DNA from: Bacteroidota bacterium
Lineage (GTDB): Bacteria; Bacteroidota; Bacteroidia; AKYH767-A; 2013-40CM-41-45
Length of the DNA stretch: 64,000 nt
NCBI GenBank assembly: GCA_004295015.1
Contig: SHNE01000049.1
Span: 1 to 64,000, forward strand
Direction of reading: 5' to 3'
In this document: positions 1-64,000 of the stretch, piece by piece
Layout: each line of letters opens with the position of its first letter
Position numbering within the stretch: the first letter of the stretch is position 1
Program-made: the position numbers and the translations under genes
Notes under the pieces: model-generated
What the model was told of the DNA's origin: nothing
Database searches by the model: none
Seen by the model: only the letters and a program-made list of their open reading frames with translations

Positions 1-1059
1 TTTCATCTTATCGCATAATTCATCTATGTCTTTTTGTTTTTGTAACTCTTCCAAATCGTATTTGATGTGGAGTGCTTTTGTTTTTAAATTGATCTCGTCT
101 GATGTTAGCTGCTTGTCCAGCTCATAATATTTTTTAAAATGATCGAGAGCACTTATTGGATCTCCGATTTTTTCATAGGCCACTGAGAGGAACTGATGGA
201 TTTTAATCAGTTGTGACTCCATAGGAGAAACTTCAGCTATTTTTAGAGCCTGATGAAGAACCTCTATCGCTTTATCATACTGCGTTAATTCAATATATAA
301 ATTACCAAGACTTTTTTTCAGTTGAGCGACAACGTTTGAATGTCCTCCCTCTTCAGCAATTTCAAGGGCTTTCTTAAAGTTAAGCAAGGATTTATCATAC
401 TCTTTAGTCTTCGTATAGAGGATTGCTAAAGATCCTAAGGTCTTTGCACTTGCTTCAGTTGACCCGAGCTGTTCAAGGGAGTTGACTGCACGTAAAAGAT
501 AGTAAAGTGCCTTGTCCTGATCGTCAAGCCAGTTATAAGCATTTCCCAATAGAGAATAGCTGTTAACCATCTCTTGCTTGTTCTTTAATCCTTCAAATAT
601 TTTTAATGATTTTTTAAAATAGTCAGCTGCATTTTCATATTCCTTTAAATAGATATACAGCTTCCCGATATCATTAAAATTTTGAGCAATTCCTTCTGAA
701 TCCCCGGCATCCGTATTGAGCTTTAATGCTTCGAGTGTATAGCGTAAGGCCGATGGTACATCACTAAGCTTCTTGTAAATATTGCTGATGTCCTGGATGC
801 AATTCAGCTGTCCACAGAGGTCTTGTTGATTTTTGTAAAACTGCAATGCTTCAGTATAACCGCTTAATGCCTGCTTGTAATTTTTATGAAGCAAATGACT
901 GTTGGCCTTTTCGCGAATAATGGAAGCCACTGTACTAGGCATTTCTTCCTTCGAAGCTAAAGACAATGCTTCATCGAGGAGTGCCAGGGCTTGAATGTGA
1001 TTACGTTGACGCAATATTTGCGCTCGTTGAATTAAATTATTTATTGTTGACTGCGACAT
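1..1059 (-). CDS. TPR-repeat protein, 3' end beyond the window
   Basis: An open frame runs leftward from ATG at 1059 to the window edge without a stop, giving 353 residues. The product has no signal peptide. It is a string of helical pairs of about 40 residues with tetratricopeptide spacing (patterns such as A-x-x-Y-x-x-A-L and Y-x-x-A-x-x-Y). The visible part ends in a charged, coiled-coil-like stretch rich in Lys, Glu and Gln. In Bacteroidota such TPR arrays plus a coiled coil often precede a signalling output domain (cyclase, GGDEF, histidine kinase or HTH), but that part is outside the window, so the function is unknown. It lies 112 bases downstream of the broken glycosyltransferase on the same strand and may belong to the same transcript. 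Confidence 0.8.
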   Translation of the reverse strand, partial: MSQSTINNLIQRAQILRQRNHIQALALLDEALSLASKEEMPSTVASIIREKANSHLLHKNYKQALSGYTEALQFYKNQQDLCGQLNCIQDISNIYKKLSDVPSALRYTLEALKLNTDAGDSEGIAQNFNDIGKLYIYLKEYENAADYFKKSLKIFEGLKNKQEMVNSYSLLGNAYNWLDDQDKALYYLLRAVNSLEQLGSTEASAKTLGSLAILYTKTKEYDKSLLNFKKALEIAEEGGHSNVVAQLKKSLGNLYIELTQYDKAIEVLHQALKIAEVSPMESQLIKIHQFLSVAYEKIGDPISALDHFKKYYELDKQLTSDEINLKTKALHIKYDLEELQKQKDIDELCDKMK

Positions 1060-1171
1060 TTGTAAATGAATCTTAAGCCCGTTCTGAAACAGGGTATATT
1101 ACCTGAATTATAGGCTTTCTTTGCTTAATAGTTGCCGCAATTATGCGACAAGCCTTACAAAATTGACAATC

Positions 1172-2218
1172 TTATTGTCCCCTCACTAAAGAACCTTTAA
1201 GTTCTGAAAATTTTTTACATCCTGCTAAATAATAACTAAAGACTATGGATTTATGATAAATGCCTTTAGTTTGCTGGAAATCAAGTCGTTTCTGCTGTAA
1301 TCTATGTTGATCATACATTTTTTTTCCCTTCTGAAAGTCGCGATGGGCTTGAAATACTGCAGAACTGTCCTTCCAACCATTAGAAAATAAAAACTTAATC
1401 GCTGCAATAGTATCAATGAGCATACGGAACAATAGCACCTTCCAAAATTTTTCAGGTGCCAAATTTTTATAAAGAAGGAAGAGATTATTACGGAAATTGT
1501 AGTAAGTCTTTTTGGGGTTATTTTTTGGAAGAGTTCCTCCGCCAACATGATATACCTGAGATTTGCCGCAATACCAAATTTCATAACCCGCATGTTATAA
1601 TCTCCAGCAAAGATCTATCTCTTCCATATGGGCAAAGAAGGCATTGTCAAAACCATTCAATTCATGAAAGCATGACGACCGGATAAACATGCAAGCGCCG
1701 GTGGCCCAGAAAATCCGGGAGTCATCGTCGTACTGGCCATTGTCTTTTTCGATTGATTGGAAAATTCTTCCCCTGCAAAAAGGGAACCCGAACTTGTCAA
1801 TAAATCCACCACCTGCACCGGCATACTCGAATTCGTCAGGGTGGGACTGAGATAAAATTTTAGGTTGACAGGCAGCAATTGCCGGATTAGAATCCATCAG
1901 ATTCAACACAGGACTAATCCAGTTATCCTTCACTTCAACATCAGAGTTCAATAATACATAGTATTCGTTACTTACTTTCTGTAAGGCTTCATTATAACCA
2001 CCTGTATAACCGTTATTTTTGGGAAGCTTTATAATTCGCACAGAAGGGTAGTGCCTTTCCAGAAAATCTATTGAATCGTCCGTCGAGGCATTGTCTGCTA
2101 CAACCAAATCAGCAATTCCTTTACAACTTTGATGAATGCCGGGCAGGAATTTTTCGAGGAAACTTTTCCCATTCCAGTTTAAAATTACTACCGCAACACG
2201 ATTTTCGGATTCTGTCAT
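1172..2218 (-). pseudogene. GT2 family glycosyltransferase interrupted by one in-frame TAA
   Basis: The N-terminal part has the GT2 (GT-A fold) signature: VVILNWNG at the start, ADNASTDDS, an NSDVEV DXD-type segment, ATGACMFIR, and the acceptor motif HMEEIDLCWR. Codon 208, right after DLCWRL, is TAA (complement of 1595-1597). The same frame then continues with HAGYEIWY, YHVGGGTL and NFRNNL, the usual C-terminal half of this family, and ends at 1172. There is no frameshift, so a single substitution (for example AAA or CAA to TAA) explains the break. The whole frame is 349 codons, normal for dTDP-rhamnosyl-type GT2 enzymes. The start at 2218 (MTESENRV) is preferred over the upstream ATG at 2245 because it lies just before the first beta strand. 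It could be a real nonsense mutation, a sequencing error or, less likely, readthrough. Confidence 0.85.
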
Positions 2219-2278
2219 AAAGGAAATTACCCTGCAAAGATGCAAGGTAATTTTAATTTAAAAAGCAGGCTTCAAATA

Positions 2279-3730
2279 TTATTTGGGATTTCGGAAGTTA
2301 TCCTTTGTTTTACTTCCATAACTATCAATAGAATTCTCCTGATCCATATCGGTTCCGAATTGCTGTGTCCGATCATGAAGCTTCAATTCCCAGGCTGCAT
2401 CTTGTAATTCCCCCAGCGCATCTGAGTGAATTAACTGATAATCATTGGCTGAATTACCCAGGCTGTAGAAAACGAATTTTCTGTTCGATTGATTTCCGAG
2501 TTGGTAATAGTGCCAAATTTCATAAGGTCTGGCATTTGGATTCATGTCTTCCGCCGTAATACTATTTGGTGGTCCATATTGTAGATAAACTCTTCCCCGG
2601 TCTGTCTCGTATCCGTTTTTGTTGTGCGAACGATAGACACTATTCACTTTATCGACCTCTGCTTTATATGCAATCCATGCTGCTTCCGGACCTTCCGGAT
2701 TTTTCTTCACCCAAAAGCTGTAAAAATACCTCTTCATTTGATCTAGGTTATTCAGGCTCAGAATATTTTCTGCATACTGGCCTTCGACCTGTGCAGAGAT
2801 CGGATACAGGTAGGAAATATAGTTTTTCAATACCGTTGCATCATTTATTTCGGCAACAAATGTGTTTTCAAGGCTTACTGTCTCAGGATCTTCAGCAGTT
2901 TGTTTATTGGCATTATTACTTCTTTGAAAAAAGGTTTGTTTAAAGGCAACAAGTTTGTTCTGTTGATTCAAAACTTCGATGGTGAGGTAGTAGTTTCCTG
3001 TATACAGATTTTCAATTGACATTTCGGCTAAGAGCACATTTACTTCTTCCGGTGATTGTTTTTTAATAGAGGCAAACTCGCTTAGCATTTTGCTGTTACT
3101 GCTATTTGTTATTGAATAGCGAATCAAGTAATCCTGGTTGAGAACAGATTTTGTCCTGTAAATTTCCGCATAGAATTTTATGGATTTTATATCTTCCGGA
3201 TAAAATGACGTCACCATCGGAACAAGATCGTAGCCACTCTTGGTAAATTTACCTGCTTTGTTGCTGGCAGAATAAGATTCAAGCATTTCTATGCCGGAAA
3301 TGGAGACTTTATCAGTCGGAAAATCAACCACAATTTTTTGAATGGCAGTAAAGGAAGGTTCGTTTGAGTTTTTATCCTGAATTTTTAACTCGATTTCATA
3401 CTCGCCTTGATCCAATGGAACTCTCTGTTGGTCAATAAAATCCTTACCGGTTGGATTGGAGTCTGTCTGTTCCGGTCCCAGTAAATTGTACTTATCAAAA
3501 TAGACAATCGAATCACCTTTCCTGTATATCCATTGAATCTCTATTTTCCCCTGATATAATCCATTGGAATTCCTGGCTAAGACGGCAGTTGGACCCGTAA
3601 CATTCAAATAAGTCTCCAAATACGGATTTCCTGATGGTTGGTCAAAAAGGGCATAGGAGAAATAAGCATTTAGTGCACCATAGCCGAATTGTGAGCACAG
3701 AACCAATACAAGGAAGAGTAATTTTTTCAT
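2279..3730 (-). CDS. GWxTD domain-containing secreted protein
   Basis: This 483-residue protein begins with a Sec signal peptide (MKKLLFLVLVLCSQFGYG). A beta-rich middle part follows, and the C-terminal third matches the GWxTD domain common in Bacteroidota and Acidobacteriota. Key segments are YFYSFWVKKNP, then NGYETDRGRVYLQYGPP (here G-Y-E-T-D), then PYEIWHYYQLGNQSNRKFVFYS. The domain's function is not established. The gene lies 60 bases upstream of the broken glycosyltransferase on the same strand, so the two may be co-transcribed. There is no T9SS sorting tail and no lipobox, so a periplasmic location is likely. Confidence 0.85.
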   Translation of the reverse strand: MKKLLFLVLVLCSQFGYGALNAYFSYALFDQPSGNPYLETYLNVTGPTAVLARNSNGLYQGKIEIQWIYRKGDSIVYFDKYNLLGPEQTDSNPTGKDFIDQQRVPLDQGEYEIELKIQDKNSNEPSFTAIQKIVVDFPTDKVSISGIEMLESYSASNKAGKFTKSGYDLVPMVTSFYPEDIKSIKFYAEIYRTKSVLNQDYLIRYSITNSSNSKMLSEFASIKKQSPEEVNVLLAEMSIENLYTGNYYLTIEVLNQQNKLVAFKQTFFQRSNNANKQTAEDPETVSLENTFVAEINDATVLKNYISYLYPISAQVEGQYAENILSLNNLDQMKRYFYSFWVKKNPEGPEAAWIAYKAEVDKVNSVYRSHNKNGYETDRGRVYLQYGPPNSITAEDMNPNARPYEIWHYYQLGNQSNRKFVFYSLGNSANDYQLIHSDALGELQDAAWELKLHDRTQQFGTDMDQENSIDSYGSKTKDNFRNPK

Positions 3731-3895
3731 GTCCTGCCGATTTTAAGTAAAAATACAAAAATCGCGTGGAGTATTAATCAAACGAGAGTCAAAATTTGAA
3801 TTTTAACATAGCTGTGACTAAGGCACATAGCTTTCCATCAATTTAAGGTCGGCAATGACTCATTTCGATTTCTTACTTTTAGCCGGTAATTGACT

Positions 3896-5071
3896 ATGTT
3901 TCTTTCAGCCCTCCTTTTATTTATCATCAGTGCATTTTTGGTGTTCTACACCTATGTTCTGTTTCCATGGCTGATTGAATTTATTTCGGGCAACTCAAAA
4001 ATGAATGATGACGTTTTTTTCGATCCTGCTTCTTGTCCTTCTGTTTCTATTTTGATCGCAGCCTTCAATGAAGAGAAAGTTATTGCCGGGAAATTAACCT
4101 CTATTCTTAATTCTGATTTTCCTCCGGATAAAATTGAGATCCTCATTGGTTCAGACGCATCAACAGATAAAACCTGTGACTTAACAAGGGAGATTCTGTC
4201 AGCAGATTCTAGAGTCAAGCTGCACGATTTTCCGGTTCGCAGAGGTAAGCCCTCTGTCATTAATGACCTTGTAAACGTATCAGGAAATGAATTTATTATT
4301 TTGACCGATGCAAATGTCCTCTTTGAGAAGGATGCCATTTTCAATTTACTCAGACACTTCAAGAATCCCGGGATTGGCTTGGTCGGTGCGAACATTGTAA
4401 ATGTAGGGCAAATGAGAGATGGAATAAGCCACCAGGAAACAACCTACATCGCACGCGAAAACCGAATTAAGTATTTTGAAGGTATCCGATGGGGTGTAAT
4501 GATGGGCCCGTTTGGCGGATGCTTCGCATTGCGAAAAACCTTATACAAACCTGTTCCTCTGAATTTCCTGGTCGATGATTTTTATATATGCATGAAAGTC
4601 CTTAAGCAAGGCTTTAAATGCATCAATGAATTGAAGGCAGTTTGCTATGAAGATGTTTCAAATGATATCAAGCAGGAATACAAACGCAAAGCAAGAATAA
4701 GTGCAGGAAATTTTCAGAACCTGAAGGAGTTTTCTTCTTACTTACTTAAGCCTTTTAGTCCTGCAGGCTTTTGTTTCATCAGTCATAAAGTGCTTCGATG
4801 GCTGACTCCATTTTTTCTGCTGAGCTCACTTTTATCCCTGGTGGTTCTTTCGTTCTTTAATGATCTATTCTTACTGCCTTTTCTGCTCGAACTTATTTTA
4901 TTGCTCACCCCAATCCTTGATGCATTTCTTCGAAAGATGGGAGTACATTGGAAACTACTCCGATTTGTTTCCTATTTCAGCTACATGAATCTTGCATTGC
5001 TTAAGGGCTTTTTCCGGTTTTTGAACGGAGTACACAGCAGCGTCTGGACTCCCACCGCGCGGAATAACTGA
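3896..5071 (+). CDS. Membrane glycosyltransferase, family 2
   Basis: This 391-residue enzyme has one N-terminal membrane helix (about residues 1-22), a GT2 catalytic domain and two or three C-terminal helices (about 300-360), like processive polysaccharide synthases. Visible motifs are SILIAAFNEEKVI, GSDASTDKT, the DAN motif (TDANVLF), VDDFYICMKVLKQGF and QEYKRKARISAGN, which occupies the place of the QxxRW acceptor motif. It probably transfers a sugar from a nucleotide sugar to a lipid-linked or growing glycan at the inner membrane; the sugar cannot be told. An upstream TTG at 3890 is possible, but ATG at 3896 gives the natural start. The gene converges on the next one with a gap of only 18 bases. 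Confidence 0.85.
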   Translation: MFLSALLLFIISAFLVFYTYVLFPWLIEFISGNSKMNDDVFFDPASCPSVSILIAAFNEEKVIAGKLTSILNSDFPPDKIEILIGSDASTDKTCDLTREILSADSRVKLHDFPVRRGKPSVINDLVNVSGNEFIILTDANVLFEKDAIFNLLRHFKNPGIGLVGANIVNVGQMRDGISHQETTYIARENRIKYFEGIRWGVMMGPFGGCFALRKTLYKPVPLNFLVDDFYICMKVLKQGFKCINELKAVCYEDVSNDIKQEYKRKARISAGNFQNLKEFSSYLLKPFSPAGFCFISHKVLRWLTPFFLLSSLLSLVVLSFFNDLFLLPFLLELILLLTPILDAFLRKMGVHWKLLRFVSYFSYMNLALLKGFFRFLNGVHSSVWTPTARNN

Positions 5072-5089
5072 TATGTGATCGAAGCCTGT

Positions 5090-5740
5090 TTACTTTTGAA
5101 CGCTAAGTTTTCCGGTGGATAGGGATCCGCTTTTCATTAGTAACCTGAACATGTAAACTCCATTAGCCAGCTCCGGAATGTTTATTTTCCCTCTTGAGTT
5201 GATTTCTTGCGCTAAGACCTGCTTGCCCTGTGCGTCAAATATTTCTATCGACTTCATGGTTTCGGTATTCCCTCTTAAAACCAGAGATTGCGAATCACGA
5301 CTATAGAATACCAAATTTGATGGATTCGAATATTCAGACACATCACTGATCGGATAAACGACAAGTTGATATTCGCCGGAGTCTGACACATGCCCGCCTG
5401 CACATGGATCGGGTGAGAAATAGTTATTCTCATGTACCCGAATCGTGGTAGAATAGCTTCCTTGGGCAAATACCCCTAAATCAATAGTATCAGTAACTGT
5501 ACAGATGTACGCAAGAGGACCCGGACAATGGTAAACATCAATTTGAATTGAGTCATTTGTTATGCTGTGTGTTTCCAGAAATAACTCGCAATTACCTGAA
5601 TTAAATGAAAGGTCAATTAACAACTTTACATGATCCTGAGGACCGGGGTATAGTGGTAAGGTAGATACATTCACAATATTTTGTCCCTGCACCTGAGAAT
5701 GAAAAAATAATATTGCGAGAATGAGTATGGTTCTTAACAT
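5090..5740 (-). CDS. Secreted T9SS cargo protein, tandem paralogue A
   Basis: This 216-residue protein has a signal peptide (cleavage near QVQGQ). Its beta-rich domain contains paired cysteines (GNCELF, YHCPGPLAYIC, PDPCAGG), and it ends in a type A T9SS sorting domain (IEIFDAQGKQV, then ANGVYMFRL and a basic end). The next gene (6062-6712) has the same length and the same order of motifs: FPGP/YPGP, SGxCEL, NDSI, V[YF]HCPG, GxYST and PDPC, with clearly related sequence throughout. The pair is therefore a tandem duplication that has diverged. The globular domain matches no family I can name. The product is expected at the cell surface or outside the cell. Confidence 0.75.
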   Translation of the reverse strand: MLRTILILAILFFHSQVQGQNIVNVSTLPLYPGPQDHVKLLIDLSFNSGNCELFLETHSITNDSIQIDVYHCPGPLAYICTVTDTIDLGVFAQGSYSTTIRVHENNYFSPDPCAGGHVSDSGEYQLVVYPISDVSEYSNPSNLVFYSRDSQSLVLRGNTETMKSIEIFDAQGKQVLAQEINSRGKINIPELANGVYMFRLLMKSGSLSTGKLSVQK

Positions 5741-6061
5741 GGCTGTAGATTTTTAGGTTAGAAATAATTTGGATCTTGAAATTTTAATGGATGATTTCAA
5801 GTATAAAATTATATCAATAAAAATCCGAACCGCCTATTCGCCTAGTTAAAGTTATTTTAAATGTTTTGGAAAAAAATTTTAACATTTCTGTTAAACGCCC
5901 TATCAAATTTGACTTCTTGTTAAGGTCGTGCATGATCCTCTTGGTTCCGGATTGAAGAGAGGATCCATTTTTAAAATAGCACCTAAAGGTTTTATTCAAT
6001 CTTATTGCTCCGACAGCATGGCGCAAAGAATGATATCAGGAAAAATTATAAAATGAATGTA
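5741..6061. other. Intergenic region between the tandem paralogues
   Basis: These 321 bases hold no convincing gene; the short frames here look random. Two small inverted repeats are visible. CTTGAAAT (5775-5782) pairs with ATTTCAAG (5794-5801), 35 bases upstream of paralogue A, and could be an operator. GATCCTCT (5934-5941) pairs with AGAGGATC (5958-5965) but has no following T-run, so it is a poor terminator. No TAnnTTTG promoter element was found. Confidence 0.5.
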
Positions 6062-6712
6062 TCAATAACTAAGCACAAGCTTGCCGGTGATTACTTTTTC
6101 AGACTTTGATTTTAGCTGATACAAATAAACTCCTTCACTTAAATCAGAAATAGAAATTCTTGTTGAAGCCTCAATTTCTTTCTTTAGGCATATTTGTCCT
6201 AATGAATTGACAAGAAGAAGTTGGCCATCTGCCATTTGCTTTCCGCTTAAAACAATTTCTTTCGTTCCCGCATCGAAATAGATAAATGATTCAAGACGGG
6301 AGTTTTCGTTGATCCCACTGCCCGGAAGAACTGTAATTTGAATATCTCCTGAATCCGTTGGATTGACATCACTGCACGGATCCGGGGCTGACCAGGAGCT
6401 GGTATGAACTATCACCTCAGTTGAATAAGTACCCGGGGCTAATAAGCCCAGATTTATAGTGTCGGAGGTATTGCATATAACAGTCAATGCACCCGGACAA
6501 TGAAATACATTGATGCGAATGGAATCGTTGCTTAGGCTGTGGTTTTCAAATTGAAGTTCACATGATCCGGATGTAAAAACCAGATCGACTATAACTTTAA
6601 CCGAGTCCAATGGACCTGGAAATGCAGGCATGAAACTAATGTTCTGAATATTTTGTGCAGGTGATGAAAATGACCAAAGCAACATCATGCAGCTGAGTAG
6701 TTTTTTTGTCAT
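6062..6712 (-). CDS. Secreted T9SS cargo protein, tandem paralogue B
   Basis: This 216-residue protein is the paralogue of the preceding entry. It has a signal peptide (MTKKLLSCMMLLWSFSSPAQ), then the same Cys-containing domain: FPGPLDSVKV, SGSCEL, NDSIRINVFHCPG, GTYST and PDPCSD. The C-terminal T9SS sorting domain reads LLLVNSLGQ, then SEGVYLYQL, and ends in GKLVLSY. The spacing between conserved cysteines matches paralogue A, which suggests the same disulfide pattern. Each copy has its own upstream region. Function unknown; surface or extracellular location inferred from the sorting signals. Confidence 0.75.
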   Translation of the reverse strand: MTKKLLSCMMLLWSFSSPAQNIQNISFMPAFPGPLDSVKVIVDLVFTSGSCELQFENHSLSNDSIRINVFHCPGALTVICNTSDTINLGLLAPGTYSTEVIVHTSSWSAPDPCSDVNPTDSGDIQITVLPGSGINENSRLESFIYFDAGTKEIVLSGKQMADGQLLLVNSLGQICLKKEIEASTRISISDLSEGVYLYQLKSKSEKVITGKLVLSY

Positions 6713-6826
6713 GGCTTGAAAATTGAATAGGCTTAGTTCAGAGTTTTGTCTTGCCCTTAAAATTAATAAAAAATATATTTAGATTAAACTTTTCGGTAGG
6801 CCAACTATTTTGTTTTGCTAAATCAA

Positions 6827-7384
6827 TCAGGATTTCATTTTATTTCCTGCATTAACACACCAAATCAATTCCTCCAGGAAAATTTTAGCTCTTTTATCAG
6901 TTCCTTCTTTGTCGATGGCTTCTCCCTTTTCATTGAAGTTGTCGTTCACTTTGGGAACCGGAAAGCTCGCAGGAATAACCCAGGCTCCGATTTTCCATAA
7001 CGTAAACAGGAGGGAAGTGGTCACTTGTGCGCCACCAAACAAGCCTGAGGAGACGGTGACCATGGCAATGGGCTTTCTCTTCCATTCTGCATGAAGTAAA
7101 TCGATCACATTTTTAAGGCTTGCCGGATAGCCTCCATTATATTCAGGGGTGACAATGATGACAGCGTCCGACTGCACTATTTCTGAAGTAAACTCCTGCA
7201 CTTTCTGATCAGGCTTGTCTAGAAATTTTAACCTCTCTTCAAAGAGGGGGAATTTGTATTCATTTAAATCAAGGATTTTTGTTTCTGCAAGTTTGTTTTC
7301 CTCGATATAGTTTTTAAAGTACAAAGCCAGATAATGACTTTTTCTTCCGCTTCGAATGCTGGAAGACAGGATAGCGATGTTCAT
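6827..7384 (-). CDS. NADPH-dependent FMN reductase family protein
   Basis: This 185-residue protein has a flavodoxin-like fold. The N-terminal strand and FMN-phosphate loop are MNIAILSSSIRSGRKS, followed by VIIVTPEYNGGYPASLKNVIDLL, the family signature that binds the isoalloxazine ring, and TVSSGLFGGAQ. The length fits the SsuE/ArsH/azoreductase-like family of cytosolic NAD(P)H:FMN or quinone reductases. The physiological acceptor cannot be deduced. It stands alone, with the T9SS paralogue downstream and the CotH gene divergent. Confidence 0.85.
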   Translation of the reverse strand: MNIAILSSSIRSGRKSHYLALYFKNYIEENKLAETKILDLNEYKFPLFEERLKFLDKPDQKVQEFTSEIVQSDAVIIVTPEYNGGYPASLKNVIDLLHAEWKRKPIAMVTVSSGLFGGAQVTTSLLFTLWKIGAWVIPASFPVPKVNDNFNEKGEAIDKEGTDKRAKIFLEELIWCVNAGNKMKS

Positions 7385-7548
7385 GTCTTTTTAATTTTCT
7401 CTAAGATAATTGAATTTGTTAGAGAGAAAGCTTCAAATGCACAGTTTCTTCCGTTTTTCTTGATTGTATTTGTAGATGCTGACCGAAGGATTGCACTCGT
7501 CTTATCGTCTAATCCATAAACCACAACATAAAATTGGACAACAAGACT

Positions 7549-9813
7549 ATGAGAAAGATTATTCCCTTGATTTATTGCCTCATTTTAAGCTCAAATTTAC
7601 AAGCTCAAAGTTTTTATGAGGAAGGACTTATTCAAACCATTGATATTACCTTCTCTCAAAGTAATTGGGACCAGCTCCTGGATGCAGAGAAGGCAGGGGC
7701 CGGAAATTATATCATGGCCCAAAAGGTGTCAATCAATGGAACTGATTTTGACAGCGTTGGCGTCAAGTATAAAGGTAACAGTACCTACAATGCCAATCAG
7801 GTAAAAAACCCCTTTCACATTGAACTGAATACTTATAAGGATCAAAGTTATCAGGGTTATAATGACATAAAACTGAGTAATGTTGCCAATGATCCATCCT
7901 TTGTCAGAGAAGTTTTGTCCTACAAAATTTTGAGGCAGTACATGGATGCACCGCTCTCAAATTATGCCAATGTTTATGTAAATGGCGTCCTCATTGGTTT
8001 GTACAGTAACACTGAAGCAATCTCGAAAAAGTTTGTTGACAGCCGGTTTAATTCGAAGAACAATACTTTTATAAAGTGTAATCCTCCCGCCGGCGCCGGA
8101 CCCGGTTCTTCGGATTATCCAAACCTTGTATACCTTGGTCAGGACAGTCTCGACTACTACGCATCCTACGAGTTAGAATCTGATTTTGGCTGGCAGGAAT
8201 TAATTGATTTGTGTGATACCTTAAGTAACAATATTAACGAGATAGAAGCTATACTGGATGTTGACAGAGCTCTTTGGATGCTTGCTTATGATAATGTCCT
8301 GGTAAATTTGGATAGTTATATCGGAGCTTTCGCACAGAATTATTATCTGTACCGCGATGACAATAAGCGCTTCTTGCCGGTAGTTTGGGACTTGAACGAG
8401 TCCTTTGCTCGTTTTTCTATGACAGGAACGGTTTCATTAAACTCTACAACAGCTAAACAACAAATGAGTCATTTACTCCACTTAAATGATGCCGGATTTC
8501 CCTTGGTTCAAAAATTATTAAACGTACCACAATACAAGCGTATGTATTTGGCACATTATAAAACAATACTATTAGAAAGTTTTAGCAGCAATGCGTATTA
8601 CGTCTGGGGCCAGTCACTCCAGAGTACCATTGATGCAGCTGTTCAGGCTGATCCGAATAAGTTTTTCAGTTATGCGAATTTTATTTCGAATCTCAGCAAC
8701 GATATCACCGGTGGTGGTGGTCCCGGAGGAGGAACAACACCCGGCATTGCGAATTTAATGAATGGTCGTTCAAGCTATTTATTGGGTCTGACAGATTTTA
8801 CCCAGGTACAACCTGATATAACAAATATTCAGGTGTCAGATTCAACGCCGAATCTGAATGATCAGATCACAATTTCTTCGGAAATAATAAATGCGAACAC
8901 GGTTTATCTCGGCTACCGATATGATTTGTATGCACCCTTTCAGAAAATACATATGTATGATGATGGAGCGCATAACGATGGTGCAGCCAATGACGGCGTG
9001 TATGCAGCAGATGTTATTATTTCCAATACTTTTTTGCAATATTATATCTATGCTGAGAATGGTGGTATAGGTAAATTTTCTCCTGAGAGAGCAGAGCATG
9101 AATTTTATAGCCTTTCAATTGTGGCTCCCCCTGTAGGAAATCTCGTGATCAATGAAGTGATGGCATCAAACGTCAGTATCGTTTCTGATCAGGATGGTGA
9201 GTATGATGATTGGATTGAGATTTATAATAATAGTTCAGTAGCAATAGATCTTTCAACTTATTACTTATCGGACGATGCCGGAGATTTGGGGAAATGGAGA
9301 TTTCCTTCCGGAGCTATCATTAACGCTCATGATTACTTTGTTGTATGGGCAGATAATGATATTAACCAGGCAGGTTATCATACCAACTTTAAATTATCTG
9401 CTTCGGGAGAATCACTCTTTTTACTTGATACCAGTGGAGTGTTTGCTGATCAAGTTACATTTATCAATCAAACAAGCGACATCTCCTATGGCAGGTATCC
9501 AAACGTTACCGGAAATTTTCATGCGATGACTCCTACTCACAACGCTGAAAACATGCTCAATACCGGAATCTCGTATGCCGGCAGCACAGATCCGGGGCTG
9601 CTTCTGTTCCCTAATCCTGCTTCGGATCATTTTACCCTAAAGTTTAATCATTCAAATGCGAATGAAATGCAGGTAAATATTTATGACCTTTTTGGAAAAA
9701 TGATTTATACAAACCGGATGAATGATGTTTTAACAGTCAATACCTCCGGATGGGCATCCGGAATTTATTTCGTGAAAGTTGGAGTGAGTACAGTGAGGAT
9801 GATGGTCAGGTAG
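7549..9813 (+). CDS. CotH-kinase / lamin-tail surface protein with T9SS sorting domain
   Basis: This 754-residue protein starts with a signal peptide (cleavage after NLQAQ). Residues about 25-400 are a CotH kinase domain: VGVKYKGNST, LSYKILRQYMDAP, YVNGVLIGLY, the ALWMLAYDNVLVNLDSY block, and VVWDLNESF, whose Asp (about residue 281) is a likely catalytic or metal-binding residue. A glycine-rich linker follows. A lamin-tail domain begins at about residue 530 (LVINEVMASN, DDWIEIYNNSS, ADNDIN). The end is a type A T9SS sorting domain (LLLFPNPASDHFTL ... GIYFVKV). CotH of Bacillus phosphorylates spore-coat proteins; the substrate here is unknown. An upstream TTG at 7534 exists, but ATG at 7549 gives the clean signal peptide. 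Confidence 0.88.
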   Translation: MRKIIPLIYCLILSSNLQAQSFYEEGLIQTIDITFSQSNWDQLLDAEKAGAGNYIMAQKVSINGTDFDSVGVKYKGNSTYNANQVKNPFHIELNTYKDQSYQGYNDIKLSNVANDPSFVREVLSYKILRQYMDAPLSNYANVYVNGVLIGLYSNTEAISKKFVDSRFNSKNNTFIKCNPPAGAGPGSSDYPNLVYLGQDSLDYYASYELESDFGWQELIDLCDTLSNNINEIEAILDVDRALWMLAYDNVLVNLDSYIGAFAQNYYLYRDDNKRFLPVVWDLNESFARFSMTGTVSLNSTTAKQQMSHLLHLNDAGFPLVQKLLNVPQYKRMYLAHYKTILLESFSSNAYYVWGQSLQSTIDAAVQADPNKFFSYANFISNLSNDITGGGGPGGGTTPGIANLMNGRSSYLLGLTDFTQVQPDITNIQVSDSTPNLNDQITISSEIINANTVYLGYRYDLYAPFQKIHMYDDGAHNDGAANDGVYAADVIISNTFLQYYIYAENGGIGKFSPERAEHEFYSLSIVAPPVGNLVINEVMASNVSIVSDQDGEYDDWIEIYNNSSVAIDLSTYYLSDDAGDLGKWRFPSGAIINAHDYFVVWADNDINQAGYHTNFKLSASGESLFLLDTSGVFADQVTFINQTSDISYGRYPNVTGNFHAMTPTHNAENMLNTGISYAGSTDPGLLLFPNPASDHFTLKFNHSNANEMQVNIYDLFGKMIYTNRMNDVLTVNTSGWASGIYFVKVGVSTVRMMVR

Positions 9814-9881
9814 TTTAACTTTTTGAACGACATCCGCTGCGAAGGATTAGTTCCTGATAATGTTAAAGCTGCCTGAAATTT

Positions 9882-9947
9882 AAAAGAGTCAGTATCGGTT
9901 CGGACTTCAAGTAATTCTGAAGGCCTAAAACTGAAACTGACTCTTTT
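9882..9947. terminator. Bidirectional terminator between CotH gene and tRNA-Ser
   Basis: AAAAGAGTCAGT (9882-9893) is perfectly complementary to ACTGACTCTTTT (9936-9947). A weaker inner stem is formed by ACTTCA and TGAAGG. T-runs flank the stem on both strands, as expected between convergent transcripts. Confidence 0.75.
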
Positions 9948-9951
9948 TGTG

Positions 9952-10034
9952 CGGAGAAGGAGGGATTCGAACCCCCGGACCGTGAGGTCAACGGTTTTCA
10001 AGACCGCCGCGATCGACCACTCTGCCACTTCTCC
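9952..10034 (-). tRNA. tRNA-Ser(UGA)
   Basis: The reverse strand folds into a class II cloverleaf. The acceptor is GGAGAAG / CTTCTCC with discriminator G. The D arm lies in GCAGAGTGGTCGATCGC, the anticodon loop CTTGAAA gives anticodon UGA, a long variable arm (GACCTCACGGTC) follows, and the T arm is GGGGGTTCGAATCCCTC. CCA is not encoded. An inverted repeat AATAGAA-ttc-TTCTATT lies just upstream, with no clear promoter match. Confidence 0.95.
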
Positions 10035-10160
10035 GGCGGCGAAATTAATAGAATTCTTCTATTTCAACGAATTTGATTTGAAAAATCTTTTTTATATCAC
10101 ACAATCAGACTTTTAAAGATTGGCCTCAATTGCTACATTGACCCACATTAGAGCAATTGT

Positions 10161-11450
10161 GTGAAAACTGAAAATATCCGTAGCCCATTCAACATTCTGG
10201 TCATAGTAGCCTCCTTGGGTTACTTCGTTGATATTTATGACCTGATCTTGTTCAACGTGGTGAAAAAGGAAAGCCTCGAGGCCTTGGGTTTGGCGGGTGT
10301 AAACTACGAGTCCAATGAAATATTTCTTTTTAACTGTCAGATGATTGGAATGCTGATAGGAGGGATACTTTGGGGTATCCTGGGCGATAAACGAGGGAGA
10401 TTGTCAGTTCTGTTTGGATCGATCTTACTTTATTCGGTCGCAAATATCATGAATGCTTATGTTCTTGATCTTCATTCCTATGCTGCCGTGCGTTTTTTTG
10501 CCGGTCTTGGACTGGCAGGAGAATTGGGAGCCGGAATTACTCTCGTAGTGGAAACGATGTCCAAAGAAACCCGTGGCTATGGAACAATGCTCATCGTCAC
10601 CTTTGGCGCATTAGGGGCGGTTTTTGCCTCCGTCGTGGGTAAAGAAGGAGCGTATTTTGCTCAACTCACCAATCAATGGCTGGGAACATCCTATGTAGGT
10701 TGGCAGATGGCATATATTGTCGGTGGGCTTCTCGGCTTATTTTTATTGTTACTTCGGATTGGCACCTATGAATCCGGAATGTACAAAAGATTAACAGCAT
10801 CAGGGAAGACCGGCAGAGGGAATCTTTTAATTCTCATTCAGAAAAAAGACACATTTATACGTTACGTTAGTTGCATTTTAATTGGCTTGCCCATCTGGTA
10901 TATCATTGGGGTGTTGATAGCCCTTTGTGTTGGTCTCACTCATGAGATGGGAATTGAAGGTGCTATAACCGGTACCGCTATCATGTATGCCTATATAGGC
11001 CTGTCCGTTGGTGATTTATTGAGCGGGTTGATTAGTCAGTTTTTTAAAACACGAAAAAAAGTCATCCTGGGCTATATAATTTGCTCTGTATTATTGACTG
11101 CGATATTTTTATTTCCTCCCTCTTTATCATTGGATTGGTTTTATATCATGTGTTTTCTCCTTGGAACAGCTACCGGCTACTGGGCATTGTTCGTGACGAT
11201 CGCATCAGAACAATTTGGTACTAATATCCGATCTACTGTTACGAATACTGTTCCCAATTTTGTGCGGGGCTCAGTTGTTCTGATTACCTTGTTGTACAAA
11301 TCACTTGAGCCGGTATTTGCAAGTTCGAATTCACCAAAAGTATTAAGCGCAGGAATTGTCGGATTAATTTGTTTTGGCCTTGCTACGTATGGTCTGTTCA
11401 ATGTAAGAGATACATTTAACAAGGACCTCAATTATATCGAGGAGTGTTAA
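10161..11450 (+). CDS. MFS transporter
   Basis: This 429-residue integral membrane protein has about 12 hydrophobic segments in two halves. The MFS loop 2-3 signature appears as GILGDKRGRLSVLFGS after helix 2, and RFFAGLGLAGELGAGITLVVE resembles helix 4 of the metabolite:H+ symporter (sugar/organic acid/betaine) subgroup. A Lys/Arg-rich loop (KTRKK, near 11049-11061) follows helix 8. It should move a small polar solute across the inner membrane with protons; the substrate is unknown. The start is GTG at 10161, because no ATG occurs before the second helix and the GTG start keeps helix 1. The small CoA-binding gene follows 34 bases later. Confidence 0.85.
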   Translation: MKTENIRSPFNILVIVASLGYFVDIYDLILFNVVKKESLEALGLAGVNYESNEIFLFNCQMIGMLIGGILWGILGDKRGRLSVLFGSILLYSVANIMNAYVLDLHSYAAVRFFAGLGLAGELGAGITLVVETMSKETRGYGTMLIVTFGALGAVFASVVGKEGAYFAQLTNQWLGTSYVGWQMAYIVGGLLGLFLLLLRIGTYESGMYKRLTASGKTGRGNLLILIQKKDTFIRYVSCILIGLPIWYIIGVLIALCVGLTHEMGIEGAITGTAIMYAYIGLSVGDLLSGLISQFFKTRKKVILGYIICSVLLTAIFLFPPSLSLDWFYIMCFLLGTATGYWALFVTIASEQFGTNIRSTVTNTVPNFVRGSVVLITLLYKSLEPVFASSNSPKVLSAGIVGLICFGLATYGLFNVRDTFNKDLNYIEEC

Positions 11451-11484
11451 TTTACCTGCCGCTCGCATTAAGAATTTTAAATCT

Positions 11485-11856
11485 ATGGAGATGTCTGCAC
11501 TCACAGTTGTAATAGGAGCATCCGAAAGCCCTTCACGTTATTCAAATAAGGCGATCCATGCTTTACGCAAACACGATTTACCTGTTATGGCAATAGGAAA
11601 ACGTCCCGGTATGGTTGCGGATGTAGAAATTCAAACCGGTAAACCGAAAGCGACAACGCAGGTGGACACAGTGACGATGTATCTCTCTGAAGAAAACCAA
11701 GAAGATATGATTGACTATATTCTTTCTTTAAAACCACGAAGAATAATTTTTAATCCCGGTGCTGAGAACGAACACTTCGCAAGTTTGGCAAGCAAGAAAG
11801 GAGTAAAGACGGTAGAAGCTTGCACACTTGTAATGCTCTCTACAGGGCAATACTGA
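11485..11856 (+). CDS. CoA-binding domain protein
   Basis: This 123-residue protein is a stand-alone Rossmann-type CoA-binding domain of the YccU class. VVIGASESPSRYSNKAIHALRKHD is the nucleotide-binding turn. It is followed by PVMAIGKRPG, the central strand VDTVTMYLS, the helix QEDMIDYILSLKPRRIIFNPGAEN and the terminal VEACTLVML. The family's function is not settled; it resembles the CoA-binding part of succinyl-CoA synthetase. ATG at 11491 is an alternative start two codons in. The gene converges with rplS across a terminator. Confidence 0.85.
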   Translation: MEMSALTVVIGASESPSRYSNKAIHALRKHDLPVMAIGKRPGMVADVEIQTGKPKATTQVDTVTMYLSEENQEDMIDYILSLKPRRIIFNPGAENEHFASLASKKGVKTVEACTLVMLSTGQY

Positions 11857-11868
11857 AGGTATACAAAT

Positions 11869-11899
11869 AAAAAAGCTCTCTGTCGGGAGACGGAGAGCT
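11869..11899 (-). terminator. Rho-independent terminator after rplS
   Basis: AGCTCTCTGTC (11874-11884) pairs with GACGGAGAGCT (11889-11899) with one wobble and a four-base loop. On the minus strand the stem is followed by a run of T (AAAAA at 11869-11873 on the plus strand), 26 bases after the rplS stop. Confidence 0.75.
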
Positions 11900-11924
11900 G
11901 TACTGAGAAAAGTAAAATTCCTTT

Positions 11925-12272
11925 TTAGGATTTCTTTTCCTCGATTCTTGCTTTCTTTCCTGAGATATTACGCAGGTAGAAAATTCTTGCACGACGCACA
12001 ATTCCTCGTTTGTCAACAACAACTTTATCAATTTTTGGTGAGAAGAGTGGGAATATTCTTTCCACACCAACACCATTTGAAATCTTTCTTACCGTGAATG
12101 TTTGTGTAACACCACTTCCTTTGCGCTGAAGCACAACTCCCTGGTATTGCTGAATACGCTCCTTCGTTCCCTCAATAATTTTGTAGTGTACTGTAACAGT
12201 ATCGCCGGCTTTAAAGGTAGGCAGCTCGCGGTTTTCAACAATTGCGTTCGTAGCAACTTTTACTAAATCCAT
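11925..12272 (-). CDS. rplS: Large ribosomal subunit protein bL19
   Basis: This 115-residue protein is bL19, which sits at the 30S-50S interface. Visible family features are [13 protein letters not shown], the [14 protein letters not shown] loop, [22 protein letters not shown] and [19 protein letters not shown]. The frame extends upstream to 12326, but the start is set at ATG 12272 (MDLVKV), which gives the usual bL19 N-terminus. A TAnnTTTG promoter element lies 44-51 bases upstream, between trmD and rplS, so it probably has its own promoter in addition to any read-through from trmD. Confidence 0.97.
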
Positions 12273-12315
12273 GATTATCAGTATTTTCGACTCGGGACAA
12301 TCCTGAATCGGGATG

Positions 12316-12323
12316 CAAATATA
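12316..12323 (-). promoter_or_regulatory. Bacteroidota -7 element for rplS
   Basis: The minus strand reads TATATTTG, an exact match to TAnnTTTG. It lies in the 77-base gap between trmD and rplS. No good -33 TTTG occurs at the standard 19-21 base spacing; the nearest TTG is 23 bases away. Confidence 0.55.
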
Positions 12324-12349
12324 CAATTAATACCAATTAAAAAAAGCAA

Positions 12350-13042
12350 TTATTCCTCTTTTTTATCCTCATTAAGCATATTTGGACGTTTTTTTTGTGT
12401 CCTCAAAACTGACTGTTCATGGCGCCATTTGTCGATTTCACCTGAATTACCTGAAAGCAGGACATCCGGAACCTTCAAACCCCTGAATTCTGCAGGCCGC
12501 GTATAAGCCGGCGGCGCCAATAAATCATCTTGAAAGGAATCAGAGAGGGCAGAGGTTTCATCATTAAGAACTCCGGGGATTAAACGAATAATCGCATCAC
12601 AGATAACGGCTGCTGCCAGCTCTCCTCCGGATAATACAAAGTTACCTATGGAGATTTCACGGGTGACAAAGTGATCCCGAATGCGCTCATCAATTCCTTT
12701 ATAATGACCGCATAGAAATAAGAGATTCTTTTGCATTGACATCCTGTTCGCTATTTTTTGATCGAACATCTCGCCATCAGTGCTAAGGTAGATGATGTCT
12801 TCGTATACTCTTTCGGATTTCAATTTTTCCAGACAAAGAACAATGGGTTCAATCATCATCACCATTCCGGCTCCTCCGCCATAGGGTGCATCATCAACGC
12901 TTTTATGCTTGTTTGTCGCATAATCACGAATGTTGTGAATATGTATTTCTACGTGTCCCTTGTTTTGAGCGCGTTTAAGTATTGAATGGGCAAAGGGGCT
13001 TTCCAATAAATCGGGTACAACACTCAGTATGTCGATGCGCAT
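12350..13042 (-). CDS. trmD: tRNA (guanine(37)-N1)-methyltransferase
   Basis: This 230-residue enzyme methylates N1 of G37 in tRNAs that read CNN codons, using S-adenosylmethionine in a trefoil-knot (SPOUT) fold. Diagnostic parts are [68 protein letters not shown] and [15 protein letters not shown]. It lies just upstream of rplS, as in many bacteria (rpsP-rimM-trmD-rplS in E. coli). rpsP and rimM are not here; a coiled-coil protein gene lies 53 bases upstream instead. Confidence 0.97.
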
Positions 13043-13095
13043 GCAGATTCTCTCCCAGGTTGCAATTGATGTGAATTAATTATTTTCTTCAGGAA

Positions 13096-14010
13096 TCAAC
13101 GGATATTATTTAATAAATCTTCCATCCGCTTAACTGATTCTTTCTGTAATTTCAGTTCTTCTTTTTTTTCCGGAATAAATTTGTTCTTGTTTTTATCAAT
13201 GGCTTTCTCATTGCTTTTTATTTGATCTTCCATTTTGTCAATTTTACGATTAGCCTTTTCTATTTTCCTGGTCACATTCTTTTTTTCTTTTTCAAGTTCC
13301 TTGAGTCTTTTCTCATCAACTTTCCGCGCTTCCGGTGAACCGGAAAATGTTGTTAACAATTGTTTCTGTTTAAGAACTTCTGACGTGGTGAACTCTTCCT
13401 GTGTCCTCAGTGTTTTGATATCATCTTTCTGTCTGTCAATTTCACGGTTACATTTCTTGATTTGATTTTCAGAACTGCTGATATTCTTCTCAAGGCTTTT
13501 CAATTCTTTTTCCAGATTTCTGAGTTTTTTGTTTTCATCCTTCAGTAAACCACTAACTCCATCCTTATAGGCGAAAATGGCAAAGTTGCGTACCAGTAAT
13601 TTTGCGGAGGCTGACTTTTCTTCATTCTTTGCGCTGGAAATGAATACCGAATCTGAGCCCGAAAAAAAGGCAGATAAATAGGCGCGTCCCTCAGCGTCTT
13701 TAAATGCCGCATAGACATTCATTGCATCACCACCTAAAGATTTTAAAACTGCATTTCGCAGAACCATTTCATTGTATTCTTTCTTTACTGAAGATTTGGT
13801 CTCATCCTTCATGAATTTTTTCCAAAGCTTCTCTGCGGATGCAGCTGAATTTTTTGGGATGATTATCTGGAAACCGTTTTGCTTCCCTTGGCTCATAGTT
13901 TCTACAGATTCAGTGATTTGTAATGAATCCTGAGCAGCGGAGTGAAAAGGGGCTAAGGAGAAGAGTGAAAAAAGGAAAATTAATGAAGTAAAGGTGTGTA
14001 GTTTTTTCAT
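13096..14010 (-). CDS. Secreted coiled-coil protein of unknown function
   Basis: This 304-residue protein has a signal peptide (to about HSAAQ, residue 27). A mixed alpha/beta domain spans about 40-155 (QIIIPKNSA, LGGDAMNVYAAFKD, SAFFSGSDSVFIS). From about residue 160 to the end there is a long, highly charged coiled coil of Lys/Glu heptads (LEKELKSLEKNISSSE and similar). It resembles hypothetical periplasmic proteins of Bacteroidota but I cannot name a family. It lies upstream of trmD on the same strand. Confidence 0.75.
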   Translation of the reverse strand: MKKLHTFTSLIFLFSLFSLAPFHSAAQDSLQITESVETMSQGKQNGFQIIIPKNSAASAEKLWKKFMKDETKSSVKKEYNEMVLRNAVLKSLGGDAMNVYAAFKDAEGRAYLSAFFSGSDSVFISSAKNEEKSASAKLLVRNFAIFAYKDGVSGLLKDENKKLRNLEKELKSLEKNISSSENQIKKCNREIDRQKDDIKTLRTQEEFTTSEVLKQKQLLTTFSGSPEARKVDEKRLKELEKEKKNVTRKIEKANRKIDKMEDQIKSNEKAIDKNKNKFIPEKKEELKLQKESVKRMEDLLNNIR

Positions 14011-14314
14011 ATATTTTATTTTTGTAAAGGTGAGGAATTATCCCAAATCATTTTTTAAAGATTCCGGAAATTCAATAAGCTAAAATTCAGAATTTTCTGG
14101 AACTGCAGAATGATAAGTTCAGTTGATTTTGGTGATTCTAATCATCGTTCAGGGCTCTTGTTCAGGCTATGTTTGTCAACCATTTGGGACTTGATTTTGG
14201 AGTTCCTGAAAGGTCGAGTACCTTGTCTAATACCTTTAAAATAGTTAAAATAATTCGAAAAATCAATAAATATTGCCAATTACTCGTGTAAAAGTTCCTG
14301 TTAAATAATTTATT

Positions 14315-14337
14315 TTATTTAGAATCATTCTAAATAA
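14315..14337. promoter_or_regulatory. Fur/PerR-like palindromic operator
   Basis: TTATTTAGAAT (14315-14325), C (14326) and ATTCTAAATAA (14327-14337) form a perfect 11-1-11 inverted repeat. ATTCT (14327-14331) also pairs with AGAAT (14337-14341), making an overlapping array of half-sites like Fur-family boxes. It sits immediately upstream of the -7 element, where a bound repressor would block RNA polymerase. Assignment to the Fur family is inferred from shape only. Confidence 0.55.
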
Positions 14338-14341
14338 GAAT

Positions 14342-14349
14342 TATCTTTG
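14342..14349 (+). promoter_or_regulatory. Bacteroidota -7 element of the orphan response regulator
   Basis: TATCTTTG matches TAnnTTTG exactly. The first ATG (14355) is only five bases downstream and the second in-frame ATG is at 14364, so the transcript would be leaderless or nearly so. The -33 region is covered by the palindrome. Confidence 0.6.
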
Positions 14350-14354
14350 ACCTC

Positions 14355-15023
14355 ATGCAAAAAATGAAAATACTCCTTGCTGATGCTCATATCCTAACGC
14401 GTAGAGGGATTAAATGTGTGTTGTCTGAATTGGACGGCTTTGAAATAAGCGCTGAGGCAAATAACAGTGATGAACTCTTTGAAAGTATTCTGCTTTTTAG
14501 TCCTGATATACTAATCATCGACTTCCATATACCCGGGCACTTTTGTATTGATGACATCAGAAAAGTGAGAAAAAATCATCCTGAAATAAAAGTTTTTATT
14601 ATTTCTACAAACAAAGCAAAACAAGACGTAATCAAACTTTTTGATTTACAAATTTCATCTTACCTTTTAAAAGAATGTGACGAAGAAGAAATTATCGATG
14701 CCCTTCATGCTGTGGTGAGGGGAGAGAAGTTTTTCTGTGGAAAAGTAATGGATGCAGTCCTTGAATATGGTCATCAGGCTTGTCCTCCTGATGCTGAATG
14801 TGATCATTGTAAAGCCATTTCTCTCAGCAATCGTGAGATTGAAATTATAAAGCTGATAGCTGAAGGATTGACAACAAAGGATATCGCCAAGAAAATTCAT
14901 CTCAGCTTTTTTACTGTTGCAACCCACCGAAAAAATATTTTTAAAAAACTGCAAATCAGGAATTCTCCGGAACTCATTAGCTACGCATTGAAAGAGGGAA
15001 TAATTAGTCAGCAAGTCGCTTAA
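14355..15023 (+). CDS. NarL/LuxR-type response regulator with a His/Cys cluster in the linker
   Basis: This 222-residue protein has a receiver domain (1-125) and a LuxR-type HTH (about 155-215: LSNREIEIIKLIAEGLTTKDIAKKI ... TVATHRKNIFKKL). Phosphoacceptor Asp56 (LIIDFHIPG), Ser84 and Lys106 are present. The acidic pocket reads LLADAH, so the usual second Asp (ADDH) is Ala. The linker holds His140, Cys143, Cys149 and Cys152, spaced like a metal or redox site. No histidine kinase is adjacent, so it is an orphan. Starts at 14355 or 14364 are both possible. The palindrome over its promoter suggests metal- or stress-responsive control. Confidence 0.9.
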   Translation: MQKMKILLADAHILTRRGIKCVLSELDGFEISAEANNSDELFESILLFSPDILIIDFHIPGHFCIDDIRKVRKNHPEIKVFIISTNKAKQDVIKLFDLQISSYLLKECDEEEIIDALHAVVRGEKFFCGKVMDAVLEYGHQACPPDAECDHCKAISLSNREIEIIKLIAEGLTTKDIAKKIHLSFFTVATHRKNIFKKLQIRNSPELISYALKEGIISQQVA

Positions 15024-15089
15024 TTTAATCGCGATATAGGCAAATCAGACCGATTAAAGAACATCTCAATTTGATATGCTGATTTGGCT

Positions 15090-15097
15090 TACCTTTG
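15090..15097 (+). promoter_or_regulatory. Bacteroidota -7 element of the dehydrogenase gene
   Basis: TACCTTTG matches TAnnTTTG exactly, 16 bases upstream of the ATG at 15114. A TTTG at 15070-15073 is the nearest -33-like element, at a somewhat short spacing of 16 bases. Confidence 0.6.
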
Positions 15098-15113
15098 CGT
15101 TTTAAAAGAATTT

Positions 15114-16334
15114 ATGAGCAAAATCAAGTTGGGGATTATCAGGGAGGAAAAAGTTCCACATGATAAAAGAGTTCCATTTATTCCGGAACAGTGTGCACAA
15201 ATTAAAAAAGAATTTCCCCATGTGGAATTGGTTGTACAGCCAAGTGATTGGCGCGGATTTACACAAGCCGAATACGAAGCGAAAGGGATAACAATTCAGG
15301 AAGACCTGAGTGATTGCGATATTTTAATGGGAATCAAAGAAGTTCCAATTGATAAACTTATTGCATCCAAGACATACGTTTTTTTTTCGCACACGATTAA
15401 AAAGCAGGCCCATAACCGGAAATTATTACAGGCATTACTTGCCAGGAACATCCGGATGGTTGATTACGAATGTCTTGTTGATAAGAATGAAAATCGGATC
15501 ATTGGTTTCGGGCGCTATGCAGGTATTGTAGGAGCTTATAATGGGATTATGGCTTATGGTTTGAGGTATGGTTTGTTCAAATTAAAACCTGCTCATCTTT
15601 GCCACGATAAAAAAGAAATTTTTCAGGAGCTAAAAAATATTAATCTTCCAAACATTAAAATTGTCATAACCGGAGGTGGGAGAGTTGCTAATGGAGCATG
15701 TGAAACAATGGGAGCCATGAACCTTCGTAAAGTAACTCCATACGAATTCCTCAATTATACTTTCCGCGAGCCTGTGTACACCCAGTTGCATTCAGAAGAT
15801 TATTATGAGGCAAAAGATAAATCTCCATATAGTTCCTGGGATTTTCATCACAACCCGGCATCGTACAGGTGTTACTTCAGTGATCCAAACTCTTTTGCCA
15901 CAGTCACCGATCTTCTGATCCATTGCACTTTCTGGGATCCTCGAGCAGACATTTTGTTTTCTAAAACAAGAATGCGCGACCCTGATTTTAGAATCAGTGT
16001 AATAGCCGATGTTACTTGTGATTTAAATGGAAGTATACCATCTACGACGAAATCATCCACTATAGAAGATAAATTTTATGGTTATGATCCGATGACTGAA
16101 GAAATTGTTGAACCTTTCTTACCGAATGCCATCTTTGTTATGGCTGTGGATAATCTCCCTTGTGAATTACCCCGTGATGCATCGGATGGTTTTGGAAAAC
16201 ATTTACTTGAAAGGGTATTGCCGGCATTGGTCACTGAAGATGTCGATGGGCTTATTGATCGTGCTACTATTGTTGCAGGAGGTAAGCTTAAAGCCCGCTT
16301 TGAATATTTAAAAGATTTTGTCAAAGAGGCCTGA
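15114..16334 (+). CDS. Saccharopine/alanine dehydrogenase-family NAD(P)-dependent enzyme
   Basis: This 406-residue protein matches the AlaDh/PNT superfamily. The N-terminal domain begins KLGIIREEKVPHDKRVPFIPEQC, with Lys and Arg residues typical of substrate binding. Further motifs are MGIKEVP and YVFFSHTIKKQ. The Rossmann dinucleotide loop reads IVITGGGRVANGA (near residue 190). The C-terminal part ISVIADVTCDLNGSIPST resembles lysine-forming saccharopine dehydrogenases. Substrate (alanine, lysine/saccharopine or another amino acid) is not certain. ATG at 15114 is preferred over the upstream frame start at 15084 because it fits the promoter at 15090 and the family N-terminus. Confidence 0.85.
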   Translation: MSKIKLGIIREEKVPHDKRVPFIPEQCAQIKKEFPHVELVVQPSDWRGFTQAEYEAKGITIQEDLSDCDILMGIKEVPIDKLIASKTYVFFSHTIKKQAHNRKLLQALLARNIRMVDYECLVDKNENRIIGFGRYAGIVGAYNGIMAYGLRYGLFKLKPAHLCHDKKEIFQELKNINLPNIKIVITGGGRVANGACETMGAMNLRKVTPYEFLNYTFREPVYTQLHSEDYYEAKDKSPYSSWDFHHNPASYRCYFSDPNSFATVTDLLIHCTFWDPRADILFSKTRMRDPDFRISVIADVTCDLNGSIPSTTKSSTIEDKFYGYDPMTEEIVEPFLPNAIFVMAVDNLPCELPRDASDGFGKHLLERVLPALVTEDVDGLIDRATIVAGGKLKARFEYLKDFVKEA

Positions 16335-16778
16335 GAATTTAGCTGCGACAATTAATCTAATAAAAATGGCGTACCCGTCTGCGATTCGGATACGCCGTTC
16401 ATGTGTGAAAAGTTTTCGTAAAGTTTATTTTGAGTATAAAGACATCCAATTGATTAAGCTAGGTCAAAGGTTCAGATTATATCAGCATCTGTCAACGTGG
16501 TTTCGAGGTGAACTTATAGTGGTTTCGGGGACAGATTAAAATTCTCCTCCTTTTGATGTTTTTTGAATGCCTGATTTTCCGGATCGTTACGCTTTTTTTT
16601 TATTCAAATGGTCTTAAAGCAGTGCCGGCTATGTGCAGATATTTCTTGAGCTGATTTTTTCAGATCAATCGCCTTTCGATATTCTTCCTTTGTTTTTCAA
16701 ATAACTATTTGTGTATATGCGAATCCTTGACTACTTTGCTTTTAAATATAAATTCTTGAAACTTTTTAACTTAAGATT
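16335..16778. other. Intergenic region after the dehydrogenase gene
   Basis: These 444 bases show no convincing gene; a 73-codon frame at 16318-16539 overlaps the previous gene and runs through a hairpin. The first part holds the hairpin at 16365-16399. The rest is T-rich with no clear promoter element before the 106-residue gene at 16779. Confidence 0.45.
16365..16399 (+). terminator. Hairpin after the dehydrogenase gene, possible terminator
   Basis: GGCGTACCCG (16368-16377) pairs with CGGATACGCC (16387-16396) with one mismatch, extended by A/T pairs. An A-run precedes the stem but no strong T-run follows it on the plus strand, so termination is uncertain. Confidence 0.4.
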
Positions 16779-17099
16779 ATGGCATTTACAGGAAATGAAA
16801 ATCACGACATCAGTTTTGACGACGCAGCAAAGCTGACATTACGTTATAGAGAAAAGGCTGGAAGTGAGGCCCGCAAGGGAGGATTTTTCGGCCGCAAAGC
16901 TATTCAAGATCTGCTTGAGCAAGACGATTGTGTAGGTATTCGATACTACTATGGACTTGATGATAACGATGAACAAGTTTTGGTATTGGTAGGTACTAAT
17001 GCTGATGAGAACGACCTTGTTGGATCTACCTTTCTGGCCTTTGAAAATGCAGTTTTCTGCCCTCCGACTTGTGGTGAGGATAATGTATTAAATAGCTGA
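16779..17099 (+). CDS. Conserved small protein, 106 residues
   Basis: A soluble acidic protein with no signal peptide. Notable segments are ISFDDAAKLTLRYREKAG, GGFFGRKAIQDLLEQDDCVGIRYYYG, QVLVLVGTNADENDL and the C-terminal CPPTCG. I have seen similar small hypothetical proteins in Bacteroidota with the same order of segments, but they have no assigned function. The two closing cysteines resemble half of a metal-binding knuckle. The ATG start is clear. It lies 90 bases upstream of the membrane protein gene on the same strand. Confidence 0.75.
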   Translation: MAFTGNENHDISFDDAAKLTLRYREKAGSEARKGGFFGRKAIQDLLEQDDCVGIRYYYGLDDNDEQVLVLVGTNADENDLVGSTFLAFENAVFCPPTCGEDNVLNS

Positions 17100-17189
17100 A
17101 ATTTGTAAAAGGCAATTTTTATTCTATTGTGTATATAGAGTCTCCTGAGGGATCATTCGATTCCTTGTCTCTGCTAAATAACTTTTGAA

Positions 17190-17831
17190 TTGATATCCAT
17201 CCTCGATTACGCTGCTATATTTTCAATACTTATTCCGGCCCTATGTGCTGTAGTTTATTACAAATCATTTCCTTTTCCGTTGAAATTGCTCACCGTAGTT
17301 CTTGTTTTTGCAAGTTCTGTCGATTTGTGGTGTACCTATGCATCGTGGTATAAAATACGCACCTACCCGGTGCAAAATTTTTATGGCATTTTTGAAACAG
17401 TACTTTTAGCCTTAATGTTGTATATCTGGAAAAATGCCAGGTGGTATCGGGCTACGGCTATTATGCTTGTAGCCATTTATGTGTTCTGCTGGTTTTACTA
17501 CATTTTCGCTCTGGGAATAGATTCCTTTTCCGGAGTTTCAAACACTGTAAAGTCCATCTTTATGATGATCTTATTGGCAGGGGTGCTTATCGATATTAGT
17601 TTCGATGATCGTATCCCGGTGTATAAAAATTATAAATTTTGGATTAGTGCTTCTTTATTATTCTACTTTTCGATAGGGGTTGTACTGTGGTCCACTGCAT
17701 TCTTGCCGATAGGAGACAACGTGGTTCAATCTTATTCCTGGAATATTCATGTATTTATAAGCATTTTCACGAACTTAATGATCACATACGGACTTATCAC
17801 CTTTGTGCGATGGAAAGCTATCTATGTTTGA
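17190..17831 (+). CDS. Multi-pass membrane protein of unknown function
   Basis: This 213-residue protein consists mostly of six or seven hydrophobic segments (IFSILIPALCAVVYY, LTVVLVFASSVDLWC, GIFETVLLALMLYIW, AIMLVAIYVFCWFYYIF, SIFMMILLAGVLIDI, FWISASLLFYFSIGVVLW, HVFISIFTNLMITYGLI). It has no recognisable family motif. It begins with TTG at 17190; no in-frame ATG lies before the first membrane segment. Small membrane proteins of this size often sit near two-component genes in Bacteroidota. The histidine kinase follows here, but 484 bases downstream beyond a candidate repeat. Confidence 0.7.
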   Translation: MISILDYAAIFSILIPALCAVVYYKSFPFPLKLLTVVLVFASSVDLWCTYASWYKIRTYPVQNFYGIFETVLLALMLYIWKNARWYRATAIMLVAIYVFCWFYYIFALGIDSFSGVSNTVKSIFMMILLAGVLIDISFDDRIPVYKNYKFWISASLLFYFSIGVVLWSTAFLPIGDNVVQSYSWNIHVFISIFTNLMITYGLITFVRWKAIYV

Positions 17832-18315
17832 GTGTCTGGACAAGAATTTTCTGTGCAAATTATTTCATTGAAATTACTTGATGGAAGAAAAATGCGAAAT
17901 GGAATTATTTCATTGCTCAATTGAATTGAGGTTCATTAATTTTGAATATCTTTCTTGACAAATATATTCTTGACAATTAATTGTATTTCAGTGCAAAAAG
18001 AAAGCAGTATTAATTAACAGGACTAAGCATTTAGTTCGTAAATCAGCCAACATCCAAAGATTAATAATCAAATATAGCTTCTTTATAAAAACATTAAGTT
18101 TTAATTTTCAATAGGAATACCATATTTCGATGGGCGCGCTGGCCCGACCAATTGCCGGGAAGCGTCAGCATGTGCGGCTGGCAGGGTCAATTGGTCTTGA
18201 TTTTTTTGCTTACTTTTTTCATCAAGGAAAAAAGTGAGAAGAGGTCAGTAAAGCGTATGAGCAAGTGTGAAATGGTAGTCTGGAACTAGATGGTTAAACC
18301 TATTAATTAAAATAT
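17832..18315. other. Intergenic region containing a candidate repeat
   Basis: These 484 bases are AT-rich except for a GC-rich island at about 18131-18195, unlike the surroundings, which belongs to the repeat annotated separately. No gene or clear promoter is visible. Confidence 0.5.
18131..18240. repeat. Candidate Bacteroidota-type intergenic hairpin repeat
   Basis: GACCAATTG (18146-18154) is perfectly complementary to CAATTGGTC (18188-18196), with a GC-rich interior containing a further GTCAGC / GCTGGC near-pair. Directly after it, CTTGAT (18196-18201) pairs with ATCAAG (18221-18226), and CTTACTTTTTT pairs with AAAAAAGTGAG with one mismatch. From memory, similar GC-rich islands followed by this T-rich/A-rich pair recur between genes in Bacteroidota genomes. 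Only one copy is present here, so its repeat status is inferred. Confidence 0.5.
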
Positions 18316-19074
18316 ATGGTGCTATCAAAAGATGAAATTCTATACTTGATTGCAGTTGTTTCAGCTGCAATTTTTTTATTGATATTTTTGTTTGTGGTTG
18401 TCGTAATTGCCAACGTGAGAAGGAGGCAAAAAGCTGAGTTGGAGAAACTACATGCACTTATAGCCGCTGAAGATAATGAACGGAGCAGGATTGCTAAAGA
18501 TTTGCATGATGACCTGGGGCCTTTGCTTAGTGGAATTAAATTGCAAATTAATTTGTTAAACGGGAGATCCGGGCCGCAACAACTGGAGGAAGTGCTTAAC
18601 AGTACATCAGAGCAACTCGATTCTGCAATCGGAAATGTTCGCTACGTAGTACGAAATCTTATGCCTCCCGGACTTGAGAAGTACGGACTTGTGAAAAGTA
18701 TTTCTGATTTTCAAAATCTTGTTTCAAAAAACGAGAACATCAAATTTGAATTTAAACACTCAGGCATCGAAAAACGGTTTAAGGGAACTGTGGAGTTAAC
18801 GATATTCAGAATTATTCATGAATTGATAAATAATTCTATAAAGCATTCTAATTGTAGCCTTATCAAACTTGATTTAATTTTGGATGATGATTGGCTGAAA
18901 ATCTCATATAAAGACGATGGTAAATCTGCTTTAACCGGGGATATATCTCCCGGTATGGGACTTTCTAATATTGAATCAAGGGTTAACCTGTTCAATGGCA
19001 AATTTAAGACACCTCTCGATTTTTCAGAGGGGGCTGATTATGAAATCGAAATCAGATCAAATAAATTATTTTAA
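18316..19074 (+). CDS. NarX-type sensor histidine kinase
   Basis: This 252-residue kinase has a single membrane helix (about 9-34) and almost no sensory domain. A HisKA_3 dimerisation domain contains phospho-acceptor His64 in IAKDLHDDLGPLLSGIKLQ. The HATPase domain runs from about 150 (FRIIHELINNSIKHS is the N-box; GMGLSNIESRVNLFNG is a G-box). It should autophosphorylate and pass the phosphate to the response regulator encoded next, whose ATG overlaps this gene's TAA by one base (TAATG), implying translational coupling. The signal is unknown; with so little outside the membrane, sensing may be cytoplasmic or through a partner. Confidence 0.92.
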   Translation: MVLSKDEILYLIAVVSAAIFLLIFLFVVVVIANVRRRQKAELEKLHALIAAEDNERSRIAKDLHDDLGPLLSGIKLQINLLNGRSGPQQLEEVLNSTSEQLDSAIGNVRYVVRNLMPPGLEKYGLVKSISDFQNLVSKNENIKFEFKHSGIEKRFKGTVELTIFRIIHELINNSIKHSNCSLIKLDLILDDDWLKISYKDDGKSALTGDISPGMGLSNIESRVNLFNGKFKTPLDFSEGADYEIEIRSNKLF

Positions 19075-19793
19075 TGAGAACAGATCGTAAACTAAAAATT
19101 ATTATTGCGGATGACCACAAATTCTTTAGGGCAGGATTAGAAGCAGTGCTTAAAAGTTTCGGGTATGTTGAAAGCGTAACTCAGGCAGAAAATGGCAAGC
19201 AATTGATTGATTTGATGGAGAAGGAAAGTTACCATATCGCATTTGTAGATATTTCGATGCCTGAAATGAATGGGATCGATGCGGTGACTATCATTGCACA
19301 AAGGCACCCTAAAGTAAAAGCCCTTGCTCTTTCTATGCATGATGATCAGGATAATATTTTGGAAATGATGAAGGCCGGTGCAAGTGGATTTATTTTGAAG
19401 AACACAGATAAAGATGAAATTGACGAAGCCATCAAAATTGTACTCGACGGTAAACATTATTTTTCGAATGGTGTTTCTGATGTCTTGTATCAGCAATTAG
19501 TCTCCAAAACTAAATCACCGATTCAAAAACAGGAGGAAGACATCCTTAGTAAGGAGCGCTTTAGAGAAATAATTTTTCTGCTTTGTCATGAGTTTAAAAA
19601 TGCTGAGATAGGGGAGATTTTGTTTTTAGCTACCAGTACTATCGAGACATATCGAAAAGATGCTATCCAGGAATTAGGTTGCAAATCCACAGCCGGACTT
19701 ATAAAATATGGCGTAGAATCCGGCTTATATAAAGATCCGGTATTATTTGAAAAGTTTAAGAAAGTGATTGGAGAAAAAGCGGAGGAAGAGTAG
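19074..19793 (+). CDS. NarL-type response regulator, partner of the upstream kinase
   Basis: This 239-residue protein has a receiver domain with IIIADDHKFFRAGL (acidic pair Asp13-Asp14), phosphoacceptor Asp59 in FVDISMPEMNG, an ALSMHDD switch region and the conserved Lys in GFILKNTDKDE. The C-terminal LuxR-type HTH (about 175-230) reads FLLCHEFKNAEIGEILFLATSTIETYRKDAIQELG; its start is less canonical than in most NarL proteins (LSKERFREIIFLL). It overlaps the kinase gene by one base, so the two form a two-component pair. Target genes are unknown. Confidence 0.92.
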   Translation: MRTDRKLKIIIADDHKFFRAGLEAVLKSFGYVESVTQAENGKQLIDLMEKESYHIAFVDISMPEMNGIDAVTIIAQRHPKVKALALSMHDDQDNILEMMKAGASGFILKNTDKDEIDEAIKIVLDGKHYFSNGVSDVLYQQLVSKTKSPIQKQEEDILSKERFREIIFLLCHEFKNAEIGEILFLATSTIETYRKDAIQELGCKSTAGLIKYGVESGLYKDPVLFEKFKKVIGEKAEEE

Positions 19794-19828
19794 TCTTCAT
19801 TTTTTCTCTCTATGCCTTAAATAAATTA

Positions 19829-22633
19829 TCAATCTATGACGGAGAACTTGATCCAGTGATCTACTTTGCTGTCTATTAATTCTATGCGAACTCTGCCAAA
19901 GTATAATCCACTGCTTAACGAAAATTTATCAAGAATATAATTTGATCCCGGATTAAGCAGAGAAAATATTTGCACGAATTTGCTATCATAAATTTCTATT
20001 AATTCAACTTTTCCTTTCCCGGAATAGGATATCTTGGATTCACTACTAATTGGGTTTGGAAATAGTTGCACTGTATTTTTGTTTTCAATACTTCCGATTC
20101 CTAAGATTGAATAATAGTATGGGTCGGACATTACTATACAGCCGTTACTGTCAAGGTACGAGACGATATAAGAGCCATCCATGGATGGCCAGTGCGCAGC
20201 AGTGGTAGCTCCGACTATCAAGGTGTCATTTCGGTACCATTGTAAACTGATCGAATTGATGGATGATATTAAATAGGGAGTACTGTACGAGATTTGGGAT
20301 GGAGGACTCATTGGCAATTTATTCACCTGAGTTGTCCAAGATACATTCTGACAGCCTAAGGAATCTATTCCTGAAACAAAATAGAGCCCACTTGTATCAA
20401 CGTAAATTTGAGATGTTGTTTCTCCTGTCGACCATACATATGATGTTGCTTGACTGGATTGGAGTAGTACTGAATCAGGATGACATAGTGATATGGTTCC
20501 CCCAGGTGAAATTGAAGGTTTGAAGTTGTCTTTGTATATGGTTACAGTATCCGAATTGACCTGGCAATTGCCCACTCGAATTCTGAAATAGTAAGAATTT
20601 CCGGTCACTGCATAGATGCTAGGACTTGAACTATAAGCAGAATTTCCCATGATCCATGTGTAATTCCAGCTAGTATCATTGTACATTGAACTTAACCAGG
20701 TTGTATCATTAGCACATAAAATTGTATCGGGGAATGCGACTATTAGTGCCGGTTGATTTATTGAACCAAATCCTGCCGTAAAGTTTTTAGTGTATTCACA
20801 GGAAGTGTTCTGGTCTGTAACACGTATGCTGTAAAGCCCGCTGTCAAATATTGTAAATGTAGAATCAGTTGCTCCAATTGAATCGATACCGTTGACTTTC
20901 CATTGGTAATTTCTTGCAGATGCTAAATATGGGCTGACGAATAACATTACGGTATCTCCTGCACAAAAAATTGCCGGACTACTGGAAATGTTGGAAACTG
21001 GTTCGGCATTCATGGAAACCTCAATGGTGTCGGAACGGGATATGCATCCGTTTAAATCAATTGCTTCAACGAAAAACGAGTCTGACAATCCATTGGAGGA
21101 AAAGAATAGTGTGTCATTTAATGATACCCAGACATTTGAGCCGGGACGATACCAGGTATAGGTTTGTTGTAATTGAGGATGAAAGAATAATTGAATGGTG
21201 TCAGGAAAACATCTTCCGTTGCTTATTAGAGAATCAATAATTGGTGCAGGGTTCGGTGTTTCTATACTTACGAAAAGTGGGTATGTGGAAATGATACCTG
21301 TACTATCAAAAATATTAAGATAGTATTGAGTGCTTGTTTGTGGAGAGAAAACTGGTAATAAAGCAGTGTCATTTGATAGTCCCACCGAAGGTGTCCATAG
21401 GTATGTAAATTCATGTTCCGGATATATTAGTTCGCCTGTTAATTGCTGTGTTGCTCCTTGACAAATATGCAAGGTGTCAGGTATTGAAAATAGTATAGAA
21501 TCAACTGAAATTCTATACCAATTACAATAGAAATCTTTTCCAACCCCATGTTTTGACGAGCTGTGAGTCTCAGAATGTATAATCAAATTATCTGAGTTAA
21601 AAATATAGCTGGAGCTAGATGAAGCGCCCAGACTGGTCGAATAACTAGTTGAAATTTGGTTTCCATTTAAGTCATAGGACTTGGTTGTAAGTGAGGTTTT
21701 CGGCATCCATATTTCATTTAGAAAATTTAAAATATCACGACCTGATGAATCATAAGTTGTTACATCATGGTAAATGGAATCCCAATCAGAAATGGTTTTA
21801 TTCCACACGAGGTAATACACACCATAAATTGTTGGATTCGTATAAAATTCAAAAGCATACTTTTCTTTGGGTATCCATGCCTGAATGCTGTCTTGCCAGG
21901 AATTAGTTTCATGAAGGATTAATTCATTAGATGCATTATACGAATATAAATCCTGTTGACTTTTAGCCCAAACAAAAGGCTGCCAATTACTGCTTATAGA
22001 TTCCTCTATATTATATTGCAGGTTGTAAGTCTTTGTTGTTTGTGTTTTATTTAACCAAACAGATCCAGTCCATTCATCCACTAAATACAATGTGTCTAGC
22101 CATTGGGAATTAAACCAATGTCTATATCTTTTGTCGGGCTCCCATATTGAGCCTCCCCATTTCCAATAGAAAACAGTTTTAAGTTGTGATAGAGAATCGG
22201 TGCGTATCGTGTATGCACTTTGGACTCCTGATATGGAACGATATATAGAATCTTCACCACCCAGAGAATTGTATGCATAGAAATATTCTTCGTCATAAGC
22301 CCAGCTTTGTGTGCTTTGATTCCAGGCGTATTTAATATAATTCTCTGTATGACCTAGTGAATCATATGTATAATGGATGCTATCCTCGAAAACATATGAA
22401 TATGTTGCCAGATATTTCTTTGAAAGAGTGGAATAAATCAAATTGTCCAAGCTGTCGTAACCGTAAATTTCTTTTGTAAAACTAGTTGGTACGCAATAAT
22501 CATCGCCAGCACTAATTTGGTCAGGGCTATTACATTGGTTACACATTAATATCACCAAGGAATCAGCTGTCTGTGATTTTACCTCGGTTGAGAAAAGAAG
22601 AAAAATAAAATAAATATAAAATCTAGATTGCAT
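19829..22633 (-). CDS. Large secreted protein with W/Y-rich repeats, Ig/PKD-like domains and T9SS tail
   Basis: This 934-residue protein has a signal peptide (cleavage near EVKSQ). Residues about 45-385 contain repeats of roughly 30-40 residues with a pattern like W-x-S...Y-x-Y-D/N-x-x-x (FEDSIHYTYDSLG, YAWNQSTQSWAYDEEYFYAYNSLG, WKWG...W), which resemble YD-type beta repeats. From about 390 there are Ig/PKD-like segments such as LHICQGATQQLTG, TYLWTPSVGLS, YQWKVNG and YVWSTGETTSQIYV. The C-terminus is T9SS-like (VQLFPNPISSESKISYSG ... SSGLYFGRV). Likely a surface adhesin or structural protein; no catalytic motif is seen. Confidence 0.8.
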   Translation of the reverse strand: MQSRFYIYFIFLLFSTEVKSQTADSLVILMCNQCNSPDQISAGDDYCVPTSFTKEIYGYDSLDNLIYSTLSKKYLATYSYVFEDSIHYTYDSLGHTENYIKYAWNQSTQSWAYDEEYFYAYNSLGGEDSIYRSISGVQSAYTIRTDSLSQLKTVFYWKWGGSIWEPDKRYRHWFNSQWLDTLYLVDEWTGSVWLNKTQTTKTYNLQYNIEESISSNWQPFVWAKSQQDLYSYNASNELILHETNSWQDSIQAWIPKEKYAFEFYTNPTIYGVYYLVWNKTISDWDSIYHDVTTYDSSGRDILNFLNEIWMPKTSLTTKSYDLNGNQISTSYSTSLGASSSSSYIFNSDNLIIHSETHSSSKHGVGKDFYCNWYRISVDSILFSIPDTLHICQGATQQLTGELIYPEHEFTYLWTPSVGLSNDTALLPVFSPQTSTQYYLNIFDSTGIISTYPLFVSIETPNPAPIIDSLISNGRCFPDTIQLFFHPQLQQTYTWYRPGSNVWVSLNDTLFFSSNGLSDSFFVEAIDLNGCISRSDTIEVSMNAEPVSNISSSPAIFCAGDTVMLFVSPYLASARNYQWKVNGIDSIGATDSTFTIFDSGLYSIRVTDQNTSCEYTKNFTAGFGSINQPALIVAFPDTILCANDTTWLSSMYNDTSWNYTWIMGNSAYSSSPSIYAVTGNSYYFRIRVGNCQVNSDTVTIYKDNFKPSISPGGTISLCHPDSVLLQSSQATSYVWSTGETTSQIYVDTSGLYFVSGIDSLGCQNVSWTTQVNKLPMSPPSQISYSTPYLISSINSISLQWYRNDTLIVGATTAAHWPSMDGSYIVSYLDSNGCIVMSDPYYYSILGIGSIENKNTVQLFPNPISSESKISYSGKGKVELIEIYDSKFVQIFSLLNPGSNYILDKFSLSSGLYFGRVRIELIDSKVDHWIKFSVID

Positions 22634-22780
22634 CTTGAAAAATGATTAAAAAACTATTTCAAATCTAACCAATAAAATCTCAGAAAAACGAGAATGAAAA
22701 GAATTAACTAACAATTGAATTGGTTTTTTGGCCAAATGTGATTGTTGTTATGTTAAAATGGTCACTAAAATAAAAGTTAA

Positions 22781-23428
22781 TCAGAATGCCTTCAATTGTT
22801 TAATCGTTGCAACAGGATCACTCGAAGAAAAAACCGTATTGCCGGCCACTAAAACATCTGCACCTGCACTGATTAAAGCTGCCGCATTTTTTAAGTCAAC
22901 GCCGCCATCAATTTCAATTTTTGCCGATGAATTCCGGCGGATTATCATGTCTTTTAAATTGTCAATTTTTTGAAAAGTATTTTCGATAAATTTTTGTCCT
23001 CCGAATCCGGGATTTACACTCATCATACATACTAAATCAATATCAGCAATAATATCTTCAAGCAGGGAAATATTAGTGTGAGGATTAATTGCGACCCCGG
23101 CCTGCATGCCTGCGTTTTTAATTTCCTGAATTGTTCGGTGGAGGTGGGGGCAGGCTTCAATGTGAACACTGAGAAGGTCGGCACCGGCATCTTTAAATTG
23201 TAGGATGTATTGTTCCGGCCTGACAATCATCAAATGAACATCCAATGGTTTCTTTGCATATTTCTTGATAGCTTTAATCACAGGAAATCCGAACGAAATA
23301 TTTGGAACAAATACGCCATCCATTACATCCACATGAAACCAGTCCGCAGAACTATTGTTGATCATCTCCACATCACGCTGTAGGTTTGCGAAATCTGCAC
23401 TGAGAATGGAGGGAGCAATGATGGCCAT
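22781..23428 (-). CDS. rpe: Ribulose-phosphate 3-epimerase
   Basis: This 215-residue TIM-barrel enzyme interconverts D-ribulose 5-phosphate and D-xylulose 5-phosphate in the pentose phosphate pathway. All active-site motifs are present: APSILSADF with the catalytic Asp; FHVDVMDGVFVPNISFG with metal ligands His and Asp; DVHLMI; VNPGFGGQKF; and IEIDGGVD with the second catalytic Asp, followed by ADVLVAGNTVF, which binds phosphate. Length is typical. Confidence 0.97.
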   Translation of the reverse strand: MAIIAPSILSADFANLQRDVEMINNSSADWFHVDVMDGVFVPNISFGFPVIKAIKKYAKKPLDVHLMIVRPEQYILQFKDAGADLLSVHIEACPHLHRTIQEIKNAGMQAGVAINPHTNISLLEDIIADIDLVCMMSVNPGFGGQKFIENTFQKIDNLKDMIIRRNSSAKIEIDGGVDLKNAAALISAGADVLVAGNTVFSSSDPVATIKQLKAF

Positions 23429-23653
23429 ATTTGAAATGCTAGTCGGGTTAGGAATAGTTTACTGCTGAATTATCTATACTGGCCAAATTTAAAGATTTAA
23501 GTTCAATTTCTGAGGCCCTTTTTTAATTCATTATCCATATCCATCAGATAATAACCTTCTTTTCTGTGATTGTGAGTTCAACTTTTAGAAAGCATTTTTG
23601 CCACATTGAATTTCATCCTTTATATAAAAAATTTCAACCTTAATAATGTTTCT

Positions 23654-24160
23654 ATGTTAGCTGAATTAATTCAAGAGAAGATTATAGAGGTAAGAGGTCA
23701 GAAGGTCATGCTCGATTTTGACCTCGCGGAATTGTATGATACGGAAACGAAGGTTTTGAAACAAGCTGTCAGGCGGAATTTAGAACGCTTCCCTGCTGAC
23801 TTTATGTTCGAACTCAAAAAGGAAGAGTACGATTCTCTAAGGTCACAATCCGTGACCTTAGAGAATGGGCGTGGAAAATACTCGAAATACCTTCCTTTCG
23901 CATTTACTGAGCACGGAGTAGCCATGCTTTCCAGTGTATTGAAAAGCACCAAGGCGGTTGAGGTAAATATTTCTATAATGAGAGTGTTTGTTTTTATCAG
24001 ACAATATGCTCTTTCTCATATAGATTTAACAGAAAAGCTATTGGAACTGGAGAATAAATATGACATCCAATTTCTCGACGTTTATGAAGCCTTAAAATTT
24101 CTGATGGACGAAAAGCAAAGTCAGCTCGATTGGAACAATAGAAAACAGATTGGCTTCTAA
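23654..24160 (+). CDS. ORF6N domain DNA-binding protein
   Basis: This 168-residue protein matches the ORF6N/KilA-N-related family found in phages and many bacterial chromosomes: EVRGQKVMLDFDLAELYDTETKVLKQAVRRNLERFP, then DFMFELKKEEYDSLRSQ, then KYLPFAFTEHGVAMLSSVLKS, ending in the family-typical RKQIGF. It probably binds DNA; the role of chromosomal copies is unknown. ATG at 23654 is preferred over an upstream TTG. Codons for D-S-L-R-S-Q-S-V-T-L-E-N contain a perfect 15-bp inverted repeat (separate entry). There is no other phage gene nearby. Confidence 0.88.
   Translation: MLAELIQEKIIEVRGQKVMLDFDLAELYDTETKVLKQAVRRNLERFPADFMFELKKEEYDSLRSQSVTLENGRGKYSKYLPFAFTEHGVAMLSSVLKSTKAVEVNISIMRVFVFIRQYALSHIDLTEKLLELENKYDIQFLDVYEALKFLMDEKQSQLDWNNRKQIGF
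23832..23866. repeat. Perfect 15-bp inverted repeat inside the ORF6N gene
   Basis: ATTCTCTAAGGTCAC (23832-23846) and GTGACCTTAGAGAAT (23852-23866) are exact reverse complements separated by AATCC. The whole element lies in frame inside the ORF6N coding sequence and would form a strong RNA hairpin. Confidence 0.9.
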
Positions 24161-24200
24161 TTCCGGGTATCAATTGAGTTTAAGCCAAAATATTAGACAT

Positions 24201-24237
24201 AAAAAAAGAGGAAATAACAAAAGCTATTTCCTCTTTT
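24201..24237. terminator. Bidirectional terminator between ORF6N gene and rpoD
   Basis: AAAAGAGGAAATA (24204-24216) is perfectly complementary to TATTTCCTCTTTT (24225-24237), with an eight-base loop. A/T runs on both sides allow use by both convergent transcripts. Confidence 0.8.
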
Positions 24238-24256
24238 CAGCGGGATCACCAGGCTA

Positions 24257-25123
24257 TCAGCCGAGATAAGTCTTTAGGATCTTACTGCGGGATGTATGTT
24301 TAAGACGTCGGATAGCCTTTTCTTTGATTTGACGCACACGCTCACGTGTCAGGTCAAAACGATCTCCAATTTCTTCAAGAGTCATCGGTTGTTCACCGAC
24401 AGCCAATCCGAAATAGAGGCGAATCACATCTGCTTCACGGGTTGTAAGCGTTGATAATGCTCGCTCAACTTCACGTCGAAGTGATTCTGTTATTAATGAG
24501 TGATCAGGATGTGGCTGATCATCATCTCCCAGCACATCAATCAGTGTACTGTCTTCTCCACTCACCAAAGGAGCATCCATGGAAACGTGACGTCCGGAGG
24601 TTCGCATGGCATCTTTAATCTCATCCTGTGAGATGGACATAGCCGTTGCTAACTCTTCTGTACTTGGTTCACGCTCATATTCCTGCTCAAGCTTGGAAAA
24701 TGTTTTATTGATTTTATTGATCGATCCAATTTTATTCAAAGGAAGACGAACAATTCGGGATTGTTCAGCCAAAGCCTGTAGAATGGATTGTCGAATCCAC
24801 CATACTGCATATGATATGAATTTAAACCCTCGGGTTTCATCAAAACGTTGTGCAGCTTTAATCAATCCAAGGTTTCCTTCGTTGATGAGATCACCAAGTG
24901 TTAGTCCCTGATTTTGATATTGCTTCGCAACAGACACAACGAATCGCAGATTCGCTTTGGTCAGTCGCTCCAATGCTTTGCCATCACCTTTTTTAATAAG
25001 CTGGGCCAGTCGCACTTCTTCTTCAGCCGTAATCAATTCAACACGCCCTATCTCTTGTAAGTATTTATCAAGGGAGGCAGTTTCTCGATTGGTGACCTGC
25101 TTTGTAATTTTTAGTTGTCTCAT
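24257..25123 (-). CDS. rpoD: RNA polymerase primary sigma factor
   Basis: This 288-residue sigma-70 factor is of the short Bacteroidota type, without region 1.1 and the long non-conserved region. Region 1.2 is [20 protein letters not shown]. Region 2 is [42 protein letters not shown] plus [13 protein letters not shown] (2.3-2.4). Region 3 is [13 protein letters not shown]. Region 4.2 is [30 protein letters not shown]. It directs RNA polymerase to housekeeping promoters, here expected to be TTTG/TAnnTTTG. The 243-base gap between it and pnp shows no exact TAnnTTTG for rpoD itself. Confidence 0.97.
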
Positions 25124-25315
25124 TTAAGTTCTAAGTTTTATTAAAAAGAATATGCACTTGAAACGACGTCATCTCAGGTATGTTTCAGGAAATTTTAAAA
25201 AGCAGGCTTAGTTTCTTACAAGTGTCAGAGTTTTGGCTATCGTGTTCAATTATAATCCAAGAGTATAATTTAATATTTTTTGGCATAATTGATTGATAGT
25301 CAATATAGTAAACAA

Positions 25316-25343
25316 AAAAAGCAGCCCTGGAGGGCTGCTTTTT
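25316..25343 (-). terminator. Rho-independent terminator after pnp
   Basis: AGCAGCCCT pairs perfectly with AGGGCTGCT around a two-base GG loop, flanked by A- and T-runs (25316-25343). It lies 24 bases downstream of the pnp stop. Confidence 0.85.
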
Positions 25344-25366
25344 AATAAATTAATATGATTATTGTC

Positions 25367-27544
25367 TTATGATTGTGGCTGTCGGCGTTCTTGTCTGCCT
25401 TCAGGTTCTTTCATATTTTCAGGTTTTGGAAGAAGTACTTTTCTAGATAAACGGTACTTACCGGTTTTCTTATCAACTTCTATAAGTTTTACTTTAATAA
25501 TGTCGCCTTCAGTAAGTGCTCCCTTCATCGTTTCCAATCGCTCCCAGGTAATCTCGGATATATGAAGTAGTCCATCTTTGCCCGGCATGAATTCCACAAA
25601 TGCACCAAAGTCCATGATGTTTTTCACCTTGCCTTCGTAAACTTCACCAACTTCCGGTATTGCAACAATTCCTTTGATCCAGTTCTTTGCTGCTTCGATT
25701 CCGTTCTTATCTGAAGAGGAGATTTCAATAATTCCTTCATTGTTCACTTCTTCAATAGATATAGTGGTACTGGTTTCGCGCTGGATTTCCTGAATCACTT
25801 TTCCACCCGGTCCTATCACTGCGCCAATAAATTCTTTAGCGACAACCAGCTTCTCTATACGTGGAGCATGCGGTTTGTAATCGGAGTTTGGCGAAGAAAT
25901 GGTTTTCTTCATCTCATTAAGTATGTGTAAACGCCCTTCTTTTGCCTGCGTGAGCGCTTTCATCATAATATCCGCCGGTAGGCCTTGGATTTTCAAATCC
26001 ATCTGACATCCACATATTCCTTTTTCGGTACCTGTAACTTTGAAGTCCATATCGCCCAAGTGATCTTCATCACCGAGGATATCACTTAGTACAGCAAACT
26101 TTCCTTTGTCATCAATAATGAGTCCCATTGCAATACCTGAAGCCGGGCCGGTGATCTGAACTCCCGCATCCATCAGGGCAAGCGTACCTGCACAAACTGT
26201 TGCCATGGAAGAAGAACCATTTGACTCAAGAATATCTGAAACGACACGAATAGTATAAGGACATACATCATCTGAAGGCAGAATTTGCTTCAATGAACGC
26301 ATCGCAAGGTTTCCATGTCCGATCTCACGACGGGCCGGGCCACGGTTAGGCTTTACTTCGCCTGTGGAGAAAGCCGGGAAATTATATTGCAGAAGAAACT
26401 TCGTATGACTGTCCTTCATCGGTACGTCGATGTACTGAACATCAAGTTTACTTCCGAGCGTAACTGTTGTCAAAGACTGAGTCTCACCGCGTGTGAATAT
26501 GGCTGAACCATGAGTGGAAGGGAGGTAGTTAATTTCGCTCCAGATAGGTCTGATCTCTGTAGATTTTCTTCCATCTAAACGAATACCTTCATTGAGGATA
26601 CATGCACGCATGGCTTCACTCTCTACATCATGGAAATATTCTTTTAGCATTCCACCCTTTTCAGACAATTCTTCTTCTGTCAGTGTTGCAGCTATTTCAT
26701 CGAATATTTTTTTGAATGCTTCTTTGCGTTCATGCTTATTTGGATTAGCTGATCTGGCTACCGCATATGTTTTATCATAGGCCAATTGACGAACTTTCGC
26801 GCGCAAATCTTCGTCATGAACTTCATGGGAGTATTCTCTTTTCGGCTTGTTGCCGCACATTTCACGTAATTCAATTTGTGCCTGACATTGAATTTTAATT
26901 GCCTCGTGTCCGAATTTAATTGCTTCGAACATTTCCGCTTCCTGCACCTCTTTCATTTCACCTTCAACCATTACGATGGTGTCCATAGAACCGGCTACGA
27001 TGATATCTATATCAGCCCGTTCAAGTTCTTCAGTGTATGGATTGATTACAAATTTTCCATCAACGCGTGCTACACGAACTTCAGATATAGGACCATTGAA
27101 TGGAATGTCTGATATGGTAATTGCAGCTGATGCGGCCAGACCGGCTAATGCATCAGGTTGTACTCTTGGATCACCGGAAATGAGTTGAACCATTACCTGG
27201 GTATCGGCATGATAATCTTCGGGGAACATCGGACGCAATGCGCGGTCAACGATACGACTAATTAGAATTTCGTATTCTGAAAGTCTTCCTTCACGCTTTA
27301 AAAATCCACCCGGATAGCGTCCTACGGAAGCAAACTTTTCCTGATAATCAACTGTGAGTGGCAGGAAGTCAGTTCCTGGCTTTGCTTCCTGGTTGGATAC
27401 AATGGTTGCCAATAGCATGGCGTCACCCATACGGACAACTACAGCGCCATCGGCCTGCTTGGCCAGACGGCCTGTTTCAATGCTAATCTTTCTTCCATCG
27501 CCTAAATCAAATTCTTTAATAATCGCTTTTTGGGACATCGTCAT
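25367..27544 (-). CDS. pnp: Polynucleotide phosphorylase
   Basis: This 725-residue enzyme degrades RNA 3' to 5' using phosphate and is part of RNA turnover. Two RNase PH domains (about 10-230 and 320-550) flank a helical linker. Second-core motifs include [40 protein letters not shown], and [20 protein letters not shown] with the catalytic acidic residues. A KH domain follows ([15 protein letters not shown], about 565-625), then an S1 domain ([33 protein letters not shown], about 630-695). Start is ATG 27544 or the ATG two codons in (MSQKAI). It follows rpsO, the common rpsO-pnp order. Confidence 0.97.
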
Positions 27545-27564
27545 CTTAAATTAATAGAAAAGCA

Positions 27565-27593
27565 AAAAAGGCAATCCCGTGAATTGCCTTTTT
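27565..27593 (-). terminator. Hairpin between rpsO and pnp
   Basis: AAAAAGGCAAT (27565-27575) pairs perfectly with ATTGCCTTTTT (27583-27593). It may end the rpsO transcript, act as an attenuator for pnp, or serve as an RNA-processing site; in E. coli the rpsO-pnp gap is also a processing region. Confidence 0.7.
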
Positions 27594-27612
27594 GTCTTCT
27601 TGTGAGTTGAAA

Positions 27613-27882
27613 TTATTTTCTGATATTAAGATCAGCAATGATCTTACGATACCTTTCAATATCGGTCTTGTGTAAATAGTCTAATAAACTTCTGCGCTTT
27701 CCAACCAAACGGATCAAAGATCTTTCTGTCGAATGATCTTTCTTAAAAGTTTGTAAGTGGTCGGTCATAAACGCGATCCTTTGTGTGAATAAGGCAATTT
27801 GAGCCTCTGAAGAACCCGTGTTCTTTGCAGAGCCTCCGAATTTCTTAAAAATTTCTGTTTTTCCTTCTTGATTCAGCTTCAT
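27613..27882 (-). CDS. rpsO: Small ribosomal subunit protein uS15
   Basis: This 89-residue protein is uS15, which binds the 16S rRNA central domain early in 30S assembly. Family features are FGGSAKNTGSSEAQIALFTQRI, LTDHLQTFKKDH-type helix (MTDHLQTFKKDHSTERSLIRLVGKRRSLLDYL) and terminal YRKIIADLNIRK. A full Bacteroidota promoter lies upstream, and a purine-rich AAGGAAG precedes the ATG. Confidence 0.97.
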   Translation of the reverse strand: MKLNQEGKTEIFKKFGGSAKNTGSSEAQIALFTQRIAFMTDHLQTFKKDHSTERSLIRLVGKRRSLLDYLHKTDIERYRKIIADLNIRK

Positions 27883-27915
27883 TTTTTCTTCCTTTTACGC
27901 TTTTTTTAGGGATGG

Positions 27916-27946
27916 CAAATGTACGGAAATATTAGAATACCGCAAA
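27916..27946 (-). promoter_or_regulatory. Full Bacteroidota promoter of rpsO
   Basis: On the minus strand TTTG (27946-27943) is followed by exactly 19 bases and TACATTTG (27923-27916). This is a complete match to TTTG-N19-TAnnTTTG, and it lies 33 bases upstream of the rpsO ATG. Confidence 0.85.
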
Positions 27947-27954
27947 AAAATTCA

Positions 27955-28800
27955 TTAGTTTTTAAGCAGGCGTAAAACTTGTGCAATTTTGCTTTTTAGC
28001 TCCCTTCGATCAACAATAAAGTCTAAAAAGCCGTGTTCCAGTACAAATTCGGCTGTTTGAAAGCCTTTTGGCAGATCTTTTCCGATGGTTTCCTTTACGA
28101 CACGCGGACCTGCAAAACCAATTAATGCGCCCGGTTCGGAAATATTCATGTCCCCGAGCATGGCATAAGAGGCTGTCACGCCACCGGTTGTAGGATCAGT
28201 AAGCAATGAAATATAGGGAAGTTGTGCATCCGCAAGCAAGGTTAGTTTTGCCGAAGTCTTGGCCATTTGCATGAGTGAATAAGCTGCTTCCATCATCCTT
28301 GCACCACCTGATTTCGAAATAACCATTAAGGGAAGTTTATTTTCAATCGCATAATCAATGGCTCTGGAAATCTTTTCGCCCACCACCGAACCCATTGATC
28401 CTCCAATAAAGGAAAAGTCCATGCATGCTATCACCAAACCTTCTCCCTCTACCGTACCAGCACCTGAACGAAGAGCATCTTTAAGGCCGGTCTTCTTTTG
28501 ACTTTCAATAATACGGTCTGAATATTTTTTTGTGTCAATAAAACTCAGAGGATCATCCGAAGAAAGATTCGGATCAAGCTCTTTGTAGTTGTTATCATCA
28601 AAAATTATTTCAAAATATTGGGCAGAACTGATACGATTGTGATAACCGCATTCTGCGCAAACATACTTATGCTCTGCATGATCTTTTGTTGTAACCAGAT
28701 GTTTGCAAACAGAACATTTGTGCCAAAGACCTTCCGGCGTTTCTTTCTTCTCCTGAGTGGATGTTGTAATTCCTCCTTTGTTTCTCTTGAACCAGGCCAT
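27955..28800 (-). CDS. accD: Acetyl-CoA carboxylase carboxyltransferase subunit beta
   Basis: This 281-residue subunit carries out, with AccA, the transfer of carboxyl from biotin to acetyl-CoA to give malonyl-CoA for fatty acid synthesis. The N-terminal four-cysteine zinc ribbon uses Cys29, Cys32, Cys48 and Cys51 (KCSVCK ... [10 protein letters not shown]). The crotonase-fold core contains [70 protein letters not shown] and [16 protein letters not shown]. Length is typical. It lies 61 bases downstream of the aldolase gene on the same strand. Confidence 0.97.
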
Positions 28801-28861
28801 AGTCTATTTTGATTGAGTGATGTTAAAGAAATTTTTTGTGTTCAAAGAATTTCTGCAATCA

Positions 28862-29920
28862 TCATGCAATAGTGATCTCCTTGGATAAATATACATCCTG
28901 AATGGTGTTCAATAACTCGATGCCATCCTTCATTGGTTTTTGAAATGCTTTTCTTCCGGAAATAAGTCCTTGCCCTCCGGCACGTTTATTCACAACTGCC
29001 GTAGTAACTGCTTCTGTCATATCGCTTGCTCCTTTGGATTCACCTCCCGAATTGATGAGTCCTGCGCGACCCACATAGCAATTCAATACCTGATATCTGC
29101 ATAAATCTATCGGATGCTCTGTGGTAAGTTCACTATATACCTTTGGATGTGTTTTACCGAATTTCAACGCCGTGTATCCACCATTATTTGTAGGAAGCTT
29201 TTGCTTAATAATGTCTGCCTGAATAGTCACACCAAGATGATTGGCCTGACCGGTCAGGTCTGCTGCCGTATGATAATCGATACCATCTTTTTTAAATTCG
29301 CTGTTCCGCATATAGCACCACAGAATGGTTGCCATTCCTAATTCATGGGCGTAGGCGAAAGCCTCACTTACCTCCTGAATTTGTCTTGCAGACTCATCAG
29401 AACCAAAATAGATGGTTGCACCAACTGCCACTGCTCCCATATTCCAGGCATCTTCCACATCCCCGAACATGATCTGATCATACTTATTCGGATAACTCAG
29501 GAATTCATTATGATTGATTTTTACTATGAATGGAATTTTGTGGGCGTATTTTCTTGCAACGGCTCCCAGAACTCCAAAAGTAGATGCGACTGCATTGCAA
29601 CCTCCCTCAATGGCAAGTTTTACAATATTTTCCGGATCAAAATAAGCAGGATTAGGTGCAAAGGAAGCTCCGGCTGAGTGTTCTATTCCCTGATCAACAG
29701 GTAGAATTGAAAGATATCCTGTGCCGGCCAATCGCCCATGTCCGTATAATTGCTGAATGCTTCGCAATACCGGTATGGATCTATTGCTACCGGTGAAAAT
29801 ACGGTCTACAAAATCCGGACCAGGGAGGTGTAAGTGTTCCTTGCTAATGGTTTTGCAATTGTGATTGAGAAGGCTGTCTGCACTCGCTCCGAGTAATTCA
29901 ACAATTTTTTTATTTGACAT
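28862..29920 (-). CDS. fbaB: Class I fructose-bisphosphate aldolase
   Basis: This 352-residue protein matches the DhnA/FbaB type of class I aldolase, which cleaves fructose 1,6-bisphosphate through a Schiff-base lysine. Segments close to E. coli FbaB include [63 protein letters not shown] (which carries the likely active-site Lys), [24 protein letters not shown] and [20 protein letters not shown]. Length is nearly that of FbaB (350). A -7 element TAGCTTTG lies 26 bases upstream of the ATG. Confidence 0.93.
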
Positions 29921-29945
29921 AGGGTAGGTGAATCTATTTAATTGG

Positions 29946-29953
29946 CAAAGCTA
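29946..29953 (-). promoter_or_regulatory. Bacteroidota -7 element of fbaB
   Basis: The minus strand reads TAGCTTTG, an exact TAnnTTTG. No clean -33 TTTG is found at 19-21 bases. Confidence 0.55.
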
Positions 29954-30161
29954 ACAGAGAAAATTGAAAATTGAAACCTGCACTTTATCAGGTTCTGAAT
30001 GAGTAAATTGACGATTCATCGAACATGAATTGTTTCCACTTTCGAATGGATCAACGATTGCTGCAAATAATGATTGAGCGGCTAAGAAAATACGTACAGC
30101 TTTTCTTTCAAACGAGTATTCTCAATTGAAAGCATGAAAATTCCTCTTCAATAAACCATAA

Positions 30162-30713
30162 TTATAATGGCGAACCTACAGGCTTTGCACAGTCATGTCC
30201 TGGTTCTCCATGTGCCGGATTTAACTTTCCGCCGGTGCCTGCCGGTGCCTTGTCATTCGGAATTGACATTACGGGAGCAGGTGTGGCGGTGGGTGTGGTT
30301 GTAGAAGGATTGGCTTGAATCTGAACAGGACTTGAACTTGGTGTTGAAGGTTGAATTTGTTGAGCAGCGCCTGTTTTTGCCGAATTCAGTGGTGCTCCCA
30401 CTGCAATAGCACAATCATGTCCGGGTTCACCATGAGCAGGGTTTAAGGCCTGACCTTGATTTGCATTTACAGGTATGATACTATTCGATTGTTGAACTGC
30501 TCCTTGTCCTCCCTGAACTTGTCCTGAAGATATACCCTCTTGTCCTGCCAGAACCTGCGCGTCTGAATTCACTTCTCCGTTGGGAGTATCTAAAGATGCC
30601 TGTAATTCCTGTACAGGTGCTTCGTCCATAGATTCAGAGTCTGACTTGTTGTCGGAGCAAGCAAAGGAGACAATGAAAAGTGATGATAATAAATAGTGAG
30701 AAATACGTTTCAT
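30162..30713 (-). CDS. Low-complexity lipoprotein with two HGEPGHDC motifs
   Basis: This 183-residue protein has a lipoprotein signal (lipobox VSFAC, Cys19). Most of the chain is Gln/Ser/Thr/Pro-rich and looks disordered. Two copies of one 20-residue motif stand out: residues 90-109 and 164-183, the latter forming the exact C-terminus. Each reads L-N-P-A-H-G-E-P-G-H-D-C-A, then V-G-x-P-L. The two His and the Cys in each copy (His94, His99, Cys101; His168, His173, Cys175) could bind a metal or heme. I recall NPPHGQPGHRC-type versions in other Bacteroidota, without assigned function. Location is probably outer-membrane anchored. Confidence 0.75.
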   Translation of the reverse strand: MKRISHYLLSSLFIVSFACSDNKSDSESMDEAPVQELQASLDTPNGEVNSDAQVLAGQEGISSGQVQGGQGAVQQSNSIIPVNANQGQALNPAHGEPGHDCAIAVGAPLNSAKTGAAQQIQPSTPSSSPVQIQANPSTTTPTATPAPVMSIPNDKAPAGTGGKLNPAHGEPGHDCAKPVGSPL

Positions 30714-30869
30714 AATTGAGAGTAATTTAGATTCTGATTTTTTTATTATTGATGTAAGATAAGGATATTTTTCCGGATTTTAATATTGGCTTTTGGCTTG
30801 TTTTGAAAGGGCATTCAAAGATGTTTTAATTTGGTTCAGGAATCACTTCCGACATGGTATGCCATACGA

Positions 30870-33242
30870 TTAAAATGGATATCCGATTGCCAGGTTTGGA
30901 ACTATGTCTCCTATAACAAACTTTTGATTCGGGTAGACCCAGCGTTCACCTAACTGCAAAGCCGGGTCCCTAAGCTTGACGGCTGCATCTAGGCGCAGAA
31001 TAAAAAACGAAAAATTAAACCGAAATCCAATACCGCCTCCAAGAGCCATTTCTTTGAACATATTATTAAATTCGAATTCAGCCCCCGGTCTTGACAGGTC
31101 TTCGTTTCTTGTCCAAATATTACCTGCGTCAAGAAAAGCCGCCCCTTCCAGCAAAGCGCCATCAAGAACTTTTATAAGAAATGATCTGTATTCAATATTC
31201 GCTTCAATTTTAATATCCCCGCTTTGTTCAATGATATCAAAGCCTCTTTGATACGATCCCGGTCCGAGAGTTCTTGCATTCCATGCACGGATACTATTTG
31301 CTCCACCCGAAAAAAAACTTTTTTCAAATGGCAATGCACTGGAATTGCCAAAAGGAAATCCTATCCCTGATGCAATTCGATAAACCATGGTATTGTTCTT
31401 GTCGAGTACCTGATGAAAACTGACATCGATATCCGGTTTTATATATTGGGAAAAAGGTATTCCGAAAATTTTATAGCTGCCCTTATCATCTGTCTTCAGG
31501 TTTAAAGCAGGTGCAAGTCCACGAAGAATTAATCCGGATAATTCCAGATTTCCTCTGACATAGAAAAAGTCTTTGTTGCTTAGTCCTTGTTGACTGTTTA
31601 AGATCCAGGTGAATCGTCCGCTTGGAATCAAATGGGTATCGTAACTGTAACTGAGTCGCGGGTCGTTGAGACTATCAAGACGGGCTTGAAATCCCGGGGA
31701 TGGATTTACACTTACGGAATTTACGTTGATCGGAAAAACCAGCATCCTCTGGGTTCGTGATACTTGCCAGTTATATCCGAAGGATGCGTTTAATAAAGAA
31801 CGTTTGTAATCAGGCCGATCCTGAAAATTAAATCCTGCAGTAAGTATACTTCTGGGGTTAAAATATCGGGAAGTGTTTTTTGTGATAAATCGGGGGAGGA
31901 GGAATTTCTTAAACGTAAGCGTAACCTCAGGTCCGATTTCATAGGTATTGAAGAGTAAAAACTTATTGTCCTCAACGCTGTCGCTAAGGTTCGGAAGAGC
32001 CTCCAGTGCTCCTTTTACTTTTACTTCTAAGACCTCGGCTCCCTTCAATAGATTCTTGTTTCTCCAACCTACGGATCCGGCAATTCCAAGATTTCCACCT
32101 GTATTGGCAATCTCAGCCTCAGTGGTAAAATCCTGCTTGTCCATTGGTGTAAGGAGAATAATTACATCCAGCAGGTATTCCTTTTGTTCATTGTCTCTCG
32201 GTACTTCCTCAAATTGAATGTTGATGAATTTAAAGATATTCAAATCCTGAAGTCGTTTATATGTGTAGTCCAGATCCCTTTGAAGATATCTGTCGCCCCG
32301 GTTAATGAATATGTTGTTCACCAAAACTTCGTCTCGTAAGGCTCTTTCCTTATTTGCTGATAGAATATGAATTCCCTTTACAATTGTTGTATCTACCGGA
32401 ATTGTTCCTTCAGGATCACGCGGATTATAATCGGTACGTACATAAATATTTTGGAGGTTAAATGCATGATGAATCGTGACAGGCTTGTAGCCGTTTGTTG
32501 CTGGGTCTACATTTTCATTGATGCTGTTAACATAGAGGGAAATATCTACCTGATGACTTTGCAATGAGCTGTCGACTTCGTAGGTGATATAGTTTTTTCC
32601 GAAATAATAAAAGCCCCGGTCCTTCAATTCTGAAGTAATTCTTTCTCTTTCGGAATTTAATAATTCTTCATCGTAGTGATTACCTGGTTTTATCAGTGAA
32701 GTATTTTTGATGAAGTCTATGAAAAATTGAATGCTGGGATCCTTAGTGGAAAACTGCACATTCCTTATCGTGTAAGGTTGGTTATATGTTAGTTTATAAT
32801 AAACTCTCGCTTTCTTTTTTCGATAGCTTATTGAATCTTCCACCACAGAATGAAAATATCCTTTTTGATAAAGCAGGAGTCTCAGTTGATTTTTTGATCT
32901 TTCAGTCTGATTGCTATCAAGTATAGCCGGTTCTTCACCTATACTTTTCAACCAATTTTTAAATTTTGTTTCCTTTCCCTGATTGCCCAGGTTGTACATG
33001 CTCAGGTGAAATTGAAACAATCCAAGAATTTTCCTGTTGGGTCTTTGCTTGAGCAATGAATAGAGGCGTTCCTTTTCAATTCCGCTCGAATCGGTAATAA
33101 TCGTATTGCGCATTAACAAATGAGAGCCTTGCGGAATCCTTTTTGTGGGATTACAGGCATAAAACATGCCCACAAGGAGCAAAAGCAAAATAAATTTAAA
33201 TTGATATGTTGATGCCAATGGAAAGAATCTGATTCGTCGCAA
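30870..33242 (-). CDS. TamA/BamA-like Omp85 outer membrane lipoprotein
   Basis: This 790-residue protein has a lipobox-like signal (LLLLLVGMFYACNP, Cys30). POTRA-like repeats cover about residues 30-390 (YYKLTYNQPYTIRNVQF; RGDRYLQRDLDYTYKRLQDLNIFKFINIQFEE). A C-terminal beta barrel of the bacterial surface antigen family follows (GGNLGIAGSVGWRNKNL; FFSGGANSIRAWNARTLGPGSY with the RxWxxRxLGPG-like motif; ALGGGIGFRFNFSFFILRLDAAV). It probably inserts or exports proteins in the outer membrane. It is TamA-like rather than the main BamA because POTRA number is low and a lipobox is present. Confidence 0.88.
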   Translation of the reverse strand: MRRIRFFPLASTYQFKFILLLLLVGMFYACNPTKRIPQGSHLLMRNTIITDSSGIEKERLYSLLKQRPNRKILGLFQFHLSMYNLGNQGKETKFKNWLKSIGEEPAILDSNQTERSKNQLRLLLYQKGYFHSVVEDSISYRKKKARVYYKLTYNQPYTIRNVQFSTKDPSIQFFIDFIKNTSLIKPGNHYDEELLNSERERITSELKDRGFYYFGKNYITYEVDSSLQSHQVDISLYVNSINENVDPATNGYKPVTIHHAFNLQNIYVRTDYNPRDPEGTIPVDTTIVKGIHILSANKERALRDEVLVNNIFINRGDRYLQRDLDYTYKRLQDLNIFKFINIQFEEVPRDNEQKEYLLDVIILLTPMDKQDFTTEAEIANTGGNLGIAGSVGWRNKNLLKGAEVLEVKVKGALEALPNLSDSVEDNKFLLFNTYEIGPEVTLTFKKFLLPRFITKNTSRYFNPRSILTAGFNFQDRPDYKRSLLNASFGYNWQVSRTQRMLVFPINVNSVSVNPSPGFQARLDSLNDPRLSYSYDTHLIPSGRFTWILNSQQGLSNKDFFYVRGNLELSGLILRGLAPALNLKTDDKGSYKIFGIPFSQYIKPDIDVSFHQVLDKNNTMVYRIASGIGFPFGNSSALPFEKSFFSGGANSIRAWNARTLGPGSYQRGFDIIEQSGDIKIEANIEYRSFLIKVLDGALLEGAAFLDAGNIWTRNEDLSRPGAEFEFNNMFKEMALGGGIGFRFNFSFFILRLDAAVKLRDPALQLGERWVYPNQKFVIGDIVPNLAIGYPF

Positions 33243-33314
33243 AATTAATAGAATTCATTGTCTGCTGACTGCTTTGTAGACTTTCATCCAACAAAGCTTG
33301 TTGATAAAGCATGG

Positions 33315-34454
33315 TCAGATCTCCTTCAGAATCATATCAGCGGCCTCTTCAGCAATGAGGTTGCCAATAGCAACTCCCATGCCACCGAGTCTCACGGCAC
33401 ACCAAACGGAAGGTTCAAGCTTTTCAACGATACTCTTTTTCGATGAGCCAAGTCCCATAATACCGCTCCATCGATATTCAACCTTTGGCTTGTGATTTGG
33501 AATAATCATAGAGTAAAGGAGCTCATCAAGCTTCGCATGAATTGCTGTGTTTAGCTCCATCGAGGAGGTTTTTTCCTTTTTGAAGTCGGTATTTCTTCCG
33601 CCGCCAAGCAGTACTCTTTTCCCGATATTCCTAAAATAATAATAGCCTTCATCATAGTGAAAACTGCCAATAAAGGGAGCATGTTCAAGTTCTTCCGTGA
33701 CCAATACCTGAGCGCGGGCAGGTTCGACATCAATTCCCCGGATTAACTCATTAGCAAATCCATTGGTGGCAATCAATAAATTTTTACAAAGAATGCTATC
33801 CTTCTCATTAATGCTCAAACGCACGGAATCATTTTCGACACAATATTTTTCTATATTAATTCCATTGAGAAGTTGAATGCCAAGAGTGCTGGCTTTGTTG
33901 ATGAGTGCTTCCATCATTTTTCCTGTATCCAGTTGGCCTTCACCGATATTAACGATCATATGTGCAACACCACTGAAGCCAAATCGTTGAATATTTCTGT
34001 CGGCCCGTAAATACATTTGTTGTTCCCCGCAAATCTCTCTCAGCATTTTATTGAAGTAATCGATTTTCGATTCACATTCCTGATAACGCAACTCGTCATT
34101 CTTTGTAAATACTTCATAACCTCCGGCAGATTCGTAGTGAATCACATCGTCACCAAGGAGTTCCCGCATTCTCAACAATCCCTTCCAGCGTTTTTCTACT
34201 AATGAAAACACCGTCGATTCCGATTGAGTCCTTAAATCCATTAGTAATTCAGAAATACTGCCAAAGCAGGCAAAACCTGCATTGCGTGTACTTGCACCAC
34301 TGGGCAAGAAACCTCTTTCCAGGACCAATATGTTGAGAAATGGTGCCTTTGATTTCATGCTGATAGCTGCATTCAGTCCAACAATTCCACTCCCGATGAT
34401 GCATACATCCGGTCTCCCTATGAAGGTATCTTGTTCCCAATAGCTGAAACTCAT
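33315..34454 (-). CDS. FAD-dependent amine/amino acid oxidase (DAO family)
   Basis: This 379-residue flavoprotein has the dinucleotide loop DVCIIGSGIVGLNAAISM near residue 16 and LERGFLPSGASTRNAGFACFGS, typical of DAO-family enzymes such as glycine oxidase and DadA. LLIATNGFANELI forms part of the FAD site, and the C-terminal VWCAVRLGGMGVAIGNLIAEEAADMI is the second FAD-binding segment. It likely oxidises an amino acid or amine; the substrate is unknown. There is no signal peptide. It lies 72 bases upstream of the TamA-like gene on the same strand. Confidence 0.85.
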   Translation of the reverse strand: MSFSYWEQDTFIGRPDVCIIGSGIVGLNAAISMKSKAPFLNILVLERGFLPSGASTRNAGFACFGSISELLMDLRTQSESTVFSLVEKRWKGLLRMRELLGDDVIHYESAGGYEVFTKNDELRYQECESKIDYFNKMLREICGEQQMYLRADRNIQRFGFSGVAHMIVNIGEGQLDTGKMMEALINKASTLGIQLLNGINIEKYCVENDSVRLSINEKDSILCKNLLIATNGFANELIRGIDVEPARAQVLVTEELEHAPFIGSFHYDEGYYYFRNIGKRVLLGGGRNTDFKKEKTSSMELNTAIHAKLDELLYSMIIPNHKPKVEYRWSGIMGLGSSKKSIVEKLEPSVWCAVRLGGMGVAIGNLIAEEAADMILKEI

Positions 34455-34581
34455 AATCGTATTATCAAATCTGATTGCAATATACTAGGATTGAGTTGTA
34501 AATAATCTAGGCTATTATGTTAAGAAATTTAATCTTTTTATTTTCTTTGCAATCCCTTGTTCAAAAATGATAAGCGGAAAT

Positions 34582-34655
34582 GGGGGTATAGCTCAGTTGG
34601 CTAGAGCGTTTGCATGGCATGCAAGAGGCCGTGGGTTCGAGTCCCACTATCTCCA
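34582..34655 (+). tRNA. tRNA-Ala(GGC)
   Basis: 74 bases fold as a cloverleaf. The acceptor is GGGGGTA / TATCTCC with G-U pairs, and the D arm contains AGCTCAGTTGGCTAGAGC. Anticodon stem TTTGC/GCAAG flanks loop ATGGCAT, giving anticodon GGC. The T arm is GTGGGTTCGAGTCCCAC. Discriminator A; CCA is not encoded. Confidence 0.95.
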
Positions 34656-34656
34656 C

Positions 34657-34690
34657 AAAAATAGACCCTCACAGTGGTCTATTTTTTTTT
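34657..34690 (+). terminator. Terminator after tRNA-Ala
   Basis: AAAAATAGACC (34657-34667) pairs with GGTCTATTTTT (34676 onward) around an eight-base loop, followed by more T. It starts one base after the tRNA. Confidence 0.85.
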
Positions 34691-34782
34691 GACTTTATTT
34701 TATCTGATGCATCATAAATTTGTCTTAAATCTCTAGTCAATTTCCTGATTTTTAGTATACTTGTAGTCCAAACCCAAATTTT

Positions 34783-36609
34783 ATGAATTTCTCAGTCTAT
34801 AGACTAAAGTCTATCTCATTCATTTATATTTTAGGATCATTCTTAGTTGTATCCTGTACCAATGGGGCAGAAAAGCAACAAAAAGAAGTGCAAGCCTATC
34901 TGGATGCCTACAATGAACAGTACAAAACTCTGTATACGGCATCCAGTGCCGGACAATGGTTGGTTAATACACGCATTGTAGAGGGAGATACTATGAATTC
35001 TCATAACTCTGCTCTGGCAGATGAAGACATGGCCAGGTACACAGGCAGTTTGGAAAATATAAATAGGGCCACGGCATTGTTGAAGTATGAGAAGAACCTC
35101 AATGCACTCCAAGTGAAACAACTTAAAAAGATTTTATACCTGGCTGCCGCTAATCCCGAAAGTGAATCAGAAAGCGTGAAGGAGTTAATAAAGTCCGGTA
35201 CAGCTCAAACTGAAGCATTGTATGGTTATAAGTTTTCTATTTCAGGTAAAGAAGTAACTCCGAATGATATTGATTCTATGCTTGCCGAGGTGAAGGACAC
35301 CAATTCAAGACGCATGGCCTGGGAAGCAAGTAAAGAAGTGGGAAAGTCATTAAAACCGGGACTGATAAAGTTGCGTGATCTAAGAAATAAAGTAGTACAA
35401 GGTCTGGGCTATCCCGACTATTTTAATTTTCAGGTTTCAGACTACGGAATGACTACCGATGAGATGATGGCACTCTTGAAACAATTCAATCAGGAGTTGC
35501 ATCCCTTGTACAGGGAACTGCATACTTATATGCGGTATGAGCTTGCAAAAAAATACAATGCGAAAGAAGTACCGGATTTTTTACCTGCACATTGGTTGAG
35601 TAATCGCTGGGGACAAGACTGGAGTGAGATGGTGAGTGTAGAAGGGTTGAATCTTGACAGTGCTCTAAAATTGAAAGATGCCGAGTGGCTGGCGAGGCAA
35701 GGGGAGAAGTTTTACATGTCTATGGGATTTCCTGCATTACCAAATAACTTTTGGAATAATTCCAGCTTGTACCCTGTACCGAAAGACGCAGGCTACAAAA
35801 AGAACACTCACGCATCGGCCTGGCATATGGATTTAGATACCTCCCTTCAAACCTTGATGAGCATTACACCTAATGCTTCCTGGTACGAGACTGTGCATCA
35901 TGAATACGGTCATATTTATTATTACATAGCCTATAGTAATAAAGATGTACCTTATTTGTTGAGAGAAGGAGCTAATCGTGCATACCACGAAGCCCTGGGC
36001 AGCATGTTTGGTTTAGCTGCTATGCAGAAACCTTTTGCCGCCGGCTTAGGCTTAATAGATCCAAATGCACCGCTCGATGAAACCAAGCAGCTGTTGAAAG
36101 ATGCATTGAACTACGTTGTGTTTATACCATGGAGTACAGGGACAATGAGTGTGTTTGAGCATGAATTGTATGCAAAGAATCTTCCTCCGGATCAATGGAA
36201 CAGGCGTTGGTGGGAAATTGTAAAACAATACCAGGGAATAGTACCGCCAACAGAAAGGGGAGAGGACTATTGTGATCCCGCAACAAAGACACATATCAAT
36301 GATGATCCGGCTCAGTATTATGATTATGCATTATCCTACATATTATTGTTTCAATTACACGATTATATTTCGAAGAATATATTAAAGCAAGATGTTCATG
36401 CAACGAATTATTTTGGCAATAAAGAAATAGGAAAATTTATTGAAGGCATAATGAAACCGGGGAGCAGTGTTGACTGGAGGAAATTATTAAAGGATAAAAC
36501 GGGGGAGGATATGAGTGCCAGGGCAATGCTTGAGTATTTCCAACCCCTCATGGAATGGCTGAAAAAAGAGAATCAGGGCAGAAAATATACAATGCCGGAA
36601 ATCGGCTAG
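34783..36609 (+). CDS. M2-family peptidyl-dipeptidase (ACE-like) lipoprotein
   Basis: This 608-residue zinc peptidase matches family M2, the bacterial relatives of angiotensin-converting enzyme, which remove C-terminal dipeptides. The zinc site HHEYGH is present (His373, Glu374, His377), with YHEALGSM supplying the third ligand Glu near 404. LREGANRAYHEALGS is the usual context. An N-terminal lipobox (FLVVSC, Cys25) indicates a membrane-anchored periplasmic or surface enzyme. Length is normal for a single-domain M2 enzyme. The gene follows tRNA-Ala and is independent of it. Confidence 0.92.
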   Translation: MNFSVYRLKSISFIYILGSFLVVSCTNGAEKQQKEVQAYLDAYNEQYKTLYTASSAGQWLVNTRIVEGDTMNSHNSALADEDMARYTGSLENINRATALLKYEKNLNALQVKQLKKILYLAAANPESESESVKELIKSGTAQTEALYGYKFSISGKEVTPNDIDSMLAEVKDTNSRRMAWEASKEVGKSLKPGLIKLRDLRNKVVQGLGYPDYFNFQVSDYGMTTDEMMALLKQFNQELHPLYRELHTYMRYELAKKYNAKEVPDFLPAHWLSNRWGQDWSEMVSVEGLNLDSALKLKDAEWLARQGEKFYMSMGFPALPNNFWNNSSLYPVPKDAGYKKNTHASAWHMDLDTSLQTLMSITPNASWYETVHHEYGHIYYYIAYSNKDVPYLLREGANRAYHEALGSMFGLAAMQKPFAAGLGLIDPNAPLDETKQLLKDALNYVVFIPWSTGTMSVFEHELYAKNLPPDQWNRRWWEIVKQYQGIVPPTERGEDYCDPATKTHINDDPAQYYDYALSYILLFQLHDYISKNILKQDVHATNYFGNKEIGKFIEGIMKPGSSVDWRKLLKDKTGEDMSARAMLEYFQPLMEWLKKENQGRKYTMPEIG

Positions 36610-36696
36610 TAAATTAACCCGGCTACTATTTAATCGGATAATTTTAATTATTAAAAATAAATTGTAGATTGGTATTTGAATTTCGGAAATGATGCC

Positions 36697-37137
36697 ATGA
36701 AAAACAACGGACTTATTCTGTTTTATGTGTGCTGTATGCTATTCTTCGGAGTATCGTGTTTGTCACCTCATGACCCTTCCGCTTATTCTGAAGAGGATAT
36801 CCGGATTCACGACTCGGAGAATACCGAAGAATTTGTGAAGAAAGAAGAACATGATGATTCTTCGCATGATGAAATTTTAGCATCTGCACTTCCTAAATAC
36901 GAAGCCCGGGTTTTTCAGGTTGAATCACCTGCCTTGGGTTTTGGTTATAGGATTTTTGTTGATGGTGTACAAAGATTAAATCAAAATACTATCCCTTCAA
37001 TTTCCGGCAATAAAGCATTTTCAAGTCCGGAGAAAGCGATGAAGGCTGCTGAATTTGTAATCCATAAAATGCAACAAGGATCATTTCCTCCTTCAGTGAA
37101 TGAGGCTGAGTTGGATAGTTTGGGAGTGTTGCAATAG
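36697..37137 (+). CDS. DUF4907 lipoprotein
   Basis: This 146-residue protein has a lipobox (FFGVSC, Cys21), an acidic linker (about 30-60), and a C-terminal domain matching DUF4907: YEARVFQVESPALGFGYRIFVDGVQRLNQNTIPSISGNKAFSSPEKAMKAAEFVIHKM. The domain's role is unknown; in other Bacteroidota it occurs as small lipoproteins, often near kelch-repeat proteins, which are absent here. The frame opens at a TTG (36676), but the ATG at 36697 gives the lipoprotein signal. Confidence 0.8.
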   Translation: MKNNGLILFYVCCMLFFGVSCLSPHDPSAYSEEDIRIHDSENTEEFVKKEEHDDSSHDEILASALPKYEARVFQVESPALGFGYRIFVDGVQRLNQNTIPSISGNKAFSSPEKAMKAAEFVIHKMQQGSFPPSVNEAELDSLGVLQ

Positions 37138-37611
37138 TTGCAATTCTTAGAATTTCAATTCCATGTGATTTAATTTTTTTGTGATAAGTTCTTCTTTGAA
37201 TTTTGACGTATGAAATTTGAACGTTTGCCAAAAAACTAAATATTTTTATTAATAGGCACTTACTTTTTTACATCCTTGCATCGGTGTAATATAGGTTCGG
37301 TGTAATTCTTTTAATAAACTGATTCTATTCGACTACGATTAATTGACCATGATTTTAATGATTTATAGTTTTAGGTTCTCCGAAATGAAATAATAATTTT
37401 CTTGTATTTTTATTGAAGAGATGCTTGAAATTTGAAAGTTTAATTTCGTTCTTCTATATTTTTTTATTCATTTCACACAGATTTTGTATTGACTTCTTGC
37501 CATTAAAAATTAGGAACTGGGAGTTTTCTCAATTTTCAATCTATTTTTTTACCCGAATTGTACTTTATTATTTTTATTCAATATCAGTTTAACCTAAATA
37601 CCAAACACAAC
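37138..37611. other. AT-rich intergenic region with a short direct repeat
   Basis: These 474 bases are strongly AT-rich and hold no convincing gene. TCGGTGTAAT occurs twice (37281-37290 and 37297-37306), with starts 16 bases apart, about 310 bases upstream of the next ATG. No exact TAnnTTTG promoter was found on the plus strand. A long leader or a regulated promoter for the T9SS protein is possible. Confidence 0.45.
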
Positions 37612-39576
37612 ATGAAAACAATGAAACAGTTTGTCAAAAATTATACGGCAGCAGTCGTATTTCTCTTCTTTATGCTGGCATTCATGCAAAATCCTTTTGA
37701 TGCAAGGGCTACCCATTTCAGGTATGGGCATCTAACCTGGAAGCCGGCTGGTATTAACACTGTTGATTTTACATTGGTTAATGCATTTAGATGGAATGGT
37801 TACGGATCACCTGCAGTCGGCGATATCATTACCGAAACGATTGGCGCAACGGTACTTTATTTTGGAGATGGGAATAACACCACCGTTTTAAGGTACAGAG
37901 TCATCTCCATTGATGTTGTGAATAATTGGCTTCTGGCAAGAGCACTTCAGCCTGGCAATGATGCACAAGAGTTTGTAAGGTATACTTACCCGGCCTCAAC
38001 GAATTCAGGATCTCCTTGGCTTGCAGAAATTAACAGTTGTTGCAGAACAGGAACTGAGATCAATAACCCGGGAGGAAATTATCGTGTTTCAACACTCGTT
38101 GAATTGAGTTCAGGGAACACTTCACCAACAAGCTCCTTGCCCGCAATTGTAAATGTACCGAGAAGTTCGGCAGCTACATTTTTTGTTCCGGGAGCTGACG
38201 TTGATGCATCTAGTACCTTGCGTTGGAGATTAGCAACCTCGGTGGAAGCAGGAAGTCCTTTTAGCAATCCATCTTTATTATCCGTGGATAATTTAACAGG
38301 ACTGGTAACTTGGAATAGTTTGACTGCAGTGCTTGGGGGATTGTATTCTTGTCAAATCGTTATTGAAGACAGACTATCCTCAGATCCAACAGTCCTTAAG
38401 ACTAAAGTTGCAGTGGATTTTCTAATTTTTGTTACGTCCTGTGACCCTGATAATACTTCGCCATCATTCGTTGCCCCGACACCTGTATGCGGAACTATTT
38501 TAGAGGCGAATGTAGGACAAACCTTCTCAACGATAATTGCTGCCTCTGATGCGAACTTGGTTGATATTGTATCACTAAATTCAGGTGGAGTTCCTGCAGG
38601 CGCAACATTATCTCCTGGTTTACCTTCATCCGGAAATCCTGTTAGTACTGTATTGTCATGGACACCATCTGCCGGCGATGTTGGTGTGTATGTAGTAACA
38701 TTTACGGCAACTGATCCATGTGGTGCGCAGGTTTTGTGTTCCTTCACTATCAATGTAGTCGATGTGCCGCCATGTGTATTAACAATAGATGCTGGTCTTG
38801 ATGAAGAAAGTTATTTTGGATTTGCAGCTGATCAGACCATATCTCGGACTGCAGTTCCTTCAGGTGGAACGCCGCCGTATTCTTATTCATGGACAATGGA
38901 TCGGCCACTAAAATGTAATGTTACAAATTCAAGTGGAGATGAAATCTTTAACGTTTCAGGAGCGACTTGTGCAAACGAATTGTGCCCATCTTCCGGAACC
39001 CTTTCAGCAAATCCGTCATGTACCGGTAGCAGTGGTTCAATTAACGTTACTTTGCTTGATACCGCGGAAGTTTGTGTAACAGTGACAGATTCTAGAGGAT
39101 GTACCGCAACGGATTGCTTTACCGTGAACGCCACTGATGCCCGTTGTTTTGCCGGAAATTCAAATAATGCAAAAGTAAGTGTATGCCACCGTACTAATAG
39201 TACTAAAAATCCATGGGTGCAGATTTGTGTTGATGATCACGCAGTTCCAGCTTTGTTAGCAATTGGAGATTATGTTGGAAAGTGTCCAAAGCGTCGAATT
39301 GGTGCTCCTGAAGCATCAGACGAGAATGCCACTTTGAATGTATTTCCTAATCCGGCTCAGGATCGAATGACAGTAACATTCCAAAGCAGTAATACGAATA
39401 ATTTTCAAATGCAACTGAATGACTTGACCGGAAGATTGATTATGTCAACTTTCAGACCAGCCGTTGAAGGAAGTAATTCTGTTGAAATTGACGTAAGCAG
39501 TTTTGCAAAGGGATTTTACCTGCTGAGTCTTACAACTGCTGATGAAAATAGTCTTTTAAGGCTAATGGTTGAGTAA
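37612..39576 (+). CDS. Secreted Ig-like repeat protein with T9SS sorting domain
   Basis: This 654-residue protein has a signal peptide (long hydrophobic stretch to FDARA). An N-terminal domain starts THFRYGHLTWKP, a segment recurring in Bacteroidota surface proteins. At least two Ig/cadherin-like segments follow, e.g. TLRWRLATS ... LSVDNLTGLVTWN and GVYVVTFTATDPCGAQVLC. A Cys-rich part lies at about 400-550. The type A T9SS sorting domain ends it (LNVFPNPAQDRMTVTF ... AKGFYLLSL). It is probably displayed at the surface; no enzyme motif is seen. ATG 37612 is chosen because the upstream frame from 37558 would add a non-signal extension. Confidence 0.82.
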   Translation: MKTMKQFVKNYTAAVVFLFFMLAFMQNPFDARATHFRYGHLTWKPAGINTVDFTLVNAFRWNGYGSPAVGDIITETIGATVLYFGDGNNTTVLRYRVISIDVVNNWLLARALQPGNDAQEFVRYTYPASTNSGSPWLAEINSCCRTGTEINNPGGNYRVSTLVELSSGNTSPTSSLPAIVNVPRSSAATFFVPGADVDASSTLRWRLATSVEAGSPFSNPSLLSVDNLTGLVTWNSLTAVLGGLYSCQIVIEDRLSSDPTVLKTKVAVDFLIFVTSCDPDNTSPSFVAPTPVCGTILEANVGQTFSTIIAASDANLVDIVSLNSGGVPAGATLSPGLPSSGNPVSTVLSWTPSAGDVGVYVVTFTATDPCGAQVLCSFTINVVDVPPCVLTIDAGLDEESYFGFAADQTISRTAVPSGGTPPYSYSWTMDRPLKCNVTNSSGDEIFNVSGATCANELCPSSGTLSANPSCTGSSGSINVTLLDTAEVCVTVTDSRGCTATDCFTVNATDARCFAGNSNNAKVSVCHRTNSTKNPWVQICVDDHAVPALLAIGDYVGKCPKRRIGAPEASDENATLNVFPNPAQDRMTVTFQSSNTNNFQMQLNDLTGRLIMSTFRPAVEGSNSVEIDVSSFAKGFYLLSLTTADENSLLRLMVE

Positions 39577-39645
39577 GAAATTTTCTCCTAAATTGAATGG
39601 ATAATTGAATATCTGTTTTAATTAACTCGAAGGATAATATAGTCG

Positions 39646-39683
39646 AAAAAAAAACTCCGCCAATCGTAGCGGAGTTTTTTTTT
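39646..39683. terminator. Bidirectional terminator
   Basis: CTCCGC (39655-39660) pairs with GCGGAG (39669-39674). The stem is extended by nine A/T pairs on each side, between convergent genes. Confidence 0.85.
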
Positions 39684-39701
39684 CGATTAAGGTAGAAGGT
39701 T

Positions 39702-40154
39702 TCACCTCACAACTTTCACCTGAATTGCACTGGGCCCTTTTTGTCCCATTTCAACTTCAAAGCTTACTACGTTGTTCTCTTTTATTTCTTCAGTGATATT
39801 ATTGACGTGCACGAAAATGCTTTCAGAAGTCTCACTGTCTTTTATGAAGCCATAACCTTTTGAATCATTAAAGAAGGTAACAATACCTTTGCGTATAGGG
39901 TCCAATTCCATGCTTGGATCACGCTTGGGGATGCTAATTTCAATAGACTCTGCACTGATCGAAATCTTTCGGCTGGGATCAGGAGGAGTTGAAGAGATTC
40001 GACCGAATTCGTCAACATAGGCCATCATATCTTCCAGCTTGCCTGACTTTTCATTGTCATTCCTTGCCAAGCGTTTTTGCTCTTTCTCTTTTCTTTTCTT
40101 CTCTTTTTTGAGACGAATGTCCTTCTTGCTGAAAGTTTCCTGTGATCTGCCCAT
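39702..40154 (-). CDS. Cold-shock domain protein with basic N-terminal extension
   Basis: This 150-residue protein has a Lys/Arg/Glu-rich N-terminus (DIRLKKEKKRKEKEQKRLARN), an acidic linker, and a C-terminal cold-shock domain (about 85-150: KGIVTFFNDSKGYGFIKD with RNP1 KGYGFI, and SIFVHVNNI with RNP2). It should bind single-stranded RNA or DNA. Extended CspA-like proteins of this type are common in Bacteroidota. The promoter element TACCTTTG lies 22 bases upstream of the ATG. Confidence 0.92.
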   Translation of the reverse strand: MGRSQETFSKKDIRLKKEKKRKEKEQKRLARNDNEKSGKLEDMMAYVDEFGRISSTPPDPSRKISISAESIEISIPKRDPSMELDPIRKGIVTFFNDSKGYGFIKDSETSESIFVHVNNITEEIKENNVVSFEVEMGQKGPSAIQVKVVR

Positions 40155-40175
40155 AGATTTCTTTAAAAATTTTCA

Positions 40176-40183
40176 CAAAGGTA
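40176..40183 (-). promoter_or_regulatory. Bacteroidota -7 element of the cold-shock gene
   Basis: The minus strand reads TACCTTTG, an exact TAnnTTTG. The short leader it implies (about 20 bases) is unlike the long cold-shock leaders of enterobacteria. Confidence 0.6.
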
Positions 40184-40419
40184 CAATTTATTAGTGGATT
40201 TATGGTCAGAAAAGGACGATTGCTAATTTCTGCTATGACCATCATCATTTTTAGTCTAAAAAGGTCATTGCCTTTAATGACAGGTCAAATTTAGGCTGCT
40301 TTATAGATCAATTGACTGAATTTCGAAGAGCTTTCATGTCAGAGAGATTCTATTAGCAGAATAATAAAATCAGGCATTTTGAATTGCCTTTAATAGATGC
40401 AGAAAACCCTCAAAGCATT

Positions 40420-42342
40420 TTATGACATCCACTTTTTCCACCAATGTTGAAAAACAATCAGCGCCCAAATCTGTGCAGCTGCATCACCCGGGTTGCTCCC
40501 AAATAATTTTTGCTTCAATGATTGAATCTTATCGTATTGGAAAATGTTTTGTTCTTCAACAAATTCTTTACCTAAATAGCCATCATCAATTAATGATCTC
40601 AATTCCTTTCGAAACCATTTTAACAGAGGAACTTCAAAACCCTGCTTGGTACGATTGTAAAGCTCAGCCGGCAAGTCATTCCTGAAGGTGTCACGCAGAA
40701 TTTTCTTTCTGCCGGTACTATCAATTTTCGATTGGATAGGTAGCGAGAAGGCGAAATCAACGACGATATGATCTAAAAATGGCACACGAACTTCGAGTGA
40801 ATTGGCCATCGACATCATATCTACTTTTACAAGCATGTCGTTTACTAAAACCAATTGCATATCAGTATACAAAACTTCCTGAAGGGAATGTATGTGTCGT
40901 AAAAACCGAAGCTGAAAGTTTTTTCTGCTTTCGTATTCTGAAAATACCGATGCAGGAATAGAGCCGTTCCATAAAAAAGCAGATGCCTTTTTTTCGTTTT
41001 CAAACGAAGCCCATCTCCAATAGCGTTCGTGCGGATCAAGCTGTAATCCCTCGGCCATCTTCGCTGCCTTACGAATCATATTTCCGCGACGTGTATTTCT
41101 GGACTGAGGTAAAGATTGCAGAAATGGAGCTGTTCCTCTCAACAGGTTATTCAAAATGCCACCTGATCTGGCCTTGTGCTCCGCAGCATGTTTGTTATAA
41201 CCTCCAAATAATTCATCAGCACCGTCACCACTCAATGCAACCGTAACATGTTTTCTGGTTTCTTTGCTTAGTATATAAACATTCAGTGCAGAAGAATCAG
41301 CGAAAGGTTCGTCAAGGTAATCAAGTGCATTAAAAATATTTTGAAATAAATCATCGTTAGTTAATTTGAACGCTGTATGATCTGTGTTGTATTTGTTTGC
41401 TACCAGTTCTGCGTATTTCGTTTCATCAAATAATGGCTCATCCTTAAAACCAATCGAAAAGGTTTTTAATTTCTTTGTGTTTTTTGCAGCGATAGAAGTT
41501 ATCACTGAAGAGTCAATTCCTCCACTGAGAAATGTTCCTAAAGGTACATCAGCCACAAGCCTTCTTTTTACAGATGCTTCCAATAGTTCTCTGAATTTTT
41601 GCTGCTGTTCCTGATACGATCCGATGGATTTTTTCAGCGTTTCTTCTTTTTCTGCCGGCGGAATTTCATAGTATTTTAATTCTTCTATTTCAGGAAGCGG
41701 TTTTTTGAGATCAATATTTATTGAATGGCCGGGCATTAATTTTCGAACGCCCTTAAATATTGAATTTGGCCCGGGAATATAGTTCAACTGAAGGTACATG
41801 AACAGTGATGCTTCATCCAGTACTTTGGGTATTCCCAGAGCCACCAGTGATTTCAACTCGCTGGAAAAAAGGAATTTATCCCGGTCATGAAAATAGAGTA
41901 GGGGTTTTATTCCGATTCTATCTCTTGCAATAAATACACTTTGTTTCTCTTTGTCATAGATGGCGAAAGCGAAAAATCCATTCACCCTTTCCAAACATTT
42001 TTCTCCTTCGAGTATGTAGAGTTGGAGCAAAACTTCTGTGTCGCTATCTGACTGTAGCTTGATTCCTTTGCTGAGCACAAATTCTCTGTGCTCCTTGAAA
42101 TTAAAAAACTCCCCGTTAAAAATTATGGTATAGCGAGAACTTGAATCGTGCATCGGTTGTGATGCGGCCTCGCTCGTATCAATTATTGAAAGCCTGGTAT
42201 GTCCAAGAGCGATTTTACCGTCGCGAAAAATTCCTTGCCTGTCCGGTCCTCTGTTTACTAAACACTTCGTTGCAGCTTCAATCCGGTCAAGTGAAGCAAG
42301 GCCTATATCCGTGAAAGCGATAACACCATTGATTCCACACAT
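40420..42342 (-). CDS. asnB: Asparagine synthase (glutamine-hydrolysing)
   Basis: This 640-residue enzyme makes asparagine from aspartate, glutamine and ATP. The N-terminal Ntn glutaminase uses Cys2 (MCGINGVIAF) with RGPDRQG, LGHTRLSIID and FNGEFFN. The synthetase domain has the PP-loop LSGGIDSSVI, then TFSIGFKDE and ALSGDGADELFGGY. Such enzymes also occur in polysaccharide clusters as amide-forming relatives, but all catalytic motifs are intact here. It starts 34 bases after lpdA on the same strand and is probably co-transcribed with it. Confidence 0.93.
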   Translation of the reverse strand: MCGINGVIAFTDIGLASLDRIEAATKCLVNRGPDRQGIFRDGKIALGHTRLSIIDTSEAASQPMHDSSSRYTIIFNGEFFNFKEHREFVLSKGIKLQSDSDTEVLLQLYILEGEKCLERVNGFFAFAIYDKEKQSVFIARDRIGIKPLLYFHDRDKFLFSSELKSLVALGIPKVLDEASLFMYLQLNYIPGPNSIFKGVRKLMPGHSINIDLKKPLPEIEELKYYEIPPAEKEETLKKSIGSYQEQQQKFRELLEASVKRRLVADVPLGTFLSGGIDSSVITSIAAKNTKKLKTFSIGFKDEPLFDETKYAELVANKYNTDHTAFKLTNDDLFQNIFNALDYLDEPFADSSALNVYILSKETRKHVTVALSGDGADELFGGYNKHAAEHKARSGGILNNLLRGTAPFLQSLPQSRNTRRGNMIRKAAKMAEGLQLDPHERYWRWASFENEKKASAFLWNGSIPASVFSEYESRKNFQLRFLRHIHSLQEVLYTDMQLVLVNDMLVKVDMMSMANSLEVRVPFLDHIVVDFAFSLPIQSKIDSTGRKKILRDTFRNDLPAELYNRTKQGFEVPLLKWFRKELRSLIDDGYLGKEFVEEQNIFQYDKIQSLKQKLFGSNPGDAAAQIWALIVFQHWWKKWMS

Positions 42343-42376
42343 TTTCCTGACTCAGGTAAGTATTATAACATTCAAG

Positions 42377-43765
42377 TTAAATATGAATCACTTCTCCGTA
42401 AGCAGCTGCCACTGCTTCCATGGTCGCCTCGCTCATTGTTGGATGTGGATGCACTGACTTAATAATTTCATGTCCTGTCGTCTCCAGTTTTCTGGCGACA
42501 ACTACTTCTGCAATGAGTTCAGTAACATTTGCACCTATCATGTGAGCTCCAAGAAACTCTCCATACTTCGCATCAAAAATTACTTTCACAAATCCATCAG
42601 AATTTCCTGCTGCTTTCGCTTTGCCGGAGGCAGAGAATGGAAATTTACCGACTTTAATTTCATAGCCTGCCTCGATGGCTGCTTTTTCGGTGTAGCCGAC
42701 AGAAGCTATTTCAGGCTGACAATAAGTACAGCCCGGAATATTTTTATAATCGATAGGTTCAACATGTAGTCCGGCTATCTTTTCGACACATGTAATACCT
42801 TCGTGTGAAGCTACGTGCGCCAAGGCAGGTGTATTAATCACATCTCCGATCGCATAATAACCCGGCATATTGGATTGATACCATTCATTAACCACAATCT
42901 TTCCTTTGTCAGTGATGATACCTACTTCTTCCAAGCCAATATTTTCAATGTTCGAGGCAATTCCTACTGCAGAAAGTACAACATCACATTCCAGAATTTC
43001 TTCTCCCTTTTTGGTTTTAACCTTCACCTTACAGCCAGCACCGGACGTATCCACTGATTCAACGGTAGATTCGAGCATGATTTCAATTCCTGATTTTTTA
43101 AACGAACGGGCAAGCTGCTTGCTCACTTCTTCGTCTTCCACAGGAACAACGTTCGGCATAAATTCAACAATGGTCACTTTCGTACCAAGGCTATGATAAA
43201 AATATGCAAATTCAACACCGATCGCGCCTGATCCAACAACAACCATTGATTTCGGTTGCTTTGCCAGTGTCATAGCTTCTCTGTAACCTATAATTTTCTT
43301 GCCATCTTGTTTAAGTGAAGGCAACTCACGGGATCTGGCACCGGTAGAGATGATGATATTTTTGGAATCATACTCAGTCTTCTTTCCATCTGCTGCTGTG
43401 ACTTCAACCTTTTTGCCACTCTTAATTCTGGCATTGCCGGCAATTACATCAATTTTATTTTTCTTCATCAAAAACTGAACACCCTTGCTCATAGCATCGG
43501 CTACATTTCGTGAACGGCTGATGACGGCAGGGAAGTCAACTTCTGCGCCTTTTACTTTTATACCATAATCCTGCGCATGCAATAAATACTCATACACTTG
43601 CGCACTTTTTAACAATGCTTTCGTTGGTATGCAACCCCAATTCAGACAAACTCCACCCAACTCTGCTTTTTCAATGAGGGCGGTCTTCATGCCGAGTTGA
43701 GAAGCGCGTATTGCTGCAACGTAGCCACCCGGTCCACTTCCAATCACAATTAAATCATAGCTCAT
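42377..43765 (-). CDS. lpdA: Dihydrolipoyl dehydrogenase
   Basis: This 462-residue flavoprotein is the E3 component of 2-oxoacid dehydrogenase complexes; it reoxidises dihydrolipoamide with NAD+. Motifs: FAD loop IVIGSGPGGYVAAIRA, redox disulfide GGVCLNWGCIPTKA, NAD loop VVVGSGAIGVEFAYFYHSLG, YYAIGDVINTPALAHVA, and active-site HPHPTMSE at the dimer interface. No E1/E2 genes are adjacent. A short frame upstream ends in an ATGA overlap with its start (see next entry). Confidence 0.95.
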   Translation of the reverse strand: MSYDLIVIGSGPGGYVAAIRASQLGMKTALIEKAELGGVCLNWGCIPTKALLKSAQVYEYLLHAQDYGIKVKGAEVDFPAVISRSRNVADAMSKGVQFLMKKNKIDVIAGNARIKSGKKVEVTAADGKKTEYDSKNIIISTGARSRELPSLKQDGKKIIGYREAMTLAKQPKSMVVVGSGAIGVEFAYFYHSLGTKVTIVEFMPNVVPVEDEEVSKQLARSFKKSGIEIMLESTVESVDTSGAGCKVKVKTKKGEEILECDVVLSAVGIASNIENIGLEEVGIITDKGKIVVNEWYQSNMPGYYAIGDVINTPALAHVASHEGITCVEKIAGLHVEPIDYKNIPGCTYCQPEIASVGYTEKAAIEAGYEIKVGKFPFSASGKAKAAGNSDGFVKVIFDAKYGEFLGAHMIGANVTELIAEVVVARKLETTGHEIIKSVHPHPTMSEATMEAVAAAYGEVIHI

Positions 43766-44001
43766 ATTTCATTCAAATTAGAAGGCGAATATAAAGATTG
43801 TTTGTCAATTTGACTGCTTTTCATTTGATCAGAATTTGAGCAGCCGGTCCCTATCAATTCACAATCAAAGGTATATGTGAATTGTGAAGGAGGAGGAATT
43901 TTATTGATATTTGTAGGATAATCTTCAGCCACATCTATTCTGTGAGTATATAAGGGTTGAAGATTAAACCGGGCCATGATTTTTACTTTAGAACAGCTCA
44001 A
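43762..44001 (-). CDS. Possible small protein overlapping the lpdA start
   Basis: A 79-codon frame (71 from the internal MARFNLQ start) ends in TGA that overlaps the lpdA ATG as ATGA. This fits translational coupling, but the protein is not recognised, has no clear fold pattern, and fills most of the gap between divergent genes. It may be chance. Confidence 0.25.
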   Translation of the reverse strand: MSCSKVKIMARFNLQPLYTHRIDVAEDYPTNINKIPPPSQFTYTFDCELIGTGCSNSDQMKSSQIDKQSLYSPSNLNEI

Positions 44002-44030
44002 TTTGAAATTGAATTAAATCGAATTTCCAC

Positions 44031-45764
44031 ATGCATTACAAAGTTTCCGCACCACACCCTACAAATCATTTTTTGTCAATTGAATTAATGCTTGAAGTAA
44101 GAGATGAAACTGAAATGCTTCTCAGACTCCCTTCATGGAGGCCCGGTCGTTATGAAATAGGCAATTTTGCCAAGAATGTAAAAGGTTTTGAAGTAAAAGA
44201 TCAGAGTGGTGCTCCTTTAGCATTCAGAAAGATAAGCAAGGATACCTGGGAAGTAAAAATGAATGGAGCGAAATCTGTCAGCATACGTTATAGTTATTAT
44301 GCAGCAAAGCTTGACGCCGGAAGTTGCTGGGTTGATGAAGAACAGATCTATATTAATCCGATTCATTGTTTACTTTATATTGAAAACAGACTCCATGAAC
44401 TATGTCAATTGGAGTTACTCGTTCCGTCGAGTTATAAAGTTGCCACATCATTAAAGGAAAAGGGGCGATTGAAATTTTTTGCGGAAGATTATCATGAATT
44501 GGTTGACTCACCATTGATAGCAAGTTCCGGATTGCATTATGCCAATTATACTTCAGAAGGAGTTCCATTTCATATTTGGTTTCAAGGCAACTTAAGCCCA
44601 AACTGGAAAAAAATTCTAAAAGATTTCCAGGCTTTTACTGATGAACAATTGAGGACAATGGGTTCTTTTCCGGCTCCTGAATATCATTTTCTTATACAGG
44701 TGGCACCAACAAAATTATACCATGGTGTGGAACATTTACGGTCGACGGTATTGGCGCTCGGGCCGGGTCATCAATTGATGGATCAACCTCTGTATACTGA
44801 TTTTGTCGGGGTTGCTAGCCATGAATTATTTCATGCATGGAATGTGAAAGCGATCCGGCCTGCAGATATGCTTCCTTATGATTACACATGTGAGAATTAT
44901 TCCCGTCTTGGTTTTGTTTACGAAGGCGTGACCACTTATTATGGCGATTATTTTCTCGCTCGCTGTGGTGTATATTCTGTCGATCAGTTTTTTATTGAAA
45001 TCGGAAATCGATTGCAGAAGCATTTTGATAATTACGGTCGCTTCAATTTATCGGTTGCAGACTCATCTTTTGATACCTGGTTGGATGGTTACGTACCGGG
45101 AATTCCTAATCGCAAAACATCTATTTACGATGAGGGTTGTCTGACAGCTATGATGACCGATTTGCTCATTCGTTCGAAGTCGCAGAATAAAAAATCGCTG
45201 GACGATGTGATGAAAGCATTATACACAGATTTCGCTCAGGCAAACATTGGCTATACAGAGCACGACTACATGGAAATAGTAAATCAAATGGCAGGAGAAA
45301 GTCTGATTGATTTTTTTATGGACTATATATACGGAACAGAAGACGATGAAAAGTTTATGAACCTCTGTCTTAACTTTGTAGGATGTGAATTACAGCGTTC
45401 TTCAAATCCTAAAATTAATGAACGTGATTTTGGTTTCAGGATAAAACAGGACGGGGAGAAAGCTATTGTAACTGTAATTGCCCCTGATTCTCCTGCAGAT
45501 AAAGCCGGTCTCGGAATCGAAGATGAGATTATTGCTGTAAATGAAATGGCATTAAAAGATAATCTGGATGAACTTCTTAGTCAGTTCACAGGGAATAAAG
45601 TAGTTGTAACAATTATCAATCCCATGAAAAAACTTCGGGATGTAGTTTTATCCAGAAATAATAAAGAGTATTATCCAATTTATAAATTGGCTAAACAGAA
45701 CAACCCCACTCCGGATGCACAGCGTTCTTTCAAAGCCTGGCTTAAGCAAGACTTCTATTCTTAA
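44031..45764 (+). CDS. M61-family aminopeptidase with PDZ domain
   Basis: This 577-residue enzyme matches the M61 glycyl aminopeptidase family. The N-terminal beta domain contains LRLPSWRPGRYEIGNFAKNV. The zinc site is VASHELFHAWNVKAIRP (His264, Glu265, His268), with a downstream YEGVTTYYGDYFLAR supplying the third ligand. A C-terminal PDZ domain (about 465-540: GFRIKQDG ... VIAPDSPADKAGLGIEDEIIAVN) follows. No signal peptide is visible, so it should be cytosolic, unlike many M61 members that are exported. The stop lies 16 bases before the convergent ridA. Confidence 0.92.
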   Translation: MHYKVSAPHPTNHFLSIELMLEVRDETEMLLRLPSWRPGRYEIGNFAKNVKGFEVKDQSGAPLAFRKISKDTWEVKMNGAKSVSIRYSYYAAKLDAGSCWVDEEQIYINPIHCLLYIENRLHELCQLELLVPSSYKVATSLKEKGRLKFFAEDYHELVDSPLIASSGLHYANYTSEGVPFHIWFQGNLSPNWKKILKDFQAFTDEQLRTMGSFPAPEYHFLIQVAPTKLYHGVEHLRSTVLALGPGHQLMDQPLYTDFVGVASHELFHAWNVKAIRPADMLPYDYTCENYSRLGFVYEGVTTYYGDYFLARCGVYSVDQFFIEIGNRLQKHFDNYGRFNLSVADSSFDTWLDGYVPGIPNRKTSIYDEGCLTAMMTDLLIRSKSQNKKSLDDVMKALYTDFAQANIGYTEHDYMEIVNQMAGESLIDFFMDYIYGTEDDEKFMNLCLNFVGCELQRSSNPKINERDFGFRIKQDGEKAIVTVIAPDSPADKAGLGIEDEIIAVNEMALKDNLDELLSQFTGNKVVVTIINPMKKLRDVVLSRNNKEYYPIYKLAKQNNPTPDAQRSFKAWLKQDFYS

Positions 45765-45780
45765 CAAGTCTGACTCTTAT

Positions 45781-46158
45781 TCAGGAGCTTGCGATAACAG
45801 AGATCTCCACATTCACGTCTTTTGGTAAACGGCTCACCTGGACCGTTTCGCGGGCAGGAGGATTTTGAGAAAAATTTTCTCCGTAGACCGCATTTACTTT
45901 CGCAAAATCGTTCATGTCTTTCAAAAAGATGCTCGTCTTTACGATCGAGTTGAAGTTCATTCCTGCTTCTTTTAGAATAGCCTCAATGTTCTTCATCACC
46001 TGCCTGGTTTCGGCCTCAATATCTTTATTGACCAGTTCACCGCTTTTTGGATCAAGGGGAATTTGTCCCGAGACAAAGAGTAAATTTCCTGCCTTCACCG
46101 CTTGTGAATAGGGCCCTATTGGTGCAGGAGCTCCGGAAGTGTTTATAATAGTTTTCAT
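45781..46158 (-). CDS. ridA: RidA family enamine/imine deaminase
   Basis: This 125-residue protein matches RidA, which hydrolyses reactive enamine/imine intermediates from PLP enzymes such as threonine dehydratase. Motifs: [28 protein letters not shown], the Arg in [14 protein letters not shown] that binds the substrate carboxylate, and VEISVIA at the end. ATG 46158 is chosen over the frame start at 46212 because [13 protein letters not shown] is the standard N-terminus. Location next to the threonine genes is suggestive but it is on the opposite strand. Confidence 0.93.
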
Positions 46159-46159
46159 A

Positions 46160-46167
46160 TATCTTTG
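46160..46167 (+). promoter_or_regulatory. Bacteroidota -7 element upstream of pabA/trpG
   Basis: TATCTTTG matches TAnnTTTG exactly, about 75 bases upstream of the ATG at 46243 and two bases from the divergent ridA start. No good -33 element was found at 19-21 bases. Confidence 0.5.
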
Positions 46168-46242
46168 ATTGATAATTTCGGCAAAACAACAAACAATAAA
46201 TTTAACCGGCAATCTTCAGGCAAATCAATTCGAATATTTTCA

Positions 46243-46812
46243 ATGAAAATCCTCCTCATCGATAATTATGATTCATTTACATACAATCTTTTCCATTTGT
46301 TGGAACAGTATCCTAATGCAGAAGTTGAGGTGAAACGAAGTGATGAGATTGATCCGGAAGGATTGCAGAATTATAATGCCTTTGTACTTTCACCCGGCCC
46401 GGGTTTACCTTCTGAATCGGCTATGCTTTTAAAGCTTACCCGTGATTGTATCAATACCGGAAAGGTTTTAGGCGTTTGTTTAGGACACCAGGCCTTGGCA
46501 GAGGTCCGGGGTGCAAAATTGAAAAACCTGCATAAGGTACATCATGGCCTAAGCCTGAAAACCAATGTTATGCAAGGCGATGATCCATTGTTTCGGAATA
46601 TTCCGGAGAATTTCATGACCGGCCGCTATCATTCCTGGGTAATTGATCCCACAAGCTTACCAGAAGAAATCCGGATCATTGCTACCGATGACGAAGGGAA
46701 CGTCATGGCAATCAAGTACGTCCATAAACCCGTTTGGGGAATTCAGTTCCATCCCGAGTCGATTCTTACAGAATATGGTAAGGAGCTCATCTTTAACTGG
46801 TTGGATGCATGA
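46243..46812 (+). CDS. pabA: Aminodeoxychorismate/anthranilate synthase glutamine amidotransferase subunit
   Basis: This 189-residue class I glutamine amidotransferase releases ammonia from glutamine for a chorismate-using partner. Motifs: MKILLIDNYDSFTYNLFH, LSPGPGLPSES, nucleophile Cys in GVCLGHQALAEV, and WGIQFHPESILTEYGKELI with His and Glu of the triad. Whether it serves PabB (folate) or TrpE (tryptophan), or both, cannot be told because neither is nearby. ATG 46243 is chosen over the frame start at 46165. thrA follows 58 bases later. Confidence 0.88.
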   Translation: MKILLIDNYDSFTYNLFHLLEQYPNAEVEVKRSDEIDPEGLQNYNAFVLSPGPGLPSESAMLLKLTRDCINTGKVLGVCLGHQALAEVRGAKLKNLHKVHHGLSLKTNVMQGDDPLFRNIPENFMTGRYHSWVIDPTSLPEEIRIIATDDEGNVMAIKYVHKPVWGIQFHPESILTEYGKELIFNWLDA

Positions 46813-46870
46813 CATCAGATGAACATTTTGGGAAAGTCAGCGTATCTTTCTCCTAGTTATAAATAGACTT

Positions 46871-49324
46871 ATGCTTATACTAAAATTTGGTGGCTCTTCA
46901 GTTTCTACTGCGAAGCGAGTGAAGGCTGTGGCTGATATTGTCGCTTCAGTTTATAAGAAAGAAAAAAAATGTGCTGTTGTTTTTTCAGCCTTCGGCGGTG
47001 TGACGGATGATTTGATTAATATGTCAAAGCTTGCCGCTGCAAGGGATGAAGAATACCTTGAAAAATTTCATAAGATTCGGGAGCGACATGTTCAGGCAAT
47101 CCAGGAGTTGGGTTTGAAAAAAGATAAGCCTTTACATGATTTCATTGAAGAAGTATTTGCTGAATTGCATGATATTCTCCATGGCGTATTTTTGGTTAGG
47201 GAGCTTTCGGCCCGAACTTTAGATTTTATCAGCGGCCATGGTGAGGTTTTATCTGCAAAAATTATCAGTCATTATTTTAATTCAGTTAAAATAAAATCAG
47301 TTTTTCTTGATGCACGTAAGGTAATAGAGACTGATTCGACTTTTGGTTCAGCCAGAGTAAATTTCCCTGCTACCAACAAGGCCATTCGCGAATATTTTAA
47401 AAAGTCATCCTCCGTTGAAGTTATAACGGGCTTTATTGCATCTACCTCTAAAAAAGATATGATTACTCTCGGAAGAGGTGGGTCTGACTATACTGCCGCC
47501 ATTTTCGGAGCGGCCTTAGAAGCAAAAGAGATACAAATATGGACTGATGTAGATGGCGTGATGACAGCCGATCCAAGAAAAGTAAAGAAGGCATTCTCTG
47601 TTCCCACAATGACTTATGAAGAAGCAATGGAGATGTCGCATTTCGGTGCTAAAGTTATTCATCCGCCAACTATTCAGCCCGCTTTAGACAAAGCTATTAC
47701 CCTTCAAATAAAAAACACTTTTCATCCTGAATCTCAAGGTACACTCATATCCACCCATTCGGATGGAAGCGACTTTTTAATCAAAGGAATTTCTTCGATT
47801 GATGAAATTTCATTGCTCACCTTGCAGGGAACCGGAATGGTTGGAGTAGCCGGAATTTCTGCTCGCTTATTTAGTGCCCTTGCTCAATCCAAAGTCAATG
47901 TCATATTGATTACACAGGGTTCTTCAGAGCACACGATCAGTTTTGCAGTGAAACCTTCCGATGCAATAATTGCAAAAACTGCCATCGAAGAAGTCTTCGC
48001 TTTGGAAATTCGTGCCAAGCAAATTGAAAAAGTAAGGGTAGAGGAAAAGCTTAGTATTATCGCCGTAATTGGTGAGAACATGCGGAATACTCCCGGAGTC
48101 AGTGGACGACTCTTTCAGTCTTTCGGAAAGAATGGTATCAGTGCTGTAGCAACAGCTCAGGGTTCATCTGAATTGAATATATCAGTTGTTATTCACCGGG
48201 CTGATCTGAACAAGGCATTAAACTCCTTACACCAGGCTTTCTTCCTTTCGGATGTTAAAACGCTGTCCCTTTTCCTCGTTGGAACAGGTCTCATAGGTAA
48301 AACCTTATTGAAACAGATTGAAAGTCATCGAACTTATTTACGCTCCTCCCGTTCATTGGAGATTCTCGTTGTAGGAATGGCCAACAGTAAAAAAATGATC
48401 TTTAATGGCGATGGCTTATCCTTATCAGGTGTTGTGGAGCAGTTGAACAAATCGCAGGATAAAATGGATATGCATAAGTACATGGAGATGATGGATGCCA
48501 TGAACCTTCCTCAAAGTGTATTTGTTGATTGCACTTCTAATGAAGAGATTGTAAAACATTATGCAACAATTCTTGATCACAGTATTTCCATTGTCACGCC
48601 TAATAAAATAGCGAACAGCGGTAAGATGTCATCGTATCGCAATTTAAGAGATATCGCAAAGCGGAGGAATGTACGCCTCTTATACGAGACAAATGTAGGA
48701 GCAGGACTTCCTGTTATAAATACCCTCACTGATTTATTGACGAGTGGCGACCGGATTATACGAATTGAAGCAGTCTTATCCGGAACACTCTCTTTCATTT
48801 TTAATAATTATAAGAAGGGTGTAAAGTTCAATGAAATAGTTCTGGAAGCCCAAAAAAGAGGGTATACAGAACCTGATCCACGAATTGATCTGAGCGGAAT
48901 GGATGTAGCGAGAAAGCTTCTCATTTTAGCGCGTGAGACAGGCCTGGAAATGGAATTGAAGGATGTAAATGTTCAGCAAATTCTTCCTCCTTCATGCATA
49001 AAAGCAAAAACAGTAGATCAGTTTTTTGTGGAGCTGGAAAAGAACAATCATGTTTTCGAAGCCCTAAGAACGGAGGCTGAGAAACAAAATAAAGTACTGC
49101 GATTCATTGCGTCATTAGAAAAGGGAAAGGCTTCAGTTAAGCTTTTGCAGGTAGACTCAAAGCATCCTTTTTATAATCTGGATGGAAGTGATAATATTGT
49201 TTCCTTTACCACTGAGCGCTACATAGATCGACCCTTGGTTGTTAAAGGTCCGGGTGCAGGAGCAGAGGTCACCGCTGCAGGTGTATTCGCCGAAATCATC
49301 AGCCTGGGTAAATACTTCGAGTAG
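46871..49324 (+). CDS. thrA: Bifunctional aspartokinase / homoserine dehydrogenase
   Basis: This 817-residue fusion catalyses the first and third steps of threonine and methionine synthesis. The aspartokinase half (1-300) has LKFGGSSVSTAKRV, TLGRGGSDYTAAIFGAALEA and IWTDVDGVMTADPR. Two ACT domains (about 315-460) include TGMVGVAGISARLFSAL and VSGRLFQSFGKNGISAVATAQGSSELNIS, which likely bind threonine for feedback control. Homoserine dehydrogenase (465-817) has LFLVGTGLIGKTLL, TPNKIAN, ETNVGAGLPVINTL and SGTLSFIFN. Length matches E. coli ThrA (820). It is the first gene of thrA-thrB-thrC; no threonine leader peptide was seen in the 58-base upstream gap. Confidence 0.97.
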   Translation: MLILKFGGSSVSTAKRVKAVADIVASVYKKEKKCAVVFSAFGGVTDDLINMSKLAAARDEEYLEKFHKIRERHVQAIQELGLKKDKPLHDFIEEVFAELHDILHGVFLVRELSARTLDFISGHGEVLSAKIISHYFNSVKIKSVFLDARKVIETDSTFGSARVNFPATNKAIREYFKKSSSVEVITGFIASTSKKDMITLGRGGSDYTAAIFGAALEAKEIQIWTDVDGVMTADPRKVKKAFSVPTMTYEEAMEMSHFGAKVIHPPTIQPALDKAITLQIKNTFHPESQGTLISTHSDGSDFLIKGISSIDEISLLTLQGTGMVGVAGISARLFSALAQSKVNVILITQGSSEHTISFAVKPSDAIIAKTAIEEVFALEIRAKQIEKVRVEEKLSIIAVIGENMRNTPGVSGRLFQSFGKNGISAVATAQGSSELNISVVIHRADLNKALNSLHQAFFLSDVKTLSLFLVGTGLIGKTLLKQIESHRTYLRSSRSLEILVVGMANSKKMIFNGDGLSLSGVVEQLNKSQDKMDMHKYMEMMDAMNLPQSVFVDCTSNEEIVKHYATILDHSISIVTPNKIANSGKMSSYRNLRDIAKRRNVRLLYETNVGAGLPVINTLTDLLTSGDRIIRIEAVLSGTLSFIFNNYKKGVKFNEIVLEAQKRGYTEPDPRIDLSGMDVARKLLILARETGLEMELKDVNVQQILPPSCIKAKTVDQFFVELEKNNHVFEALRTEAEKQNKVLRFIASLEKGKASVKLLQVDSKHPFYNLDGSDNIVSFTTERYIDRPLVVKGPGAGAEVTAAGVFAEIISLGKYFE

Positions 49325-49357
49325 GATCTGATTTTCTTTTTCTAATTTTAGGTCGAG

Positions 49358-50299
49358 ATGAAAAATACGGGTAAGAAAATAAAAGTATTCGCCCCGGCAA
49401 CAGTCGCTAATCTTGCTTGTGGCTTCGATATCATGGGCCTTGCAGTGAATGAGCCGGGTGATGAGGTGACGATGCAACTGAATGATAGCGGAAAACTGAC
49501 CATCAGGAAAATTTCCGGAGATGGTGGACGTTTGTCCCTTGATCCTAGAAAAAATACTGTGACGGTTTCTACCTTGAACATGTTGAAACATCTTGGTAAA
49601 ACTGTAGGTGCTGAAATAAGTCTGCATAAAAAAATGCCATTAGGAAGTGGACTGGGTTCAAGTGCCGCCAGTTCAGTTGCAGGAGTATTCGCAATGAACG
49701 AACTGCTTGGCAGGCCATTCAGCAGGAAAGAACTTGTTCCTTTTGCTATGGAAGGCGAGCGTATTGCCTGTGGCTCAGCCCATGCCGATAATGTTGCGCC
49801 TTGCATGATGGGTGGAATTGTGCTCGTAAGATCGTACAATCCTCTCGAGATAATTTCTCTTCCGGTTCCGAAGAGTTTGTATATCGTGGTGGTACATCCT
49901 CATGTTGAAGTATTGACAAGAGATTCGAGGGCAGTACTTCCTAAAAAGATCGATCTCAAAACAGGAATTAAACAATGGGCAAACACAGCGGCTCTTGTAG
50001 CCGGATTGTTTTCTTTAGATTATGCGCTTATTGGCAGATCCGTTCAAGATTATATAGCCGAACCGGCCCGAGCTAAATTGTTGCCATATTTTTTAGAGTT
50101 GAAAGAGGTGGTAATGAATAATGGAGCGCTCGCTTGTAGCATAAGCGGCTCAGGTCCTTCTGTTTTTGCATTTTGCGATAATGAGAAGACGGCTAAATCG
50201 ATTGCATCAAGAATGAAAAAATTCTATTCAGAAAAGAAAATTGTTTCTGAGTCTTTTGTCTCCCTCGTTAATACCAAAGGTGTTCAGGTAAAAGCCTGA
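49358..50299 (+). CDS. thrB: Homoserine kinase
   Basis: This 313-residue GHMP-family kinase phosphorylates homoserine. The N-terminal KVFAPATVANLACGFDIMGLAV, the ATP loop MPLGSGLGSSAASSVAGV and the C-terminal CSISGSGPSVFAF are the three GHMP motifs. Length is typical. It lies 33 bases after thrA and 15 bases before thrC, in one operon. Confidence 0.97.
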   Translation: MKNTGKKIKVFAPATVANLACGFDIMGLAVNEPGDEVTMQLNDSGKLTIRKISGDGGRLSLDPRKNTVTVSTLNMLKHLGKTVGAEISLHKKMPLGSGLGSSAASSVAGVFAMNELLGRPFSRKELVPFAMEGERIACGSAHADNVAPCMMGGIVLVRSYNPLEIISLPVPKSLYIVVVHPHVEVLTRDSRAVLPKKIDLKTGIKQWANTAALVAGLFSLDYALIGRSVQDYIAEPARAKLLPYFLELKEVVMNNGALACSISGSGPSVFAFCDNEKTAKSIASRMKKFYSEKKIVSESFVSLVNTKGVQVKA

Positions 50300-50314
50300 G
50301 CTTATTTATTGCCT

Positions 50315-51613
50315 ATGAAATTTTATTCGACCAATAATAAAGCAAGTAGTTATACTCTGGAGCAGGCCATTCTCAAAAGTCTCCCGGATGATAATGGACT
50401 GTTCATGCCTGAATATTTTCCGCAAATGCCGCCGGAATTTTACAAGAATATCTCAAGCTACTCTTTTCAGGACATTGCCTCTGAAATCAGTCGGAAGTTT
50501 CTTGCAGGTGACATTCCTGATGATGTCATTGATTCAATAGCAAGGGAAGCTGTTAATTTTCCGGTACCTCTTGTTTCTATTGATGAAAACACTTCCATCC
50601 TTGAGCTTTTTCATGGACCGACGCTCGCATTCAAAGATGTAGGCGCACGCTTCATGGCCAGAACGATGGCATGGTTGAACAGGGATAAAAAAGATAAACT
50701 AACTATCCTGGTTGCCACATCAGGCGATACGGGTAGCGCAGTTGCCAATGGTTTTCTTAATGTTGACGGAATTGATGTGATTATCTTGTATCCTTCAGGT
50801 ATGGTAAGTGCTCTACAGGAGAAGCAGCTTACAACGCTTGGTGGTAATATTACTGCACTTGAAATTCATGGCTCTTTTGATGATTGTCAGCACCTGGTGA
50901 AGACAGCTTTTCTTGATGAGTCTCTTCGTTCGAAATACAGATTGAGTTCTGCCAATAGCATTAACATTGCCCGTTTGCTCCCACAGAGTTTTTATTATGT
51001 AGAAGCGTTTAAACAGGCGAACATGAGACCGGATATTGTTTTCTCGGTACCGAGTGGAAATTTTGGGAACCTTACTGCAGGAATCTTTGCTCATAGAATG
51101 GGGCTTCCGATAAAGCACTTCGTGGCTGCTAATAATGCAAATGATAGTGTTTTTCGGTATTTAGAAAGTGGCTCTTTCCAGGCATCAGAAACAATTCCGA
51201 CAATTTCAAATGCTATGGATGTTGGCAACCCTTCTAATTTTGTTCGGATGCTGGATTTGTTCCATCATTCAAAAGAGGAAATGGCCGGGATGATTTCTGC
51301 CTTTTCTTTTTCAGATGACCAGACCCGCAAAATGATGCGTAAAATTTTCTTGGATAAATCCTATATCCTGGACCCGCATGGAGCAGTGGCTTTTCTGGGC
51401 TGGCAGGAGTTTTCTAAAGCAGACATCTTCAATGGATACGGCGTTATTCTGGAAACGGCACATCCGGCAAAGTTTATTGATGTAGTAGAGGAGACCCTCA
51501 AAATAGAATTGGATTTACCTGAAGCTTTAATGCTATTGAAGGACAAAGAGATAAAGTCTGTCAAATTAAGTAAAGAATATTCCGTATTTCATCAATTTTT
51601 AAAGGATCGATAG
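50315..51613 (+). CDS. thrC: Threonine synthase
   Basis: This 432-residue PLP enzyme converts O-phosphohomoserine to threonine. Motifs: KFYSTNNKASSYTLEQAILKSLPDDNGLFMP, LELFHGPTLAFKDVGARFMARTM with the PLP lysine (AFKDVG), LVATSGDTGSAVANGF, and VPSGNFGNLTAGIFA (phosphate-binding). The frame opens at TTG 50309, but ATG at 50315 (MKFYST) is the better start. It completes the thrABC operon. Confidence 0.97.
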   Translation: MKFYSTNNKASSYTLEQAILKSLPDDNGLFMPEYFPQMPPEFYKNISSYSFQDIASEISRKFLAGDIPDDVIDSIAREAVNFPVPLVSIDENTSILELFHGPTLAFKDVGARFMARTMAWLNRDKKDKLTILVATSGDTGSAVANGFLNVDGIDVIILYPSGMVSALQEKQLTTLGGNITALEIHGSFDDCQHLVKTAFLDESLRSKYRLSSANSINIARLLPQSFYYVEAFKQANMRPDIVFSVPSGNFGNLTAGIFAHRMGLPIKHFVAANNANDSVFRYLESGSFQASETIPTISNAMDVGNPSNFVRMLDLFHHSKEEMAGMISAFSFSDDQTRKMMRKIFLDKSYILDPHGAVAFLGWQEFSKADIFNGYGVILETAHPAKFIDVVEETLKIELDLPEALMLLKDKEIKSVKLSKEYSVFHQFLKDR

Positions 51614-51674
51614 CCTTAAATCAAGATTTGTTATCTTAACTTTATTATTATGTAAACTTGTTTTAACTTGCCGG

Positions 51675-51711
51675 GACAATTGCTTTGAAGCCTTTCTAAG
51701 CTCCAATTGTC
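51675..51711. promoter_or_regulatory. Inverted repeat before the second CotH gene
   Basis: GACAATTG (51675-51682) pairs perfectly with CAATTGTC (51704-51711) across 21 bases. It ends 12 bases before the ATG at 51724, so it could act on translation or mark an operator. It lacks a T-run, so it is a weak terminator candidate for the thr operon. Confidence 0.3.
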
Positions 51712-51723
51712 AATCACGACAAG

Positions 51724-54700
51724 ATGAAAAAAATTTTACTACTCCTTTTAATTTTTCCGGGATTTCCATTTCTGTCCAAGGCACTTGTACTAAGTGGTAC
51801 AATAACAAGTAATACTTCGCTGAATGGAAAAATTAATATAGTTGCTGATGTTACTGTGGCTGCCGGAATCACCCTGACGTTTGAACAAGGCTCAGCATTG
51901 ATTTTTGAAGAAGGTGTTTCACTAATCGCATTGCAAGGAGCACACCTTCAATTTAACGGCACTTCAGGCTCTGCTATTACGATCAGCCCTCGTTTGGCAG
52001 GGACCTTTTCAGGGAAGATAGAATGCAATGGAGCTAATTCAAGCCTGGAAATGCATCATGTATTTATGCAAGGTGGTCACATAAATATTATTTCCGGTGG
52101 ATCCGCCATACTTGAAGATTCATATTTTAAAGATTTCTATAAGGGTGATATTCCAATTATTCGAACTGAAGCTGCCTTAGATTTTCAGATGCGCCGGTGT
52201 ATGGTGAGTAATTATTACGAGTTAAATATGATTAGTACGCTGACTCTTATTGAAGATTGCGTTTTTCAATTTATGACAGCCGACGGGATTGATCTTGATA
52301 ACTCACCTGCCGGTTGTACTATCCGCAGAACAACCGTTCGGTACGGAAGAGGTACGAATATCGATGCCATCGATTTTGGGAAAGTTGATTTTATGGGAAG
52401 TGGATCTATCGGGCTAATTCAGAATTGCCTGATACACGATATATCCGACAAGGGTGTTTCAGTAGGGGAAGGTGCGCAGGAGGTCATTGTTCAGGGAAGT
52501 GTATTTTATAATTGCGGTGCAGGAGTAGCAGTAAAGGATAATTCACTGGCCCGGATTTATAATAACACTTTTGTAAATAATGAGGTTGCCATAGAACTCG
52601 TTGAGAAGAATCCCGGCCTGGGCGGGGGGCATGGCTTCACCTACAATAATATTCTTTGGGATAATGATGAGTCCTTTTACATGAACAGTACTTCGACTGT
52701 TGAAATCACCTTTAGTGATATTGAGAATTTCACAACGGATTCTTTGAATGGCATTATCAGCACTAACCCGCTTTTCGTTAATGCTGCTGATTTTGATTTT
52801 CGTTTGCGTGAACAATCGCCTGCAATAGGTGCCGGATTTGCCGGTCAAACCTTAGGGGCTATTTTTCCTGTCGGCGCCACATTTCCTAAAGCCGATGCTT
52901 TGCATTTAGGGATACCAAATTCATTTAGCGTTTATTCTGCAGGAGATACTATTGCCATCAGTTGGTCAGCACTTCCATCAATCAGTACGGTTAAGTTGTC
53001 ATTCTCTGATAATAATGGAAGCAGTTGGCAAGCTATTGCAACGGGTCTTAATTCCCAAAACCTTTTTTATGCCTGGTATGCTCCGGCAAGTTATTCCTCC
53101 AAATGTAAAATTAGAATTGAGTCTGAGTCAAACTCTACGGTATTTTCAGAAAACTATTTGCCGTTTTCCATAATACCTTTATTAAATGATTCATTTAGTC
53201 CTGTGTTTTCTTTAGCTGCCGGCTATTACAATACCGAACAATTTCTGAGCTTAAATGCAGAACCCGGTGATATTATTTACTATTCATTGGATGGATCTGA
53301 TCCATCTGATCAAAGTTTAGTTTATACCGGTCCGCTTCACCTTCGCTTCGATTCAATACCTGCCGGACAATCAGAACAGAGAATAACAGCCACCCAGGGG
53401 CCTCATCAACCGTACTCGTACATACGGACAGCTCCAACTTCACAAATCGGCCCAAACCCTGCCTTCTGGTATATGCCTGTCGGTACTATTTTTAAGGCTT
53501 CAGTCGTAAAAGCAAGAGTTTACCGTCCGGGTGTAGGATTAGGTCCGGTGCAGACGAAAAGTTATTTCCTCGATCCTCGAATGTTGAATGATCGTTACAC
53601 TTTACCTGTAGTTTCTTTGGTGTCAGATCCGGAAAATCTTTTCGATTATTACAAAGGCATATATATTCCCGGAGTGGATTTTACAGGATATTCATTTACC
53701 GGTAATTATGAGCGAAAAGGCAGAGCATCTGAAATGCCGGCGCATATCGAGTATTTTAATACCAATGGAAGAGAAGAGTTTTCTCAGAACATAGGTTTTC
53801 GAATAAGAGGTGAATGGATACGAAGCACAGGGCAAAAGGCTTTGACCATTTATGCCCGTTCAGAATACGATACAAATAATGAGTTCGACTATGAATTGTT
53901 CCCCGGATTAATGAAGCCCGGAACACATACTGTGCAAAATAAGTATAAGCGTTTCATACTCAGAAATGCCGGTAATGAATGGGGTTATCAGGTAAACTCC
54001 ATGTGCAGGGATATGCTCAATCAAAGTCTTTTTGACAGATTGGATGTAAAGTATCAGGCCGGAAGTTCATGCGTGGTGTTTTTAAACGGTGAATATTGGG
54101 GCATCCAAAATATTCGTGAACTCAATGATAGACGTGGACTGGAGTTTTCTTACGGTGTGGAACCTGACAGCATCATCATGATGGAGGATAATTTAAATGG
54201 AGCCTTTCAATTAATAGAAGGAAATGATGCAGATGTATTGCAGTTTCATTCCATGCGCGATTTTATTTTGAACAATGATCTCTCCAATCCTACGAATTAC
54301 ACGCAGGTGACTGAGAAGATGGATGTAGAAAATTTCATTGACTATTGGATCGCTACTATCTATTCAAATAAAAAGAACACTGACCATAATACCTCCTACT
54401 GGAAGTATAGAAATGGTCATCCGGGTCAGGGAGGAAAGGATGTCTTTGATGGTCGTTGGAGATGGATGACGAATGATTTCGATAATGGATTTGACGACCC
54501 TTCCAATAATAACCTTGCATGGATGATTTACATTATGAAGGATTCATTGTTAAAGCGAATGGTCACTTCGCCTGTATTTTATCAATCTTTTCTCAGTAGA
54601 TTTTCTGATTTACTGAATTCATCGTTCAGTTCCACACATGTCCTGAAACAGATTGACTATTACCATCAGTTATTGGAACCCGAAATGCCGGAGCATATCG

Positions 54701-55314
54701 CCAGATGGAGGACACCATCCGACATGGCTAATTGGGAAACAGCACTCAATAATTTCAGATATTTTGCTGAGCATAGACCGGATTATCAATTTGCTCAGAT
54801 TAAATCCTGGTTTGGGATTCCAAATACATTCAAACTGGAAGTTGATGTCAGCAATCAGATTATGGGTAGTATACAGGTGAACACCCTTAAAATTAATCCT
54901 TCATTACCCGGAGTTGCATCTACTGTCTATCCCTGGACAGGCACCTATCTTGAAAGTATTCCTACCACAATAACAGCTTTTCCTTATGCAGGTTACAGAT
55001 TTGTAAAGTGGAAGGAAACAGGGGAGTCAAACCAGAGCATCACGGTAAATTTGCAAGCTGATACGAAGCGCACTGCTGTTTTCGAATTGGACCCATCACA
55101 ATTGCTGGGTAAATCTGATATTTATCCTAATCCTGTCTCAGGTAGTGAAATCCATCTGATCACAAGGTCTCAGGTTTCTATTTTTAGCCTGGATGGTAAG
55201 GAGGTACTAAGAACAGATAGCCCTGTATTGTCAGTTAATATTGATGCGCTGGCAAAGGGAATCTATATCGTTCGTCTGGATGGGGCTGAAGGAATTCGTT
55301 TGGTCAAACTGTGA
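51724..55314 (+). CDS. Large CotH-kinase surface protein with beta-helix and T9SS tail
   Basis: This 1196-residue protein has a signal peptide (cleavage near LSKA). A right-handed beta-helix spans about 40-390 (IEDCVFQFMTADGIDLDNS; GSVFYNCGAGVAVKDNSLARIYNNTFVNNEVAIELVE). A chitobiase-C-terminal-like segment (YYSLDGSDPSDQSLVYTGPLHL) lies at about 518-540, and a CotH kinase domain at about 620-1000 (LPVVSLVSDPENLFDYYKGIY; RGEWIRSTGQKALTIYAR; YWGIQNIRELNDRRGLE; IDYWIATIYSNKKNTDHNTSYWK; WRWMTNDFDNGFDDP). A beta-repeat (YAGYRFVKWKETGE) and a T9SS sorting domain (DIYPNPVSGSEI ... AKGIYIVRL) finish it. It is a second, larger CotH protein in this window; substrate unknown. Confidence 0.88.
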   Translation: MKKILLLLLIFPGFPFLSKALVLSGTITSNTSLNGKINIVADVTVAAGITLTFEQGSALIFEEGVSLIALQGAHLQFNGTSGSAITISPRLAGTFSGKIECNGANSSLEMHHVFMQGGHINIISGGSAILEDSYFKDFYKGDIPIIRTEAALDFQMRRCMVSNYYELNMISTLTLIEDCVFQFMTADGIDLDNSPAGCTIRRTTVRYGRGTNIDAIDFGKVDFMGSGSIGLIQNCLIHDISDKGVSVGEGAQEVIVQGSVFYNCGAGVAVKDNSLARIYNNTFVNNEVAIELVEKNPGLGGGHGFTYNNILWDNDESFYMNSTSTVEITFSDIENFTTDSLNGIISTNPLFVNAADFDFRLREQSPAIGAGFAGQTLGAIFPVGATFPKADALHLGIPNSFSVYSAGDTIAISWSALPSISTVKLSFSDNNGSSWQAIATGLNSQNLFYAWYAPASYSSKCKIRIESESNSTVFSENYLPFSIIPLLNDSFSPVFSLAAGYYNTEQFLSLNAEPGDIIYYSLDGSDPSDQSLVYTGPLHLRFDSIPAGQSEQRITATQGPHQPYSYIRTAPTSQIGPNPAFWYMPVGTIFKASVVKARVYRPGVGLGPVQTKSYFLDPRMLNDRYTLPVVSLVSDPENLFDYYKGIYIPGVDFTGYSFTGNYERKGRASEMPAHIEYFNTNGREEFSQNIGFRIRGEWIRSTGQKALTIYARSEYDTNNEFDYELFPGLMKPGTHTVQNKYKRFILRNAGNEWGYQVNSMCRDMLNQSLFDRLDVKYQAGSSCVVFLNGEYWGIQNIRELNDRRGLEFSYGVEPDSIIMMEDNLNGAFQLIEGNDADVLQFHSMRDFILNNDLSNPTNYTQVTEKMDVENFIDYWIATIYSNKKNTDHNTSYWKYRNGHPGQGGKDVFDGRWRWMTNDFDNGFDDPSNNNLAWMIYIMKDSLLKRMVTSPVFYQSFLSRFSDLLNSSFSSTHVLKQIDYYHQLLEPEMPEHIARWRTPSDMANWETALNNFRYFAEHRPDYQFAQIKSWFGIPNTFKLEVDVSNQIMGSIQVNTLKINPSLPGVASTVYPWTGTYLESIPTTITAFPYAGYRFVKWKETGESNQSITVNLQADTKRTAVFELDPSQLLGKSDIYPNPVSGSEIHLITRSQVSIFSLDGKEVLRTDSPVLSVNIDALAKGIYIVRLDGAEGIRLVKL

Positions 55315-55394
55315 TATTAATTATTTGTCCACCCAATGGATGATTTGTGATGGCTTGCCGCTAGTGAATCAATGTCTGCTATCTTTTTTTTTCG

Positions 55395-55402
55395 TATCTT
55401 TG
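55395..55402 (+). promoter_or_regulatory. Bacteroidota -7 element of ssrA
   Basis: TATCTTTG is an exact TAnnTTTG that ends 15 bases before the tmRNA 5' end. That places the start of transcription a few bases upstream of the mature 5' end. The -33 region lacks a clear TTTG. Confidence 0.6.
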
Positions 55403-55417
55403 TACAAATATTAATTT

Positions 55418-55778
55418 GGGGCTGACAGGAATTGACAGCTTGTGAAATTGATAAGTAAGCATGCCGAGCGCGGTTAGCATTCTCGTAAAACAATGCTTTC
55501 AACAGCCTATCTGGCAACACTGACTACGCGTTAGCCGCTTAATCTAGGATTAATCCGCTGACTATCCCGAGGAGACCTGCTTACCCGTTTTCTCAACAGG
55601 GGTATCATATGGTAAGTGCTTTACAACAGGGTTCTAATGTTGTACCTAAGTCCACTTGAACTACGTTTTTAGGTAGCGCGTGTTACGCAGCCTAAAGGCC
55701 GACAATCAACTAACACTAAGCATGTAGAAAGTTTATTGATTGCTTGTCTGGACGCGGGTTCAAATCCCGCCAGCTCCA
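55418..55778 (+). ncRNA. ssrA: Transfer-messenger RNA (tmRNA)
   Basis: This 361-base RNA rescues stalled ribosomes by adding a degradation tag. The 5' end GGGGCTGACAGG pairs with the 3' end CAGCTCC plus A; CCA is not encoded. The tRNA-like T arm is GCGGGTTCAAATCCCGC. The resume codon GGC is at 55513; the tag reads Gly-Asn-Thr-Asp-Tyr-Ala-Leu-Ala-Ala followed by TAA at 55540-55542. The terminal ALAA is the usual ClpXP signal. Pseudoknot pairings follow the tag. It is a one-piece tmRNA. Confidence 0.96.
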
Positions 55779-55783
55779 CAACG

Positions 55784-55812
55784 ATGCGCAAAGTTAGTGC
55801 GCATTTTTTTTT
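55784..55812 (+). terminator. Terminator after ssrA
   Basis: ATGCGCA (55784-55790) pairs perfectly with TGCGCAT (55798-55804), followed directly by a T-run of nine bases. Confidence 0.85.
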
Positions 55813-56013
55813 GCCCTGTCGTGAAGGAATTATACTTCAGGATTCAACTCATACCGATGTAGTATTACCTACATCAGTTTTTACTCTAAATAAGAATTGA
55901 ATTTTATTCTCCGGGTTAAACTAGGTTAAAATCAGGGGGAAAAGATTTTCCATGATAATTATTTTGATTTCACTTGATACATTCGTATCCGGTATTTCTA
56001 AAAATATATAATC

Positions 56014-57600
56014 ATGAAAATTATTCTGTTTACCCTTTGCATTTTATTTTATACTAATTTATGTCCGGCTCAAAACAATTTTCAGAGAGTAGTTGGTGGA
56101 ATTTCCGACGATGATGCAAAGCATGTGTGCACCTCAATGGATCAAGCCTTCATTCTGGCAGGTTCAACACTTAGTTTTGGAAACGGAGCGACAGATGGAT
56201 ATTTATTGAAAGTTGATACGAATGGATCCGTTGTTTGGGCAAGTACCTATGGAAATTCCGATGATGATTATTTAGAGTGGGTAGAGCCTACACATGATGG
56301 TGGTTTTATTCTCTGTGGTTATACCTTTTCTGTCTTGAAGCAGGCCTTTCATGCCATTATTATTCGTGTAGATGGAACCGGAAATATTCTTTGGCAAAAG
56401 CAAATTGCTCTTGCTGATGTTACACGTGCATATTGCATCCGCGAAACATTTGATCATGGGTTTATTTTGTGCGGGGAAGAGGATAGCAGTGGAGCCGATG
56501 GTAATATTCTTCTGGTAAAGTTAGACAGTCTCGGAAATCTCCAATGGAATAAGTCATTCGGTATACCTTTGAATGCAGACGTTGGCCAGTGTGTTATTCA
56601 AACGAATGATAGTGGTTTTGCACTTTGTGCTTATTCAAGGTTTGGTTTGAATTCAAGTCTGGCTGTCGTGCTTAAAACGGATCCCCAAGGAATTTTAGAA
56701 TGGAGTAAAAACTATTATTCAGGTTCAACTTCAAATCGAACTTATCCAAATCACATTATTCAAATGGATGATGATAACTATGTAATTTCTGGTAGCACCT
56801 ATATGGTGGGTCAGCCGCAGAATAACCTGTTCTTATTCTCTCTTGATACCGCGGGTCTGGAGCGCTGGTCACATGTCTACTCAACGGGAAATTGGGATCT
56901 ATGCAATAGTATGTTTGAGTTGCCGGAGCTTGATGGCTTTTTGCTTTGTGGGTATACCTCAAGTCCGGCTACCGGTATCGGCAATGCCTTGATTTTAAAA
57001 ACGGACATAAACGGCAATCTGCTTTGGAATGAAAGTTATGGTAATGATACACTGGACAGCTATTTTAATTCTCTATCCATCCAAGGCATGAATAATATAT
57101 TTCTTGTAGGGACTACATACACTTTCGGAGCAGGAGGGCAGGAGGTATTTTTTGCAGCACGTGATACAACGGGACTGTCAAATGGTTGCAATACCACGCA
57201 AGCATTATTCACTTCATATGCATTTCCGTTGACAAACAATCAGGCAACTGCTAATCGCGCCCTGAGTCTAACAGTAGACACATTAAATTACCTGACAGCA
57301 TCCGGTTTTCTCGAAGCAGATCCTTGTCTGAATACTAGCATTGAACAGGCATCGATGATGTCAAAAATTGGCATTTACCCTAATCCCGGAAAAGGGGAAT
57401 TTACCATATCGAATCCCGGATCGGAAAGAGTGATTCAACTAACGGTTACAGATGAACTGGGAAGAATAATTATGCTCATGCCTATAAATTCTGAAGAACA
57501 AAATATCAGATGCAATCTAAGTGCTTTGGCAAAAGGAGTTTATTGTATTGTAGTTTCTACAGCAATTGAGGTAAGGCTTATAAAGTATATTCAAGTGTAG
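56014..57600 (+). CDS. Secreted beta-repeat protein with T9SS sorting domain
   Basis: This 528-residue protein has a signal peptide (cleavage near LCPAQ). Residues about 22-400 hold seven or so repeats of about 50 residues built on D-x-G-F-I-L-C-G and L-V-K-x-D-x-x-G-x-x-x-W (GGFILCGYTFS, ILLVKLDSLGNLQWNKSFG, DGFLLCGYTSS, ALILKTDINGNLLWNESYG). This pattern suggests a beta-propeller. The C-terminal T9SS type A domain reads IGIYPNPGKGEFTI ... AKGVYCIVV. No catalytic motif was found. A surface or secreted binding protein is likely. Confidence 0.82.
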   Translation: MKIILFTLCILFYTNLCPAQNNFQRVVGGISDDDAKHVCTSMDQAFILAGSTLSFGNGATDGYLLKVDTNGSVVWASTYGNSDDDYLEWVEPTHDGGFILCGYTFSVLKQAFHAIIIRVDGTGNILWQKQIALADVTRAYCIRETFDHGFILCGEEDSSGADGNILLVKLDSLGNLQWNKSFGIPLNADVGQCVIQTNDSGFALCAYSRFGLNSSLAVVLKTDPQGILEWSKNYYSGSTSNRTYPNHIIQMDDDNYVISGSTYMVGQPQNNLFLFSLDTAGLERWSHVYSTGNWDLCNSMFELPELDGFLLCGYTSSPATGIGNALILKTDINGNLLWNESYGNDTLDSYFNSLSIQGMNNIFLVGTTYTFGAGGQEVFFAARDTTGLSNGCNTTQALFTSYAFPLTNNQATANRALSLTVDTLNYLTASGFLEADPCLNTSIEQASMMSKIGIYPNPGKGEFTISNPGSERVIQLTVTDELGRIIMLMPINSEEQNIRCNLSALAKGVYCIVVSTAIEVRLIKYIQV

Positions 57601-57607
57601 TACAAAA

Positions 57608-57645
57608 AAAAGCCCTTCTGCATTGAAGAGCTTTTAATTTTTTTT
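57608..57645. terminator. Terminator between convergent genes
   Basis: AAAAGC and CTTC (57608-57618) pair with GAAG and GCTTTT (57625-57635) with one small internal loop, followed by T-rich sequence on the plus strand and an A-run on the other side. Confidence 0.7.
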
Positions 57646-57660
57646 CTTTTTTTTTCAGGA

Positions 57661-58227
57661 TCAGTTCAAACTAGGGTCTTCAGGAAAATTTGCGAGGATT
57701 GCATATTGGCTACCCATAGTACGAAGCACCTGTCCCCATAATTCTTCCGGTTGTGTTGAGAATGCAAAGTCTTTTTTGCAGTTGGAAACAATCCAGGTAC
57801 GGCCTTTGAGTTCATCTTCCAGTTGCTTCGGTTCCCAGCCGCTATAACCTGCAAAGAATCTGATTTCTTCTTTATCAATTTGATTGGTGTCGATCAGAAG
57901 TTTTAAAGTTTCCAGACTTCCGCCCCAATAAATTCCGGGAAGTATCTTCTTACTGCCTTCTAATTTTTCTCCCAGAGTGTGAAGGAAGTGAATCGTATCG
58001 GTTTGCACCGGCCCGCCAAAATACAAGGGCATTTCAAAGGGTGGAAAATCTTCCAATGCGTCGTTTAAATTCAAATCTGTCGGCTTGTTTAAAATGAAGC
58101 CAACACTTCCTTCATTTCCGTGTTCTCCAAGTAAAATTACCGAGCGCTTAAAGTAGGAATCCAAAAGGAAGGGTTCAGAAACTAATATTTTACCAACTTC
58201 CGGCTCAAGATGTACAGATTTTCTCAT
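57661..58227 (-). CDS. YqgE/AlgH family protein
   Basis: This 188-residue protein matches the YqgE/AlgH (DUF179) family: VGKILVSEPFLLDSYFKRSVILLGEHGNEGSVGFILNKPT, PLYFGGPVQTDTIHFLHTLG, and GYSGWEPKQLEDELKGRTWIV. The family has no agreed biochemical function, though AlgH was linked to alginate regulation in Pseudomonas. No signal peptide is seen, so it is cytosolic. Length is typical. Confidence 0.93.
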   Translation of the reverse strand: MRKSVHLEPEVGKILVSEPFLLDSYFKRSVILLGEHGNEGSVGFILNKPTDLNLNDALEDFPPFEMPLYFGGPVQTDTIHFLHTLGEKLEGSKKILPGIYWGGSLETLKLLIDTNQIDKEEIRFFAGYSGWEPKQLEDELKGRTWIVSNCKKDFAFSTQPEELWGQVLRTMGSQYAILANFPEDPSLN

Positions 58228-58541
58228 GTCTCATGTTTTCCGAGTTTCTATTGTTTACATGCTGATTAAATGGCAGGCATGTATAATGTAGAACTCATGT
58301 GTTTATTAATGTGTTTTTACCATTCTCTGACCAACTTGTTATCCAATTATCTCTCCAAAACTTACAGATCATAGTTCTGTTACAGGGCCTTAATTTGGCC
58401 ATACAGGCATCTAATAACACTTTATAAGGCTTTTTAAGCCGGAATAGGCTAAGATCTTTCAGAATGCTTAATTTTGCTGGCCAAAAGGACTGAAATCCAC
58501 CATTGGTTTCTGTTGGAATGGAATCTTCCTAAAATTTCACT
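58228..58541. other. Intergenic region upstream of pdxH
   Basis: These 314 bases between divergent genes hold no visible gene. TAATTTTG at 58469-58476 matches TAnnTTTG and lies 65 bases upstream of pdxH, so it is a plausible -7 element. No further structure stands out. Confidence 0.45.
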
Positions 58542-59195
58542 ATGAGCAAGTTGAGACAAGCAATAAAAAACCTTCGGACCGAGTTTTTTTCAGTTCCGTT
58601 TGATGAAAAAATGGTTTCTCCGAATCCAATAAAGCAATTTGAAGTGTGGATGCAAGATGCCATTCGTGCGGAGGTGGATGAACCAAATGCAATGACACTT
58701 GCGACTGTCGACAAAAAAGGGCAACCGGATGCGCGGGTAGTTTTGCTCAGAGATGTCACTAAATCCGGCTTTTCTTTTTTTACAAATTACCTGAGTAAAA
58801 AGGGAAAAGATATGTCCGCAAGCAAGAAAGTTTGTTTGAATTTTTATTGGATAGAATTAGGAAGACAAGTACGGGTTCTCGGTACGATTGAGAAGTTACC
58901 TGCTGCTCAATCGAACGAATATTTCCATTCGAGACCGCGTGAAAGTCAATTGGGTGCCTGGGCTTCTCATCAAAGTGAGGAGCTTTTGAGTCGGGAATTA
59001 TTGATCGAACGTTTTAAACAGTTAGAAGAAAAGTATAAGAACAAAAAAGTACCCAGACCCCCTCATTGGGGTGGCTATAGAGTAAAACCTACTCATATAG
59101 AATTCTGGCAAGGTCGCCAAAGTCGATTGCATGACAGAGTTGTATATAAAAAAGCGAAAAACACTAAGTGGCAGATCGTGCGATTAAATCCATGA
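58542..59195 (+). CDS. pdxH: Pyridoxamine 5'-phosphate oxidase
   Basis: This 217-residue FMN enzyme oxidises pyridoxine or pyridoxamine 5'-phosphate to pyridoxal 5'-phosphate, the last step of vitamin B6 synthesis and salvage. Motifs: EPNAMTLATVDKKGQPDARVVLLRDV, FTNYLSKKGKDM, FYWIELGRQVRVLGTIEKLP, FHSRPRESQLGAWASHQSE, and the C-terminal PPHWGGYRVKPTHIEFWQGRQSRLHDRVVYK, which binds PLP. Length is normal. Confidence 0.97.
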   Translation: MSKLRQAIKNLRTEFFSVPFDEKMVSPNPIKQFEVWMQDAIRAEVDEPNAMTLATVDKKGQPDARVVLLRDVTKSGFSFFTNYLSKKGKDMSASKKVCLNFYWIELGRQVRVLGTIEKLPAAQSNEYFHSRPRESQLGAWASHQSEELLSRELLIERFKQLEEKYKNKKVPRPPHWGGYRVKPTHIEFWQGRQSRLHDRVVYKKAKNTKWQIVRLNP

Positions 59196-59276
59196 TAAAA
59201 TAAGCCGCTCCTGAAAACAATCAGGCCTGGAGATTGTCTTCTACATGCGTTCTTACAACGCCTTCCAAAAAACCTT

Positions 59277-60536
59277 ATGAATTCACGAATAGTCATTCTT
59301 GTTCTTGTATTATTAGCCATTGACCTTTATGTTTTTCAAGGAGTTCGCTTCCTGATGAATGCTAAGTCGGCACAAATTCAACGCGTAATCAGTATTTGTT
59401 TTTGGATGATTACACTGTTTTCAGTTTCGACAATTGTCATGGCGCAGTTCATCGATTGGCACACTTGGCCAAAATTTATCCGAACCTTTTCTTTTTCGCT
59501 GATAGTTATAATTTACCTTTCCAAATTATTTGTACTTGTATTCTTGTTGTTGGATGATGTTGTTCGCCTCCTCAGATGGATGGGAATTTGGACAGGTCGT
59601 CAGGTAAATGTAACAACAGCTGATGCGGCGGCTCCCGCCATTCGTGTTTCCCGCCTTGATTTTTTAGTAAAGCTTGGTTTTATAGTTGGATCGATTCCTT
59701 TTGTTTCAATGATATACGGAATGATTGGCGGTGCATACGATTATAAAGTGAGGACTGTAAAATTGAAATTTCCAAATCTCCCGAAAGGCTTTGATGGCTT
59801 TCGATTTGTTCAGATTTCGGACTTGCATACCGGAAGTTTTCTAAGTACCGAGCATCTCAAAAAAGCAATCGAATTGGTGATGGACCAAAAACCGGATGCC
59901 ATTTTTATTACAGGTGATCTAGTGAACGATAAGCACACTGAAGCACTTCCTTTCCGTGAAATATTTTCTTCTCTCAAAGCACCGCAGGGCGTTCACTCAA
60001 TTTTTGGAAACCACGACTATGGAGATTATTTTCGATGGGATACGATGGAAGAAAAAATTGCCAACCTTGAGAGCATGAAGAAATTCCAGAAGGAGATTGG
60101 ATGGAATCTGTTGTTGAATGATCATACCTTTCTTGAGAAAGATGGACACAGAATCGGGCTGATTGGAGTTGAAAACTGGAGTTCAAGGATGAATTTTCAG
60201 AAGTACGGTGATATGCATACTTCTACCAGGAATATGGAGCCGGCCGATTTCAATATTTTGCTTTCTCATGACCCATCACATTGGGATGCGGAGGTCACTG
60301 ATAAGTATAAATATGTAGATATCACTTTGTCAGGCCACACACACGGAATGCAGTTTGGAATCGAAATCCCGGGGTTCAAATGGAGTCCGGTGCAATATGT
60401 TTATAAGCAGTGGGCAGATTTATATCAGAAAGGAAATCAGTATTTGTATGTTAACCGCGGACTGGGATTCCTTGCTTACCCGGGAAGAGTAGGTATCTTG
60501 CCGGAAATTACTGTCATAGAATTAAATAAAGCCTGA
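59277..60536 (+). CDS. Membrane-anchored metallophosphoesterase
   Basis: This 419-residue protein has four hydrophobic segments in the first 165 residues and a calcineurin-like phosphoesterase domain facing either side of the membrane. The metal ligands are in ISDLHTG, TGDLVNDK, FGNHDYGDY, LSHDPSHWD and LSGHTHGMQFG. This architecture resembles YpbG/YkuE-type phosphoesterases, some of which act on UDP-glucose or lipid intermediates; the substrate here is unknown. It lies 81 bases after pdxH and seven bases before the TrmH gene, so the three may be co-transcribed. Confidence 0.88.
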   Translation: MNSRIVILVLVLLAIDLYVFQGVRFLMNAKSAQIQRVISICFWMITLFSVSTIVMAQFIDWHTWPKFIRTFSFSLIVIIYLSKLFVLVFLLLDDVVRLLRWMGIWTGRQVNVTTADAAAPAIRVSRLDFLVKLGFIVGSIPFVSMIYGMIGGAYDYKVRTVKLKFPNLPKGFDGFRFVQISDLHTGSFLSTEHLKKAIELVMDQKPDAIFITGDLVNDKHTEALPFREIFSSLKAPQGVHSIFGNHDYGDYFRWDTMEEKIANLESMKKFQKEIGWNLLLNDHTFLEKDGHRIGLIGVENWSSRMNFQKYGDMHTSTRNMEPADFNILLSHDPSHWDAEVTDKYKYVDITLSGHTHGMQFGIEIPGFKWSPVQYVYKQWADLYQKGNQYLYVNRGLGFLAYPGRVGILPEITVIELNKA

Positions 60537-60543
60537 TAAGATT

Positions 60544-61326
60544 ATGTTGTCTAAACAACAGAGCAAAAATATTATTGCACTTCAACAAAAAAAGGTTCGG
60601 AGAAATGAAGAGCTTTTTCTCGTAGAAGGGGAGAAGACTGTTGAAGATCTACTTTTATCTGACTGGAGTATCAGAATGATTTGTATAACTGATAGCATAA
60701 GTCATAATTTAAAGGAGCTCATAAGCCGGAATTATTCCGGTGAACTTATAGAGGTAAGCTCAGAAGAAATGGATCGCATCAGTCCACAAACCGCTCCTCA
60801 AGGTGTATTAGCCATTGTTCATCAAAAGGAAAGTCGTTTCGATATCAGTGAATTCAAAGACCAATTGGTAATTGTGCTGGATGATATTCAGGATCCCGGA
60901 AATCTTGGAACAATAATACGAATAGCTGATTGGTTTGGCATTCGCCATATCGTATGCTCAATGAAAACTGCTGAGTGTTATAACCCGAAAGTTGTTCAAG
61001 CAAGTATGGGTTCTTTATTCAGAACGACTATTCATTATATGGATTTAGCAGAACTTTTTCAGTTGAATGTGGAGACAATTAATCTTCCTGTGTATGGTAC
61101 GCTCATGAAAGGCGAGAATCTGTTTACAACCGAACTAAAGGGAAATGCTTTTCTTATTATGGGAAATGAATCAACCGGTATTTCAGAATCGGTACAATCT
61201 TTTATAAGCAGTCCTTTGAATATACCTTCTTTTGCAGTAGGTTCCGAAAAGGGGCCGGATTCACTAAACGTAGCAATAGCAACCGGAATAGTTTGTGCTG
61301 AGTTCAGACGGCGGGTATTCCGATAA
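60544..61326 (+). CDS. TrmH/SpoU-family RNA 2'-O-methyltransferase
   Basis: This 260-residue SPOUT enzyme has an N-terminal substrate-binding domain (NEELFLVEGEKTVEDLL). The C-terminal knot holds VIVLDDIQDPGNLGTIIRIADWFG, LIMGNESTGIS and GPDSLNVAIATGIVCAEFRR, the three SpoU motifs. It should methylate a ribose 2'-OH in tRNA or rRNA; RlmB or TrmH-like activity cannot be told apart by sight. It begins seven bases after the phosphoesterase gene. Confidence 0.92.
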   Translation: MLSKQQSKNIIALQQKKVRRNEELFLVEGEKTVEDLLLSDWSIRMICITDSISHNLKELISRNYSGELIEVSSEEMDRISPQTAPQGVLAIVHQKESRFDISEFKDQLVIVLDDIQDPGNLGTIIRIADWFGIRHIVCSMKTAECYNPKVVQASMGSLFRTTIHYMDLAELFQLNVETINLPVYGTLMKGENLFTTELKGNAFLIMGNESTGISESVQSFISSPLNIPSFAVGSEKGPDSLNVAIATGIVCAEFRRRVFR

Positions 61327-61455
61327 CTCCTATTACGGTTTAAAGTGCAATGTAAACTGTAACCAGTATACTGAATCCACGAGAGCAATTGGAGAGAAAT
61401 AATCCCACTCATCCCAAAAAAAAACAGTTCAGACAATTTTACTGTCCCGGCTACA

Positions 61456-62001
61456 TCATAACACCGGAGCCGCCATCCCATTTTTACCAACCTTATCTTT
61501 AAAAAATTCCTGCATGATCCCTGCATCTTTTTCAAGGTCACCGCTTGGATAAAAGGGTTTTTCAAAAAAGACCGTTTTCCTTTTGTAATCTATTCCTGCC
61601 ATCACAATCGGTATTCCGGCTTTTGAGGCTATGAAATAGAATCCTGTTTTCCATCGTTTGACGTTTTTTCTGGTTCCTTCCGGAGTAATGGCAACTACAA
61701 AATTCTGCTCCCTTTTAATGATCTCTACAACTTCATCGACCATATTACTTGATTTACTTCTATCAACAGGAAAGCCGCCCAGTTTTTTAAACAGCCAGCC
61801 AAGTGGTGATTCAAATAATTCTTTCTTGCCAAGAAAATTCGATTTGAAGCGCATTATACTTCTTACTGCCACTCCAATGGGGAAGTCCCAGTTACTTGTA
61901 TGTGGAGCGACAATAATAATGTACTTATTTATATTGCGTGGTACATCACCTGAAATTTTCCAGCCTAATATTTTAAATACTGTTTTAAAAATAAATCGCA
62001 T
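61456..62001 (-). CDS. PlsC-like 1-acyl-glycerol-3-phosphate acyltransferase
   Basis: This 181-residue protein has the acyltransferase signature HTSNWDFPIG (HX4D) and ITPEGTRKNVKRWKTGFY (second block, with GTR), plus LGGFPVDRS between them. It belongs to the short lysophospholipid acyltransferase-like group. It may acylate a lysophospholipid or another lipid at the inner membrane; a hydrophobic N-terminus is weak, so membrane association is likely peripheral. Confidence 0.88.
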   Translation of the reverse strand: MRFIFKTVFKILGWKISGDVPRNINKYIIIVAPHTSNWDFPIGVAVRSIMRFKSNFLGKKELFESPLGWLFKKLGGFPVDRSKSSNMVDEVVEIIKREQNFVVAITPEGTRKNVKRWKTGFYFIASKAGIPIVMAGIDYKRKTVFFEKPFYPSGDLEKDAGIMQEFFKDKVGKNGMAAPVL

Positions 62002-62092
62002 AAATATTGCCCGGATTTCTTTTTATACTTTCATGACAAGATACAAAATCATTATTGGATTTTGCTAACGTACAGTTTATACTAAAAATGGC

Positions 62093-63670
62093 TTAAATTT
62101 TACCTGAGGCAGATTCCGCACATCGCTCTCCATCCATTGCTGCTGATACAATTCCGCCAGCATATCCTGCACCTTCGGCACAAGGATACAAGCCTTTAAT
62201 TTCCGGATGTTGCAGACTTTCTTTGTCACGGGGGATTCTGACAGGTGAAGAAGTCCTTGACTCTGTTGCCACCAGGATTGCTTCGTTAGTATAGTATGAC
62301 TTCATTTTTCTTCCAAATTCCTTTAAGCCTATGCGTAGCGCTGAGCTTACTGCGCGCGGGAGTGCGTCGTCCAAATTTACCGAGTTTATTCCGGGTACAT
62401 AAGAACATTTAGGCAACGTTGAAGAGACTTTATTCTCTACAAAGTCAATCAGCCTTTGCGCCGGTGCGACTAATTTTCCACCACCTGCAACAAAGGATTT
62501 CTGCTCAACGGATTCCTGAAAGCGCAAGGCTGCTAATTCTCCGTGTTCGACGAATGGGAGAAAATCCTTTTCTCCTACACTGACAACCATTCCTGAATTA
62601 GCAAAAGGATTATTTCTTTTCGATGGAGACCATCCATTGACTACCATTTCATTATTCTTCGTTGATGCAGGTGCAATTATTCCACCCGGACACATACAAA
62701 AGGAATATACTCCTCTGTCTCCAACTTGTGTTGAAAGTGAATAGCTGGCAGGAGGGAGGAATGGATTTCGGGTCTCGCAATGGTATTGTACCGAGTCAAT
62801 GATTGCCTGAGGATGTTCAATCCTTACTCCTAATGCGAAGTCTTTTCGTTCAATTTTAATTTTTTTTCTGTCAAGCAATTCAAAAATATCTCTGGCAGAA
62901 TGGCCTGTTGCAAGAATCAATTTGTTTGCCCTGAATTCTTTTTCTTCCCCTGTATTGATTTCCTTAGTGAGGACGCCCTTAATTTCATTCTTATCGAAAA
63001 TTATATCTGTCATCCTTGTTTCAAAATGGATCTCGGCTCCGGCCATTAAAATGCTTTCACGAATTGTCTCAACAACTTTGGGAAGTTTATTTGTTCCAAT
63101 GTGCGGGTGGGCATCAATAAGAATTTCGGGATCAGCTCCATGCTTTACAAGAATGGAAAGGATGCGACGGATATCGCCTCTTTTACCTGAACGGGTATAT
63201 AGTTTTCCGTCAGAGTAGGTACCTGCTCCGCCTTCACCAAAGCAATAATTTGAATCAGGATTCACTTGGCCTTCTTTATTGATGGCTGCAAGGTCACGGC
63301 GCCGTTTACGTACATCTTTTCCTCTTTCAATAATTACCGGCTTTAAACCAAGTTCGATAAGACGAAGTGCGGCAAACATTCCGGCCGGTCCAAAACCAAT
63401 TATTAATACCGTCGGTTTAGAACTAATGTCATTGTCAAAATGAAAGCTGTGATCAGGATCTGATTTTATGGGTGATTTCTCATCGATGAAAACTTCAACC
63501 AATAAACGAATTCGCACAATTTTTGAACGTGCGTCTATGGAGCGTTTCAGGATGTTTAAATCGAGCAGGCGAGAAAGTGGGATTTTTAATTCCCCTGATG
63601 CTTTATTTAAAACTTTCGTCCTGTCTGCCGCCTCTTCGGGAAGAAGGACAAGTTCGAGTTGTTTAATCAT
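62093..63670 (-). CDS. FAD-dependent oxidoreductase, COG2509 type
   Basis: This 525-residue protein has an N-terminal domain of about 90 residues (LSRLLDLNILKRSIDARSK) before the FAD loop VLIIGFGPAGMFAALRLIELG near residue 92. It continues with ERGKDVRKRRRDLAAIN, YCFGEGGAGTYSDGKLYTRSGKRG, FILATGHSARDIF-like LILATGHSARDIFELL, and the closing GLYPCAEGAGYAGGIVSAAMDG. These match the uncharacterised FAD protein family often called hypothetical dehydrogenase. The substrate is unknown. The porT-like gene lies 27 bases upstream on the same strand. Confidence 0.9.
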   Translation of the reverse strand: MIKQLELVLLPEEAADRTKVLNKASGELKIPLSRLLDLNILKRSIDARSKIVRIRLLVEVFIDEKSPIKSDPDHSFHFDNDISSKPTVLIIGFGPAGMFAALRLIELGLKPVIIERGKDVRKRRRDLAAINKEGQVNPDSNYCFGEGGAGTYSDGKLYTRSGKRGDIRRILSILVKHGADPEILIDAHPHIGTNKLPKVVETIRESILMAGAEIHFETRMTDIIFDKNEIKGVLTKEINTGEEKEFRANKLILATGHSARDIFELLDRKKIKIERKDFALGVRIEHPQAIIDSVQYHCETRNPFLPPASYSLSTQVGDRGVYSFCMCPGGIIAPASTKNNEMVVNGWSPSKRNNPFANSGMVVSVGEKDFLPFVEHGELAALRFQESVEQKSFVAGGGKLVAPAQRLIDFVENKVSSTLPKCSYVPGINSVNLDDALPRAVSSALRIGLKEFGRKMKSYYTNEAILVATESRTSSPVRIPRDKESLQHPEIKGLYPCAEGAGYAGGIVSAAMDGERCAESASGKI

Positions 63671-63697
63671 AGCTTATGTGCCACCAGATGGCGGGGG

Positions 63698-64000
63698 CTA
63701 TTCAAAGGTAAATGAAATGAGGAATACTTTTGATTTTAATCCTGTCAAGGGACTTGCAAAAGGGGTGTTCTCTGAAATCAAGAGATTGTTTAAGCCGTTG
63801 AACATTTTTATTTCCGGAGAGAATTTGAAATAGGTCATGTAAAAGTCAAAACCCATACCTATCTCATACCCGTAATCACGCTTTTTTAATTTGACGATGT
63901 CTTTATCCTTGTTTAAAACCTTGGCTTGTGAAACCATATCGATTGCATACCGTGCACCGGCTAAAACATAAACCCGGTAATTATTTATTCTGCTGGATTT
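63698..64000 (-). CDS. porT: PorT-like type IX secretion/outer membrane protein, 5' end beyond the window
   Basis: The open frame continues past the right edge and shows the last 100 residues of a beta-barrel protein: NYRVYVLAGARYAIDM, then KKRDYGYEIGMGFDFYMTYFKFSPEIKMFNGLNNLL, ending in KVFLISFTFE with the terminal Phe typical of outer membrane barrels. The order DFY-x-x-YFKFSPE, GLxNLL and FLISFTFE closely resembles the C-terminus of PorT/SprT, needed for T9SS secretion and gliding in Bacteroidota. Only the C-terminus is visible, so a general PorT-family barrel remains possible. Confidence 0.75.
   Translation of the reverse strand, partial: KSSRINNYRVYVLAGARYAIDMVSQAKVLNKDKDIVKLKKRDYGYEIGMGFDFYMTYFKFSPEIKMFNGLNNLLISENTPFASPLTGLKSKVFLISFTFE

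Follow-up and report, generated by a model that had tools for sequence, protein, structure and literature searches.

The window, a stretch of 64,000 nucleotides from a genome of the phylum Bacteroidota, encodes an exported lipoprotein with two copies of a short loop that presents two His and one Cys in the order H-x4-H-x-C (Table 1). We put the chance at roughly one in two that this protein and its relatives are lipid-anchored, multi-site metal-binding loop proteins, most likely for copper, which serve as a trap or buffer and maybe hand their metal to a receptor. That the loops bind metal, and that this metal is copper, we infer from comparative sequence analysis. A metal site is the best reading because both His and the Cys are constant and fixed in their spacing, the loop is predicted to close on itself, one divergent copy has exchanged the Cys for His, and there is a tie to HMA domains; copper is favoured on account of CopZ-like and HMA-bearing partners. 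In the genomes searched here, the motif defines a family without a name, whose members were found only in the class to which the window's genome belongs.

Table 1. Layout of the lipoprotein gene, in positions of the window and residues of the encoded protein
Feature	Positions	Strand	Remarks
Whole lipoprotein gene	30162..30713	(-)	183 aa, ATG start, stop codon included; two H-x4-H-x-C loops
Signal peptide and lipobox, residues 1-19	30657..30713	(-)	MKRISHYLLSSLFIVSFAC, to-be-lipidated C19 last; read from sequence
Gln/Ser/Glu-rich linker, residues 20-89	30447..30656	(-)	AlphaFold2 pLDDT 48-62 per ten-residue block
Loop 1, residues 90-109	30387..30446	(-)	LNPAHGEPGHDCAIAVGAPL; putative ligands H94, H99, C101; sequence and AlphaFold2
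Pro/Ser/Thr-rich linker separating the loops, residues 110-163	30225..30386	(-)	pLDDT 48-55 in most blocks
Loop 2, residues 164-183	30165..30224	(-)	LNPAHGEPGHDCAKPVGSPL; putative ligands H168, H173, C175; C-terminus; sequence and AlphaFold2

Both loops of the window protein fit the pattern LNPAHGEPGHDCAxxVG(A/S)PL and have the stretch NPAHGEPGHDC in common. A previous sequence-only reading had noticed this 20-residue motif at residues 90-109 and 164-183, and it does occur twice, the second copy ending exactly at the C-terminus. Across the 19 aligned codons from the N to the L of the two loops, six are identical, ten synonymous and three residue-changing, which argues that selection has preserved the repeat as protein and that the DNA was not duplicated recently; by this codon comparison, the loops are old copies under selection on the protein. 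A search for HGxPGHxC in the 3.86-Mb genome returned just these two matches, and the reversed control pattern returned none. Cys residues are found at positions 19, 101 and 175 and nowhere else in the protein. The first of them ends the lipobox, S-F-A-C19, which was read from the sequence, and is almost invariant in an alignment of 45 proteins.

In an AlphaFold2 model of the whole protein (45-sequence alignment, pTM 0.27), the motif blocks reach pLDDT values of 79-85 (79-80 in loop 1, 82-85 in loop 2), and all other parts lie at 48-62. The linker at residues 20-89 is probably disordered, and the earlier description of a lipoprotein that is disordered outside its motifs is supported by the low confidence there. 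When a 30-residue segment with loop 1 was modelled in isolation (69 sequences), the mean pLDDT was 85, with 93 in the core and a pTM of 0.46; residues 6 and 24 are bridged in this model and its ends are closed. Each loop is thus predicted to be a closed, self-folding mini-fold. Foldseek searches against the PDB gave no match for the whole-protein or the loop model, and VIA-align gave none either.

Members of the family are exported proteins with at least two copies of the pattern NPxHGxxxHxCxxxVGxPL, which the window protein fits with two. To avoid circularity, copies in homologs were located by seven scaffold residues only, of which at least five had to be present. H-x4-H-x-C occurs in 355 of the 355 copies located in this way (337 at 7/7, 18 at 6/7), a count that retains some bias, as many loci came through one intact HGxPGHxC copy and the scan with HG[EQM]PGH[RD]C would miss proteins without H or C in all of their motifs; the other copies of each protein and the profile searches were free to vary at both positions. 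Variable His and Cys positions among homologs, which had been named beforehand as the finding that would speak against a ligand-binding motif, were hence not encountered in these copies. An earlier set gave the same picture, with H, H and C in 288 of 288 copies; 20 segments at 4/7 did not have them and were judged to be chance matches or overlaps. The column table of 112 proteins was picked on H....H.C and is no evidence for ligand constancy.

These 112 distinct proteins, at least one of which (L026) is truncated by a stop codon and another of which (L087) is an N-terminally incomplete call, comprise 50 with two copies, 60 with three and two with four. Counted over 139 frames, some from close relatives, the figures are 64, 70 and 4, along with a single one-copy frame. 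The description of the motif as duplicated is therefore right for the window protein, with two copies as the usual minimum in a family that ranges from two to four. A fixed C-terminal position, also claimed previously, turned out to be common and not fixed: the last motif Cys lies 8-12 residues from the end in 104 of the 112 proteins and 14-52 residues from it in the other eight. Between motifs, the spacing ranges from 35 to 88 residues and the linker length differs among homologs. What stands between the two His is variable as well (PG, PN, EN, TN, SG, DG, KG, AF, PW). After residue 25, no His is present outside the motifs in 105/112 proteins, and 89/112 have a single non-motif Cys, consistent with the lipobox. 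In one genome (G366), a TGA interrupts the third copy in the assembled sequence.

The most informative departure is a divergent one-copy member (L138 = L194, in genome G753), which carries an additional degenerate copy, NPPHGAPGHVH, that is not among the 355. It has lost the VGxPL tail and reads H-x4-H-x-H, with the Cys replaced by His, a change of the kind that is typical of metal sites. This copy also bears on the possibility that the Cys has a redox or covalent role, in which its thiol would pair into disulfides inside one protein or across proteins, or attach to a cofactor or to the cell surface. Such a role would suit the presence of one Cys per copy, with one other Cys, fitting the lipobox, in the 89 proteins mentioned above. 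However, the G753 copy has lost its Cys and kept both His, the two conserved His per copy are unneeded for a disulfide, and the 60 three-copy proteins have an odd number of motif Cys, with which full internal pairing is impossible. We consider a redox or covalent role very unlikely.

A second alternative, that the loops are docking peptides for a protein partner at the outer membrane and that their His and Cys are held by contact or packing and not by metal, would be compatible with several of these observations: the loop folds alone in the prediction without metal, multivalent copies on a flexible tether fit such a role, and the constancy of H/H/C is matched at the Asn, Pro and Gly positions, though copies were selected on some of these. 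Still, no partner is common to the lineages, and both the Cys-to-His change and the free choice of residues that separate the two His are more in keeping with ligands, which makes docking rather improbable.

The same divergent genome gives rise to the only heme-related link. The next gene downstream of the motif gene here is ccmB (Pfam CcmB, above cutoff), accompanied by a cytochrome-c-assembly-like gene that falls short of its Pfam cutoff. As His and Cys are both able to ligate heme, the loops might bind heme or serve cytochrome maturation. This gene order is nevertheless confined to one locus: no CcmB-like neighbor was found by blastp in 81 neighborhoods, nor in the other 39 of the 40 loci sampled from f27 and elsewhere. 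In addition, the window protein has no CxxCH, as its three Cys positions show. Of all readings weighed here, heme is the one we consider least probable. The original suggestion of metal, heme or covalent-partner binding has thus fared unevenly. Its metal part gains from the constancy of H/H/C in 355/355 copies, from the Cys-to-His copy and from the receptor link with CopZ-type and HMA domains described below, whereas its heme part is less favored, and the three-copy proteins with their odd number of Cys speak against obligatory internal disulfides as a form of its covalent part.

No significant match to the window protein or its motif was found in Pfam, NCBIfam or the PDB, and 45 members of the family yielded scattered weak matches to unrelated families, with all displayed scores below cutoff. 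Two such NCBIfam families can be dismissed, both being far under cutoff: Riean_0653, which matches in the signal-peptide region, and CCGSCS, which matches in linker stretches. HYC_CC_PP (NF047658) was neither among the NCBIfam matches of the window motif protein nor among the best 25 of 31 NCBIfam families for the 45 homologs. A cupredoxin domain was likewise not detected, either as a Pfam match in the window protein or as a fold match in the PDB; the only cupredoxin-related name among the Pfam matches of the 45 homologs was SoxE_N, in one member (E 0.004). Searches of the open-licence PMC literature with motif strings returned unrelated papers only. The earlier statement that no function has been described agrees with these family-model and literature searches. 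Envelope metal-binding proteins as such are known; the repeated H-x4-H-x-C loop is, as far as we searched, undescribed.

A profile search of a 395-genome sample of the phylum matched 33 genomes, 32 of the 98 from the window's class (its own genome counted) and one of the 297 from other classes. The latter match (G430) was rejected, as its frame runs antisense to another open one. Within the class, 62/296 genomes matched in the order of G382, 14/248 in the order of G441 and 3/42 in the window's own order (G000, G022, G024), where neither G001, from the same genus as the window genome, nor nine genomes from its family gave a match. At the DNA level, the pattern matched in eight of 61 relatives, five of them true (the window's own genome, G022, G024, G044 and G048) and three chance frames without scaffold residues (G018, G031 and G036). 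A contig scan with HG[EQM]PGH[RD]C, from which carriers were taken for 80 of 455 relatives, found the motif among the matches listed in Flavobacterium, Chryseobacterium, Pedobacter, Xanthomarina and Formosa, and further in Brumimicrobium, Lacihabitans, Rufibacter and Sediminibacterium. This patchy distribution suggests repeated loss or transfer. Several other origins and relatives were tried and rejected. A phage or plasmid gene found no backing in tblastn searches, with no match at E <= 0.1 in 50,697 phage and 72,556 plasmid records; 33 stretches from viral contigs fitted the peptide pattern and none encoded a relative; and a supposed HxH sister family had a single match in 395 genomes, inside a 56-residue frame.

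Genes near the loci were called by a simple script without a gene finder. Long common gene order was seen within genera or close groups (79 of 81 loci scored; L087 and L112 were left out, their motif gene having been missed by the gene caller). The order found in the window, pnp, rpsO, accD, aldolase, motif gene and Omp85, is not maintained elsewhere and does not represent a conserved operon; single neighbors recur, with an aldolase near L080 (Bacteroidota MAG) and pnp near L048 (Flavobacteriales MAG). Among the matches listed, no neighbor recurs widely, the most common being an ABC-ATPase cluster in nine name groups and the next commonest occurring in four. A shared operator was also sought in 31 aligned Flavobacterium upstream regions; a TATATTTG stretch is present, with no clear operator. 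The Omp85/POTRA gene upstream of the lipoprotein gene in the window (30870-33242, minus strand) is TamL-like and has a lipobox-like N-terminus, YACNP. TamL of Bacteroidota is said to have been described in a published study.

One family, f27, stands apart (the label f27/g45 contains Chryseobacterium, f28/g47 contains Flavobacterium). Four of its loci (L068, L110, L117 and L120) show a kinase and a regulator followed by the motif gene, a Cys/His-rich protein and a TonB-dependent receptor. The Cys/His-rich protein has about 120 residues, is exported and begins 3-22 nt downstream of the motif gene, and the receptor carries N-terminal, CopZ-like HMA domains. Twenty loci were sampled from the 40 f27 genomes positive for the motif (L159-L178; L170 and L068 are one and the same contig). 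In 20/20, the motif gene has both partners, Cys/His-rich protein and HMA-TonB receptor, beside it, in two gene orders: 13 with the motif gene first and the kinase/regulator pair upstream, and seven (g80, g86) with the motif gene last and the pair absent from the stretch. Three of the loci with the latter order have the HMA part called as a frame separate from the barrel. Within four genes of the motif gene, these two partners are the only ones present in all 20 loci, and the kinase/regulator pair is present in 13. The linkage is absent in 20/20 loci from other families and in the remaining non-f27 loci among the matches listed; within 10 kb, the Cloacibacterium locus L107 has no such link. The Cys/His-rich protein of f27 ends in PP and has no family match. 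Homology to HYC_CC_PP is not supported, as there is no profile similarity despite the like position and the terminal PP.

The f27 neighbors are, by their family matches, probable genes of a copper-uptake system. The HMA domain is above the Pfam cutoff in the L068 receptor, and the model TIGR00003, 'copper ion binding protein', is passed by the L110 receptor (64.8, cutoff 62); L068 stays far below it (21.3). HMA domains also serve other metals, and MerP-type models match too, so that the metal might be a different soft one. A related receptor with an AACCNL(S/A)E(S/A)F plug occurs in eight further genomes, where its direct neighbors are a small protein rich in Cys and an HMA protein encoded separately. 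Of four such small Cys-rich proteins scanned, three pass HYC_CC_PP, and that of the window genome itself scores 27.9 at a cutoff of 28. In G425, the gene two places upstream of the related receptor module encodes a copper-type P-ATPase. The window's motif gene is unlinked to the receptor, which sits on another contig: there (G000, C7:46193-48085; L229), at a distance from the motif gene, three genes in a row encode a HYC_CC_PP-like protein, a TonB-dependent receptor whose plug reads AACCNLSE, and an HMA protein.

Across genomes of the class, the receptor (E <= 1e-120) occurs in 27/32 motif-bearing and 28/66 motif-free genomes (p = 8e-5, relatedness ignored), and the difference is seen also without f27 (19/24 and 28/66; p = 0.004, relatedness again ignored). 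Within f26, no such association was found (5/13 versus 3/12, p = 0.67). Among 17 further motif-bearing genomes, the receptor was present at E <= 1e-60 in 11 and absent in six, and five motif-positive genomes without a receptor in the first search again had none at E <= 1e-60. With so many carriers lacking the receptor, and with no association in f26, the receptor is no general requirement.

These gaps fit a further alternative, in which the loops bind zinc or another borderline metal and the protein buffers metal in the envelope in a general way, without any tie to copper or the receptor, the Chryseobacterium link being a local recruitment. A His2Cys ligand set is as suitable for zinc as for copper, no metal gene is linked to the motif gene in the other sampled families, and at E <= 1e-60 the receptor is missing from 11 of 22 motif-bearing genomes (of which five were picked as earlier negatives). 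On the other hand, the only conserved partners match CopZ-type and HMA models, and no zinc gene adjoins the motif gene among the annotated neighbors. We regard a zinc buffer as unlikely, and copper remains our preferred metal.

As to its location, PMC5080379 gives C-x-K-(D/E)2 as the optimal surface-export signal in Capnocytophaga and SDDFE as the consensus in F. johnsoniae. Like the known LES surface lipoproteins covered there, the motif proteins have a lipobox, and C-x-K-(D/E)2 follows in 9/20 f27 members; unlike them, the strict signal is found in just 9/112 proteins of the main set, and the window protein continues C-S-D-N-K-S after its lipobox, a partial match to surface-export signals. 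Looser signals are more frequent in the main set, with C-x-K-(D/E) in 54/112 proteins and at least two acidic residues at positions +2 to +6 in 58/112. No lipobox is present in L015, L130 and L044. Surface exposure of the motif lipoprotein thus appears plausible for the Chryseobacterium group.

Under the preferred copper reading, the mechanism could be envisaged as follows. The exported, lipid-anchored and mostly disordered lipoprotein would display two (in relatives up to four) self-folding loops, each of which would offer its H-x4-H-x-C ligands to one metal ion, most likely copper. With the lipid anchor and the flexible linkers, several sites would sweep the volume around the anchor. As a tethered trap or buffer with multiple sites, the protein would work at the outer membrane. 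Where an HMA-TonB receptor is present, the metal may be passed on to it. A bolder version, which is tentative and in our view rather doubtful, sees in the loop a new compact, repeatable His2Cys unit, two to four of which on a tether form a cell-bound 'fishing line' metallophore for copper. If true, a tether of Bacteroidia would load HMA-equipped TonB receptors with copper, in place of a diffusible chalkophore.

A 19-residue loop that folds alone would also make a useful minimal metal-binding module. The family spans several orders of its class without an above-cutoff match in the family and structure libraries searched; its constant H/H/C looks like a metal site, and its only constant f27 partners are heavy-metal genes. 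Zinc knuckles and other short Cys/His metal loops are comparable in being small, repeatable and built on few fixed Cys/His ligands. In contrast to these, the motif loop has one Cys and two His, in the order H-x4-H-x-C, and it matches nothing in Pfam, nor in the PDB when compared by sequence or with Foldseek. The HYC_CC_PP/TonB/HMA module of Bacteroidota is related in that the f27 neighbor is an HMA-bearing version of its receptor, whereas the motif lipoprotein is no part of this module outside f27. A search of the open-licence PMC literature for HYC_CC_PP found no paper.

Bacterial copper acquisition is still described as poorly characterized (PMC12914433). A functional parallel is provided by the TonB-dependent copper transporters OprC/CrtA together with azurin, which share with our proposal the idea of an exported copper protein that serves a TonB receptor in the outer membrane. 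Secreted azurin has been proposed to deliver copper to OprC, a contact that PMC8610252 did not confirm, and in a flavobacterium, Bizionia argentinensis, an OprC-like copper receptor has been assigned from sequence (PMC11213822). Unlike OprC/CrtA, the motif lipoprotein is no receptor, and unlike azurin, it has no cupredoxin match; moreover, the f27-linked receptor has HMA domains and an AACCNLSE plug, whereas the copper site of OprC is CxxxM-HxM (PMC8610252). At the level of the site itself, the likeness is greater: type-1 copper sites consist of two His, one Cys and one Met, as given in PMC8610252, a ligand set close to the His2Cys of the loop.
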